Assembly: GCA_958298945.1 (NCBI GenBank)
Contig: OY282606.1
Coordinates: 46,575,920 to 46,639,919, forward strand
Direction: 5' to 3'
Origin: Atherix ibis
Lineage: Eukaryota > Arthropoda > Insecta > Diptera > Athericidae
DNA length: 64,000 bases
Below the pieces are notes generated by a model. It searched no databases. It was given only the letters and a program-made list of their open reading frames with translations, and was not told where the DNA came from. Shown here piece by piece: positions 1 through 64,000 of the stretch. The number at the start of each line of letters is the position of its first letter. Position 1 is the stretch's first letter. The translations under genes were made by a program, and so were the position numbers.

Positions 1-2905
1 AATTATTGTTTCGTGACTAACTAACTACATACATAATAATTATCCTTAAATTGCATATTAATTAAATAATTTTTTATTGTTTTTCCTTCTATGATTATTT
101 ATTTGTAACAATCCTTTGATGTCTTATATATCATATTTGTAATGTTTTATGTGTGAATTGCTTGCATCCCCCACCAGACAATTGTACTGTTTATTTTATT
201 TTTTTAAGAGTTTTAATTTTTTTTATTTTAAAATAAAGTTTTACTTAAATTTATTTACTTTTATAATTTGTAGAAACTAAAAATGTCCTTAATTATATTT
301 AAAACAACAACAACAACAAAACTATGAAAAAATCATCCCCAAACAATAAATTCTAAGCAAAAATATTTTTTATTAAATTATAGACATTTATTTCTTAGTT
401 TTTTTTTTAAATTTTATAAATATATAAGCAGTATTTTTAAAAGTTTCTTTTACTATTGGTAAAAGCATTTTCCGTTAATGATTATTATAAAAAAATACCT
501 TTTATTTTTAAATGTTAGCAAAATGTTATATTTTTAGAAAAGTATATTCGCTAATAGAAAGCTTTTAGGTGTATTTATTATGTATTTAAGTTTTTTTTTC
601 TTTTATAATATCAAATTTTATTTTGATGAATTGTTGCATATAAATTTTATTCTAGTTTTTATGCAAACTTTTATAAAATATTAAATACATAGAAATATGC
701 AGAATTATTAAATAGCTACACACGGCCACCAAAAAAAAATTTATTTACTATTGAATATTATTAAAACATAAATTTTTTTTGTTATTTTAGTTAGTATGTT
801 ATTTAAGAAAAAAACATTACTTATTAAGAAAAAAGAAAAGTTTTTAAAATTATGTATAGACTCCAGTATTGCGATAAAAAGTTCAAATATTATTTATATA
901 TCTTAACTATATTCTTTTTTTAAATAAATTTGCACATAATATTATAAAGCATATTCCTTAAATCTAATATATTTTTGAATTTAAATATGCTCAGTTTATC
1001 TATGATATCTAAAAGTACACTAATGATCAAAAGTTATTGGGTTTCATTCAAGATAAAATAAAATAAATTTTGGTAGACTTTGGGATTATTTATTTTTCAA
1101 TTATTTAGAACTATTTTTGAAGTGAATTTTTTTTCTACTCTTACTTTTAATTAGATAAATATTTACCATTATTAAGAAAATTACACATTCCATAAGGTGG
1201 TAAAATTATTTATCGTAGAATATTTTAGTTTTTTTCTTATACATTTAACGTAAAAATTAGCAATTGAACCTTGTATTCGTAGAAGTATCTCATTTTATAA
1301 TATTATTCTTAAAGTTTTTTTTAATGAATAGTAGAATACGCGATTTTTTGGTACATAACCACTATTTTATTCATTCATTCTGACTTAATTAATTATTTGG
1401 AATCTAATTTTATCCATAAAAATTTTAGAACTGTAGTCTGAATATTTTACTATTAAAGCCAGATTTAAGAACCTAATATTAACTTAAATATATTTGGTTC
1501 ACTCATAATCCATTAGAATTCCAATTTTCTATGAAAAATAATATAAATTCAATAAAATTTGTTCAATTCGTGTTTATTTTTATTATTAATTATTTCGGAC
1601 TTTCAGTTTTTTGTTTGAGCTTTAATTGTTTTTTTAAATGGTTTTTCTCTCCATTTAATCATTTTTTAAATTAATTCCGTCCCAATTGTCTCCTTTATAT
1701 TTATAGGGAAAAAAATATATTTTTATGAGAGCACGCATATGTCTGATTTTGTTGTTAAGACTGATTTATTTTACCAATTATCCCACATCTCATTCTGATA
1801 AGATAACTAAATAATTTCCATTTAAATACCTTGCAGATCCTTTTTGATGGTAAAAAGCTTGAAAATTTGCCTCGTTTTTTCCATTTTTCGAGAGCAAAAT
1901 CCTAAAAATCATTAAATGTTTTTTTTTAATGAAAATTCGTTTTATTATATTTTTTATTATTAATTTAATATCAAATCGAATCTTAACTTGAAATTTAACT
2001 ATATATTTATGAATAATTCATTTAAGATAATGATAGAAAATAAACTTTAACTTAAAAGAAAAAGGTAGAAATACCAAAGAAGAAAAAATCATGTAAATCT
2101 TTTTTAACTAAATTTGTTAAAAGTAAAAATTTCCTAGTTGATAGTAGAAGAAATTTCAACGAAAAATGTCTATTTAATAACAAGTATTGACAATGGTCTT
2201 TAGGTGGAAAACAGTCAAAAATAAAGAAACCGACATTAAACTGCAATAATATGTAAATTCTGAAAGTGTTAAGAAAATTTATTCCATTTGATCATCATTT
2301 ATTCTGAAAGCATTCCATTTTGTCCGTTTCGGAAATAACAGCTTCATGTCTTAACTGAGCATAATTATTATTCATTGCCTGCCATGTGGCCAATGCGGCA
2401 CTAATGATTGGTTTTGTTTATGCATAATCACCAACTGCCAAATGCATTCATATCAATATTTTTGTTTTCATAAAAATTTTATAATATTTTATTATGAATA
2501 GTCAATAAATGCTTCTGCACACAGTCAAATAAGCATCCATATTTTGTTAAAAATATTTAAATTGAAACTAGCCCTTAAATGCTTTTAATCAAAAGCTTTT
2601 CAATTTTTACTAAAGCTTTGTAATTGTTAAAATTGGAATTTCTAAAAAAAAATCGATTTGCACAATCACAAAATCACAAAAATTATTTTTGCATAATTAA
2701 AACCACTATTGACAGATATTCCAATCGCTTATACGAAATATTTCCAATTTTCACAAAAACAAAACAAAAATCGCTTTTATTATATACAATATTTTTTTTT
2801 GTCGTTTGTTCTTTGAAGTTATTTCTTTAATGTGTAGTCGAAATACTGGAGTCTCAATTGATTGCTAATCAGAAAAAAATATTTTCATTTTACCATTTCG
2901 AACAG
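1..2905. other. Intron or upstream DNA of guk-holder
   Basis: This stretch is AT-rich with homopolymer A and T runs and no open frame of credible composition. It lies directly before a coding exon that begins at a splice acceptor, so it is probably the 3' part of a large intron whose earlier exons lie left of the window. I see no transposon with recognisable ends here. A slightly less AT-rich patch around 2290-2480 carries no coding signal. Confidence 0.6.
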
Positions 2906-5900
2906 GGATTTAGCGTCAGGAACGTCGCCGAACAAAACTTTAAACGAAGATAAACCTAAAATAGTACCACGAAGTAAATCGAGCGATCTTTTAAAGAAAG
3001 ATTCGCCATTATCGACAATATTAACGGAATCGAGCAAAACAACATTGACAAGATTCAATTCGCTCAAACAATGGGGTCGGAATCGGTTGAGATTAATGAA
3101 TCGCAGCGATGAAAAGAAGGACAAAGAAAAGGATAAAGATAAAGATAAGGTTCTAGACATTGATAATGATAGCAATGTCTACGAAGCAGTTGTTAGTAAA
3201 AATAAAAAGAAATTCGCTGAAAAGGAACGAAAACTTTCGCACGAACGAAAGCCTTCTTATTCCTCATCGGAGAAAAGTTTAACGATAACATCGAATTCGA
3301 GTAAAGCTCCTTCCACGACTACCTCGACGGCGACAGCGCCAACTACACCGGTTGCATCCGCTTCAATCAATCCTGTCAAACTCCGGGAATCGTCATCGAT
3401 ACGACGACAGCGCCGTAACGGACTAGGACAGAAAGATGAGCCGCATTCGTCCAGCGGAAATTGGAGTGCCAGTTCTGAGTCTGGGCGAACATCGATTGGA
3501 AGCGAAATTACCGTACAGCCAAAATCAAGTGCCTCTAGTACGTCGTTGAATCACAGCCACCATCATCCGGGAAGTGGACCACCCAGTTCGGTAATAAGTA
3601 GACGCCGCTTCCTAAATACGTCAGCTTCGAGTAGCGTAACCAGCGAAGGAACTGCCACACCAGATCTTCAGGTGCACGACCTTTGCTATGACGATGAGAC
3701 CAGCTCTGCATATTCGTGCGATACCGAAGGCTATTACACATCATTCCATGTTGACTCCGGTTTGAAACCATTGAAAGAGGAAGAACCCATGACGCCAATG
3801 CATTCGACTTCGGCTTTGTCTAGCAACAATTCTTTCGGAAGTAGCACTAACCAGACAATATTGTCCGCCGAAAATGAATACGAGTTATTTGGTCGAGGAT
3901 CAACTTCGACCACAACTAGCTCTGCGGGAACTGTGTGCACAACCTTAATGGCTGCTGACCATGATAAAAGTTCTGTTCACGGGCCGGCCGTACCTGAACG
4001 GAAGAGTTCGCTAACAAAACTACATAGAAGCAATAGTAACGCGAGTAATAGCACACTAGAGCGGAGCTATTCGAGTAGCACGGTTGGAAGTACTCTAGAG
4101 CGGACAGGTACTATTAAACGTAATGGAGTTCTTCAACAGAAAGAAGTGTCTGTTATTGTACACCAAGAGAGACCAGAACGATCGGAGCGTCATGACCCTC
4201 GACTCATCGACCCGAAACTTGTGCGAATTGAATCGCCCGATAGTGGCAACAATACAAGTTCGTCACCAATTGAGACCAACTCTAACGAAAGTCCAACACA
4301 AGGTCTACGCAGTAATTCAGAGTTCGAATACTCTGAGTGCTCTGATCTAGAAGGAGTCGATAGAATCGAAAGAATTCGTATTAAGACAACCATAAATTCG
4401 AGTCGTATACCATCGATGTGCATAATTACACCAACGACAAGCGATGATGAAACTGTCAAGGATAGCGCGGGTAAGGAACGACAGAAGTTGGAATTACCAC
4501 CAACACTAGAATTAGGTGCTAAAGGCAGTTTATCGAGAACAAATTCAACATCAGTGCCAGTGCAAGGTGGGATACTTCCACCCCAAGAAACAGATCTTGA
4601 TACTCTTGAATTCACTAAAGAGGCGATACGCAAAGATGACAATAAAGTTCAAATAATCAGCGTTAATAAATCGACTGGCTATGCCACCGTACATGTAGTC
4701 GAACCGCAGACGTCTAAACCTAATCTTGAAGTGCGGAAGGATGCCAACTTCAATAACTTCAAACGCAGCACCCTGCAACCATTTAACAATATGCTCGGCC
4801 GTCTAAAGGGCGTCTTACCTACCCTAAAAAAGTCACCAAATAAAGAGGCTATTCCGGATATTGACAACGAATCAATCTACGACACGGCCGGTGAATATGT
4901 GACCATTGCCGATGTTCGGAACAATAATAATAATACGAAGAGACCTGGTAACGGAATCTACTATTCAAATGATGTAATCAAAAGGAATTTAGCAACAGTG
5001 CTGTCTGGTAATTTGAATCAGGAGACCGAGTACGTCTCTCTAAATGAACTGCCATCGAGTATACGTTGCGAGGAGAGTAGTACTAGTAACAGCATCGGAA
5101 CCAATCTGTTGCCATTATTGAAGATTGTCGATGCGTCATCTTCAACTGCGGCAACCAAAACATTTGCAACAACAGCAACAACACCAACCACAACAACAGT
5201 TCAAAACAAGGGGAAGGATTCTGTCGATATGGCAGCGTTAAAGGAGAAGAGTTTTCTGGCTAGTGGCCAATCTCAGTTAGGAGAGGGTGGAATCGGCAGA
5301 TCAGATGATGCCGAATGCGAATCAGGTGGCACAAATACTATGAAAGGGCGTCAGGAGCAGCCAGATGGTGGATATGCAGATACATTACAAGAAGAACAAG
5401 GACGGATACAGAAACAGGAGCAAGAATTGCGACGAGGTGCGCGTGTCACATTTGATGCGCAAGGGAAAATCATCTACAATTCGGATAGTCTTAAACGTCG
5501 GAAAGGAGCGCATACGACATTCGTGCCAGGACCGTGTGTCAAAGACCCCGAAAGTGCATCGCCGTCGCCAGTCGAAATAGTGATTCCAATAGAATCGTCA
5601 CAACCATTGCCATCATCATCATCGCCATCGTCACCATCATCAACATTACCTCGAACTGGAATTCTTGCCGGAGAAATAACACCGAAATCTCCACTATTAA
5701 CCGGTGGTTGTTTGTATCGGAAACAAGGAATCGTTCGTCCAGTTATTTCGCAAAGCCAATACAACAACCGGAACCAGCCGAACATGGCTGCTGGTATATT
5801 AACAAATAATCCGTTCCTGACCGAACCCGATCACATATCATCGCTGGATAGCGGCAACATCATTGAACCGCCAACTGACGGTCACCTACTTCCATTCCAA

Positions 5901-7226
5901 CACACCAATCAAGACAAACAGCTTGATGACAAAGGTAAGGTTAACTTCATCTTTCACAATAACTTGTTAGGTGCACGTTCGCGTGCCACAGATTTACCCA
6001 AATCCCAACTTCCCAATCCACCTGCACCTGCACTTCCGCCAAGGCCTAGAATAACGAAAATGTATCCGAAAGCACCAGCTCTGCCACCACGGAAACTTTC
6101 AATTTCAAATGTGCCAGTAACACCACTACGGGGAAGCTTATCGATCGGTCAGCAGGATTTATTAGAGCAGAAGAAGATTATTAAACGCAGTGACAGTTAC
6201 CGTTTGGCCAACTCACCTGTACTGGTTGAGGTGCTACGTCAATCGTTTAACGCGAACTTATCCGAGAAAATCGAGCAATTTCAAAAGCAAAGGGAATCAG
6301 AATTAAATCGCGAAGAAGTTTTTAATTCACCCTCATCAGCAGTGTTATTGTCCTCATTCGTTCCGTTAAAATTCTTGAATTCGTATTCGGATCGAAAAAA
6401 TGTACTCGCAGAGTTGTGTTCGAATTCGGGTTCGTTGTCGTGTAAAAAAATCAATAACGATGCCGGTATATCCTGTGAGGAAAAAACTCATTCACGTGGT
6501 CACGATTTTGTCAAAAATACCAATAATAACAACAAAGACACCATCCCCACTGATGTTAACACTATTACCGCCCCTATTAAAAACAATGGCAGCAGCAATA
6601 ACAATAACAACAACATCGACAGTACCCCGGAAGAAAAGAAACATCGGGAAAAGGTTATTGAACCTGTTCAAGAATCTCGAAAATTTGAGGATACGAATGG
6701 CGATATAGCGGGTGGTAGTGTTGATTCAAAATCGATGTCGTTATACAACACATCAAGAAGAATCGTGAACGGAATTGGTATGAGTTTGGACTCAAATTTT
6801 GCTTCTAGTGGTATTGATTCGACTAGTGTTGTCAACGATTGTATTAGTGGTAGTGGAGTTGCCGGTGTTTCGTCTGAGGTGAACAGTACCGGTCGTCCTG
6901 TGAGTATGAAAAATGTTACGAAATCTTTCGAACGGCTCATGGATGAGTTCTCTCTATCCTCGACGTCTGGCAACTCCAGTTATCTGAAGAATAAATCCCT
7001 TGAGAACTTTGATCTGTCGGAGGATGATAATATGGACGTGAATTCCGACACTGAATCCTCGGCTACTTTCCCTTTCATCAGCTCAAAGGCTATTAAGGCG
7101 AGTGCAGCTGCAATTTATAGTTCGTTGAAGCCGAACAGGATAACTATACCAGCCGATAGTGCACAGCATCGAGCCCGTGTATTAAGCTTCAGTTCTTCCT
7201 GCATACAATCGACCGACATCTGGTAA
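2906..7226 (+). CDS. gukh: GUK-holder (Nance-Horan syndrome family), giant internal or isoform-terminal exon
   Basis: This is one uninterrupted reading frame of about 1,440 codons. In Drosophila, GUK-holder is an adaptor that links the guanylate-kinase domain of Discs-large to Scribble at synapses and cell cortex. The frame opens with the family's conserved N-terminal block (RSKSSDLLKKDSPLSTILTE followed by FNSLKQWGRNRLRLM), then long Ser/Thr-rich disordered sequence, the conserved block around DTEGYYTSFHVDSGL (about nt 3718-3760), and two proline-rich SH3-type sites, ALPPRP and ALPPRK, near nt 6025-6095. The exon start is placed at 2906 because TTTTACCATTTCGAACAG is a good acceptor; the in-frame codons before it are intron-like. 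The frame ends at TAA 7224-7226. A possible donor (TG|GTAAAT) overlaps this stop, and a better donor lies internally at 5934/5935. N-terminal exons are missing from the window. Family assignment is from recalled NHS/gukh motifs; I am confident of it but did not run a search. Confidence 0.85.
5930..5942 (+). promoter_or_regulatory. Candidate internal 5' splice site in the giant gukh exon
   Basis: AAAG|GTAAGG at 5934/5935 is close to the perfect donor consensus. It interrupts the frame after the first base of a codon, and the downstream gukh exon at 16234 starts with the two bases that complete that codon (G+AA, Glu). The alternative donor at 7222/7223 is in the wrong phase for that exon and would create a stop. 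This suggests two isoforms: one spliced at 5934 to the distal exon, one reading on to the stop at 7226. Confidence 0.5.
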
Positions 7227-9009
7227 ATCCTGACCCTTTTTTACCCTGTACACATACATATACGTACGATACCTTCTTTATTTCCCTACGATGCGCATAA
7301 ATACAAATTCACGTACAAGGATTATTGTGCAGACTAGCCTAAAAAAAAAATCACAACCGTTTACGTTACGTTAGTAATTTTTACTACAGATTCTACGAAA
7401 CGTTTGTGCGCGATACACAAGGGACTATAAATTTTCTGTTATATTCGGGAATACGTGAAACGTGAAATTTTCATTGCAAACGTAAAAGTTTTCATTCAAA
7501 ATAAATTTCCACGTCGATTCGTATATGTTTGTGAGTTTTTGCTGCAAATTTAACGGAAATTCTTTATAAAATACGCTAAAAGATAATTAAAAGTTTTAAC
7601 ATAGTTTCTTATGGTTTATATATAATAATAAAAATGAAAATCTAGAAATAAATTTTCTTATTTTTCTATAATGTGTTCATTTTGGATGTAGTGTAAGTTG
7701 GCTAGTGAAATATCCTTAAACGAATTTCCCATTTTCTTCCTTCTCAAATAAACTTCTATTTCCTAATTAAATGTATTACAAAAAATTTTTTACATATTTT
7801 AAAGTATTTTTCTTATTACTCATACTATAAAATTCACTAATAAAATAAAAATAATATTGACATTATTAACTTTCTAAAACACGAAAGAAAACATTGCACA
7901 AAATTTCATGCAACAAAAAAAATGATTTTAAAAATTACAGCACATTTTTAATTATAAAAAAAAAAAAAAAAAATTTTATTTTTAATTGTTATTATTATTA
8001 GTATAGTGAAATTATAGATTATTTTATGTATTGAATATTGAAGGAAAAAAAAAAGAAATAAAAAATAAAATTGCTTTTAACAATTCAGAAAAAAAAGAAA
8101 AAGAAAAAGTAATCAAAAACCAACCGGAAATTGGACTAATGTAAATGGTTCTATTTTTAGTATAATATTTTAGCACATAATTTAATTAATTTATTTATTT
8201 GTAAATAATTTGCACAAACACGTATCCACACACCCCAATTTATTATCTCACACATACAAACAAACACTTCTGTAAATTTCATTATCTTAGAACTAAAGCT
8301 CACCACCATACATAATATCCTATAACTGCTAAAATTAATAAATTTTAACTTTTTGTGTTGTGTTCATACTTGTTTAATTAATGTCGATTTTTTTTGTATT
8401 TATTTAATTTTCGCTTTTATTTTACTATTACTTAAATTGACAATATTAAAATAAATATTATTAATAACTATATAAGTAAATTTAAGAATTAAAAAAAAAA
8501 TAACAACAAAGTACAAACATATATGCCTACTCGTAATAATAATAAAATTCACACATATTTGCGTAATTTATGTTCAATATAACTTAAGGCACATTTGATT
8601 TTAACATTGGAAAACAAGCAAGCTAAATGTTAAGTATTTTAATTTAATTATAACCAATAATTTAGCTTTTTCCAACAACAAAAAATAAAAAACTTTAAAA
8701 AAAATAATTTTAATTATAATTATTATTATTTTTCTGATCTGTTTTATTTGTTTTATGTTTAATATTATTTTTATAATAGGTTTATCGCTTTTTTTTTTGG
8801 AGTGGTTAATCGATTTATGTTTGTGTGTTTTTATAAATTTTTGTTTAATAAATTGTATTTGTTTTGGAAAGTATTAAAATTTTGGAAGTATATATTACAA
8901 TGTTAAAAATATTTAAATTTTTGGAAGTTTTAAAAATTTTTTTTGGTTTTTATATAATTTGGAAACTGTTATTAGATAAGGTAAGAATGTGAATTGTTTA
9001 TTAGAGATT
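7227..9009 (+). other. 3' UTR of the short gukh isoform and intron
   Basis: AT-rich DNA follows the stop at 7226, with several AATAAA-like words. No second coding frame is visible. It is either 3' untranslated sequence for an isoform ending at 7226 or part of the intron leading to the exon at 16234. Confidence 0.45.
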
Positions 9010-9022
9010 CACCAAAGTGTGT

Positions 9023-9564
9023 GGGATTTTTTTTCTATACGTGGATAGGGGGAAATCTTCTAAAGATGCAGGAAAGATACCAATCCTATCTTGGATAGAT
9101 ATGGGTAAATTTTTACCCATCCCCATTTTTTTTTCAAGTTGGGTCCTATTACTTCATTGGCAGTAGATTGACATTAAACCTATGGTCTTATTAAGAAGCT
9201 CTTGGCCGAGCTTCTTTATTACTCGGCATTCGTATTCCGCTACTGCACTCTACCATACCTGCGATGTTATCACTTGTGGGATTATGCGCTCCTGGGCCAG
9301 CTGTTCACCAATTATTTTCTTTTCTGTGCTAAAGCGTGGACAGTGGAAGAAGACATATTTTGCATTCTGGATTGTGGATCGACAATGGACACGTATAGCT
9401 TAAAGCGATATAGATGTGTCCTAAAGCATCCATGCCCTATCAGAAATTGGGGCTCTTCCATTCCACGAGACAGCCAAGAATCAGATGATGCGTCCATGTG
9501 CCTTTAGTCGACAAATCTCAGTGTCGCTGCCATCTAGCCAAAGTCTCATCTTACCAATATCTCA
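9023..9564 (-). mobile_element. 5'-truncated LINE fragment with a 13-bp target-site duplication
   Basis: A 542-bp island of more balanced base composition sits in AT-rich intron DNA. It is flanked by the exact 13-bp direct repeat CACCAAAGTGTGT (9010-9022 and 9565-9577). Read on the - strand, about 9312-9497 encodes a piece resembling the C-terminus of a LINE ORF2 (GHGCFRTHLYRFKL, then a shifted cysteine/histidine-rich stretch). An A-rich run lies at the left end, which would be the 3' tail on this strand. Length, tail and duplication fit target-primed insertion of a truncated copy. Confidence 0.65.
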
Positions 9565-9577
9565 CACCAAAGTGTGT

Positions 9578-12120
9578 AGACATTTTTTTTAAATTTTCAT
9601 TAAAAATTGAAATGCTTTGATAAGTGATTTTTTTAAAAAGTTTTTTCATAAAATTCTTTTGGTCCAAAATAAACCCGAATTTTTCAATTCAAATCAATAT
9701 TCAAATAAAAATTTAATATTTTTTATATTTTACAAAAAAAAAAAAATTTCACACAATACAAAAAAGGAAAAGGGGAAAAGATGGTCAATTTTTTTTTTAA
9801 ATTAAAATTCAAATTTGTCCTTTTTCAAATATAAAAAATTCACAAACAAAATATTATAAAAAAATAAATTCTTGGTTTGTTTATATTTTTCTTGCGCGGT
9901 ATTTTTGCCTTAGTTTTTTACTTGTCCGGCAATAGTTTTTTTTTCATAGTCCTGTCACCGGACGAATGAGAAATAAAAAAATATAATTTTCTCAACAACA
10001 AAAATTCATAAATATTTAATTTCAAAATATCAAATTTTATTTCTTAAGGATATTTTTAAAACTTAAACAAAGCCCAATTATTTGAAAGGATCGTCCATTA
10101 CAACAACAACAAAATATTTAAAACGTTATTTAATATCAAACTTTCTGAGAAAACAAATTTAAAATAAAATCAAACCACAATAAAATATCATAATAATTTA
10201 CTATTCCCTTAAATTTATAAAAAAAATCTTTACAAAAAATTATAGTACTTTAAATATGATTTCACATCAAACCCAAAAATGGTGAATTTCCTTAAATTAT
10301 TATTAAGGTAACAAATATATTTGAACATGCTCTACACTGGAGAACAGATTGAATGTTTCGTCGCATTTATTCAATTGATATTTAATCATTTAAGAGGAGA
10401 TCCCAAAGGTTATAAAATTCATTATTTTATTAAGTGTGCCTTTAAGTTAAAAGAGATCTTTTTATGTTAAAGAGAAACTTTAAGATAAATCCTGTTTTGG
10501 GCTAGAATAAAAGTTCATAATAATTGCTGTTCAGAATTCAAAATTTTTTTAAATAGCTTGAGTACTTATATTAGTCCAAATAAAAATTAATTTTTATTTG
10601 GACTAATTTAAAAGAGCACAGATATTCAATTTATTATGGTCCTTTTGTTGAGCATCTCAAATGTATCATCCTTAAAAATTGTTCGAAACGGTATCAGTCA
10701 AAGTTTCCAATAAGCAAAAGAATTTAATTCTTATAAATTGAAACAAAAAATTGACCTTATAAAAAAATCGTTTTCAAATAATAACGAACAAAAAATGTAC
10801 ACTATTTATTTTTAATTTAAAAAAAAATTACAAAATTATATCAAAATATAAAATTTAAAAAAATATTTATATATATTTTTGACTTCCAAAATTTTAATTC
10901 TCTTTCAATGATTAAATTAATTATAAAAAAAAAGAACTATTTTTAATATAAATAAATGAACGGTAATAAAATAATTATAATTGTTTTCTTTTTATTTGTG
11001 AGTAACTAAAAATTTATTAAGTTTACAAAGCATCAACAAAAATACAATAATTAAATAATAGTAATTTAAAAACTTATGTTTTATTAGTAAAATTTTTAAA
11101 TTTTCTTTTGAATATTTATAAAAAGATTTTCCTATAATTTTTCCTTATAAATGTTAATTTTTTTTTTGGCAAACTTTTTCCCAAATATTTGTATGATTTT
11201 TTAAATAAATTATTTAATATATTTAAAATTTACATTAAAGATCAAGAATTGTATTTTTTTTTAAATTTCATTTTTTTAATTTTTTTTTATATAATTTAAC
11301 ATGCTTTTTTAATGCGCTTGCTCTACTTATTTCGTCAAGGATAATTTGTAAAATATTTTGAATTTTAATAATAAATTTAAAAACATTATAATCTTATATT
11401 TTTAAATTATTTTTCTATAATTAATAAAACACTGGTTGTAAAAAATATTTTTTTCTACTAACAATCACAAAAAATTATGGCATGTAATTGTGTATTCGAA
11501 TGTCTGCTGCGTGCCTGTATTAAAAAGGAAACTAATCTATTAACGTTTTTTTCTTCTTTTTTTAGAAAAAAAGGATTTGCTATAAAATCCCGCTTAGAAT
11601 TTGGGTTTTTTATTGTTTATCGCTGTTGTGTTTGTTTTTCTTCTCTATATAATTTCAAAGAATTTCGTTTGTTTTATTTGCACGGTTATTTTTGGACGCG
11701 AATGTATTATACACATTACCATTGAAACGCCTGCTTGATTGTTTATAAAAAAAGCAAGTGTAACCTTATTTTTCCTAATTAAACGTACCCTTTTATTATA
11801 ATTTATTGTTATTTTTTTGTCATATTTTAACTATTTTAAATTGGTTTCGATTTTTTTTGAAAATCTGACAAGCTGATATAAATTTTGTGTTAAAGAAAAA
11901 CCTCATTTTAGGTTTAAGAATTAGTCAGTAATTTCAGTTTATTGGTCTATAAAAATTATTAAATTAAATTTGGTTGCCCAATTTATTGATCAATGTTGAG
12001 AATACTTTAAAAGATTTGATGAGAAAAATATACATTTTTGTCATAAATCTTTCTAAAGTATTTGACAGAACCGCCATGTTGAAAAAAATTAGTTTTGACA
12101 GTTTATATTTGGAGTTTGTG
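9578..12120. other. AT-rich gukh intron
   Basis: The sequence is low-complexity A/T-rich DNA with short chance frames only. Apart from the palindrome at 10571-10606, nothing stands out. Confidence 0.5.
10571..10606. repeat. Perfect 36-bp palindrome
   Basis: Two 17-nt arms around a central TA make an exact self-complementary sequence (arm TTAGTCCAAATAAAAAT). It has no neighbouring coding frame. It could be the end-to-end remnant of a small inverted-repeat element, or a cruciform-prone site. Confidence 0.75.
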
Positions 12121-12133
12121 ATTACGACTGACT

Positions 12134-12700
12134 ATGCTGACCACGAATAATTTAAGAGAAAGAGTAAAACAAACGGAATCACAGACATTTAACATTCACG
12201 ATGGTCTCCGGTTGAGGCGTGCTATCCTCATTAGGTCTGCTCAGAAGCTTTTAGCATACGCCGATGACAGCGACAATATGCGTCGATCAGAAAGAGCTGC
12301 ACGAGAAGCTATCATCAAGATGGTGGCGAAAAATCTTGGGCTGCACACAAATGATGGCAAGTTAAAGTACGTGGTGGCTGCATCGGCGTCGAAGACAAGT
12401 TACCGCGGGCAGCTGATAACAACCTGGAAAAATAAATCCGCGCATGGATGCTGGCAGTCAAGAAATCCTATTTCTGTAAGTCTTAATAAATTCGCTCAAA
12501 AATTCCGACCAAAATTTTGGTTTCCGAACAAAAATCATTGCGAACTCTTGTCCTTACTTGAGAGGAAAATCTTCGATAAATTTTTGGCACCTTACATAAG
12601 GATGGAAGGTTTTGAAGTCTATTTAATGACGAAATTTTGAAGCATTATCGCGACCGCCCGGTTGTGAATAATTTTAAGCTGGTAAAAAAGGGTGCGTTTT
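12134..12700 (+). pseudogene. Reverse transcriptase fragment of a LINE
   Basis: The frame from 12134 encodes a decayed piece of a non-LTR reverse transcriptase. It includes IHDGLR followed after a deletion by LLAYADDSDNM, which contains the YADD catalytic motif. Next comes a conserved downstream block (RAAREAIIKM...KNLGLHTNDGKLKYVVAAS). The normal sequence between the two motifs is deleted. After about 12470 the similarity fades. The fragment belongs to the same broad LINE type as the - strand copy at 39170-40960. Confidence 0.7.
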
Positions 12701-12866
12701 TATTCGAATGGTTATATTAATAAGCGATATATTCAGTGGTGGGCACATGGAAATCTACAAATTATGTACAAGTCCCCTTTATATCCTGCAAAACGTGATA
12801 GTACAGTGCGCGTGTAAGTCAGAAGGTTTTTTTTTAAAGATGTAAATGGAATTATTGTTATGGTTA

Positions 12867-14115
12867 ACAGTTCGGCTGAAAAGTTTATAAGGTAACACAG
12901 TAAAAATATTTTTTTGTGCAAAATTCATTTTTATTATTCAACATAGTTGCCTTCGAGGGCGATACAGCGATTATAGCGATCTTCCAACTTTTCGATACCA
13001 TTTTTATAGTACTCTTTCGGCTTTGCCTCAAAATAGGCCTCAGTTTCGGCAATCACTTCATCATCGGTCTTATATTTCTTGCCAGCGAGCATTCTCTTGA
13101 GGTCGGCAAACAGGAAAAAGTTGCTGGGGGCCAGATCTGGAGAATACGGTGGATGGGGAAGCAATTCGCAGCCCAATGCATTGAGTTTGACCATCGTTTT
13201 TATCAACTTGTGACACGGTGCATTGTGTTGGTGAAACAACACTTTTTTCTTCTTCAAATGAGGCCGTTTCTTAGCGATTTCTTTCTTCAAACGATCCAAT
13301 AACGCGATATAATAGTCGCTGTTGATCGTCCGTCCCTTCTGGAGATAGTCAATGAATATTATACCATGCGCATCCCAAATTACAGACGCCATCACCTTGC
13401 CAGCCGACTGTTGCGTCTTTCCACGCTTTGGATTCGGTTCGTCGCTCGCTCTCCACTCTGCCGACTGCCGATTGGACTCTGGAGTGTGGTGACGGAGCCA
13501 TGTTTCATCCATTGTCACACATCGACGCAAAAATTCTGGTTTATTGCGCTTGAACAGCTCCAATCACTGCTCAGAATCATCAACACGTTGTTGTTTTTGG
13601 TCCACAGTGAGCTCACGCGGCACCCCCTTTGCACACAGCTTTCGCATGCCCAAATATTCATGCACGATATGTCCAACACGCTCTTTCGATATCTTCAGAG
13701 TCTCAGCTATCTCGCTCAACTTCACTTTACGGTCATTTAAAATTATTTTGTGGATTTTTTTGATGTTTTCTGCCGTAACCACCTCTTTTGGGCGTCCACT
13801 GCGTTCTGCATCAACTGTGCTCGTACGACCAGTTCAAAATTGACGAAACCAATATTCCACAGTTGAAATAGCTGGAGCAGAGTCCGGATAACGTTTGTCA
13901 AACCATGCTTTGGTTTCCACTGTATTTTTTTTCATCAAAAAGCAATGCTTTATCAATACACGAAATTCGTCTCTATCCATTTTTTTCCAATAACAAAAGT
14001 TGCTTCACTCAAAATGCTATATCTCACGAACCAATCGAGCGATTGCTGTCAAATTTTGATTTTTGCAAGAGGCGCCATCTAGACGTCAACCTTATAAACT
14101 TTTCAGCCGAACTGA
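12867..14115 (-). mobile_element. Mariner element, irritans (Himar1-like) subfamily, inactive
   Basis: A 1.25-kb element is bounded by matching terminal inverted repeats. The left end reads ACAGTTCGGCTGAAAAGTTT; the right end ends with its complement near 14114. A TA precedes the left end; the right TA is mutated. It encodes a transposase on the - strand, described separately. The ends and protein type identify a mariner of the Himar1 group. It lies in the gukh intron, next to or inside LINE debris. Confidence 0.9.
12934..13980 (-). pseudogene. Mariner transposase, broken (two stops, second catalytic Asp lost)
   Basis: Cut-and-paste transposase of the D,D34D mariner type. The start codon is at 13978-13980 and the natural stop at 12934. 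The N-terminal helix-turn-helix DNA-binding half is recognisable, then motif VTMDETW with the first catalytic aspartate, then HQHNAPCH, where the family has Asp at the third position; here it is His. The third motif PHPPYSPDLAPSNFF keeps its aspartate. Two in-frame stops occur, near 13840 and near 13565. The length otherwise matches a full mariner transposase (about 348 codons). The stops and the lost metal-binding residue make it a dead copy. Confidence 0.92.
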
Positions 14116-16233
14116 AAAACACCTTACTTCACTGGATTGAAAATTTATAAAACGTTAATTTGGGATTAATAAACGTTTAATTTCAACATGACGATTCCAC
14201 ATCTCATACATTCAATAGAATAATGAAATTCTCTCATTTCAGAGAGTATCTCATACTCTCATTTATATCTTCCGTTAGAAAATCGAGTTTTTATATTTAA
14301 GAAACATAATTTTTGAGTATAAAAATCAATGCAGTCAAAGAATTTTATTAAACTAAAGTTCTTAATTTTTTTCTACTAATATTATCAGGGACAACTCTAC
14401 GAATTCAAAAAAAAAATTAAAATTTATTAACAAATTTCCGTTTTGATTCAAAATGTAAATTCAATAACACAATTAATACCGGTCTTATCGAGGAATATAT
14501 TCAATTCACTTTTAATCATAATAAGTTCTATTTTTATCAACAATAACCAAAAAGTGCAAATAAATAAAATCAAAAGAAAAAAAAAGGCGAATCCCATCTA
14601 TTAGCATAAGACAAATCGTTATGGGGTAGTCGTTTGTAGTCACGATTTTCTAGCACCTTGAACTTGATTAGAGACTAAAGAACCTAACGTACGACATCGA
14701 GCAGAAACGTTCAAACATATTGGATGGGAATAGGATCAATGTGGATTTAGGGTGATATCTTCTTTAGAGATCTTCTAGTAATCACCTTATCCATCAGGAG
14801 AGCCTTCAACAGTTTAGCTTGTCATGACTTAAGAACAGCGGAACATAGTGAAAAATGTGCCCTCGACTGTCATCAGATTCGAAAGGTCTGTCTACATGAA
14901 AACATTCGCTGTGCATAGTCAAAGTTAGATTCGTCGATGATATAAATCATTGCAAGCTACAAAAAAAAATTAAAAGATAAAATCGGAAAAGGAGAAGCAA
15001 AATCTCTAAATACAAGAACCTTTGGGCAGTAGACGTGTCTGAAGTTAAAAGCCATTCAAGATTCTCTAAGAGTATCAAAAACAGTGTGATGCATTCATTT
15101 TCGAAATACTTGAACCACTCGTGTGTTCAGACGTTGCCCTTCCTTCATTCCAAACTTGCGTGTCTTGTTGAATCCCTACTTTGACAGGCTAGATTTGAAG
15201 GTCTCCCTTTTTGAGGATGTCTTCTCTTATTATATGGCGTCGTACAATACTTTTTCTTTCCCTTCATTGAACATATTTTAGATTCGTTCATGCTCGAAAA
15301 TATTTCCTCAGATGGTATCGGAAAATGGAGTTGAACAAGTTATTCTTTGGTCTCCGAGTTTCAATTTTTACGTCTGAATGTATGGCAATTTGTGTGTGAA
15401 AAGATGTGTGTGAATAGGTAATATGCCATGATATTGAAGGAAATATAAAAGCTTCTAGGTGAGGTCAACAAATTCTACTACGGGAATGAAATGGAATATG
15501 CACTATGTCCACTAATAGCACTGCTATAGCTAATATGTAATATCGATTTAATCCGAGGGTATGTACTTATTTTAATCTTAATCCAAATTATCATTAAAAA
15601 ATAAGAAAAAGAAAAGTTCATTAATTAACAAATCAGCTTGTCAATATTTTTATTTGTTTTGTTTTGTTTTGTTTCTTTTTAGTAAATAATAAAGCATGCT
15701 TTTCTGTTTCGAATAATCCTTAAACCATTATCAGAATGCGATTGAATATTAAAAGAACAAATCATAATTAAACTGCATCTTTACTTGTAAATAATAATGG
15801 GAATTTTATTGAATAGAACAATTTTTAATCCATTGTAAATAATTCGCAATTTTTCATTAAAAATAAACTTTTAATTATGAACGAAACCTTTTTAAATATT
15901 TAAATAAAATATTTTATTCACAAGGAATATTTTTAATCAACAAAAAAAATTAACAGTAATTTAGAAAATTCTTTAAAATAAAATTAATAAGAAAAGAAAT
16001 ACTAAGAAAACTATTAACGAATATTATTTTTATTTTATTATAATTAAATTGAAATTTAAAAATAGGAATTATAATAGAAACTGAAAATGAAAAATTCTTT
16101 TTTTCCAACTGTATTTATTAAATATATAAAAGAATTATTTCAGAAAATTATGAAGAATTATTTGTTTTTAGGTAGAAAGGGAAGATATTTTGATATATTA
16201 TATTTTATTTTGTTTTCTTCTTCTTCTATTTAG
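14116..16233. other. gukh intron with an unidentified low-AT patch
   Basis: About 14590-15560 has clearly more G and C than its surroundings, but no frame longer than a few dozen codons on either strand. It looks like a decayed transposon that I cannot identify. The rest is AT-rich. A pyrimidine tract (TTCTTCTTCTTCTATTTAG) ends the stretch and forms the acceptor for the next gukh exon. Confidence 0.4.
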
Positions 16234-17723
16234 AATATCAACATTTATCCCATAACGAAAAAGAACCATTCCTAAGACAAGTGCATCTGAGTGGACCATC
16301 ACAAAGTCTTCCATACGAGTACGAATATTCACAAGTGCAAACACAACCACCTACTGGCCAGGAGGCATTACCGTTTCAACGGAACAATCAGGTGTATTGG
16401 ACACTTCAGCACAGAAGACAACCACAAACACATACGGCAACTGGAATTGCCAGAGATGACATTAATGTGGCGAAAGATGCTAAGAACTTAGACGATTTGT
16501 ATGCAACACCGAATAAGGTCCGAAATCGAAATGTATTGAAGACGACGCCGATGGGATTTTCCACGTTCTTCTCACCAATAGGCAAGGGAAGCGTAGACGG
16601 TATTACGGAACAAGAATCAGTTGGTGTTTCGCCAATCGATCCTAGGAATACCGGCGGTTTCAAAACATCGACTCCGACCAAGTCGGGACCAACATACGAA
16701 CGTGTCAACTCTCCTAGTAGGTTACCTGAGGAGATCCGTCAACGATTGCTTATCAAAGAGAATTCGCGCTCTAACAACGTATCGCCCAGTAGCTCCGGCC
16801 GATCCACGCCGTTGCGAGGAATTATGGAACCACAGGGGCCACGTACCCGAAACAGTTGGGCGTCCGATAACGGGGAACTGCCTGGTATCTGCTCCGATCG
16901 CTTAGGCACTCAGAAAACAAGCCTAATGGACTTTAAAAAGCTACTATTGGCCACATCTACTAAAAATACAACCAAGATGTCTGCTGTTCAAATGCTGAAG
17001 GTGAATAAAAAAAATCCAGCATCGCCACCGGCGACTCCACCTCCAACTTCAGCTCAACCAAGCACAGCCATAAACACGAGTATGAACATTCTGGAATTGA
17101 GCGGGTCCCCGAAGACATTTGCTAATCGACGCGTGCTGAGACAGGGCAACTTCGGCTCCCCATCGAAATCGCTGGGAGGAAAACAACGTGCCAACTGGAG
17201 AATGAACGCTACGCGAACCGATGTTATGTCCACCGCGATTCCTGAGGCTAATAGCGAAGAGGATAACTCTAGCTCAAATGGATCGATTGGAAGTCAATCA
17301 CCAAATCCACCGATTCGGTCTGAGATGATACCAGAAGAGTCCGAGCCCGAGAAATCAGTCATCGAGGAAAAGATGAACCTGAAGACGAATATTTTTCTTC
17401 AAGCTGAAGAGAACAATTTCATGAAAGGTGAGGTTCAACTAAAAACGCCGATAGCGACCGGCTTCACACGTTTACAGCTAGTACAAGCACGAGCACAGTT
17501 CCTTATGGGGGGTGCCCCACCAAGTCCGCAAGCTACTCAACCAAGTAAGTTGATAACACAATTTAACAAAAAGAGCACCGTGGAACGGTTTACCGATCGC
17601 GACACAGTCAAACGGGGAGACGGTACGCATGCAAACGTTGCCACAGACACTGTAGCTCAGGAGAATAATAAGAATGCCGCCATACAGAGTGGCGGTATGC
17701 CTTCTCTTGAAACTGCACTCTAG
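16234..17723 (+). CDS. gukh: GUK-holder, terminal coding exon
   Basis: This frame of 496 codons continues the gukh gene. It opens at the acceptor ending 16233, with AA completing a codon and then YQHLSHNEKEPFLRQV. The protein is Ser/Pro/Thr-rich and mostly disordered. Denser conserved-looking blocks are SLMDFKKLLLA (about nt 16920-16950), a run of short Pro-rich repeats (SPPATPPPTSAQP), FANRRVLRQGNFGSPSKS, and near the end TGFTRLQLVQARAQFLMGG. The block SLMDFKKLLL resembles the C-terminal region of Nance-Horan family proteins. It stops at TAG 17721-17723. The exon's phase fits the internal donor at 5934 and not the one at 7222. Assignment to gukh rests on position, strand, composition and phase. 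Confidence 0.75.
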
Positions 17724-19266
17724 AAATGCGGTAATTCTAATAAGTACACGTCATCTAGAACAAGAAATTTAGTATTCTAACAATTAAGCGGAAAAGTCAA
17801 TACGAGTATCATCAAGAAAAAATTCGACTGCTCCAAACGCTTAAATTGTAAGCGAACGAAGAGAATTGAACTTATAACAAATTCGTCATTCTAATAGAAA
17901 TAGAAATAGGAATAGGACTAGATATAAAACAAATACGATTAGGATCATTTCTTTAGAAGAGTTCAGTTAATGGACATTTTCTATAATTAATTATTAAATA
18001 ATCTTAGCCACGATTGCATTTAGACGAGAAGTTCTTTTCCTTTTCAAAAAGGACAAATTGTACAAAATACAAAACTGTAGAGTCGCACATGGCCGTACAT
18101 ACACTTTTTACTATTTTTAGAAAAGTGCATGCATTACATAAAAAAAATAAAAAATAAAAACATAAAAAGAAAAGTGCATGCATTTGATTTTCTTTTTTTT
18201 TTAATTTTTTATGAAGACATGTAGTTTTTGTCATTTTTATATTATTAAGTAAGAGTAAAAATACGATCATTTCCAATATAGGAAAATGAACAATTATAAA
18301 TTTTCTAATATTACAAAATGTTGGAGAAATTTTCTGAAAATTAATTTTACGGATTTCAAAACGATAGTTGGAAATTCTACGGATTTCAAAATAACGATCA
18401 ACCATAGCTGATCACAGTCAATAGATTCTAATCATGATCATTGTGATGACTAGTGTGTCGCATTCATCATTTTTTTCCAATGATAGTCAACAGTGACAGC
18501 ATCGTTTAACACCACCATCATCATAGCCATCCAGCGATCCTCATCGGACCGATCGATCATCTTCTTAGAAACTTTAACCAGGCAAATAATTCAAATTTAT
18601 CCTTCTGGTTAATAACAAAACGAGTATGCATGAGGGTGTTTTGAATTCTTTGGTTTTCGGTGGTGAATGAACAATATCTAATTTTTCCAATTGATTTTAT
18701 TTATTATTTTTTCTTATTATTTAATTTTTTTTTCTTAACTTTTTATTCGTATTTAATACATTTTTTTTTAACTTCAAGAAACTATTCCTATTTAATACAG
18801 GATTGAAGAGAACGAATATAGCTCCACAGTATCTATTTTTTTAAAATTATATCTAAACTTTTATTGAGTAAATTTACATAAATTTTTTTTTTTAAAAAAA
18901 AGTTTTTTAAAAAAGCGATTTATCCTTAATTTACTATCAATTTTTACTTTAATATTTTTATTTAAAAAAAAATAACCATAAAAGTAGAAATATTTTTGTT
19001 TGGGTAAGTTTGATGATTTTCTTGTATTTCTTATGATACAGTAGATTAAGTAATAAATGATTACTTAAATCACTATTAAAAAAAGCTTAAGAAATATTCA
19101 TTTTGACAGAAAATTCATCACACATAACAAAAAGAAAAATGATCATTTCAATTGAAAAAAAATATGCACAAATAAAGCTTTTTTCGTAAAGATATATTTT
19201 CCAAAAAAAAAAAACAATTAATATTTTTTTTTTTTTTAAACTATTTTTTTATACATGTTTGAAATT

Positions 19267-19330
19267 ATATTTTACCAATTTGTATATAATTTCAGTATAT
19301 TAAATAATTATATACAAATTGATAAAATAT
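19267..19330. repeat. 25-bp inverted repeat with 14-nt loop
   Basis: The left arm 19267-19291 and right arm 19306-19330 are reverse complements with one mismatch. The arms are AT-rich but not simple repeats (they contain CCAATTTGTATATAATT). No flanking duplication is visible. It could be a small MITE core or a hairpin. Confidence 0.7.
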
Positions 19331-20460
19331 AAAATATTTTTAGATAATTTTATTTTCACATTTTCTATAAAGCATAGAATTAGCAAAAAGGCTTTCTCCT
19401 AATTAAATGGGGTACATCAACATATACAGAGCCCAGGGGACCTACCAACGTTAATTCCATCAGATCTAGTCACGTGAAGCGAATAATATCACTTCAATTG
19501 AATTGAAATCTAATAATTCCATTTTTCTTTATTTCTTTTTTTTTTAATTTTTTATATTTTTTTTATTTGATGAAATTTTTATTTTTTGTTTTTTTTTTTT
19601 TTTTAATTATTTCCTTGTTTAAATTTAATTAATTTATCATATCAATTTGCATATCAGAAATAGAAATTAAAAAAAAAAAAAACCTAAAAGAAATTCAATT
19701 AATAAAGTTATAATAATTCTTATTTACGATTATAACGCCATCTTATGCTAATCATTTTTACTGCCATTTCTAAAATGGCTGAAGACGACACCCAATCAGT
19801 TTTTTTTTTTTAAATTATTTTCGTTTCCTTTTTAATTTCAAATTTGTGTGATCGGCTACTCTTCGTATGAATGTATGTATTTAAATATGAAAACAATTTA
19901 GAATTAATTGTTATATGAAAATTATGGCATTTCAAATGTGAAGAAATAAAAAGAAAATTGTTATTATTTTTTTGTAAAATACGAGTATACAAAAAATAAT
20001 AATTAATAAATAAATGAAAATATCAATAAGTCATTTTAGATTAAATTCAACTTTTTGTTAAATAAAAAAAAATTAATAATTTTTAGACCATATAATAAAT
20101 AAAAAGAAAATAAAGAGAAGCAAATATAAGAAAGTATGACAGTTGTAGAAAAATGAGAGAGTTTGGAAAGAAGAAGATATGTGGAAATTTTTGTTGAGAG
20201 CTTAATAAGTGACAGTTTTTAACAAGAACAATTTAGCAGAAGCAGAAGAAGAAGAAGAACATAAGAAGAAAACCTCTTTTTTGAACGCTTTATTATTATT
20301 TTTACAAGAAAAAAACAGAACAATTTATTTATTTCATGCTTAAAAATATTATTATTACAATATTATTGTTATTAATCTACTTATTTCTACCACAGCACAT
20401 ACGAAAATTAAAAAAATATTGTGAATTTCGTTTTTGAATATAATTTTTAATAATAATTCA

Positions 20461-20484
20461 GTTATTATTATTATTATTATTATG
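20461..20484. repeat. (TTA)n microsatellite
   Basis: A run of seven to eight TTA units in intergenic DNA. Confidence 0.8.
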
Positions 20485-20667
20485 ACTTTGGTTTTACAAT
20501 ATTTTTATTTTCATTTTTATATTAGAAATATTGTATTTAAATATATATTCGAGTACATACAATATTATAGTAAAAAAAACAATTATTTACAAGCCTTTCT
20601 ATATATAATTATTAACAAATTGATCATATAACACTATATAAGAAAATATTTAAAATAAAATATATAT

Positions 20668-20775
20668 GCACACATATACAGTATACACACACACAAACAC
20701 ACATACATACACATACATGCATATATACACACACATATTTATACAATATATATATTGTATATATATATAATTATT
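20668..20775. repeat. Mixed CA/TA dinucleotide microsatellite
   Basis: Imperfect alternating CA, CATA and TA units run for about 100 bp, ending in a short TA-rich palindrome (AATATATATATT). Confidence 0.8.
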
Positions 20776-23700
20776 AAGTTATAAATATTCAAGCTGAGAA
20801 GGTAATAAATAAATTATATAAAAATATTATAGCATTTATATAATATTCAAATTTCAAAAAAAAATATTGTTTTATTAATAAATATAATTGGCTATAATTA
20901 CTATATTCGCAAAGGAATTAATGAAGAGTAAAGATTTATAACAAAAAAAAAAGAAGAGAAAATCATATAAAATTGATAATACTCGTAGAAGCTACAATAA
21001 ATAAGTCCGGGGAAAAAAGCAATGGAAGAATTTTGCTTAAAAAACCAACTACAGTTCAAAGCAACGGAAGAATCAAAAGCAATGTTTTTCTTGGGTATAT
21101 TTACAATAAATAAATTTAAAATTAAAAAAAAATGTCTACTACAATAATAAAAAAAAGGATTTGGTTTTCCTTTAACTCCTAAGGGCACTGTTTGAATTTC
21201 ATCAATTATATTAATCCAACTATTTATGGAACAGCTTAAGATCAGTTAGCAAGGACTCGTAGCTTTTTTGAAAAATTATGGAAAATGAAATCAGTTAAAG
21301 TACAGTAATTTGAATTATTACCTATTTGATCAATATCAAATGCATTATTTAAAAAAATTTCATTTTTTTTACAATTGATTTTATATAATGGTTGCCTTAT
21401 TTAAAAAGTAATAGTAGCTATAAAAATATTAATAATAATAGAATACAATAATAGTAATAATAATAGAATAATAGCTAAACACAAATGAATCCATAAAAAT
21501 ATAGTGACTGTTGGGAATTATTTCAAACAAAATATAATAGAAAATTAGATGACAGTGGCGAATCAATATTTATTTTCTAATAAAAATCTTCATTATTTTT
21601 AATATTCTTAGTCGATTATCTGAGAGGCATATTTCCTGCTCGATTTTATTTTATCAAAAACTAGAAGGCTAATTTACTAAAGATTTTACTATAAAAGCAC
21701 GTTTGTTTTAAATGGATTTTTTTTCTCTCGAAAACTGAAATCTAGTTCGAATGGATATTTGAGACATAAATTCTTTTCGTTATCTCCAGAAATGTGTAGC
21801 CTTTAAAAATACTCAATATTTATAAAGACTTTCTAACTTCTTTTGTTGGAAGTTCTTTTTTTTTTGTATGAAACTGGAATAGTTTTTTTTTATTATTTAT
21901 GTATTACTGACCATCCCTGTTTACTATTTTAATTAACTCTTATCCTTAAATGGTGCCTATTTTATTATATAAATTGATATAATTTTTTTTATGTAGACTC
22001 TTATGAGGTTTACCTTTTAACAAATCCTAACAATGTGATTAATATTCATTATTGCCTCATTTATAAATGCCTATATCCTTCTTAAAATGAATCCACATAA
22101 CCGATTTTAATAAATTGGATAGAAAATTAGATAATTTTTCCGAAAATACAATTTTTTTAGTTATAATAAATACGATGCTTAGAAGTAAACATTGAATATC
22201 ATAAATTTTTGCTTGATATTTAGAGGCTATTTTCACCTGAGAAATTTATTAAAATCTTTAAATTTTTCCTTAAACAAATAAAGAAAAATAGGTTATTTAT
22301 CATGAGAAAATTGTTACAATCCTAGATTTTTTTTTATCAAAAATGCCCAGTAAAATTCATTTTTAAATTATCACAACTTTTTAAAGTTCAACTTTAGCTC
22401 AAAAAAAAAATTATATTTGTAAGTTTCAAATATTTAAATTATTACTAGTCAACTAATTTACAAAAAAAAAAAATTGAACAAAAAAAATTAAAATGCCTTC
22501 TTTCTCAAAATTATTTTCATTTTTATTTATTTTACACATCCAAATATAAAAAATAAATAGAATTTTATTGTATTTTTATTTGAAAAAATATATATTTTAA
22601 TGGAAAACAATTTATCTATTGTAATTGCTAGTAATTTTGAATTGTAAGTAATTTTAGAAGAGCATTTGGAGTTTAGTTTTATTAAAAAAAAAAATTAAAC
22701 ATTGTCTCCCGTAAAAGTTTTATTCTTTCTCAAAATTCTTTCAAAAAACAAAAAAAAACATTTCTAAAATATGTTAAAAAATTACGTGCTTGATACAAAA
22801 ATATTAAGTAAATATCAAAATTAAAATGATTGAGATCAACTTCATCTCGAAGATTACTTTAAAGAGGCTTATTATATTATTGTGTATAAATTATGAATAG
22901 CGTGAATGAAAGTATATGAAGAGAATTTCAAAAGAATGAATGTATTTTATTTCAAATATAGTCTAAAGAAAAATAATCCCATTTATAATTAAAAACAAAA
23001 TAAATTATAAATTGAATAATAAAGAAAATTTGTTAATTAAAATTAAATATTATTAGTGAAAAATGAATAAGTAATAATTTTTTAGATGTACGAATTTATA
23101 GTAAATTTTGTAGAAATTTTATTAAGTTTTTTTCCAAATCAATTTAAAAGTTAAAATGTTTCAATTATTTTTCGAATTTTATTATTTAAATTCAATTAAC
23201 GTGTATGTATGATGTAAAAGAAAAAAAATTACCCAATATACATTAAAATTGAATAAATTTAGAAGGAAAAAAAAAACAAATTGTAAATAAAAAAATGCAA
23301 GCAAACTAACAAAATATTAGAATTTTCATATAATTTTACATTTCTTACAGCTAAAAATATATGCTTTTAAGTTTATTTTATCGAAATTTTATTATAAAAT
23401 AAATTGAAACAAATAATATTTATTAAAAAAAATTATATATTAAAAATTGCAATTGTATGCAAACAAATGAACTTAAAAATATAAACAAAAAACATGATAA
23501 ACGAATCTGATTAAATTATTTAAATTTAACTAATAAACTTTTACTTATTATCAAAGAAGAAGCATTCTTTCTTATGAGTAATATCAGTAAAAAAAAAGTG
23601 AAAATAAAAGAAAAAAAAACAATTTAAATTATAAAAATTCTTGTTTCAATGTAACATTTCATGGTAATTATAATATTTTTAAAAAAAAATTATTTTTCAT

Positions 23701-24289
23701 TTCATTATTTCAAATAGTTTTGTAATTAATTAATTTGTTTAAATGATTGTAAACGTTTTTCTGGTTATAATAATCTATAGAATAAATGATGATATTTATT
23801 ATTAAAAAAAAAACTTATTAGTATTAAAATATTGTAATAATTATTATTATTACTATTATTAAAAATATTTTTATTATTATTTTATGTAAACATAATTTAA
23901 AAGTGAGAGAATGAATATGAAGGCGTTTTCATGCATTAAAAAAAAAAGCGAAATAAAAATTAAAGTTTTTTAGAAAAAATGTTGTTTTTCTTCATATTTT
24001 TTTTCTTAATTATTTATTTTATTTGTTCATTATTGAAAATAGTTTTAAAAAAATTACTGATAAACGCACGGTGAGTAAAAAAAAATAATCGGCCTTTATT
24101 CTTTACGTTACAGCAATCAAAAATAAATCGTCTTTTACTCTTTACGTTTGACTTTCAAAAATCAATTATATTTAATTATACGCAATGGAAAAATTATAAA
24201 TTAAAAAAAGCATAAAAATATCAAAATTGCATAAAAAATTTATTTAAAAAAAAATAAAGCAAAAAAGGCAAAAAACCCAATGAAAGCAA

Positions 24290-24421
24290 AGTCGAAGTAG
24301 AAGTCAGTGCGAAAACACAACACAAACGTTGCCGATCACTGACGGACGAACGCTGAAAAATTTTGTTAGAACGAAATTGATTTAATCGCCAAACCTACCA
24401 GGTCTACATGACCAGCAGAAG
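24290..24421 (+). other. Possible 5' exon (isolated unique sequence ending in a splice donor)
   Basis: An island of higher complexity in AT-rich DNA ends in ATGACCAGCAGAAG|GTAATT, a plausible donor at 24421/24422. Five codons precede the donor, and no stop separates the ATG from it. It could be a first exon of a + strand transcript, perhaps a distal start for the kinase gene, or chance. No downstream partner exon was identified. Confidence 0.25.
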
Positions 24422-24741
24422 GTAATTTTTCCACACTTCTCAAATGTTGCAATTTTAAGAAAAATCAAAAATTTAAACATTTGAACGGTTTATGTATATT
24501 TAGTGAGAATAGAGGAATATTAGGCGAAAGAAAAATTTATTTACGTGGTTCTTGTCTATGTTACACATAACCCTACAAACACTCTATACTAGAATTAAAA
24601 CATATCTGAAAATCGAATTGTAACTTCTCAGAATTTGGAATTAAAACAAATAATATATATTATTTTCTGTTTTTAATTATTATTTATTAAAATCTAAATA
24701 ATATAATTAATGTACTAAAAAATATTTGAAAATTATTGTTT

Positions 24742-25227
24742 TCATACTTTATTAACTGATGGTGGTGGACCACTAATATTTGGGGGCCGCATACCAGCCA
24801 TCGAACCCATTGGTGGCGGTGGTCCCATCATTGGACCCATGTGGCCCATCATCGGTGGTGGACGCATACCCATCATTGGAGGTGGAATTGGTCCGTGCGG
24901 TCCCATCATCATCGGTGGCATCGGTCCACCGGGCGGCATTCCCGGCGGCATCATACCAGGTCGTGGTGGAGGGCCAAGTGCACTCGGCGGCGGTATAGAT
25001 ACTCCCGGTTTTGGAGGTGCCGTCGCAAATGGATTCTGTGTAATTTTACCAGCTTTGAATGCAGCTGTGGTAGCGTCAATTAAATGTTGTGCTTGCTCTT
25101 CCATCCATTTCTGATAATAAAATTTCACATTGTCACGATGCTTTCGTCCAGTGCAATGAGTTTTACGGACGCTAGGAGAATCGTGTGTTAAATATGTGTC
25201 GCAATAATCACAATAGTATTTCGGCAT
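24742..25227 (-). CDS. snRNP-U1-C: U1 small nuclear ribonucleoprotein C
   Basis: U1-C is a core protein of the U1 snRNP that stabilises pairing of U1 RNA with the 5' splice site in the nucleus. The product has 161 residues in one exon. The N-terminus carries the U1-type C2H2 zinc finger with Cys6, Cys9, His24 and His30 in the expected spacing, followed by the helix with [12 protein letters not shown]. Residues from about 65 to the end are a Pro/Met/Gly-rich tail with repeated PPPMMG-type units, typical of the family. The ATG at 25225-25227 is the first in-frame start and matches the conserved MPKYYCDYC opening. An out-of-frame ATG lies five bases upstream, and TTTTTATAG just before that is a possible 5' UTR acceptor. 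It is divergent from the kinase gene at 26704. Confidence 0.95.
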
Positions 25228-26703
25228 CGCATTGAATATCTATAAAAAGTACAATTACTATTACTTCTATTGATATATTAAAAATTATTTACTTAAGAAA
25301 TTCATTCAAACAAATCACCAAATCATAAGTGACACTTTCAACAAATGTCAAACTGACGTTATTACTAGCCTATACACTACCAAAAGTGATTGTAGATTAG
25401 CTATTTGTTGTTTGCAATGTTATCAAAGAATGCGATGTTATTGCCTTAAAGCGAAACAAAAAATTAATTAAATTACCTCATATTTTATGTTAAAGTAATA
25501 TTTTTGGGGATTTTTTATTTATTTTAATATAAAGAAAAGAAAAAAATTGAGTTGATTGCTATAAAGTTTTTAAATACACTGTATACCAATTATGTTTCCA
25601 TTTGACAGTTGTTGATAGTGTTTTTTGCACATGCATGTATGCGTTCATCTTTTTGCCACTGGAATAGATCTAAGAGCATACCTACCATATGTTAGACGTC
25701 GAATTTACTGTTTGCGGAATAAAAATAAATAAAAGATGATAGATTCAATAAATTGCATATAATTTGGTAGAGTTTATATTCATCGGATGATTTTACTTTA
25801 CTTTTGTTTATTTGTTATTTGCTTTGGAATCTGTTAACTGACAATTCTCAATAGTCTATGCGGTAAACAATGCTCCAAAGGATTGGTTAGTAGTATTTAA
25901 ATACATTGTAGGCTGCTGGCCAAACGTGAAATTGTGAAATATTTATTAATTTTCTTTCTAAAATTATCCAACATAATTAACTTATCAAGCGGTTAAATAC
26001 AAAATGTTTCATTGTGTGCCAAAATAAAATAAAAAGGAAACGTAACTATTACATTTTTTGAGAGTATCTAAAGATATTTTTAAAATATTTGTAAACATTT
26101 AACAGAACAAAAATTTATTTATTTTATAGTGCATAGAAACAAAAATCAGTCACGGATTATTAAAAAAATTAAACTCATTCAAAAAATTTTAAAAACACCG
26201 CCACAATGGTGAAACTGCGCTAATCGTTGTGCGCAGCTTCATTAGAACAAGGCGGGAAATAATGGAAAATTGTTCACCAAGAATTACCGCCAAAACGTTG
26301 CTTTTACGGAAATAGTGTGTGGCTGGCACAGTGCAATTTTGTATTTTCTTATAATTTTCTTCAAAATATCTGCTGTGCAATTAATTAGGATTTTTTTAAA
26401 TATTTTATCGCAGTAATTTGTTTGGTAAGATTGAAGTTAATCAGTTAACGGAATTGAATTAAATTTAATGTAATCGGAATTTCATTAGTGTTGTTTTTTT
26501 TCGAAATAAGAAAATTGCTTATGTAAATGAAACAAAATTGATAAAATTAATATTTTCAAAAAGAAAGAAATAATTATTTCTTTGAAGAAAATCCACGGAA
26601 TTACTAACGTATAATTTTTATGAAACATTTTTGAATAGAAATAAGTACATTAAATGTGAACGTATTTTTTTGTCATATAATTTTAGGGCGTTTCTTCTCA
26701 ACA
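25228..26703. promoter_or_regulatory. Intergenic region between divergent U1-C and kinase genes, with probable 5' UTR exon and intron
   Basis: The two genes are head to head, so promoters for both should lie here. A more GC-rich block at about 26195-26335 may be the start of the kinase transcript. A donor TTTG|GTAAGA at 26424/26425 and an acceptor ATAATTTTAG at 26686 would remove a 262-bp intron and place the kinase ATG 17 bases into the next exon. No clear TATA box was seen. Confidence 0.4.
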
Positions 26704-27721
26704 ATGAGTAATATACTTTTGCCAAAGTACGGATCTACATGCCAGCCTTTTACAGTATTAATTGAGGGCAATATTGGTAGTGGGAAGACAACATTCCTTA
26801 ATCATTTTGCAAAGCACGACGATGTCTGCTCAATATCGGAACCAGTAGAAAAGTGGAGGAATTGTGGCGGTGTTAATTTACTTGTAAACAAAGATCATAT
26901 ACATTTCCAGTTCTAAATTGATAGTTTTTTTCATATTTTGTTCAGGATTTCATGTACAAGGAACCGTACCGATGGGCTATGCCCTTCCAAACTTATGTTA
27001 CATTGACTATGTTAGAATCTCATACTAAACCTACAGACAAACCCGTAAAATTAATGGAACGATCGATTTTTAGCTCTCGGTTAAAGAAAATAACATAATT
27101 CGTATTACGAACATTTTTCTAGAATTTATTATTGTAGATATTGTTTCGTTGAGAATATGAGACGCAATGGAAGTATTCATGAAGGAATGTTTCAAATTTT
27201 ACAGGATTGGTATGCGTTTATTGATAAATCAGTGCATATTCAGGCAGATCTTATTGGTAAATGCAAAGAAAATTCTTATAGAAAAGAATTTTTTTCTAAT
27301 GGTAATATTGAATTTTTTTTTTCCATTTTGAATATGTTTACCTTGGAAAAAAAAGTGTATTTGAGAACATCTCCCGAGGTGGTGTATGATCGAATGAAAA
27401 AACGTGCACGGTCCGAAGAGTGTTACGTACCCCTTAAATACCTCGAAGAACTGCACGAATTACACGAGCAGTGGCTTGTTCATAAGAAAAGAGGCCAACC
27501 TATACCGGTAACCAGAAAATAAATTGTGCCGCTTTCATATAGAAAATGTTAAATTTTCGTTGCGTATTATTAATTTTTAGATTATTACCCTGGATGCTAA
27601 TCTGGATTTGGAAAGTATCGAAACGGAATACAAAAGATCGGAAGACCAAATATTCAAAGAAACTGCATTGCGTCAGCCACTTTTCGCATCACCATCAAAA
27701 CGTAAAGATCTTAACTTTTAA
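26704..27721 (+). CDS. dnk: Deoxynucleoside kinase, five exons, 241 residues
   Basis: This is the insect multisubstrate deoxynucleoside kinase, which phosphorylates all four deoxynucleosides for nucleotide salvage. Exons: 26704-26883, 26946-27079, 27138-27256, 27356-27507, 27581-27721; all introns are GT...AG and the joined frame is 726 nt with no stop before 27719. Visible motifs: P-loop GNIGSGKT (residues 22-29), catalytic Glu46 in EPVEKW, substrate-site block WAMPFQTYVTLTML, the ERS motif in MERSIFSSR, FVENMRRNGS, and the arginine-rich lid RARSEE. Length is close to the Drosophila enzyme (about 250). The C-terminal tail is divergent, as in relatives. The start at 26704 is the first ATG after a probable 5' UTR acceptor. 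The third intron (99 nt) is a multiple of three and has no stop in frame, so its retention would insert 33 residues before the strand leading to the lid. Confidence 0.95.
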
Positions 27722-29147
27722 TATAAGTAAATTCTATTCCCGTATTCATGTATTTATTTTATTCACTTTATACAAATAATCTTTTATAATAAGTAATATT
27801 TTTTTTCATTCATTTATGCATTGTTGCTGATCATATTTGTAACAATAGTTGTATTCTTAATTGTTAGTTTTTATCAATTTTCATCGCATATACTATTTTA
27901 TTATTTCATATTTTCATTACAACCCCTTTTTTAGGGTCAATTTAGTTTTAAGTATATTTTTTGTTAATATTTTATTTATTTATAGAATTATTGATGACTT
28001 TATAAATATATGCAAATATAATTTAAATTCTCTTCTTAATTTTATGATTTAATTGTTTTTTTTTATAAGTTTAAATGGTAAATCGACAAATCAATATAAT
28101 ATTTCGTTGGGTGAACGATTGCTTTGGAAAATGCAGTATTTGCTTATTTAATAAATGTCAGTTATTAGAACTACTCTAAAGGTTACATCAATAGGACTGA
28201 ACTTTTATGTACGTGCCATTTACATAGAAAATTGAAATTGATTTTAGTTAAGAAAATAAAAAAAAAACGTAAGAATTTTTGCTATGAACAAAAAATATTT
28301 TCTGCTATGAAACCGTATTCTAAGAACATCTTGTTGTGTTTACATATTTCGATTGCGTTGGATTAATTTCGTATAAATTTTGTATAAAAACTAATTTGTT
28401 CTAATTTTAACCTATTTTTACGATTAAGTTTGTTTTAATTTTTTCATAAATATATGATAAGTAAATAAGAGAATTGAGTGCATGGAAATTATAAAAGCAT
28501 TCCGTAGTTGATATTGTGTCTTTGATTCGATATTTTTATTAACTCCATATATGTGTACTCTTATTGCTGAAGGCTCTATTTTAATTAACAAAACTGCATT
28601 AAAAAGTAGTTGATTCAGGATTGTGCTTTTTGTTCTCAACAAGATTGTGCTTTTTGTTCTCAAAAAGATTGGTTTTTGTGTGTGCAAATACGTCGAAAAT
28701 GTTGATTTTTATCTATGTTTGAGTGAGGGAATCTATAACATGTACGACTTGGACGTCAATTTGAAAATGAAAACAACAAACTAACTTTCCACCTATCTGA
28801 TTGTGCATGGAAATAAACTCAATTGGTTGAACAATAGAAACGTCGAATTGCGTTCGATTCGAGATAATATTGAGCTGATCAGCTGGTGGCTCTCCACTAT
28901 CCTATTCCCGAAACTTGCCGTATCTACTAACCAAATGTCATTTACTATCTTTAGGCATGCGTACACAAACATACTGGATCAACAGTGGAAGATTTCTTCC
29001 CTCCAAAATTTTGAGCAATAAAACGTATCAGAATCCGAATTAGCCTTCCGAATTTCTTTGGTAACAAACCTCGTCCATAATGACATTCCCATGGTGTTCA
29101 ACTTACCATCTTTCATATTTTAAATGAATCTCACAACCAAAAATTTG
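27722..29147. other. AT-rich intergenic DNA with a short tandem repeat
   Basis: Up to about 28600 the sequence is AT-rich without coding signal. About 28690-29150 is more complex and reads like decayed repeat DNA, but matches nothing I recognise. Short frames here are broken within 75 codons. Confidence 0.45.
28619..28666. repeat. 24-bp unit repeated twice in tandem
   Basis: GATTGTGCTTTTTGTTCTCA plus four bases occurs at 28619-28642 and again at 28643-28666, nearly identical. Confidence 0.8.
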
Positions 29148-29192
29148 TGGCGCTACAAAAATGGCCTCTGTCTTTTGTCTCAGAGACCTTAC
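29148..29192 (-). repeat. Dispersed repeat shared with 60950-60993
   Basis: The reverse complement of this 45-bp stretch matches 60950-60993 at most positions, beginning GTAAGGTCTCTGA and ending near AGAGGCCATTTTTGTAG. The match is too complex for chance, so both sites probably descend from one transposon family. Confidence 0.65.
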
Positions 29193-29535
29193 AAAAATAA
29201 TTTAAAAAAACTCAATTGGTCGCGGTAGATGGTAAAAACTATATTTGTAAGAATATTAGAGATGTTGTACAAACAATTTGCAGTAGATAAATATATGACA
29301 GTAAAAGACGAACGTTCTCCGGCGTTTTCTGAAAAATTTCTCATTCAAAAGCCCAACAAGGCAGATGACTCTATTATTACGGCATTGATGAAAATGTAGT
29401 TGTTTTATTAATCGCCAGCTAGACATCTATCTGTAGTAGCAAATACCTCCAGTATTAATTTCCTATATTCCTTGTATATGTACTTCGTTGAAAAGCAGTA
29501 TTTAATCCGTATTTTTTTTTTGGTTCATACACATA

Positions 29536-31108
29536 CAGTGTTGCTCAAAACAAAAGCAACTGAAATTTGAAATTCAGTTTTTTTAATATATAATTTTTTT
29601 ATTAAACAACTTAGGATTTTTTTTTTATAACTTATATTTATAAATTAAATTTAAAAAACAAAAAACTTCAACATTTCTTTAGAGTTTCAAAAAAATATAA
29701 CGGTTTAAATAATATCACATAGTACTGCACGTGTGCAAAACAATAGCAAGTTGTTATTGCAATACTTTTTATTAGAGAAATTACCGTTATTCAAGTATTT
29801 TTGTAAGCACCGTTAGTATTTATTTAATTGATCAGCCCACAATTGTGAACAATATCAATTCCAGTATTGTTTGATTTGTTGGGCAGAATAGTTGTCTGAA
29901 GCAGTGACTCAATATGGCAAGAAATAAATATTTTACAAATTTCAAAGAGAAAATAATTTTAGATTATAAAAATGGGATTTCACAAAAAGAGTTAGCAGAG
30001 AAATATTCCATTAATTAATCAATTATATGCCGAATAATTGCATTTTATATAAAAAATAATAATGTCCAGACTGTGCATCTAGGTGGCAGACCACGAAAAA
30101 CAACAAAACGGGAAGATATGTTAATTCTCCGTGAAATAAAAAAGGATCCGTATATTTCTTCCAGCCGTTGATGGTGGACTATTCGTCGACGAGCCATCGT
30201 TTAAAGTAAGAAAGAAACCATTTATTTCGGCTAAGAACAGGAGAGCCCGACTCCAATTTGCAAAGGACCATATTAATTGGACCTTAACAAAATGGAAATC
30301 CGTGTTATTCTCAGACGAATCAAAATTTAATTTAAAATGATCCGATGGTTTGCACCGCGTTCGGAGACCTATCAACGAATCGCTAAATCCAAAATATTGT
30401 AAGGGAACGGTTAAACATGGAGGCGGTGGTACAATGGTCTGGGGGTGTTTTTCAGGACATGGACTTGGTCCAATTCACCAAATAAACAATATAATGGACC
30501 AATATGTCTATATGCGGATGAAGAAATGTCCTTAAGGTGGACATTTCAACAAGATAATGACCCCAAACACACCGCTAAATCAGTGACATCTTGGTTTGCG
30601 ATGAATAAAATAACCGTAATGAAGTGGCCTGCGCAATCTCCGGATCTCAACCCAATAGAGAATTTACGGGAAATCGTAGACAGGAGAATAAATAGAGAAA
30701 ACTGTAAAAACAAGGACGAACTTTTCGTTCAAATCTGTGAGGCCTGGAAAAACATCCCCACTAAATTTATTAATAATTTATTGGAGTCGATGCCGAGAAG
30801 ATGTAAAGCCGTTATAAAAAATAAAGGATTTGCCACCAAATATTAAAATAATATCCAAACAATCCAATAAAAATAATATTGCAATAACAACTTGCTATTG
30901 TTTTGCGCACGTGCAGTACTATGTGATATTATTTAAACCGTTATATTTTTTTGAAACTCTAAAGAAATGTTGAAGTTTTTTGTTTTTTAAATTTAATTTA
31001 TAAATATAAGTTATAAAAAAAAAAAACTCTAAGTTGTTTAATAAAAAAATTATATATTAAAAAAAACTGAATTTCAAATTTCAGTTGCTTTTGTTTTGAG
31101 CAACACTG
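29536..31108 (+). mobile_element. Tc1-like element with ~230-bp IR/DR ends, inactive
   Basis: The element is 1,573 bp long with a TA duplication on both sides (29534-29535 and 31109-31110). The terminal inverted repeats span 29536-29764 and 30877-31108 and are almost identical. Each arm carries a direct repeat: CAAAACAAAAGCAA near the tip (29546-29559) and CAAAACAATAGCAA near the inner end (29736-29749). This is the IR/DR layout known from Sleeping Beauty and S-type elements. The near-identity of the two arms contrasts with the broken transposase. Confidence 0.92.
29914..30846 (+). pseudogene. Tc1-type transposase, broken
   Basis: Starting at ATG 29914, a helix-turn-helix segment (ILDYKNGISQKELAEKYS) runs into an early stop near 30016. 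Later frames contain LGGRPRKTT, LFSDESKFNL (first catalytic Asp), FQQDNDPKHTAK (second Asp) and SPDLNPIENL (third acidic residue, D34E arrangement), ending at 30846. Several stops and at least two frame changes interrupt it, and sequence is missing between about 30500 and 30525. Catalytic residues are kept, but the reading frame is not. Confidence 0.88.
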
Positions 31109-31110
31109 TA

Positions 31111-32279
31111 TATGGCTCATACACTGATCATCCGTATTTTTTTTTCTGGCTCATACACTGACGCCAATTATACTAAAACTTAAACCTTTTTAAATTAAAA
31201 GATTGTGCATACATATGGTATATCTTTCTTTTTTTTTCTTATTTTATTCATAACACTTTTCAATCGTTCTATAAAGTATAATAAAATTTTCAAAATCTCA
31301 ATTTTCCAATAATTTTTAACTTAAAGGTATTTTATTGCCATTTGAAATCTTATAACAAATGCCCTACGTTAAGATAATACCGCTCGATTGGGTAAACTTA
31401 ACCACGATCACGAAAAAATACCCCAGCATAACTGAATAAATAGTAGAAAAATGGTATTTTCAAATAGTAATATTTATTAAAAAATTTAATATTGAAAATA
31501 TCAAAAACCCAAAGGTAAATAGTCACGTTTTCTTTTATGGTAGAATATAAAACACGTGCGCATTTTGTGGTGAACTAAATCGATTACACAATAAATTTTT
31601 CTTTTTGATATTTTTTCACGATTATTCAAATTAAGTGAATATATGACATCAAGTGAGTATTTGCGTTTTTCTTGAAAGTAATAAGGTTTTACAAAGTCAA
31701 TTATTTTAAATAAATTCACGTTACTTGCCATTCGATTAAAAATGTTCAATTAGAATCAAATTGAATTATTAAAATTTGTAATTTGATAACAATTAATAAC
31801 AATTGCCTAAGCGATCAAATTATACGTATTTATAAGTGAACGGAACTAGGTGATTTCTGTTGTGTCTAAACACATAACTTTAGTATCCATTAATGAATTC
31901 GTCTATTAATTAAATCTACCTCAATACGTATTAAAATGTGTACTTAAAACGATTACAAAGTAGGCCTTTGAGAGGCCTTTTTTGGGTAGGCTTTTTTTCC
32001 AATTCCACACAAGAATGTGATACCAATACCTTTTTTAATTTGTAATATTGTAGCAACATTATTTCATTATAATATGTTGCAATTTAAAAATGCGCTACTA
32101 TTAACGAGTGTGCACAGTAATTAATCTTTCACTTTAATTGGAAATATTGACTTGTGATTGATATCTATGCACTTGGACTAGCACATTTCTTTATAGTAAT
32201 GGTTAACATTAAAAGTAACTAATTTTGAATAGTATGACATATATTGATCATTTTAAAATTCTCTGATGCATTATAAACC
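31111..32279. other. AT-rich intergenic DNA
   Basis: Directly right of the Tc1 element, a copy of TCCGTATTTTTTTT followed by GGCTCATACACTGA resembles the sequence left of the element, so the insertion split a short tandem repeat. No gene is visible in the rest. A frame of about 80 codons on the - strand at 31501-31749 lacks supporting features. Confidence 0.4.
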
Positions 32280-33300
32280 TCCATCGTTCGAAAGAAACAC
32301 ATTTCCCAATTACAAACTAAACCGTCCAACTTCCTTAAGACTAATAAGTGTCCTTTCAGTCCTATCAAAAGTCTTTTAGAGAATATTACTGCACCGCTTA
32401 CATCGCCTACTTGAATCCTCGAATTTAATTCTCAACTATCAATTCGTTTTCCGCTTCAAACATGCCGATTTCGTTGCATCTTCTTTAGAAAGAAAGTAGA
32501 ACTGTCCAGGTGTGTTTTTAGACATAAGTCAAGCTTTTGATCGAGTCTTACAGCCGTCCTTACTCTTCAGAGTTTTCATACTCAATAGAATACTTCCTTC
32601 CACCTATTATCTAATACAAAAATCATTCCATTTAAATAGACATTTCCAATCAAATGAATGCAATGAAATCTTGAATATCTCTCCGATATTGGCTGGTGTT
32701 CCACAAGGAAGTAGATTTGGCGCCATACTCTACAATATTTATTGATCCGATATTCCAATCTGTTCCTAAGCATTCTGCACCACACGCACTGTTGATATGA
32801 CCTACATTGAACCTAGCAGAAGTCCTCACCATGCATTCGAAGCTTTCCGAAACCTCCAGAACTACTGTACCAAGTTGAGAATGAAAGTAAATGAACATAA
32901 ATTTATGCATATAACTTTTGCTCTCTGTGCTGAAAAATGTTCTCCAATATATTGTAAGGGGGTAGTACTATACCACAACTAGGACTGAAAGACTGAACTC
33001 AATAGACGATACCGCCAACTACTTCAACTTCTGGACAAACGTTCTAAGCTTACTTACTATAGGCAACAAAATGCTTTTATATAATAGCCTACTAAAACCT
33101 ATATGGACTCAAGAATTAGAACTTCAGTAGAATCCAATTCCACTGAAGTTTTAAAAAGTTTCAGTCACGTCTTCCCAATCATACTAATCATCTTGTTCGG
33201 AAAGTATCCTCCACTTGTTTTTCTATAAACACCTATCGACGACATAAATTCACTGGTCTCTGGACTTGTTTAAATAATAAGCCTCAATTTATGTTCGCAA
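32280..33300 (+). pseudogene. Jockey-type LINE reverse transcriptase fragment
   Basis: The frame at 32512 encodes VFLDISQAFDRV, the reverse transcriptase motif with the first catalytic aspartate, and further on GVPQGSRFGAILYNIY, the next conserved motif. After a stop and a shift, 32797-32982 carries a later block (AFRNLQNYCTKLRMKVNEHKF). The usual FADD motif is lost. About 33020-33120 still resembles the downstream region (SKLTYYRQQN). Earlier sequence back to 32280 fits the upstream part of the same domain. The fragment is truncated at both ends and interrupted on the right by the transposon at 33306. Confidence 0.8.
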
Positions 33301-33305
33301 ATGTA

Positions 33306-34214
33306 CAAGGTGGGCCAACTTGGACTGACAGATTTAAAATGCATATAACTTATTTTATTTTTTTGCAGATCACAAAGAATTTATATAAAATTTTATATGT
33401 GTTCATACTGAGTCCAAAAACGCGATAAATTTGTTGAATTTTATTTTTCTTCCGGACGATCTATTGTTACAACACAAAGAAAATACTCGTCCACGTGCTA
33501 CTGAATTGGGCATCTTCAGAATATCGCTACGACTTATTTTGAAATGTGATCCGAGGATGTTTACATACAAAATTCGATTGGTTCAAGAATTATTGCCAAG
33601 GGCTACAGCATTTCAGCTTGCGACAGATAATGCCAACTTTTTGAATAATCTCATTATTACAGAAGAAGCGCATTTTCCTTTAAATGGATATGTCAATAAA
33701 CATAACTGCCAAATTTGGGGTACGGAGAATCTGAGAGAGCATCTCTGGGGCGGTATATTGGACCATGTTCGAAAAAATGTCCTGCAGTTCTGAATAACCC
33801 TGGCATATGGTTCCAGCAAGATGAAGCTACATCTCATACCGCGAGAGCGACAATGGCGATTCTTCGAGAACTTTTCAATGACCAAATAATTGCAAAAAAT
33901 GCACCTGATTTTTTGTGGAGTTTCTTGAAGCAACGGGTTTACGTGAACAAACCACAAAACATTCAGGAACTAAAGCTAAATATTTGAACAGAAATTGCAA
34001 ATTTGGAGCCAAAAACGTTGCGCACCGTATTGCCAAATGCCTTAGGAAGAGCTATGGTATTAACTGCCAACAAGAAAATGGAAAGCATTTAAAGGATATT
34101 ATTTTTGACATTTAGATTCAATTATTACACTTTCATTTAAAAAAAAAAAAAATCATTTAAAAATACAAAAGTTATGTGCATTTTAAATCAGTTTGTCCAA
34201 GTTGGCCCACCTTG
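33306..34214 (+). mobile_element. Internally deleted Tc1/mariner-superfamily element
   Basis: A 909-bp element has inverted ends beginning CAAGGTGGGCCAACTTGGAC and flanking TA duplications at 33304-33305 and 34215-34216. The inverted repeats run about 45 bp with a few mismatches. It carries a broken transposase and lies next to jockey reverse transcriptase sequence. Confidence 0.88.
33431..34115 (+). pseudogene. Tc1/mariner-type transposase remnant
   Basis: The first part, up to 33793, shows KIRLVQELLP and FLNNLIITEEAHFPLNGYVNK, where the catalytic Asp-Glu pair of the family appears as Glu-Glu. After a deletion and frame change, 33800-33990 has WFQQDEATSHTARATMAILR with the second catalytic Asp, then VYVNKPQNIQEL. 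The region that normally carries the third acidic residue is mostly deleted. A last conserved stretch up to 34115 lies in another frame. The copy cannot encode an active enzyme. Confidence 0.8.
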
Positions 34215-34216
34215 TA

Positions 34217-34706
34217 CATGTTAGCAGGAGAAACTTTGACGGATGTTTACTCCCCATAACACTTCATGTTAAATAATACTTTTATCTAAATCTTCTTGTC
34301 TGCGTTGTAGTTGTAAAATTCATTGAACTGTTGACTGATTGCTATGTTCAGTAAATTCTCAAACGATGCTAGGCTAAAGGAACTGAACCTTATCGTATTC
34401 GCAGCTACAAACAAATCAAGGTGAAATGACCCTCCACTCTTAAATCACACTTTGCCCTAACGTGGTTCTAAATGAATGCTTATAAACCACTCAAATGTTT
34501 CCAAATTCATTTGGAGGTGCAATACTCTTAATGTAGGTTCGCACGAAAATTTATTTAAATTAATTCTTATCAGATTCTACGGCCTTAACAATCCAGATTT
34601 GGAGATTCGAAGTACCACTTGAAGATTTAAAAAAAATTTCAATCAATATGTTGGATACCATTGTGATTTTGTTCGAGAGGACTTTTGCCAACGATATAAC
34701 AAACAT
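34217..34706. other. Unidentified repeat-like sequence between two transposons
   Basis: The composition is less AT-rich than typical intergenic DNA here, and no frame is long. It may be the continuation of the LINE split by the element at 33306, but I found no motif to prove it. Confidence 0.3.
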
Positions 34707-36348
34707 GTTTATTTTGAAAGTGGCGTAAGTCACTGTACTTAGGAATTTAATTGCGGGGATAAGGGTGTGTGAAGTGTTGTTTTGAATTCTGTCCAGTATT
34801 GGTTAAAAAGCTATGATCAGTGAATATATTTGTATAAGAGGGAAAGCATAGTGCAGTTTCATAAGTTATACTATACTGATTTATTAAAATTACTTTATAG
34901 TGATCAGATCAAACATCCTTATTTTAGTTATGGAATTATATGGCATTCAATATGCATTTTTATTTTATAGAAATATTCGATCCTATAATGCGAAAGAGCT
35001 TTAACACAAGAAAAAGACATATGAAAGTGATTTCATCAGATGAAGAAGAAATTTACATGGAATCAATAGAAAAAGAGAACAACACAACAAAAGGAACAGA
35101 AACCCATCATCATTAAGGAAAACGAGGATATAGAAACGAAGAAAAGTATACTCAAGACATTAACAAAGATAAGAGAAATAGTGGCAAACTCAAAAATTAT
35201 TTTTCCCTAAAAAAATTGCAGTTAACTCTTATTGTTTGGAAAATTGTGGAGATAAAATAAGTGCTTTTAATCGACAACATATCTTTGATAAATTTTAGAA
35301 GTTAGCAAACTTTACTAAGCAAAATTTGTTTTTAAATACCATAGTTGAAAGAGAAATACTTAAAGAGAGAAAATCAAGGAACTACAAATCGAAACTAAAA
35401 CAATGACAATTTCAATATTATTTAACACATAAAAATGTAACCAACACGATTTGTTAAAAAATTCTTATTTATGGATACTTTCGACATCTTAGGAAAACTC
35501 ACACATACTTTTATATGAGATGCTCCTGAAGAAGATTTTCGTGGAAAATGCGAAAATTCAAAGACAAATATGGAATAATCTCTCACAATTGGCATCAAAA
35601 AGCACATTCTAAGTTGATTGGCTAAAAATTTAACGAATAAAATTTTTCCATGATAATCCTTATAGAATATTTTATAAACTAACTTTAGATAAAAAAGAGT
35701 AATTTCTGATTTAATATTTGTCACCAAAAAAAGCAAGACCAAAACGTTATTCACAAACAGAAATGGAACCTTTACACTTTGGTACTCGTTCTATTACTTC
35801 AGCAAAATATATAGACATATAATATATTATATAATATATCCCCAATTTGCCGAAGTTACATATTTTAAAAATTTCAAACAAAATACAATTTTCAAGGACT
35901 TAGTAACTTTTTTTTATTAATGACGACAATTTAATTGTACTTTTATATGAAATACGTTATAATTATGAATTATGAATATTAAAATTATTTTTGTATTTTA
36001 TGAATATTAAATTAAAAAATTCTTGAATAAACATTTATATGAAATACAGAATATTAGTTATTATTATAATATATCTTTGTAATTTATTCTCCAATTTTCC
36101 TTCTAAATACCATCACAAAAAAAATATCGGAAAAAATTAAAATGTCAGTAATTTTTCTAAACTATTTTTTTGAAAGTGGGATAAGTCACTATAATTATGA
36201 AAAAATGGTGACTTTTCAACGAAATTTTTTTATACTGAGAAAAATATAAGTATCCTGAGATAAAAAAAAAAAAAATCTCCTCGAAAGTTAGCATCAATAT
36301 TTTTAAATATGTTAAAACACAGTGACTTATGCCAGTTTCAAAATAAAC
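34707..36348 (+). mobile_element. DNA transposon with 30-bp terminal inverted repeats
   Basis: Left end 34707-34736 and right end 36319-36348 are inverted repeats matching at 28 of 30 positions (GTTTATTTTGAAAGTGGCGT, then AAGTCACTGT). The 1,642-bp interior holds a decayed protein region on the + strand. A third copy of the end sequence lies in direct orientation at 36169-36190. No target duplication is obvious. I cannot name the superfamily. Confidence 0.7.
34974..35760 (+). pseudogene. Decayed protein of the 1.6-kb DNA transposon
   Basis: Two short stretches read like one protein broken by many stops. NSYCLENCGDKISAFNRQHIFDKF has a Cys-x3-Cys start and an FDKF helix. A later stretch near 35520-35610 reads DFRGKCENSKTNME and IGIKKHILS. 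This order (cysteine pair, FW/F helix, then an RGK segment and an IKxHI helix) resembles a widespread uncharacterised arthropod transposon protein, by memory only. No frame exceeds about 40 codons, so it is not functional. Confidence 0.4.
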
Positions 36349-36976
36349 GGCTCATATGTGCCTCATTGCATCTTAAGTATATAAGGTGTATTCTTTCCGT
36401 TAAGATTATTTTGGAATTCAATAACTTTCATTTATTTATACTTAAGGTTGAGTGAGGATTCAAATACTTTGGCTCGTGAGTTGGATATTCAAAAACGTTA
36501 AACAACAGTTGAGTCATTGGATTTTGGGACCTTAAAAGGTCATTTATAATACAAATACTCGTAATTATAAATAGTCGAATAGTAATGCTTATAATTCTTT
36601 TTAAATTAATCACTATAATACCTATTATTACTATAGACACTTAAAAGTTTGCATACATTTCAAATCAAAATTCAAATCCGACATAAGAAATTAGAATTAC
36701 CAAAACCTTCTATTGTATACTAATTAATGAATCATCATTGGCCGCAAGCACATTTTTTTCGGTCTCTACGAAACCAGTCACAAATTATGTTTTTTTGTTC
36801 TATAGGAACGCATATTTCTTAGCACAAAAGTAGCGGAAGTAAATTGTTAAAGTGGACTTGAAAATTCTGTAGCAATATTTAAGAAGCTCTAACAATTTAC
36901 ATGTTGTTGTTTTTTTTTTATAAAACTAATTTCAATTGCAAATAATCGATTCAGTTCAAAGATCATTCCGGGCCAG

Positions 36977-36984
36977 TATAAATA
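36977..36984 (+). promoter_or_regulatory. TATA box of the small peptide gene
   Basis: TATAAATA lies 80 bases upstream of the ATG at 37057. About 30 bases downstream, TTAGTT at about 37007-37012 is close to the insect initiator consensus TCAGTY. The spacing is right for a core promoter with a 5' leader of about 50 bases. Confidence 0.6.
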
Positions 36985-37056
36985 TGATTGTGGAAAGTGG
37001 AATCTTTTAGTTAAAGTCAATCTGCATAAGCCATTAGTTCTATTAGAGTAGACAAA

Positions 37057-37366
37057 ATGAAACTTTTCTTATATTTTATTCTTGCACTTTTCATACTTTT
37101 GCCAAAGTTTTCTTCAAGTACTGGTAATATACCAAAGGTAAATTTTGGTGATTTTTGTGATTATTTTACGGATCGATTATTTTCGAGTTGTTGTTGTCTC
37201 TTTAAAAAAAATCGAATTATATTGTTTAACATAACTATTGAAAATTATCGATTTTAATCGATTTCAACACTTTCTCTTATAGCATTGTTTATATCCAGAA
37301 ACTTGTGAAGAAGGATATGAACAAGATCCACGTGGAGGTTGCCGAAAAAGTTTAACTTCACCATAA
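37057..37366 (+). CDS. Small secreted cysteine-containing peptide, two exons
   Basis: Exon 1 (37057-37137) encodes a signal peptide (MKLFLYFILALFILLPKFSS) plus a short linker. The intron (37138-37282, AAG|GTAAAT ... TCTTATAG) is in phase 0. Exon 2 (37283-37366) encodes HCLYPETCEEGYEQDPRGGC, then RKSLTSP and a TAA. The precursor has 54 residues. Cleavage after the Ser-rich stretch would leave about 33 residues with three cysteines spaced C-x4-C-x10-C. An odd cysteine count suggests a free thiol or a disulfide-linked dimer. A TATA box lies upstream and AATAAA-like sequence about 40 bases after the stop. Size and layout resemble fly immune-induced or seminal peptides, but I recognise no named family. 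Confidence 0.75.
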
Positions 37367-37545
37367 TAATCTGATTGATTATAAAGTTTGTTCGTTTATA
37401 AAAATAAATATGATAAAAATTGATTTAAGTGTATTTTGTTACAAATAAATAATTTGTCAACAAGTATTCCTAAAAAAATTTTCATTCGAATATTGGTGAC
37501 TTTTCTGCTGTTATATTCGAAATTTTAATCTCAAAAATTATTTCA

Positions 37546-37785
37546 GTGATTTATTATGATAAATTGATGATAATAAAATTATATTATAATGTTCCTATTC
37601 CTGTTATAATAAACGAAATTCCTTTTTATAATAGTAATAGTAGTGATTGTTCTATAGTTGATAACAACGCCATGTTAATAGTAGTAACTGAAACCAATAA
37701 ATTGTCTATCCAAAAAGGAACAATAGAAAATAATTCAAGTCAAACAATTTTGCTTAACTTTTTTAGATTTAAAACTCTAAGATAA
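37546..37785 (+). other. Open frame of unknown status after a possible splice acceptor
   Basis: AAAATTATTTCAG just before 37545 is a fair acceptor, and the following 79 codons stay open with a mixed composition (IPVIINEIPFYNSNSSDCSI). No start, donor or partner exon was found, and nothing is recognisable in the protein. It lies 180 bases after the small peptide gene on the same strand. Confidence 0.2.
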
Positions 37786-39169
37786 GACTATATTTTTTAA
37801 GGGATTACAGAAGTGAATTGATAACCTAATAAAATATCGCATGAAATTAAGCGTCTACAAAGTAAGTTTGCCAGTGTAAATATTGTGGTCATTAGAGAAG
37901 AAATATTTTTTATACTATCCTTAAAAAATGTCCTGTATTAGTGTTAATACACAAAATTTCTTAACGGTAAATATTAATTCAGAAAGATTTATTTGGTAAT
38001 CTAACCGATGGATTATTTTCAAATTTTATTATCACATTAAAGCAATTTTATTATTTTAAATTATTTTGTAAAAGACGAAAAATAGTATCCGGATTTAGGG
38101 ACTCCCCGCCAGGCTTCCTCCATTTAGTAGTTGCTAAGCGATCTAACTTGTGGCGCTAAGAATTTACATTTCAGAACAAAAATTACAAAAAAAAGAACTT
38201 AAAAGAAAGAACACAGGTTTTTTTTGGAAGAAGTTTCTGACAAAAATTATTTTTTTCTTTCAAAATTATGAAAATTATAGGAAACTAACAGCATTTAATA
38301 CTTATGCAAAAATTTCAAATAGAAAAATGCCAAAAAGTAATTATTAATTAATCAAATTTAATTTGAATTTCAGAAGAAAAAACATACTTTTGAAGAGGAA
38401 TTACAAAAAAATTTGGCATTTAAAAGATTTGCTGGGTCTTCGGATATATAAAATCGAATAATCAGAAATAGATAAGGATTATTTGGAAGAGAGCAGTCCT
38501 GACAGATATCCTATAAAGTTTAGCAAATCAAATTAAAAATTTTTAGGTTATTAAAACTATGTAAGCTAATTAATAAGATATTTCTCTAATAAATATTTTA
38601 TTTACTAATTTAAAATTTTAAAATGATTTTTTTTTTCGGTAAATTTTCAGATTATATGTGTATTCTACTATAATAATTTAAGAGAACTACAATAGATTAA
38701 ACGGAGTACTTAAATGATATTACTTAAATAATAATAATTTTAAAAAAACAGCTCACACTGTATAATGAAATTGCAAAAAAAATACTATTTGTTTTTTTTT
38801 TTTGAAAATTATGTAAATAAATTTGAAACTTAATCTACAATTGGTATATCGTCCTTTCATTTGAAAATTAAAAACAAATAATTTTTTAGTCTTAGTATTA
38901 TTATTATTATTTTTTTTTTAAATAATAAGTAGTATTTGGGCTTGTTATATTAAGGGCATTAACCAACTGATACGTTATGGTAATAAATTGTGATCCTTTT
39001 ACTGGTTACGTTAAGCGATATTTTTAAATGAGACCTCATAAGTACGAAGTCTTTTTATTGTTTCAAAAACTTGAAGGAATGCTTACCATTAGTGATAGTT
39101 CAGATTATAATACCAAATTAATAAGTTGCTGAAAAAAACATTTTTTTAGTTTAATATCATTACCAACGG
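37786..39169. other. AT-rich intergenic DNA
   Basis: No gene was seen. A short GC-richer patch at about 38085-38155 has no coding frame and may be repeat debris. Confidence 0.45.
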
Positions 39170-40960
39170 CGTAACAACCGCGACTCCGATCTAGGAGACT
39201 CTCCGGTTAAAAAGACTTCGGAATCGTCCATCCTCATGCAGGCGGCGAAAAATTCTTCGAAGGATCATCTTTTCGAACGGGGACGAGATCGTAATAGTTT
39301 TTACTGAGAACCCATTTCCGAAGAATACATGAGGACTGGCAAAAATAGTGTGCTGTAGAGCTGCAGCGCCGATGTTATTGTCAGAATTTTCGAGCGAAAT
39401 AATTTATACTTACTTTCAATGTTGCTGTCGCCTGCGACCCTTGACCACAAATAAAAAATTATTTAACTCTTTCACAGCAATAATCTATCTGCGTGCGATT
39501 ATTATATACACATATTGTACTAATTGATCTTATCTTCTCCGCTGACGCTGCCACCATGTACTTTGTTTTGCCGTCATTTGTCTACAGACCAAAATTTTTC
39601 GCCACCCCCTCAATCTTAATGAATGCCTCACGTAAAGCTCTTTCTGATAAACACATAATGTCGATGTCATCGAAATGGTACCCCTCATGCTTTTCTCTGA
39701 ATCAAAAATCAATTTCTTCAGCACATTGTGGATGTTAAATGGCTGTGAAAGTGATACGGTTGCTTTTACTATTCATCTCTCAATAGTCCTGACTAGATTA
39801 ATTAGTCCAATTAATTTTTCTGGAATGCCAAACTCTCTCATTGATATTTTGCATCGACTGCCGCAGAGAGATCTGATCTGCATTTCCCTAGAGTGAAGCC
39901 TCTCTGGTTTAGGCCAATAATTGTTTGGTCTAGTAAGGCCGGGGAGAATAGTACCAAGCAACGTAATACCTCTATAATTGCTACACTCCGCGAAGAACCC
40001 ATCAAAATTTTCCACTCATCCACTTAATAAACCCATTTGGCCGAACATCAGATCACCCTTATTGCTGCGGTAATCCTTTTAATCTATTTACAGCTATGTA
40101 AAACTTCCACGCCTGATACAGTTGCACCCTTTAGTTTTAGATTTCACAGACTTGCTCGTTTGTCCAGAATTTTTGTATTTGTCTGTATATCCTCTTTTCT
40201 GCTCTTTGCAATTCACGATAATTCGCACGCGCCACCGCTTGGTAAGCGGCATTCTTTTGTTCTGTTAGTTGGTTGCAGTCATCGTCAAATAAGCCATTCC
40301 AACTGTCCCTTTGTGGCTGGGACCTAGTACTTTTTCAGCTATACCGTAATAGTGCCCGTTAGGCCTTTGTATATCAACAGTATCTTTGTCTCCAGAGCAT
40401 ATATCTTTATATTTGTTTCTGATTGGTGCATTCAGTTCAAGTCGTACTTCATACGAATACATAAATTTAGCAGAGTACTCATATTGAGTCTAATTTCTGA
40501 GTCGCCTCTCTTCATCAGCAAAGATAAAATCTGGGCTCGGACCAACGCTCGAACAAGATTGTGTTCGAAGTCAACGCCGGCGGTGAATCAACATATACCA
40601 TAGTAAGTTTGGTTGGAAGTGGTTCAGGTGGTCTGATGGATATCTTTCTACACAAACCAGGTATTTCTGATGCAAGCTTTAAGCGCCGACGTATCGCCCG
40701 AATAGGAATTCGTGCCTCTTTTTCTTTTAAAGTCTGTAAGTAAGATTTTTGTTTCATACTTGCGACAGTCGTCTAAGGCTACCGTAGGGGCATGAACATT
40801 CACGAGGCTGATGTTATTGTATTTGGCCGGCACACGTAAAGTACGCAGCTTCTCACTTATCGCTTCAAATCCGATAACAGGCTTCAGCTTCAGTGGTTTT
40901 GGATGGCAGCTGTAATATATATTACAGCTTCTATTCTACAAAATACCATTCCCTGTCCAC
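39170..40960 (-). pseudogene. LINE fragment: endonuclease and reverse transcriptase, broken
   Basis: Read on the - strand from 40960, the order is that of a LINE ORF2. First comes an endonuclease segment (FEAISEKLRTL, then YNNISLVNVHAPT), then the end of the endonuclease (EHNLVRALVRAQI), a linker (EVLGPSHKG ... LTEQKNAAYQAVARANYREL), reverse transcriptase blocks (CSNYRGITLL, then KPERLHS, SLCGSRCKISMREFGIP), then DDIDIMCLSERALREA with the FADD-like site altered. The C-terminal region (MILRRIFRRLHEDGRFRSLF) ends near 39200. Stops and frame shifts are frequent and parts are missing, so no enzyme can be made. The GC content is well above the surroundings. No tail or target duplication was located. 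Confidence 0.82.
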
Positions 40961-43803
40961 TGTATATCTCTTACGATTTTTTTAATTAAAACTTAACGGT
41001 ACTAACGTAACTACAAATTTCAAGTGTCAGCTAACACGATTGAAAAAAATAATAATTTCCCAATTTGATATTTTTAATATGAGTACAGTGTATCGATGCA
41101 CTAGTGTATAATATTTCCAGGATCATTTATAGTCAACGATCCGATACATGCTGTTATCAGCCCGTTGCTTTGACAGGATATCGGCTAATTGCTGAGCAGC
41201 TCAGAATCGGTTGTCTCCGGTTGTCTCCATCCGTTGTGTCCTATATTCTGCTTTTTAATAAGAGTTATTTTTAAAGGATAGGGGAGTCAATCCCAAGTCT
41301 AACCTCCCTAGAAGAGAGCATTCCAAAAATTTCAACCGATAGAGGCCTTTAGACTTTTGGGAACATTTGGTAAGCAACTATAGTTGCACTACTTGTGCTA
41401 ACAGTTTCCCTCCCCCTTTTACAGCCGATCTTGAGGAGCATTCTTTGGCAGAGTATAAAATCCGAAATACACAACGATGGATTACTAGACGACTAAAAAT
41501 TGATTAGAATTTTACTGATGTGTCCTTGTTTAAATAATATCTTTTAAACTGTTTTCAATTTAAGCAGTTAAAGAAAATTATAGGTCTAACTTATGGTAAT
41601 GACAAAATATTATCAGTTCAAATAGCTTTCTTGTACGAAAAACTAAAACCCTTTAAGTAACATCCTCAAAAGTAAATATTTAATTCGAAATAAATAAAAT
41701 GTGACTATTTATGGAATTTATTATCAACTACACATACATACGTAAATAATACAGAAAACACACTTTTATTTAATTATACGTACTTTTAATGATCACAATA
41801 TTTATTTTGGATAATATTTATTTTATTTCATTTCAATTATTTAATAATAGATTTATGATTTTGTTTCATTTATTTCATTATATATATACTTAATTGTTTA
41901 CTGATTTCTGTATTTCTTCCTTGTTCGATTTGATGAATATTCAATTCAACTTAAATTTAAAATAAAAATATTATTCAACTGCAAGAAGAAAAAAAAGAGT
42001 ATTTTTACTACAATATTTTTGTTATACTATCGTTTGTTGTGTAGTGTGCTTTGCGCGTATCGCAGATTAAATTGATAGTTTGTGTTTTAGGTATTTACTG
42101 CAACTATTTTTTTTACGAATATTTAGTTTTATACAATATATTTCTAAAAAGTCTTTTGGATACATTTTTATTTATTTATTTACGTTTGGTTTATTTTTAT
42201 ACTTATTTCTGAAATATATTTAATGTCTTTCTTAATAAAATGTACTCAATATTTGAGTTATATGTACTGCCAAAATAAAAAATTAATATAAAAATTGTAG
42301 ATTATTAAAAAACCTTTAAAAAATTCATCTAGAAAAGTTTTTTTTTTTGTTTTCCCAATATTAGTTGAGACTCTTATTTTTGTTTTAAATGCAATTTCAA
42401 AAGAATTTTTTCTTTAGTTTTTGTGACCACAATGACTAGTAAGTAAATGTATTAAATTTTTTTATAAATTAACTTAATTAATATAATCGAATAAAATTTA
42501 TTTAGTGCAGACAAATTGAAATAACTAAAAGTTGTTTAATAATATTATCGGATTGGCAAGAAAATTAACTTATTATTTTATAGAAATTTTCTGTGGAAAA
42601 CGTTTGGATTTTTTTAGAATTTTTATCGATATCTTAAGATATTCCATGATAGTTCTCTGAGCAGAGATAATTTATAATTAGTTCAAATAGAATGCATCAT
42701 TAAGTGATTATAATTACTATCAAAATTTGTGAAAATAAATTTATTTATAATGAAAGTGCATATTATTCTAATATTGTGTTACTTATGGTAAGGAATTTCT
42801 AATTTGAAATAATAAAATTTTCCTATTTTCCATACGAACCAACAACTAACTGTTGTGTATGTGTTTTGTATAAAACTCTCATGGAACAGCGGATCAGATT
42901 TTCAAGACTTTACTATTTAAATAGCTTTTTCGTGAATATTTTTTTTACAATAAATTTTAAGGTGAAAATATGCTCTAAATTATTACTGTTAGGATAAAAA
43001 TATGAAATTATTTGAAAACGTTTAATGTATTGTTTAAACAAAATGTAATATTGATAACATTATTCGGAGACAATGGAAACGTACACATACATAGCTTACA
43101 AAATTTTATAATCCATAAATAATCTAAAAGTCTTGTCAAGTATGGTAAGAAATATAGATTCTTCAGAATAAAAATCAGTTTGATACAGCCTAATTTAGCT
43201 AAGTTTACGAATATTATTCGGTGAGATGTCATCTGTTCAATATATTTTGGATAAATTAGAACTCCGTTACTCTTGTTGTTCATAATTTAATTAAACTGAC
43301 TATCATTTATTATCTAAATGATTATAAGGATATGCTGTCAACGTGATATAATTTTTCAAAAATAAAATAAAAACTTTTCAGTGCTATTGGATATTATTTT
43401 TTATATTAGCCAAAGATTTTATAATATATTTTCATGCTGATTATCAGTTGCGACCTGTTCTAATATTTATGACAATAAAATTGAATTTTAATTTTTACGT
43501 TGCAAAAAACAGACAAAAATAGGATATAGCTGAATTAATATTTATGAACTAAAAAGTCAAATGCACTTCGAATCAAATCAGATCTAAGAATAGAATAAAT
43601 TCTTTAAGACAGTTTGCATATACTATAATTTTAAGATTTAAATTTAAACAAAAACTTTCCACTTAATTTACTTTACAAAAAAAAACCTTTCAAAATATTT
43701 TTTAGATAAATTTTGCACTCTTAATAAAAACTATTTATTAAAAAGAAAAGATGACCAATTCATTTTCATACTTATTGTAATTGGCAAAACATATTCGCTA
43801 ATA
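40961..43803. other. Intergenic DNA, partly repeat-like
   Basis: About 41095-41480 is less AT-rich and may be the 5' end or a neighbour of the LINE; I see no motif. The rest is AT-rich. A possible signal-peptide exon at 42750-42788 is listed separately. Confidence 0.4.
42750..42788 (+). other. Possible signal-peptide exon
   Basis: ATGAAAGTGCATATTATTCT opens a frame for MKVHIILILCYL that runs into TTATG|GTAAGG, a good donor. The arrangement resembles the first exon of the small peptide gene at 37057. Candidate acceptors at about 42900 and 43380 give only very short products, so no convincing second exon is known. Confidence 0.25.
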
Positions 43804-46023
43804 TCACAAAAAAAACTGTTGTAATTTCGAAAAGTGTTTCAAAAAAGCAAATCTTTTAAATTTATTTTTATATAATAAATAATCATAATTATAATTAAAG
43901 CACTTAATATCAGAAATCAAATGAAAATTACTAATAAAATTTATTTTTATTATTATTTTTAATAACAAACTATTATTTTCCAAAGCTCGTTTCACCAGAG
44001 CCTTAAAATAATCGTAATAATTATAGTAGAATAAATTATTATAAAAATGTTTATTATATAGTTGTAAATTATTTATAGATAATAATTGAAATTTTTTTCG
44101 AAGACTTTTTATAGAATAGGATAATAGTAGATGAGAGTAAAAAATAGTTGTATGAGATTGAAATAATAAATACTGATAATTATAAATTGATAGAATATTC
44201 GTATTTATGATAGGAAAATATAAGAAATTATAAAAGTCGAAATTGATTAAAAATAATTTAATATAAAAATTGTTTATTAAAAAATTTGAATAGTAATAAT
44301 GATAATAACAAAAACTTAATGTGTAAATTATAAGTAAATTTATCTTATTAATGAAATGATGTGATTTTATGAAAAATGATATATTAACACAGACTCTAAA
44401 AATGCATATGAACATCATACCTAATATAGTAATGATACTGATTGTGATTATTTTGATTATTATCATAGGGAATTTCGTAATATGAATAATATTAATTACT
44501 AATTGTAATTTCAATACATACAAATTAATTAAACATAATGATACTAAATAAATATGATATAAAATCACATTTTTCACTTTAAATAAAATTAATAATAATA
44601 GTAATAATAATTTTTGGATAGAATTATTAATAATACTTAAAAAATATAAATAAAAAATTGAATACATTTTATATTCTCTAACAATATTAAATATTGTATT
44701 CGAATTGATTTTTATAAAGTCTTTGTTATAATATAAAGAATTGCTTAAAACACAGGATACAAACATATTAGACAGTCCATTATTATTATTATCTATTGAA
44801 CTCTTATTATCAAATAGAGTATATAAGAAGAAATTTTTTATTACTTCATTTCGAATTTGTTTAAAAAAAAACTTTTCGATATATTTATTAATTAAACTTA
44901 GATCAATTATAATATTACTATTAATTATATTTGTTGTTTTATGATAATTTATCAAATTATTTAAATTATTATTAATTATAATAGTAAATACGTAATTATT
45001 TCGTATTTTTGTGGCAAGCATTTGAGAAATTTCATATCTACGGCGGCAAAAACTATTCGAGATAATAATACTCGTATGTTGACAAATAATTACGTCCAGA
45101 AATGACATGATTATGATTAAAACGATATTTTTCATATTTCCAATATTAATATTATTATTATTATTATTATTATTATTGTTATCAATACGTTTATTATTAA
45201 TATAATTATAATTAAAAAAATGATAATTTCTATTGCTGTCATTTAGGAAATTATTTTTTACATTATTTCGTAATGTACAATAATGAAAATTATAATATAT
45301 ACTAATAGTTTTAAAAGCATTTGAATTGATCTTTTCCATTGATAAGAATTGATTATCTGTATTTTCATTATTATTAATAATGTTATAATTATGGTGATTA
45401 TTAGTACCAATGTTCGGAATATTTTTAAAATTACAATGAAAATAATCACATTTATTTATATTAGCAATAACAATATTAAATAAATTTTTACTAATCATTT
45501 TTATACATTTACTAGAATTTCTATTGAAATTATTTATAGTAGTTTTAGTAGAAATACTACAGTAATTGCAATAATAATAATAATAAAAATAATAATAATA
45601 ATAATTGAATTGAGATACATAATAATCTTTATGAAAACAAATAATTTCTTCATCATATTTGAATAAAGAAAAATTAATTTTCTCAATAATACTAAATTGC
45701 GGCGATCTATTATTATGAACATTTATTGAACACAAAATACCGATAATGATAGTGACAACGACAACGACAGAGAGCACAAATACGACTATGCATATGACAA
45801 TGACAACAAAAGGGATGGCAATATCAATATCGATCCGATCAGTAACAGTAGTAGCTACAATTGTTGTCCCAGCCGAAGCAACTACGACAATCATTGCGCA
45901 CAAACTGTTATTAATCTGTATCGTCAGGACATTTAATTTTGGGATTATTTTATGAATTACTGTGAGGATTTTATGCAATAATGTTAATTTGTAATGGCAT
46001 GTTTTAATCAATTTAAATTTTAG
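43804..46023 (-). CDS. 739-codon open frame continuing CUEDC2 past its stop (readthrough extension or orphan membrane protein)
   Basis: Directly after the UAA of CUEDC2, the same frame runs for 739 sense codons to TGA at 43804-43806. No ATG lies at the very start; numbering from the TTG at 46011, the first in-frame ATG is codon 40 and others are at about 182, 225 and 293. The product is rich in Asn, Ile, Tyr, Leu, Phe and Lys. It contains a strong membrane segment at about 66-95, a Tyr run at 137-147, an Asn run at 278-287, a signal-like segment at 293-310 (MKNIVLIIIMSFLDVIIC), and a hydrophobic region at about 449-560. All other frames here break within about 70 codons. No family is recognised. 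A - strand AATAAA near 45722 could end a normal CUEDC2 transcript before most of this frame. Translation is unproven, but the lack of stops over 2.2 kb of AT-rich DNA is unlikely to be chance. Confidence 0.5.
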   Translation of the reverse strand, partial: LKFKLIKTCHYKLTLLHKILTVIHKIIPKLNVLTIQINNSLCAMIVVVASAGTTIVATTVTDRIDIDIAIPFVVIVICIVVFVLSVVVVVTIIIGILCSINVHNNRSPQFSIIEKINFSLFKYDEEIICFHKDYYVSQFNYYYYYFYYYYYCNYCSISTKTTINNFNRNSSKCIKMISKNLFNIVIANINKCDYFHCNFKNIPNIGTNNHHNYNIINNNENTDNQFLSMEKINSNAFKTISIYYNFHYCTLRNNVKNNFLNDSNRNYHFFNYNYINNKRIDNNNNNNNNNNINIGNMKNIVLIIIMSFLDVIICQHTSIIISNSFCRRRYEISQMLATKIRNNYVFTIIINNNLNNLINYHKTTNIINSNIIIDLSLINKYIEKFFFKQIRNEVIKNFFLYTLFDNKSSIDNNNNGLSNMFVSCVLSNSLYYNKDFIKINSNTIFNIVREYKMYSIFYLYFLSIINNSIQKLLLLLLLILFKVKNVILYHIYLVSLCLINLYVLKLQLVINIIHITKFPMIIIKIITISIITILGMMFICIFRVCVNISFFIKSHHFINKINLLIIYTLSFCYYHYYYSNFLINNFYIKLFLINFDFYNFLYFPIINTNILSIYNYQYLLFQSHTTIFYSHLLLSYSIKSLRKKFQLLSINNLQLYNKHFYNNLFYYNYYDYFKALVKRALENNSLLLKIIIKINFISNFHLISDIKCFNYNYDYLLYKNKFKRFAFLKHFSKLQQFFL

Positions 46024-47982
46024 TTACGGACAAATTGGCTTTTTAGGTTTTTTCAATTCAGCTTCGTCGTCATGACGAACATCTGTGTAGCGTTCACCCT
46101 TAAGAGAAACGATTTTATTATCGCGATAACGTACCAATTTTTTTGGCTCGACTTTTGGTACAACCGGCTTATATACACGATTAGCTGCATTCTTATCAAC
46201 ATATGAATACCTGTAATTGTCAAAATATATTATTTTCATTGTTTTCTTATTATTAACAGCTAGCTAGGCGAAAATTACTACTATTACTATTTACAACATT
46301 ATTAAGCAATTAAACATTTCACACATTTTAAAATAAATTCTTTTAAATATATAAAGATGTTAATTATTTTAAGCAAAAAAAATAAAACAGTACAGTTGCT
46401 GTTATTTTATAATAAAACTAGAAATAGTTGTATTTAATTTTAATAAAATATTTCAAAAATATATTTTTTTTAAAAAAGAAAAATTATTAATAAAAATCAA
46501 AAGTAAATTTATTATATTTGAGATTTTTTCTGTAAATGAGAATGTCGTGTCTAATTTTTATTTGTTAAGTAATGTATTTTGGGGTTTCGTGTTTAGTTCA
46601 CCGTCATCAACTAGTTTATTATAATTTGAAATTCATTATTATTTCATATAAAATCTTTTCACTTCGATTTGAACAGAGCTTCCCTTTTTCCTATGCAGTA
46701 TTTTTTCAAATCCAAGGAAATTTTCAATTTTTTGAAGAAGAAACGTTTTAAAAATCAGAATTTTAACCAACTATAAAGAGAATTGCTCTTAAAAAGAAAA
46801 TATTTACTTTACTTGGTTAAAAATGTAAACTAAACCTTACAAATGCAATTAGAGAAAAATTTATCAATAAAATAAATTATTTGCATAGCTGTTATTTCAA
46901 TGATAATTTTATATATCATAAAATAATCAGAAATTTCTATGCATTTTCTATTATAAACTTTCATTAAGAAGCAGATTTGTATAAACTTAAAAAAATTTGT
47001 TAATAATCAAAAATATTATCTCTTTACAAAAACATTTTTATAAACCAACATGCAATAAATTTCAAATAAAATTTAGAACTTTATTAATTATAAAATAAAA
47101 GAAAATAAGAAGAAAAGAGAACCAAAATGTTACTCACCTTGCGATTATGCGATTCTTTAGTTCTGCATCGTCGATTGCAGCGTTCTTTGGTGCTTGAATA
47201 TTACTTGAATTCGAGGACAAACTTTGCCCAGTTTCCTGACGATGCAATAGAATTTGTGTTGCACTGTCAATATCACCTTTGGCAATTGTTATGCAGTGTT
47301 TTACCTAAATTGGAAAGGTTATTATAATAAAAATTAAATGAGGTAAGCAATTCACTATGGAAAATTTCTATTTACCTCTAAAAACGAGCTCTCAGGGAAC
47401 ATTTCCTGTAGAACATCACATTCTTCGGAGAAGAAATCACAACCAGAACTATCGGTAGACCCTCCATCACTGGTCTCTGACAAATGCTGCACTCTCTTAA
47501 TATGCGTTTGGGAAGGTTCTGTACTTTCCGAAATTGAAGATGGTCGAGCGCGTAATTTTGCTTCTGGAATTATGTCCAACAGACTTAGTGACCTGCTCAG
47601 AAATAAATGAGAATGTAATATTGGTGCATTTTTCTAATATATTCTTTTCGGTTATTTATACTCACGTTAATGATAAATTTCTGGACTCATCACTACTATT
47701 CGGACTCTTATTCAAATTCGACAGTTCATTTTCCAATTGGAAAATCCAGCTACATATACTTGCGGTGTCAATACGGGAGAACTCCGAAAAATATGCGCTC
47801 ATCATTTCAATAAACCCATCTATATCAAAACAAGGATCTTGGGAAGCTTCCTCGAGAATAGAGATAACGTACGATAGGACAATCTCATCCACCACACTGA
47901 AATCTGCGCCCGGAATATGCGCGTTCACAAATTGGAACAAACTCTTTTTGACAACTTCGTGCTGCTGCTCGATATTTGTCAT
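46024..47982 (-). CDS. CUEDC2: CUE domain-containing protein 2 homologue, four coding exons, 295 residues
   Basis: Exons (- strand order): 47982-47666, 47592-47376, 47304-47138, 46210-46024. All junctions are GT...AG and phases agree; the joined frame is 888 nt. Mammalian CUEDC2 binds ubiquitin and acts as an adaptor in protein degradation, NF-kB signalling and mitotic checkpoint control; a fly role is inferred. The N-terminal block FVNAHIPGADFSVVDEIVLSYV matches the family opening in its key residues. The CUE domain spans about 165-200 (VLQEMFPE ... ATQILL, with the MFP motif and the terminal Leu pair). The C-terminal signature EPKKLVRYRDNKIVSLKGER lies at about 258-277. Length fits the human protein (287). 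The ATG at 47982 follows TTTTTTGCAG, so a non-coding first exon is likely, with a donor near 48440. The stop is TAA followed by CTA, and the frame stays open beyond it. Confidence 0.93.
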
Positions 47983-49024
47983 CTGCAAAAAATAAAATTT
48001 ATTTACTTAAAAAAATTGCTTTAGCAAATGTTAATTTGCGGTAATATTTTAATTTAATACAATTACAGACGACCGCAAATTTGTTAATTTGTTAAAGGCG
48101 CAAGCACACAATAATTATCGCCGATAATACAATATTCAGTTCACATACAAACAAAGAATATTTTCCGAGTTAGAGGACATCAAGAGGATTGAATGAAAAG
48201 GATTCCAGGGCATTAGCCGATGTTTGCAGGTCAACAAATATCCCAAAGGGACAAAAGAAAAACAATTTTAAGCTGCATACGCTACAATATTCCTTCCACA
48301 TAAATTGATAAGTTACAATAAACTGTTCTAGAATATTTAATTATATTAATTACCCCGAAAAATATTCCTTTTCCAGATAGACAATTAAATTAATCGAAAA
48401 AAAATCACGAAAATTAAACAACGAATGTAGGAGAACTCACAACAATCAATAATCGCTGCCACTGCCAAACAAATCAAAATACCTTAGATTAAAGAATACC
48501 TGGATAGGCCCTTACCGTATATGTATACGCAATTTTGTGTACAAATATTTGCTGGGGGGATACGAGTGTCAAAAACTTTTTATGTAGACATGACACCCAC
48601 TGCCATCTATGTGTCGTAATGTAAATTTCTTTAATTGCAAAAGCATAATTTATATTTATTTTAATTCACTTACTGGAAACAAAGATATAATTTAAATACA
48701 ACGATAGGTCATTTTTATTTTTTGTACAATCTTTTGATACGAAATCGAATTCTATTTTAGGTTTATTAAACATTTCGTTAATATCAATCAAATATAAACC
48801 GCCTCAATTTTGTAGACTTTCGGAGAGTTTGAAAATTTAATTCACCATGAAAGTGGAGAATGGGGGGTTAGCTTTATCATTTCTGATGTTGTTATTGTGT
48901 CAAATAGTGAAGTGCAAGTGAAAGTGTAGTTTTTATCAATTTGGAAGAATTTACGAAAATGTAAGTATATTTATAAGTAGTTATATTGTTGCTAGAAATT
49001 AATACGAATTTTTTATTTCAGAAA
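47983..49024. promoter_or_regulatory. Divergent promoter region of CUEDC2 (-) and the THAP gene (+)
   Basis: On the - strand GTT|GTGAGT at about 48440 is a candidate donor for a CUEDC2 5' UTR exon that would splice to 47982. On the + strand AAAT|GTAAGT at 48960/48961 and TTTTATTTCAG at 49021 flank a 61-bp intron in the THAP gene leader. Promoters of both genes should therefore lie at about 48480-48900. No clear TATA box was seen. Confidence 0.4.
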
Positions 49025-49484
49025 ATGAAGTGTTTTATGAAGAATTGCCGCTCAACCGACAAAATGAGGAATCCGGGAATTTCTTTCTTTCGGTAAGTTA
49101 ATATTTTGTTTTTTACTTCAGAAATTAAAAAAAAAAAAGTTTATAATGTGTTCAGATGGTTTTGAATGATTTATTTTGTGCAAAAAGTGTTTAAAAGTGG
49201 AAAGTTCGGCATTCAATGAATGTAAACAAATACGGTGTTGACAGTTCAATGTTTACCATAAAATAGTACAGTGCCGGTGTATATAAAGTGTGTGTAAGAA
49301 AGTTTAAGGAACCGAATTTTTTTTAATAGTGCAAAAAATACGTGAATTTCTATTAATTCTTAATTGAAAAAGTAAATGTTACGATCGTATATTTATATGT
49401 TAACTTTACAGGTTCCCACAAAATAAATGGTTGCGGGAAAAGTGGATTGTGGCAGCAGCATCCGGTATTCCCAAGAATAAATAA
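49025..49484 (+). CDS. Short THAP-domain protein, two coding exons, half-domain
   Basis: THAP domains are C2CH zinc-dependent DNA-binding modules, shared by host regulators and P-element transposases. Exon 1 (49025-49092) encodes MKCFMKNCRS...GISFFR with the first cysteine pair (C-x4-C). Exon 2 (49412-49484) encodes FPQNKWLREKWIVAAASGIP and then stops at TAA 49482-49484. The junction CG|GTAAGT ... TTTACAG restores the FRFP motif in frame. Only 46 residues are made, so the second zinc-binding pair (C and H) is missing. Either a further exon exists (a weak donor TCCG|GTATTC lies in exon 2) or the gene is a truncated remnant. AATAAA sequences follow the stop, which supports a real 3' end. Confidence 0.65.
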
Positions 49485-49553
49485 TATACAGTGAAATAAA
49501 TAAAATGAAAATACAGAATAAATAAATAAATATTTAAAAAAAAATACTGTGTT

Positions 49554-49873
49554 TTATTGCATATTTACAAAACTAATTCCATCGAACAACAAGACCCGCA
49601 ATATTAAAAAATCTGCTTCTTTACGCATAAATGATATCACATATGAAAATGGTTTTAAACGAACCGCTTCAATCGCATACTGAACTTTTAATTTGGCCCC
49701 CAATGATTTACGCCATTTCTGTTGTATTGCATGTGTGTGCGTTCTATGAATGTATTGCCACAAAAGTTGGACAGAATTTTTGTGGAGAGGCCTATCCAGT
49801 ACTTCTTTAATCTAAGCAAAATACCGACATCTATGATTTGCTATATAAACTTTACAGCGGCCATTTTTGCCAT
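49554..49873 (-). CDS. Small unidentified protein, two exons with a 44-nt intron, 91 residues
   Basis: Exon 1 (49873-49856) encodes MAKMAA. A GT...AG intron of only 44 nt (49855-49812) follows, then exon 2 (49811-49554) encodes IKEVLDRPLHKNSVQLLWQY and continues to LLFDGISFVNMQ. The join is in phase 0. The composition is mixed, unlike chance frames in this AT-rich DNA. AATAAA overlaps the stop codon (CAATAAAACA), giving a plausible poly(A) signal. The protein is basic and probably helical, with no membrane segment or signal peptide. I do not recognise a family. It is convergent with the THAP gene, whose stop is about 70 bases away. The tiny intron is below the usual fly minimum, so the first exon may be wrong and exon 2 may belong to a longer gene. 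Confidence 0.45.
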
Positions 49874-49919
49874 AAGTAGTAGTAATGGAAGGGCCGCGCC
49901 AATTTTGATTTTTAGCTAA

Positions 49920-52900
49920 TTCTTATGTAATTGCAACACCATCGAAACTATATACATTTTTTCTAAACCAAATTTAATATTAAAATATGATAATTTATAT
50001 AATATTTTGTAAGCAATTTAATATTTATTTATAAAAAGAAATCATTCTTTTATTTACTAATTATGTAGTGTTGCAAATTTTACCTTATTGAAGATATTCA
50101 AATTTGGTTAAATTATTCTTGATTTAAAAAAAAGGAAAATTTCAAGCAGATTCGCTAGTTATTTTCAGATATTTCATATGATACGTTTTTAATTATCTAT
50201 ATAGACTAACAAGTTATAATTTCATTTTTTTTATATTTTCTTAAAATCTTTTTCTTTGCATAAATCCAGTATATATGCGCTAAAATTTATTGAAGCTTCT
50301 TCACTTTTAATTATTGAAACTTGTTATTATTGAAATATTTCCATTTTTTTTACATTAATTAATATTATTAAAAGAAATTACAAAATATTTAATTGATAAT
50401 AAAAGACGAACAGTAATTGATGTTGTCAGAATTTTTATAATTGTTAGTCTGTTTGTTTGTGTTATGAATAAGAGTTTTTATATATTTTTAATCAAAGGAA
50501 ACTTTTATAATATTTTATAAATTATTTCCATTAATTTATTAATTTTTCGAAACTGTAATGACTCTTTCTATACTAGGTCGAGAATGACAAAAATTTTGTT
50601 CACATGAAATGTAAAGAAGATTATTAAAAATATCAAATTATTTATAATTTCAAAAATAAAATGTAAAAACAAAAAGTTTCTTTTATAGTTATATTAATTG
50701 TAGGAGATTTATATATTACTTTAATTAAAAATTTGTGCAAATGATTAGCTAACCTTAACGTTCTAACTAATATTATAATTGTTATTACCTAAGAACGTTT
50801 ATGTTTACTTAACATAAATGTATTGTAGAATGACTTAAAAAACCAAAAAAAAAAAACAGAATTTAACCAACTGACCTAGAAAATTATAATATAATTTTCA
50901 AAATGTATTGTATATTTTTGGATATAAAAATAATGATTATGCATAGGTTTCGTAATATTATAAAGATGATATTTTGAAAATAATTTCACGCTAGGATGAT
51001 ATTTGAATGAATTTATTCTCATTACTACATTATATGCGCTCGTGTAATCTGTGTAGATGAAATTTACTTAGTATCAAAATTGTGAAAAAAACAAAACAAC
51101 ATAAAATCAGCAAAAAAAAAATGAAAATTTAGAATTTTTTCAATTTTATTTATAGTTTGTGTAAACAATCAAAATCGTCTAGAAGACTATCCAACATAGA
51201 TGTGGGGGTACATTTAATAAAACGAATGCCAAACATAAAAATTTTTGTCGTTTTATTTAGTTTGGGGGACCAAAGCATTGCTGTTTTGTATTTTGTGTTG
51301 GTATTTTGGCGCTAAAATCATTTCATCTCAATTGTCTAATTTAAGTTCAATCTTTTCTTCTATACTATGTATTTCTCGCATTTATATGACCATACAATCT
51401 TAAAAGTTTGATTATAACCATCAAGGAACGATTGTTTTTCTCATTTGTGCTCTTAATTTAAGTCTGTGTCTCAAATATCTGCTGATTGCAGACTGGTGTA
51501 AAATGTCCAACAGAAAAATTAGTACTTATAGAATTTGCTGAATTTACATATGCAGTTTTTAATATAATATTTACTTTTTGAAATTCGGTATTTTATTTGT
51601 TTTGATGTAATTTGAACAATTACTAAAAAGTTTCAGAAACTAAAAACAAAATCAATATAAAATGGCATATAAACTAAAAATTGAAACCAAAGTGTAGTGA
51701 TAAAAATTTTAATGTATTTTGAAAGAGATAAATACGATTATCTTGTAATGATTATATCTAATTATATAATAATTTGAATAATGTACATGAAAGCAATATT
51801 AATTATCTAACTGATTTATGAAATGCACAATTCGTTTTTTTTTAATAGTTTTTGATCTTATATCGCTGTAAGTATGTGACAAGATATTCTTAAAAGTTCT
51901 AGTTATAATATTTCCTGGTATTTTATTAATTGGTAATAATTAATTTAAATAAAATATAATATAAATACTTACTAGGTATAAAAAAAATATTTATATTTAT
52001 AAAACATAGAAACCAAATAGATATGATTATTCTTGTAATACAAATAGCAAAAATAATGAATGATTTAAAAATAGCCTTTGACTGAGAAGTGATAGTATGT
52101 TATTTTGTACCATAGCATTATTAGGTCAAAGTACTATTATTATTTATTTATTTTTATTTTTAATTAACTTTTTTCTATTTTAAAAATGTCTACAATAAAA
52201 CGTATACTAAATTTTTAAATCGGCATTTAATTATAAAATAAAAATGGAATAATTTTCTTTAAAATTATTTATGTTATTATGTATAAAAAAAGTGCACACA
52301 AAAATTAATTAATTGGTTTGTCTATACATATTATTTTTTGTTATGAAGCCAAAACCTCATTCATTTAATCTGTTCAAAAATTTTTCTAAAAACAACTTTT
52401 AAAATAAAATGATTTAGTGTTGATTTTTTAATTTTAAAAAATTTGCCATAATAGCGAATTTTAAAAAAGTTTACAATCGAATAATGCCGAGTTAGTAAAA
52501 AAATTAATTTTTGGTCCAATTTTCAAATTTCTCAAGGAAATCTAACAATTTGAACTAAAATTTTTTTTTGGCATATTTTATATAAACATAATCCTTTTAT
52601 AAAGAGAGAATTCTTAATTACCTATACAAGAATAGAATATTTTCAAATTATAAAAGTGAAATTTAAAGATTGTGGTAGCAAACGAATGACAAAATTGAAT
52701 ATCATGGTTTTGATTTATTGGTAATAATAAAAGAAACCATTAAACTTAATAAGCAAAAAAAAATACAGAAAAAAAATATTTTTATTATATTAGCTTCACC
52801 CAATTTCATATTCATTATTTCAAATAGCTATTTTTATAAAAAGATAGTTGAAGCAAAAACAACATAAAAATGTATTTTTATTTAAAGAAACAAACTACAA

Positions 52901-53270
52901 CAATATTGAAACAGAGCATATATTTTTATACCTTTCAATAGTTATTGATTACACCAACCTGCATTGGATGTTATTGAACTCAATTTGATTAAAACTAATG
53001 CAAACAGGTGTTTAGCCTATTGAAATGGTTTTTCTTTAATAGTGAAGTATGATTTTCAAATAAATTGATAGTTAATTTTTCATGGAAATTGGATTTTAAA
53101 ATTCATTTTTTTGTTGTCTGAATTCCATTTAAAAACATTTTTTCAAAAAGAAGAGAAATTTTTATATCTGTAGTGACGTTAATTCAAATTTCTATTTGGA
53201 CTATATAATTTTGGAAATTTCTCAGCAAACAATATTTTCTGATTAAGGTGTATGGAAAATTAAAAAAAAA
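49920..53270. other. AT-rich intergenic DNA
   Basis: Homopolymer-rich sequence with no open frame of credible composition. A slightly more complex patch lies at about 51165-51320 without coding signal. Confidence 0.5.
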
Positions 53271-53273
53271 TTT

Positions 53274-53652
53274 ATATTATTCTACTTATATCAGTACATT
53301 GACTATTTACATACTCTGGACTTAAATTTTTATCCTAGACTTTCTTTGTGACCTTAGATATGGATTTTTTATAATCTAGAGTCAAAATGAGATAAAAAAA
53401 ATTTCATTTTTCAACTAAGTAAGTTTGCAGCTACAGATATATTCAAGAAAATTTTGCTTTAATAATATTATTCTACTTATATCAGTACATTGACTATTTA
53501 CATACTCTGAAAAGTAAATTTTTATCCTAGACTTTCTTTGTGACCTTAGATATGGATGTTTTATAATCTAAAGTCAAAATGAGTTAAACAAAATTTCATT
53601 TTTCAACTAAGTAAGTTTGCAGCTACAGATATATTCAAGAAAAGTTTGCTTT
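53274..53652. repeat. 191-bp tandem duplication
   Basis: Two adjacent copies, about 53274-53464 and 53465-53652, are nearly identical, sharing for example TCTACTTATATCAGTACATT and later AGTTTGCAGCTACAGATATA. A few substitutions and small indels separate them, so the duplication is fairly recent. The unit has no coding frame. Confidence 0.9.
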
Positions 53653-54159
53653 ACTAAGAAAAAAACTACAATTCTGATCTATAGAAAAATTAAAACAATA
53701 CAAACAATATATTCTGATCTATATAAATATAAAAAAAATCAAATAAAAAGCTGAGTACTAGGATATTTTTATTTTCAGGTTTAACAATTAAGATCTGTAA
53801 GCTTTTTATTTACCATCTGGATAGTGTTGAGTAAATTCGCAAATAATAGAAATTTCGATTTTAATTAAAACGTTTTAGTAGAATATTTTTCATGGGTTAT
53901 GTTAGACCAATTTTTGTTTATAAGATTCATTTCTATTTTATTGATCTTCTATTTTTTTTTGTATTGAATTTGCATATACTCGTACATATACAGTCTATGA
54001 CCGCATAGACGTCTAAGATATTTTTATATTAGTTTACTTGTGAATATTTAATTGAAACGAAAATTGTATCTGTTTTATTTTTAATGAATTTGTATATTAC
54101 AGTCACGTTGTATTTTCAATGGAAGGGGAAAAAAAATGTTTATTGAAAGTTTCGAGTTA

Positions 54160-54420
54160 AGCAAAAAAGACCTCCAAACTATGAATAATCGACGCATAAA
54201 CTTATGAAACAAGTCTACATACAACCCGATACTGATACGCATACGATACGTGTTCGAATTGAAAATCGAAATCGAGAGTGCAAATCGCAGACTGTTACTA
54301 ACAATCTTTATTCAGTCACTATTGACTTAGTGATCGTTCCGCTTCAAATCGATTTAGTTCGAAATAAAATTTGGTCAAAAAGAGTAACAATCTAATATGA
54401 ATAATCTTATACGGGAAAAG
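54160..54420 (+). other. Complex-sequence island with a 63-codon frame
   Basis: The stretch is far less AT-rich than its surroundings. A frame from 54204 (IQPDTDTHTIRVRIENRNRE) ends at 54395. No family is recognised. It could be a 5' exon of the candidate gene at 59700-64000 or a regulatory region. Confidence 0.25.
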
Positions 54421-56490
54421 ATAGTGTTTTAGTGCATCTAAACCACACCGAAAAAAGTTAAATTAACACAAATTCTCACCAAACATATTAAATATAAATT
54501 ATCAACAAGAAAAAAAGATTAATCTTTTGATAATTATAATGTTTGACCAAATATCGTGATTTTAATATTAGTACGCGAACGAGTTTATTTTGTCCGATCG
54601 TGTGCGAATAATAAACATCTTCCGTTTCCGTTTTCTTAACTTTTGTCAGTGAAGACAGTATTCATAAATTTTCTTAAAATCATTTTATAAAAACTTGATA
54701 TAATAATAATTATAAAATAAACATGAGATGTAAGTAGTAGTCTTTTTTGTTTTTTTTTTGTTTTGATAAGAAAAAATTTAGAAAGAAACAATTTTCGTAC
54801 AAGTAAAACTCGATTAAAAATTGTGCAATTCCAAGTCATGTGATATGATTTGTTCGGTTTAACACATAAACGCTGATCAAGTTGAGAATCTCCCACTAAC
54901 CAACCATCATGGACTATGTTGTGTAGCATAGAGTTGTACATATTAAACAAGCTTTTATGCCATTACTACATATATTTCTCACACTAGTACTGACATTGAG
55001 CAAGTTTAGTTCAATTTTTCAATACTTTTTTTTCGTATTTTTTATTAACATTATTATATTTATGAGAAAATATTTTTAGTCTAAGACTTATTGTAATTAA
55101 AAGCAACTTTCGAAAGTACTTGAAAATTAGAACAAAAAATCCTTCTATTCAGAGTAATATTCTTTATAATCGTACAGAGTCAGATTAGTAATTCTCCAAA
55201 TTTTTGATTTTACTAAATAACAACTCACATGACTTTTATAATCATGTGATCAGAAAAAAACAAGGTTTCTTTTCTGAATTTTTCAATGACTTTGGTTTAG
55301 TATAGTTAACCTTCTTTCTAAATGTATAGTAAATACACAGATACGGGAACTAGTAAATTAATTTCTTCTTATGTTAAACTTTTTCCAATCTTCAGCTATC
55401 CCTTCTCAAGTTCAAGAACGATTATTGGTTTTATTAAAAAAAAACTACATAAAAAAGCTTAAAATTTATACTCAATCAAAAGTAGGTATTTATATTTGTA
55501 CACATAGACTGCATTGAATGTGAAATTTTTATTTGTCAAAAAAAAAACTATGAATACTATTTGCAATTAATAAATAATTTGTATGGAAAATTTTTTAATT
55601 TTTTTTTTGCACTTGTGTCTGGATATTTTGTAATTTTTTATGTTAATAAAATAAATATAGAGAAAAAACATTGAAGACATGTTACAATTTCTTATAATTT
55701 TTTTCTTTATTTTTTGTTTGCATTCGTAAAATATGCAGAAAATTTCAATTGTTTACACTATGGTTCATTATCGAAAAATGTATTTATCGCAATTTTTTTA
55801 TTTATTTACTTCTTAAATATGTATACTAGTAAATTTGAATTTATATATATATATAGTCATAAGCTTATTGGGAATTATTTCTTAGTTGGTTCGAGCTTTT
55901 AATGAGACAGGCAACAGTTCATCGGAAATCTGTTAATTTCAACTGTTGGAGTTTATTTATTTATTGATAAAAACAAACGGTTATAAATCGCATAATATTA
56001 TTGGATAGAATATTGAAGAAAAAATTGGTTTGTTTACACCTTAACACACAATGTATATTCTTTTTAATATTTACTTTCAAATATATAAGAAACATTTGAT
56101 GTTTGCAGTATAAATAGCTTCGATGAAAAACTAGAGAGTATCAGATATTTTCGATAACTGTGTGTGGCATTTTGAGCTGCTCTGTACACTCTTGGGCATT
56201 TTATAACTTCTACTAACTATTTTATGTTAAATTCATGTATTTTCTATGGTACAATTTTCGAGTATCACTTAATATACATCCTTAGAAAAAAGGCAGTATA
56301 TTATTTTATTCAATTATTATACCTATAACATACCATCCGATTCTAAGACTATCATTCTAATGTCTGCAATTGAAATGGCCCACACGAACTATCCAAACTA
56401 ATTCTAAAATATAGGATTATCCATTTTATGGTTTGAAAAGTACAGATTTTGTTATTTAACAATTATTCAACATATTATTTAAGATAAAAT
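54421..56490. other. AT-rich intergenic DNA
   Basis: I see no supported gene. Frames here are short and of chance composition. Confidence 0.5.
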
Positions 56491-56499
56491 TTGTTAAAA

Positions 56500-57155
56500 G
56501 TGGTGATTTTGCTGCAGTGACTGTTTGCTCTTTGAGAGACCAACATTTTCTTCAGCGATGAGGCTCACTTTTCTGTGAAAAAGCCATTGTATCCTCAAAA
56601 ACGAGCTATCTGCTGTGTATTTTGGTCTCAAGGTGTCATTGGTCTGTATTTCTTTGAAAATGAAGAAGGAGAGACTGTTACTGTTAATTTTAAGTACTAC
56701 GGCTGTATTAATGGTGCGAACAGTTCCCAGGGGACAGTTAATTACAAAATTTGATAATGCCAATTAGCCTCTAACATTTGACGCTGTTGTCAAGGCCAAA
56801 AAAGTGAACGAATTTTTGATGAAAAAACGGATTTCTCTCATCAACCACCTTCCGTATTCGCCTGGTCTATCACCATGTGACTATTTTCTACAAAATTTCT
56901 AAAACTGAAAACCAAGATGAAAGGGGCATTTTATGATGATATCCCAGCCATTCAAGCAGCCGTAACCAAGGTGCTGAAGAACATTCCTATGAATGGCTGT
57001 AACTGTCACATCTGTCATCCGATTTACATAAATTTAGGTGAGTTTGAAAGAGGATGAATGTATCTTTTTAATGATCCAAAATTAATCAATAGATGGCGCT
57101 GCATGTTGTATGATTTAAATTTAAAGTTCGGTTATTTTTGGGACATACAGTGTAT
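56500..57155 (+). pseudogene. Tc1/mariner transposase relic
   Basis: Short pieces read like a Tc1/mariner-superfamily transposase. FFSDEAHFSVKKPLYPQKR contains the first catalytic Asp; it is followed by CCVFWSQGVIGLYFFENEEG. After gaps comes INHLPYSPGLSPCDYFL, where the third acidic region begins, and finally a stretch ending near 57050. Stops and frame changes are frequent. The right end, around 57120-57155 (GGTTATTTTTGGGACATACA), may be the terminal repeat; no left partner was found. Confidence 0.7.
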
Positions 57156-57159
57156 GCAA

Positions 57160-57970
57160 AAAATTCTAATAACAAATTTTCAAATTTTATAGCATTTAAA
57201 AACGAATATCCCTCAATAAATGGCCGGGTAACAGTCCTAAATGATGAAAAAGTCATAAAAAAATGTCCTTAAAAATATCAACACATTTAAAAATTGTAAA
57301 ATTAAAAAAAAATTACATAAACACAGTTTATATTAGATAACATTATAACTGTAAAAGTCAGTATGTTGTTTTATATAACTCTTGACGATCATCAATATTA
57401 TTTATTATTATATTATTTATAAGCGCTTGTTTAATTTTTATGGCTTCTTTTCGTGTAGTTTAACTTGTTGAATTACTTATAATTCCATAATACAAAGTTT
57501 TCTTTTAGGATTATGCGACAATGATGGTCAATGAATAATTCTTTTTCCAATTGTTGAAATGATTTCAGTGTCTCTTCTATTTTGTTCTAAAGTACTACAA
57601 TTGCGAAGATAAACCATAATACTAAGATTTAAAAAAAAAATCAAAAATAAGTTCTTATATAAAACATTTACCAATCTTTTCTACTAGGGAAGGGAAGTCT
57701 ATCAATAAGACTTCGAATATTGGCATCCATTTATTATAGTAACCTAAGTGAATGTTAAAAATGTCATAAATTCGTATCACTTTATTTAAAGAAGCTCAGA
57801 ATCCTCTATGACATACATATCATATTGAAAAATGGTTATTATTTTTATTATAGCAAAAAAATTAATTTTATATAAATTTTTAAAGGATGCGTTTGATATA
57901 CATAGAGAACGACATACAAGTCAATAAATAACTTTTTAATTCCACTTATTTTACTAAGTAATATATTATA
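57160..57970. other. AT-rich intergenic DNA
   Basis: Nothing recognisable between the two transposase relics. Confidence 0.4.
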
Positions 57971-58745
57971 CAGGATGAACCATCTGTTGTTTTTTCTCTC
58001 AACTTTCAATGTATCCGTCCAACCGAATTTGTCAGGATTTTTTCACAGCTGCCAAATATAAAGTAATGCAATTTTAATCCTTAAGTCATTTACAACAGAA
58101 CAACGCATTTTAATCATCCAAACTTACTATGAAAACGGGCGTTCTGTAAATATGATATTTCGCAAAAAATGCATAGAAGCACTTTTTTACATCGACGGCT
58201 AAGTTAACAAAAAAAATTGTCGAATCTGGGATGCGTGAGACCATCATGTGATTTACGAAAAACATGCAATCTAAAGAAGAAGGTTTGGTGCGATATATAG
58301 GCTTGCCAAATCATTGGGCCGTTCTTCTTCGAAAATAATCGTAAAGAGTTTTTTAAAGTGAATTTTGAACAATATCGCGATATGTTAACGATTTGTTTGT
58401 GGACGAAATTGAATGAATTGAATGTAAAGAAGCTCTGCCTTAAACAAGACAGTGCTACGAGCTACACAATATGTTAAAACATCGGTGATCGAATAATCTC
58501 ACAAAACGCTGATGTGAATTGGCCGACAAGATCTTGCGATTTGACACTGGTGGATTTTTCCTTTGGCAATCATCCAAAAACAATTCAATACTTAAATAAC
58601 AACATTCAGCAAGAAGTTGAGGTCCTTCATCTACTTTTATTGCGAAAAATCATCGAAAATTCAGCCGCTTCAATGTTGAGTCGTGGTTGTTGTATGAATA
58701 AGATTATTTTTTATACATACACGTATGTGTACTTGTAATTTGTGT
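57971..58745 (+). pseudogene. Second Tc1/mariner-type transposase relic
   Basis: An N-terminal helix-turn-helix piece (TEQRILIIQTYYENGRSVNM) lies near 58095-58155. Later, near 58500-58560, VNWPTRSCDLTLVDFSFGN matches the WPPRSxDLTPxDFF block of the superfamily. A C-terminal SRGCCMNKIIF stretch follows near 58680. The middle is deleted and several stops are present. The element differs from the relic at 56500 and from the copy at 33306, though all belong to the same superfamily. Confidence 0.7.
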
Positions 58746-59509
58746 AGATTCAACTTTCAATTTTCAATAAAAATTTCTGATATGTGTGTTTTCTTTCGGT
58801 TCAAAAAAATATACTCTTAAACCTTCTCCACCTAATTATAGATATTATATAGAATTCAATATACAATATCAAACATGAAATTAGTTTTATAATAAAATTA
58901 ATCGTAAATTAAAATTTGAGTTAATCATAAAAAATGGCAAAACCTTTTTTAAAATATAAAAGAAAAGTTAAAATGTGAATTATTAACTATTAAAATATTA
59001 AACAAAGGCTTAAATATTTCAAAGAAAACAGCTATGATTCAATGATAAAAATAAATTTTTAAATTACTTTTGATAACATTTAAAATCCTATTTAATTATA
59101 ATTAATTGATAGGATTTAGTGATGTATTAATATTTAAGTAATTAGTCTGTTTTTTTTTTCATTTTAAATGTTCAGTAATCTTTACCTAATTTTAACGTAA
59201 AACTATCAAATTAATAGGGAAGTATTTTTTTCATTAAGTAAGCATTAATTGGAACAAAAAGATACTCGTATAGTGAAAATTTTCTTCAATTATACCGAAA
59301 TTTTTTTTTTAAACTCATTGAAATTTGTAAGAGCACCACTGATAAGAGCTTATTGATCTGGTACTAAAATTTTAGTTATTTTCATAAGTACCAGCTTATT
59401 AAAATGAATATAATTTTATCGAAGATAATTTCTGAAATTAGTTCCTTATCAATTGTCTTTTATTTGAATATATATAAATTGTTTTATCACATTTATTGTA
59501 AATAGATTC
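58746..59509. other. AT-rich intergenic DNA
   Basis: Nothing recognisable. Confidence 0.4.
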
Positions 59510-59925
59510 TTGAACTATTTTTGTGTAAATGCAATAAAATCACGCGTTATCTTGATTTGGTTAATGTTTAGAAGCACTTATCAATTCATAAAAATAAATT
59601 TGCCGATTACTCAGAAAATTAGTCTTTATGATAGTGAGTTTATTAGGGCTTCTTCACAAATTGAATATATTTGCATAATTTTCTTATTATTTCCAAAATT
59701 GTTTAAAGTTATGAATATTTTGCCTTGCGGTTTTTATGGTCGCCCTGATCCCATTGTTCCCCGAAATTTACTCAGATCAGGATGTCCTTTAGTAAATGGA
59801 AAAAATGCACTATTGTTAAGACAATCAGATCAGGTGATCCAAATCAATTTTTTAAAATACTGTAAATTACAAAGTATCCTTTTTTCAAGCGTTCAATGCA
59901 AATATGGAAGATCATACTTAACAAG
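59510..59925 (+). CDS. Candidate internal exon of an unidentified gene (start of exon uncertain)
   Basis: A frame of 141 codons is open here, and its second half has coding-like composition (MNILPCGFYGRPDPIVPRNL, then LRSGCPLVNGKNALLLRQSD). A possible acceptor is AATTGTTTAAAG at about 59707. Two donors are possible: GATCAG|GTGATC at 59834 (phase 0) and ACAAG|GTATTT at 59925 (phase 2). The phase-2 donor fits the exon beginning at 63824. I do not recognise the protein. The upstream part of the frame (before 59700) is AT-rich and may be intron. Confidence 0.4.
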
Positions 59926-59939
59926 GTATTTTTGAGTTA

Positions 59940-62900
59940 TTACATCAGCATCTATTTAAGAACAAAGTGCATAAATACCTCTTTATCAATCCTTACTAAA
60001 ATACTCCACTCAAGTTATGCTCTATGAATATTATAAGGACATACTTCTTAATCGCACGTTATTTATAGAAAATTTAAAAAAAATGAACTTAAACTTGAGC
60101 AAAAAAACCAAAAAAAATTTCAATGTATCTAAAATAATTTAATTAGTACCACAATAATTCAGATAATCTTAATAGATAAATTTGTTTCTTAAGTAAAAAA
60201 AAATACAAATCATTTTTATTTTATCAATAAACACATTTGTTTTTATCTTTAATAAAAATTCATAAGGCAATGTGAAATAATAATATTTTTATCACTATAA
60301 ACTTGTAAATACAAAATGAAATTAGCACGATTTTAAAATATTTATTTAGTAATTTATTTGTGTCCATCTAGAAAATTTATTTTTATTATATTAACATAAA
60401 TGAAATTTTTTTTTCATAAATTTTATTTTTTATCTTATCATAAGACTAACTTTTATATTAACTGAATACGGTGAGGTAGAAAATATTCTAACTTAGATTA
60501 ATGTCGAAGATTTTACGACGCTCTGTTTTCTTAGATTTCCTTTTTTGTTATATAAAAATTGTTATATTATTTATTTAGTTAGCAAATATTTTTATGAGTA
60601 AGATGTCTTATCAGTTAATAAATTCATTCGAAGTAAGTTTTTACAATTCTTTTTTTATATATATTTTCATTCCATCATATAATTTTTATTAATTTTATTT
60701 AATAACACTTACGATTAAAAAGTAAATAATATTTAAATATATGATTTTTAGGCTTGATTATTTCTCTGCAAAAGCTTATATTTTATCAATTACTAATCGT
60801 TATATAAGACCCCTTGGACTGTAGTTGATTCATATAACAGAGAAATGAAGACTAATTTTTTTAACATTACTAAATAAAACTAAAAATAATTAGAAATATA
60901 CCGAAAATAACTTGACTTTTTAATCCAGAATTTGTTTTTTTGTTTTTATGTAAGGTCTCTGAAAGAAGAGATAGAGGCCATTTTGTAGTGCCATGATCCT
61001 GAGGCCATTTAACAAGTTCATGTCTCATCTTGTTTTGGCTTCTTTAAAAAATCTGGTCGTCAGTAATTTGATAGAAAAGTCAGAGATTGTTTATCAACCC
61101 ATCAGTTCACTCACTATCTGAGATGTGAATATAAGCTGCGACCCAATGCAGCTTGATGTTTCTGTTGTTTAAAAGATTGCGATGAATTTCATTGAACACT
61201 GAATCATTTGACGATCCACGACTTTGAGAGCTAACAGAGTGTCAGTGAAGTTGTTTACATTCTCAACTGCTATTGCATTGCCCACAGCTCGCTATTGAAA
61301 TTTCACGAAACATTTCCTGTAGCTAGAAGGATCTGTGTTTGCCTTACTATACCTGCTGAGTGAAGTAGACACACTTAAATCCACTCCTTACCATAGTTTC
61401 CAATCAGGTTGTGGAAGGGAGGTTTAGAAATTCAGAGATCAGTAAGGTAATGGAGGACGGATTTGTTTTTGAGTAGGTGGTAGATATAACTTTTTCTAAA
61501 AGATTGTGAGGAGGATAATTATAGATTAAGATTAAAGGGGATTTATTAATATAGTGTAAAATAGGTTTTTAACGTATATCAGATGTGCTGTACTGGCTAG
61601 TCGAATACAGCGATAAATCACTGCAACGTACCATTCAGTATGACATTACCTACTATGATTCCACCTCGGATATTGGGAATATTCTGGATTTTCATGGAAT
61701 TTATAGGACGAAGGGTACTGGATTCAGGACCTCAGTTTTTTCCTACGGACATCTGGCAGGAAAGATTTTGTTGTATCGATGATGGGTCCGTTTCTGCTAC
61801 ACCAGGTACTCAGCTTAGAAGTAATTTCATTCACTGGTTGAGTGAATAATTGTCAGCAAACAAAAAAATGTCGCTGCTGCGAGGATTTGCCTTAACCATT
61901 AAGGTTAAACCAGTGAGGTAGGATTACGGCAGGGTTAAAATAGCTAAGTAGACTCCCTACTCAGCCAATTGAAATGGAACCCTGTGCGGACAAATTCGGT
62001 AGCAGCCAACCAAGTAGTCCACGTTTGTTCCAAAAGCAAATGCAGGATTTGTTTTTATCACTATTAGTTGATATGATTTAGTGTGATTAAATCGATAAGA
62101 TTCTAAAAGGTGCAAATTTAGGAGCAAAACTATTCGTTAGCATATACTTCTTCGTAGATTCTTCATTCTAGAAGTGATCTGAAAGTTACTAGAAGTGATC
62201 TGAATTATTTCTAAAATGAATTGTTTTTAAAGTAAAATTTTTTTCCCTATTTATAACAACCCAATAGTCTTTTTATATCTTACGGATATGTAGATACTGT
62301 CAATTTTTTACATTATATTCATTAATTGTTTGTATCATTTTGATTGACAGTTTTTTTTTTGTATAAAATTAAACAATATTTTTTAAATTAATTATCAACA
62401 CATATTTGCATTCTGATTAATTGTTTTTATGTTTTCTATATTAATACGAGAATTTGAACATTCTGAATTGACATTGAATAATTTTGTTTATTTTTAACAA
62501 TCTTAAACTAATATTGGCATATTATTTAATAGAAATATTACTTTTCTATAAATAAAAATTTATTGCCCCACATATTTTTGTTATTTCTGCAAATACAAAA
62601 TAAATTGATTTAATAATTTCTGTTATTTCTTAACACGCATTTTCTTCGTAAATTAAATTATATTATTTTTAAATATCAAAATGAAGATCCAAATGCTAAG
62701 CAAACTGACTCTACAAGATCGTTTTCTTACAAAAACTGATCCTCCAAGATCGTATATATCCATTTAGCTTGTAATATAATATAATGGAATATAATAATTT
62801 AATTATTTTATTAAATTGCAAAAACAAAAAAGTAAATTTAAATAAAGTTACTCATACGCTTGTAATTTCTATCATATTTTGCTATTTTCTTTTATTTAAA

Positions 62901-63823
62901 CTCTCATTATTTGATTATAAGAAAATAAATTGGATAATAATTAAAAGGTATACTAATTTTTTAAATGAATAATTAATTTTAAGTAATGAAATTGTTTGTA
63001 ATGCACTATTTCAAATTCCACTGTGGCATGGTCCTACGATAATTCCCAAAAAGCACACTTCTTTCCATGCTACTTTAAGTTCCTAATCCCGATATACTTT
63101 GCCGCCAAATAGCCTTTAGGGTCGTATTTGCTTGAAATGATAACAAATACACAAATAAACAAATTAATGCTATTATTTTAAAAATATAAAATAAATGAAA
63201 ATAGTTTCATTATAAAATATTCATAGTCAATTGAATATACCATGTTGTAAGTATTCATTTATAAATAATTATTCAAAAGTAATAGTTCTCTTATAAGAAT
63301 TTAAAAATTAACTTACAAATATGCAATTTTATTTATATAGAAAATTAGAAAATTTCCATATAAACTAATGGCTTAGTATATATTTTAAATGTTAAAAACC
63401 TTATTGGAATGCTATCGTAAGAATCAATAATTAAAATTATTATTTTCTTCGTTTTATTAAAATTTTATTCTGTATTATTCTATAAATATTTAAAAAATTT
63501 ATACTTAGAAATAATATTAAAGTATAAGAAAATATTAATTTTACCTCACTTCAATGTTTATATACATATTTATTGTTCGTATCAATTTGCACGTTGGTAT
63601 TATGAACTGTAGTTCAATCATATTTGATTACAAAATATTATATTTCATTTTATAGCAGAACTTATTTTTTTTAGTTAAAAAACTAAAATTAAATATATTA
63701 TAGCTATTTAGGAGTGATTGCAATTTTTTCTTTCAATAGTCTTTTGCCGATAGTGTACAAAACTGTTAAATTGATTTAAGTTTTTAAAAAAAGGAAATAA
63801 AAGTTACTGGCACTTTTTTTTAG
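59940..63823. other. AT-rich DNA, probable intron, with repeat debris
   Basis: About 60950-62060 is less AT-rich and looks like a decayed transposon; its left edge carries the dispersed repeat. A patch at about 63010-63130 is similar in character. No intact frame is present. If the flanking exons belong to one gene, this is its intron. Confidence 0.35.
60950..60993 (+). repeat. Dispersed repeat shared with 29148-29192
   Basis: It matches the reverse complement of 29148-29192, with GTAAGGTCTCTGA at the left and AGAGGCCATTTTGTAG at the right. It marks the left edge of a roughly 1.1-kb stretch of decayed, less AT-rich sequence. Confidence 0.65.
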
Positions 63824-64000
63824 ACAGAACAGTTTTCTATTTCCTCCAGAATGCCACTGGGGCATATCAGGCTTTCCAGGTAGATTTAATCCTAATCGAA
63901 AACTTAATCTTTACAAAGCCCGAGTCCGATTAATTTTGAATAACCTTTGCTTTGTTAATTATGCCGTGCATAATTTAGTTGAAACTATTATGACTACCTC
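63824..64000 (+). CDS. Candidate exon running off the right edge
   Basis: The acceptor CACTTTTTTTTAG (ending 63823) is strong. The frame that follows stays open to the window edge, about 59 codons of mixed composition: QNSFLFPPECHWGISGFPGR, then FNPNRKLNLYKARVRLILNN and CFVNYAVHNLVETIMTT. The first base completes a codon begun in the previous exon, which suits the donor at 59925 (AG+A, Arg). No family is recognised. The density of non-AT codons makes it a better coding candidate than anything else in the last 14 kb. Confidence 0.5.

Follow-up and report, generated by a model that had tools for sequence, protein, structure and literature searches.

The minus strand of the 64-kb window (the whole stretch of DNA analysed, 64,000 nucleotides) carries a CUEDC2 gene that, by splice-consistent reconstruction, comprises four exons and encodes a protein of 295 aa: exon 1 (coding part from the ATG, 47666..47982, also placed by ortholog match), exon 2 (47376..47592), exon 3 (47138..47304), and exon 4 to the stop codon inclusive (46024..46210). 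The stop codon is TAA (46024..46026), followed by CTA. The Hermetia illucens protein matches the rebuilt CUEDC2 over its full length with 85% identity. The name is taken from the orthologues, because a Pfam search of the protein itself gave no family at E <= 0.01; PF27983 is present in the list of CUEDC2 homologues. In 111 of the 120 orthologues listed, the protein ends at most 10 residues from the CUEDC2 end, the RYRDN..VS motif starting 25-40 residues before the end (35 here), in a comparison of the position of the protein end. We conclude from this sequence comparison that the position of the CUEDC2 stop is old. The orthologues end at roughly the position of the CUEDC2 stop, which makes it unlikely that an originally longer CUEDC2 was recently truncated by a nonsense mutation or that the assembly is wrong at the stop.

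Beyond this stop, the CUEDC2 frame stays open for 739 sense codons (43807..46023, minus strand, as are all features given here), up to a TGA at 43804..43806. The first-pass annotation had reported this frame, the CUA that follows the stop and places a C directly 3' of it, and an A+T content of about 80%, and we observe all three (measured A+T, 80.8%). Stop codons in the stretch number 0, 68, and 123 in the three sense frames and 67, 69, and 93 in the antisense frames; in the ~300 codons from the TGA onward, they number 25 (TGA included), 21, and 33 in the three frames. The other five frames had been said to break within about 70 codons, which holds for four of the five and fails for one (longest open runs of 65, 36, 68, 78, and 30 codons).

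The length of the frame is far outside chance, as originally claimed. Five Markov models give a stop rate of 7.3-8.6% per codon and an ln P for 739 open codons of -55.6 to -66.2, and in 300 kb simulated per model the longest open runs are 102-156 codons. Block shuffles of the stretch produce a stop-free frame in none of 500 trials per block size, the fewest stops being 30 (mean block of 30 nt), 25 (60 nt), 16 (100 nt), and 5 (200 nt); the 200-nt shuffles contain runs of up to 649 codons, and such blocks keep long pieces whole. Among genome windows of 2,220 nt, drawn from 20 sampled 10-kb stretches and the remainder of the 64-kb window, those with A+T >= 75% (n=29) have open runs of at most 155 codons, and those with A+T >= 78% (n=12) of at most 114. 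We conclude that chance opening of the 739-codon frame is ruled out by stop counts, Markov models, shuffles, and genome windows. The run of 739 open codons, far beyond chance, suggests that ribosomes sometimes pass the CUEDC2 stop.

The frame is open from the codon directly after the TAA, and its first in-frame ATG comes 43 codons later, as codon 44 (45892..45894). The 43 codons upstream of this ATG (45895..46023) contain 0 stops, whereas the remaining sense frames have 7 and 6 there. By arithmetic estimate, 43 codons stay open with a probability of ~0.02 if 8.5% of codons are stops and of ~0.001 if the local stop rate is used, with a further factor of 1/3 for matching the CUEDC2 frame. These codons show neither coding-like codon use (z = 0.0) nor a period-3 signal (-0.016). 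Both results would suit a separate 696-codon protein starting at the ATG (45894) and expressed from a downstream promoter, from a dicistronic mRNA or by internal initiation, as would the onset of the period-3 signal at codon 44 (0.117 for codons 44-130) and the G that the ATG carries at -3; dicistronic fly genes are among the FlyBase exceptions (PMC4528330). However, a separate protein needs the 43 preceding codons to be open by luck and in the CUEDC2 frame (jointly 0.01 or less, by arithmetic), and two out-of-frame AUGs (46000, 45932) lie upstream of its ATG, and we consider it rather unlikely.

Alternative splicing from CUEDC2 exon 3 to an acceptor past the TAA, with the tail as an alternative last exon, could use in-phase AG sites at 45904, 45706, 45691, or 45556, and the 45691 site has 8/15 pyrimidines, as many as the weakest among the three acceptors of CUEDC2. 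We think it improbable, as the codons before the acceptor (~39 for 45904, ~111 for 45691) would be open without reason, the 45904 site has only 5/15 pyrimidines, and the scanned donor patterns were not found in exon 4 or the tail. Readthrough of the UAA fits best, because the frame opens immediately after the TAA and 43 codons pass before its first ATG. The readthrough reading of the first-pass annotation is partly upheld: the stop position is shared, the CUEDC2 frame is open from the next codon, a C follows the stop, and the AUG and the splice sites found would leave the first 43 and the first 39-111 codons, respectively, unexplained.

The period-3 signal of the whole frame (0.069) exceeds that of 160 of 160 overlapping genome windows from the 20 sampled 10-kb stretches (largest 0.024) and of 600 of 600 no-stop simulations (largest 0.047). 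Period-3 alone is no proof of coding, because AAT/ATT arrays without long frames also show high values (0.40 over 600 nt at one such locus, L028). The existence of such arrays elsewhere in the genome, the strong lag-3 similarity in codons 44-300, and the exact AAT/ATT runs would be expected of an untranslated, decayed trinucleotide-repeat region that kept one phase by accident and so has one stop-free frame. Against that origin, codons 301-450 and 601-739 show hardly any repeat signal (0.024 and 0.013) but 0 stops, versus 16 and 28, and 11 and 20, in the other frames; moreover, the longest frames at seven other AAT/ATT-rich genome loci reach only 66-160 codons, and block shuffles retain stops. 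We regard it as about as improbable as alternative splicing.

Codon use in the frame shows little beyond the absence of stops and extra Asn, and the encoded tail is almost like ordinary non-coding DNA. In none of six segments does a self-trained codon model clearly set the frame apart from no-stop simulations (z = 0.0, 0.5, 1.8, 1.7, -0.3, and 0.9), and residue counts except Asn lie within about 2 sd of simulations trained on the stretch, with whole codons rejected if stops. Residues 131-300 (45124..45633) are 28.8% Asn and 12.4% Tyr, and this part contains in-frame AAT/TAT repeats, exact and imperfect. The description of the tail as Asn/Tyr-rich is apt for Asn, which is above simulations, but not for Tyr, which is not in excess. 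Decay of the imperfect repeats comprises 38 single-step departures (30 non-synonymous and 8 synonymous, versus an expected 28.6 non-synonymous, 6.0 synonymous, and 3.4 stops), and these small numbers give no sign of residue constraint, in a test for which the weights were chosen by the analyst and from which stops are missing by design. The codon pattern is as if selection holds the frame open with residues hardly constrained. The strongest hydrophobic segment (residues 72-90, 45754..45810; mean Kyte-Doolittle 3.73) exceeds the peaks of all 200 no-stop simulations (largest 3.6), but the number of hydrophobic segments (7 versus a mean of 8.8 in 200 simulations) and the mean hydropathy (0.27 versus 0.58, sd 0.13) are below simulations, which leaves the proposed membrane segment a weak claim.

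A protein search with the whole tail found no homologue at E <= 1 among 7,995 candidates sharing most words, and a search with tail residues 296-739 found none at E <= 10 among 7,990 such candidates, both sets probably being crowded with low-complexity proteins. Searches of the tail against Pfam and NCBIfam gave no family, and a search against IMG/VR gave no relative; the one match in PDB (E 0.32) was taken as chance. By protein search the tail is single copy in the genome (sole other match, E = 8.37), and the DNA matches inspected elsewhere are AAT/ATT-rich pieces. A mobile element, a virus or a paralogue was rejected on the single copy in the protein search, the lack of an IMG/VR relative, and the lack of a family. 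The failure to find an orthologue would also fit a non-translational cause, or a very young frame derived from coding sequence elsewhere (mobile, viral, symbiont), to which we give only slightly more weight than to splicing or repeat decay: the copy number, the AAT/ATT-rich nature of the DNA matches, and the IMG/VR result all argue against it, and a tail that lacks Trp and contains 0.8% Gly and 0.8% Pro is unlike an imported folded protein.

Thermodynamic folding of four stretches around and after the stop gave no stable RNA fold better than shuffles (of 200 shuffles each, 181, 142, 189, and 200 equal or surpass the fold of the actual sequence), and an Rfam search of 43000-48500 gave no known structured RNA. 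The 8-mer CAGCAGCA was not found near the stop or in the tail, and no tRNA, as a suppressor candidate, was found within the 64-kb window. Selenocysteine was set aside because the stop is UAA. A-to-I editing at UAA would need both A's to be changed. Among insect candidates, RNA structure within 100 nt downstream of the stop is predicted in only 9-10%, and 23% carry the enriched 8-mer CAGCAGCA, either in the second frame or up to 250 nt upstream of the stop (PMC5100048). Neither was found here, and neither is a required feature of insect readthrough.

We propose, at a little under an even chance, that the 739-codon frame is translated as an extension of CUEDC2 by UAA readthrough and is held open with little residue constraint. 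We infer that transcripts would cover the frame, that most ribosomes would stop at the UAA and yield the conserved 295-aa protein, and that some would decode the UAA (then CUA) as a sense codon and yield a C-terminal extension. Selection would keep the frame stop-free, with little constraint on the encoded residues, and the product, whatever function it may have, would be a tail specific to this lineage, of low complexity and rich in Asn, in which an early stretch is strongly hydrophobic. Against readthrough are the UAA, which is the tightest stop, the lack of a stable RNA fold after it, and the lack of a homologue. Selection might act for openness regardless of sequence, that is, for passage of ribosomes over 2.2 kb or for any Asn-rich, partly hydrophobic tail; we consider this no likelier than a separate protein. 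As proposed for the AMD1 tail, the open frame could serve ribosomes as a long run-off lane, its translation limiting or timing the output of CUEDC2; alternatively, the tail could act like prion-like segments. Prion-like Asn/Tyr-rich segments act by composition alone.

The readthrough stop of headcase (hdc) is UAA, and the kelch readthrough tail exceeds 700 residues. Both are readthrough genes of Drosophila (PMC13170385, PMC8417969) and gain a long extension at the C terminus, as CUEDC2 would here; headcase readthrough needs an RNA stem-loop (PMC8417969), whereas none is predicted at the CUEDC2 stop. The tail had been described as an undescribed kind of product, a claim that does not survive comparison with FlyBase readthrough annotation, which covers 328 genes with tails of 4 to >1000 aa, mostly 8-300 residues, or with the records that readthrough is common in insects and occurs at UAA in Diptera (PMC4528330). 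The frame resembles the insect candidates of Jungreis et al. in that a second frame longer than chance directly follows a conserved stop position, in the C after the stop, and in that long tails there are often low-complexity and variably conserved. It differs in its stop (commonest there UGA, here UAA), in a residue composition near that of local DNA without stops, and in having no predicted downstream RNA structure and no protein relative found. UAA is described as the least leaky stop (PMC13170385). CUA follows the stop here, but CUA is a booster with UGA, and changing the OPRL1 UGA to UAA reduces readthrough ~6-fold in human cells (PMC4132726). The vertebrate AMD1 tail is similar in being an open frame past a leaky stop for which translation, not product, may matter, and different in being 125 codons long, conserved, and associated with a ribosome stall at its end, versus 739 codons here; its authors later reported that some of their reporter results had depended on the IRES vector used, and keep the claim that tail translation is inhibitory (PMC8831848).

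If translated, the CUEDC2 tail would be among the longer fly readthrough tails, and on a UAA stop; the kind of event is known, but a tail so unconstrained would be unusual. It would also be a clean case for asking whether selection can preserve an open frame with residues almost free, a question that bears on the origin of new C-terminal tails and proteins from 3' untranslated sequence. In the literature collection searched, no report of CUEDC2 readthrough was found. AATAAA occurs 12 times between 46026 and 43300, and one occurrence, ~65 nt past the TGA (43734..43739), could be the poly(A) signal if a long transcript is made.

The Atherix ibis CUEDC2 gene lies on the minus strand of the window, which spans 46575920-46639919 of contig C2 in a 670-Mb genome, and consists of exons at 47666-47982, 47376-47592, 47138-47304 and 46024-46210, joined by GT-AG splice sites and specifying a 295-residue product. 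The closest relative of this protein among the matches listed is Hermetia illucens CUEDC2 (85% identity, full length), and the name is given because orthologues match: the Pfam search returned no family, and the PDB yielded nothing beyond a weak match with the Tollip CUE domain (E 0.19). The gene ends in TAA at 46024-46026 (-), followed by CTA. As the first-pass annotation had claimed, the same frame then continues for 739 sense codons, closed by TGA at 43804-43806 (-). Among the 120 orthologues compared (of 282 matches, from insects of several orders), 111 have the motif RYRDN(K/R)(I/V)VS beginning 25-40 residues before the C-terminus (35 in A. ibis), and KKPKKPICP or a near variant ends most of the 53 orthologue tails inspected. 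The conserved motif-to-end distance and the common C-terminal ending indicate that the TAA is placed at the ancestral end of CUEDC2 and that the tail lies beyond it.

The claim that this length is far outside chance is upheld by stop counts, Markov models, block shuffles and A+T-rich genome windows. The same bases contain 68 and 123 stops in the other sense frames and 67, 69 and 93 in the antisense frames. Under five Markov models, trained on the tail stretch itself or on its flanks, the stop rate is 7.3-8.6% per codon and 739 open codons have an ln P of -55.6 to -66.2; 300 kb simulated per model contained longest open runs of 102-156 codons. Block shuffles of the stretch (500 trials per block size) never produced a stop-free frame: for mean blocks of 30, 60, 100 and 200 nt, the fewest stops were 30, 25, 16 and 5 and the longest runs 196, 251, 441 and 649 codons. 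The high value for 200-nt blocks reflects the long pieces that they leave intact. In 2,220-nt windows drawn from 20 genomic samples of 10 kb (200 kb in all) and from the rest of the window, the longest run was 114 codons at A+T ≥ 78% (12 windows), 155 at ≥ 75% (29 windows) and 454, in sampled locus L008, at ≥ 72% (68 windows); in the raw sample, the frames of greatest length (at most 520 codons) resembled, by eye, coding sequence or tandem arrays. We conclude that the 739-codon frame is not of chance origin.

The tail is composed of 15.0% Asn, 16.1% Ile, 8.4% Tyr, 0.8% Gly and 0.8% Pro, with no Trp. Compared with 300 simulations that followed the order-2 statistics of the tail itself while rejecting stop codons, a model that pools all phases and tests solely whether the reading frame has its own preference, residue counts lie within ~2 sd except for Asn (111 vs 70.5, z 4.9), whose excess stems from AAT codons (105 vs 62.5). 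Codon-position base counts depart by up to z 3.7, mostly as a surplus of AAT codons would produce. With a model trained on the flanks, whose A+T is lower (73.8%), departures extend to further residues (Asn z 7.5, Ile 3.5, Tyr 2.8). The description of the tail as Asn/Tyr-rich thus stands for Asn, whereas Tyr exceeds only the flank-trained expectation. Of the hydrophobic character also ascribed to it, what survives is a single exceptional peak at residues 72-90 (3.73 vs a simulated maximum of 3.6); Kyte-Doolittle segments number 7, against a mean of 8.8 in 200 simulations, and mean hydropathy is 0.27, below the simulations' 0.58. In none of 6 segments did a self-trained codon model clearly distinguish the real frame from simulations (z -0.3 to 1.8), and single changes among imperfect in-frame repeats comprise 30 non-synonymous and 8 synonymous, where 28.6 and 6.0, together with 3.4 stops, are expected. 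The openness of the frame is thus strongly non-random, while the choice of residues looks nearly free.

The period-3 signal of the frame (0.069; 0.074 for the best overlapping window) is the strongest in a scan of the 64 kb by 2.2-kb windows, where the best window of the coding exon at 2862-7226 reaches 0.065, and it exceeds the maxima of 160 overlapping genome-sample windows (0.024), 200 codon shuffles (0.040) and 600 no-stop simulations (0.047). High period-3 alone is no proof of coding. Trinucleotide repeats could leave one frame stop-free without translation, and a locus elsewhere in the genome, L028, does have a signal of 0.40 over 600 nt without a long frame; we nevertheless regard this explanation as improbable. 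A DNA search with 44700-46100, in which 40 of 82 candidates were scored, gave at least 105 matches; of these, one is the query and two lie within it on the opposite strand, leaving 102 at other places. At seven of the other matching loci (L028-L034) the longest frames are only 160, 67, 76, 133, 98, 66 and 69 codons. Moreover, codons 301-450 (repeat signal 0.024) and 601-739 (0.013) contain 0 stops, against 16 and 28, and 11 and 20, in the other sense frames. Because frames at repeat loci are short and repeat-poor codons are open, we conclude that repeats characterize the tail but do not account for its openness.

If ribosomes read through the UAA, the frame would be open from the first codon after the stop. 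Readthrough is favoured because the frame is indeed open from that codon, 43 codons ahead of any in-frame ATG, with 0 stops in this interval vs 7 and 6 in the other sense frames. A separate start at 45894, the first in-frame ATG, would fit the lack of coding-like codon use and period-3 signal in these 43 codons, but would require them to be open by chance and in frame (≤ 0.01 by our own arithmetic) and is preceded by two out-of-frame AUGs; we consider it unlikely. Splicing past the CUEDC2 stop into an acceptor in the tail is more doubtful still: in-phase AG sites with ≥ 8/15 pyrimidines occur only from 45691 onward into the tail, and the donor patterns scanned are present neither in exon 4 nor in the tail. 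As for readthrough itself, the stop context is unfavourable, the C after UAA notwithstanding. PMC13170385 agrees with the first-pass annotation that UAA is the tightest stop; the annotation's appeal to the following C and CUA holds in that C does follow and CUA boosts readthrough with UGA, but in the OPRL1 context UAA lowered readthrough ~6-fold (PMC4132726). RNA folding after the stop gave no stable structure, and the 8-mer CAGCAGCA has no copy near the stop, its sole same-strand match being at 47960-47967. AATAAA occurs 12 times between 46026 and 43300, first at 45727 and again at 43739 (~65 nt past the TGA), so transcript ends are not readable from sequence.

The product had been proposed to be of an undescribed kind. 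This is not supported: PMC4528330 gives 328 readthrough genes annotated by FlyBase curators, involving all three stops, with tails of 4 to >1000 residues, many long ones low-complexity, and UAA readthrough solely in Diptera. The CUEDC2 tail, with UAA and 739 codons, is a candidate case of this known fly stop-codon readthrough. In the papers searched, no report was found that links readthrough to CUEDC2 or to CG9636, as a Drosophila CUEDC2 protein is named in the homologue listing. In flies and mosquitoes, readthrough regions are less constrained than the rest of the coding sequence, and TAA stops lose readthrough more easily (PMC5100048); what is unusual in the CUEDC2 tail is that residue constraint is nearly absent, which would be more interesting if close relatives confirm the open frame. 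Two homologue searches with the tail found no relative among the ~8,000 candidates that each of them scored, a set in which low-complexity proteins were probably over-represented.

Several other features were observed. L028 contains an AAT-rich array at ~1500-2206 (contig C3), the source of its 0.40 signal, where the frame reaches just 113 codons; the neighbouring 160-codon frame at 430-909 (+) is transposase-like by eye. The whole sampled 10 kb of L022 (1-9998, contig C4) is an 8-bp tandem array (GTTTGTTG) with a strand change at 493/494, and each of its strands carries open frames of 350-500 codons; translated frames of L021 are similar. The window itself contains a transposase, labelled by us as of the mariner kind, at 12934-13563 (-) (209 aa open; Pfam Transposase_1 and DDE_3), a U1 zinc-finger protein gene at 24742-25227 (-) (zf-U1), a deoxynucleoside kinase exon at 26635-26916 (+) (dNK), and two tandem copies of a 192-bp unit at 53274-53657 (94% matches).
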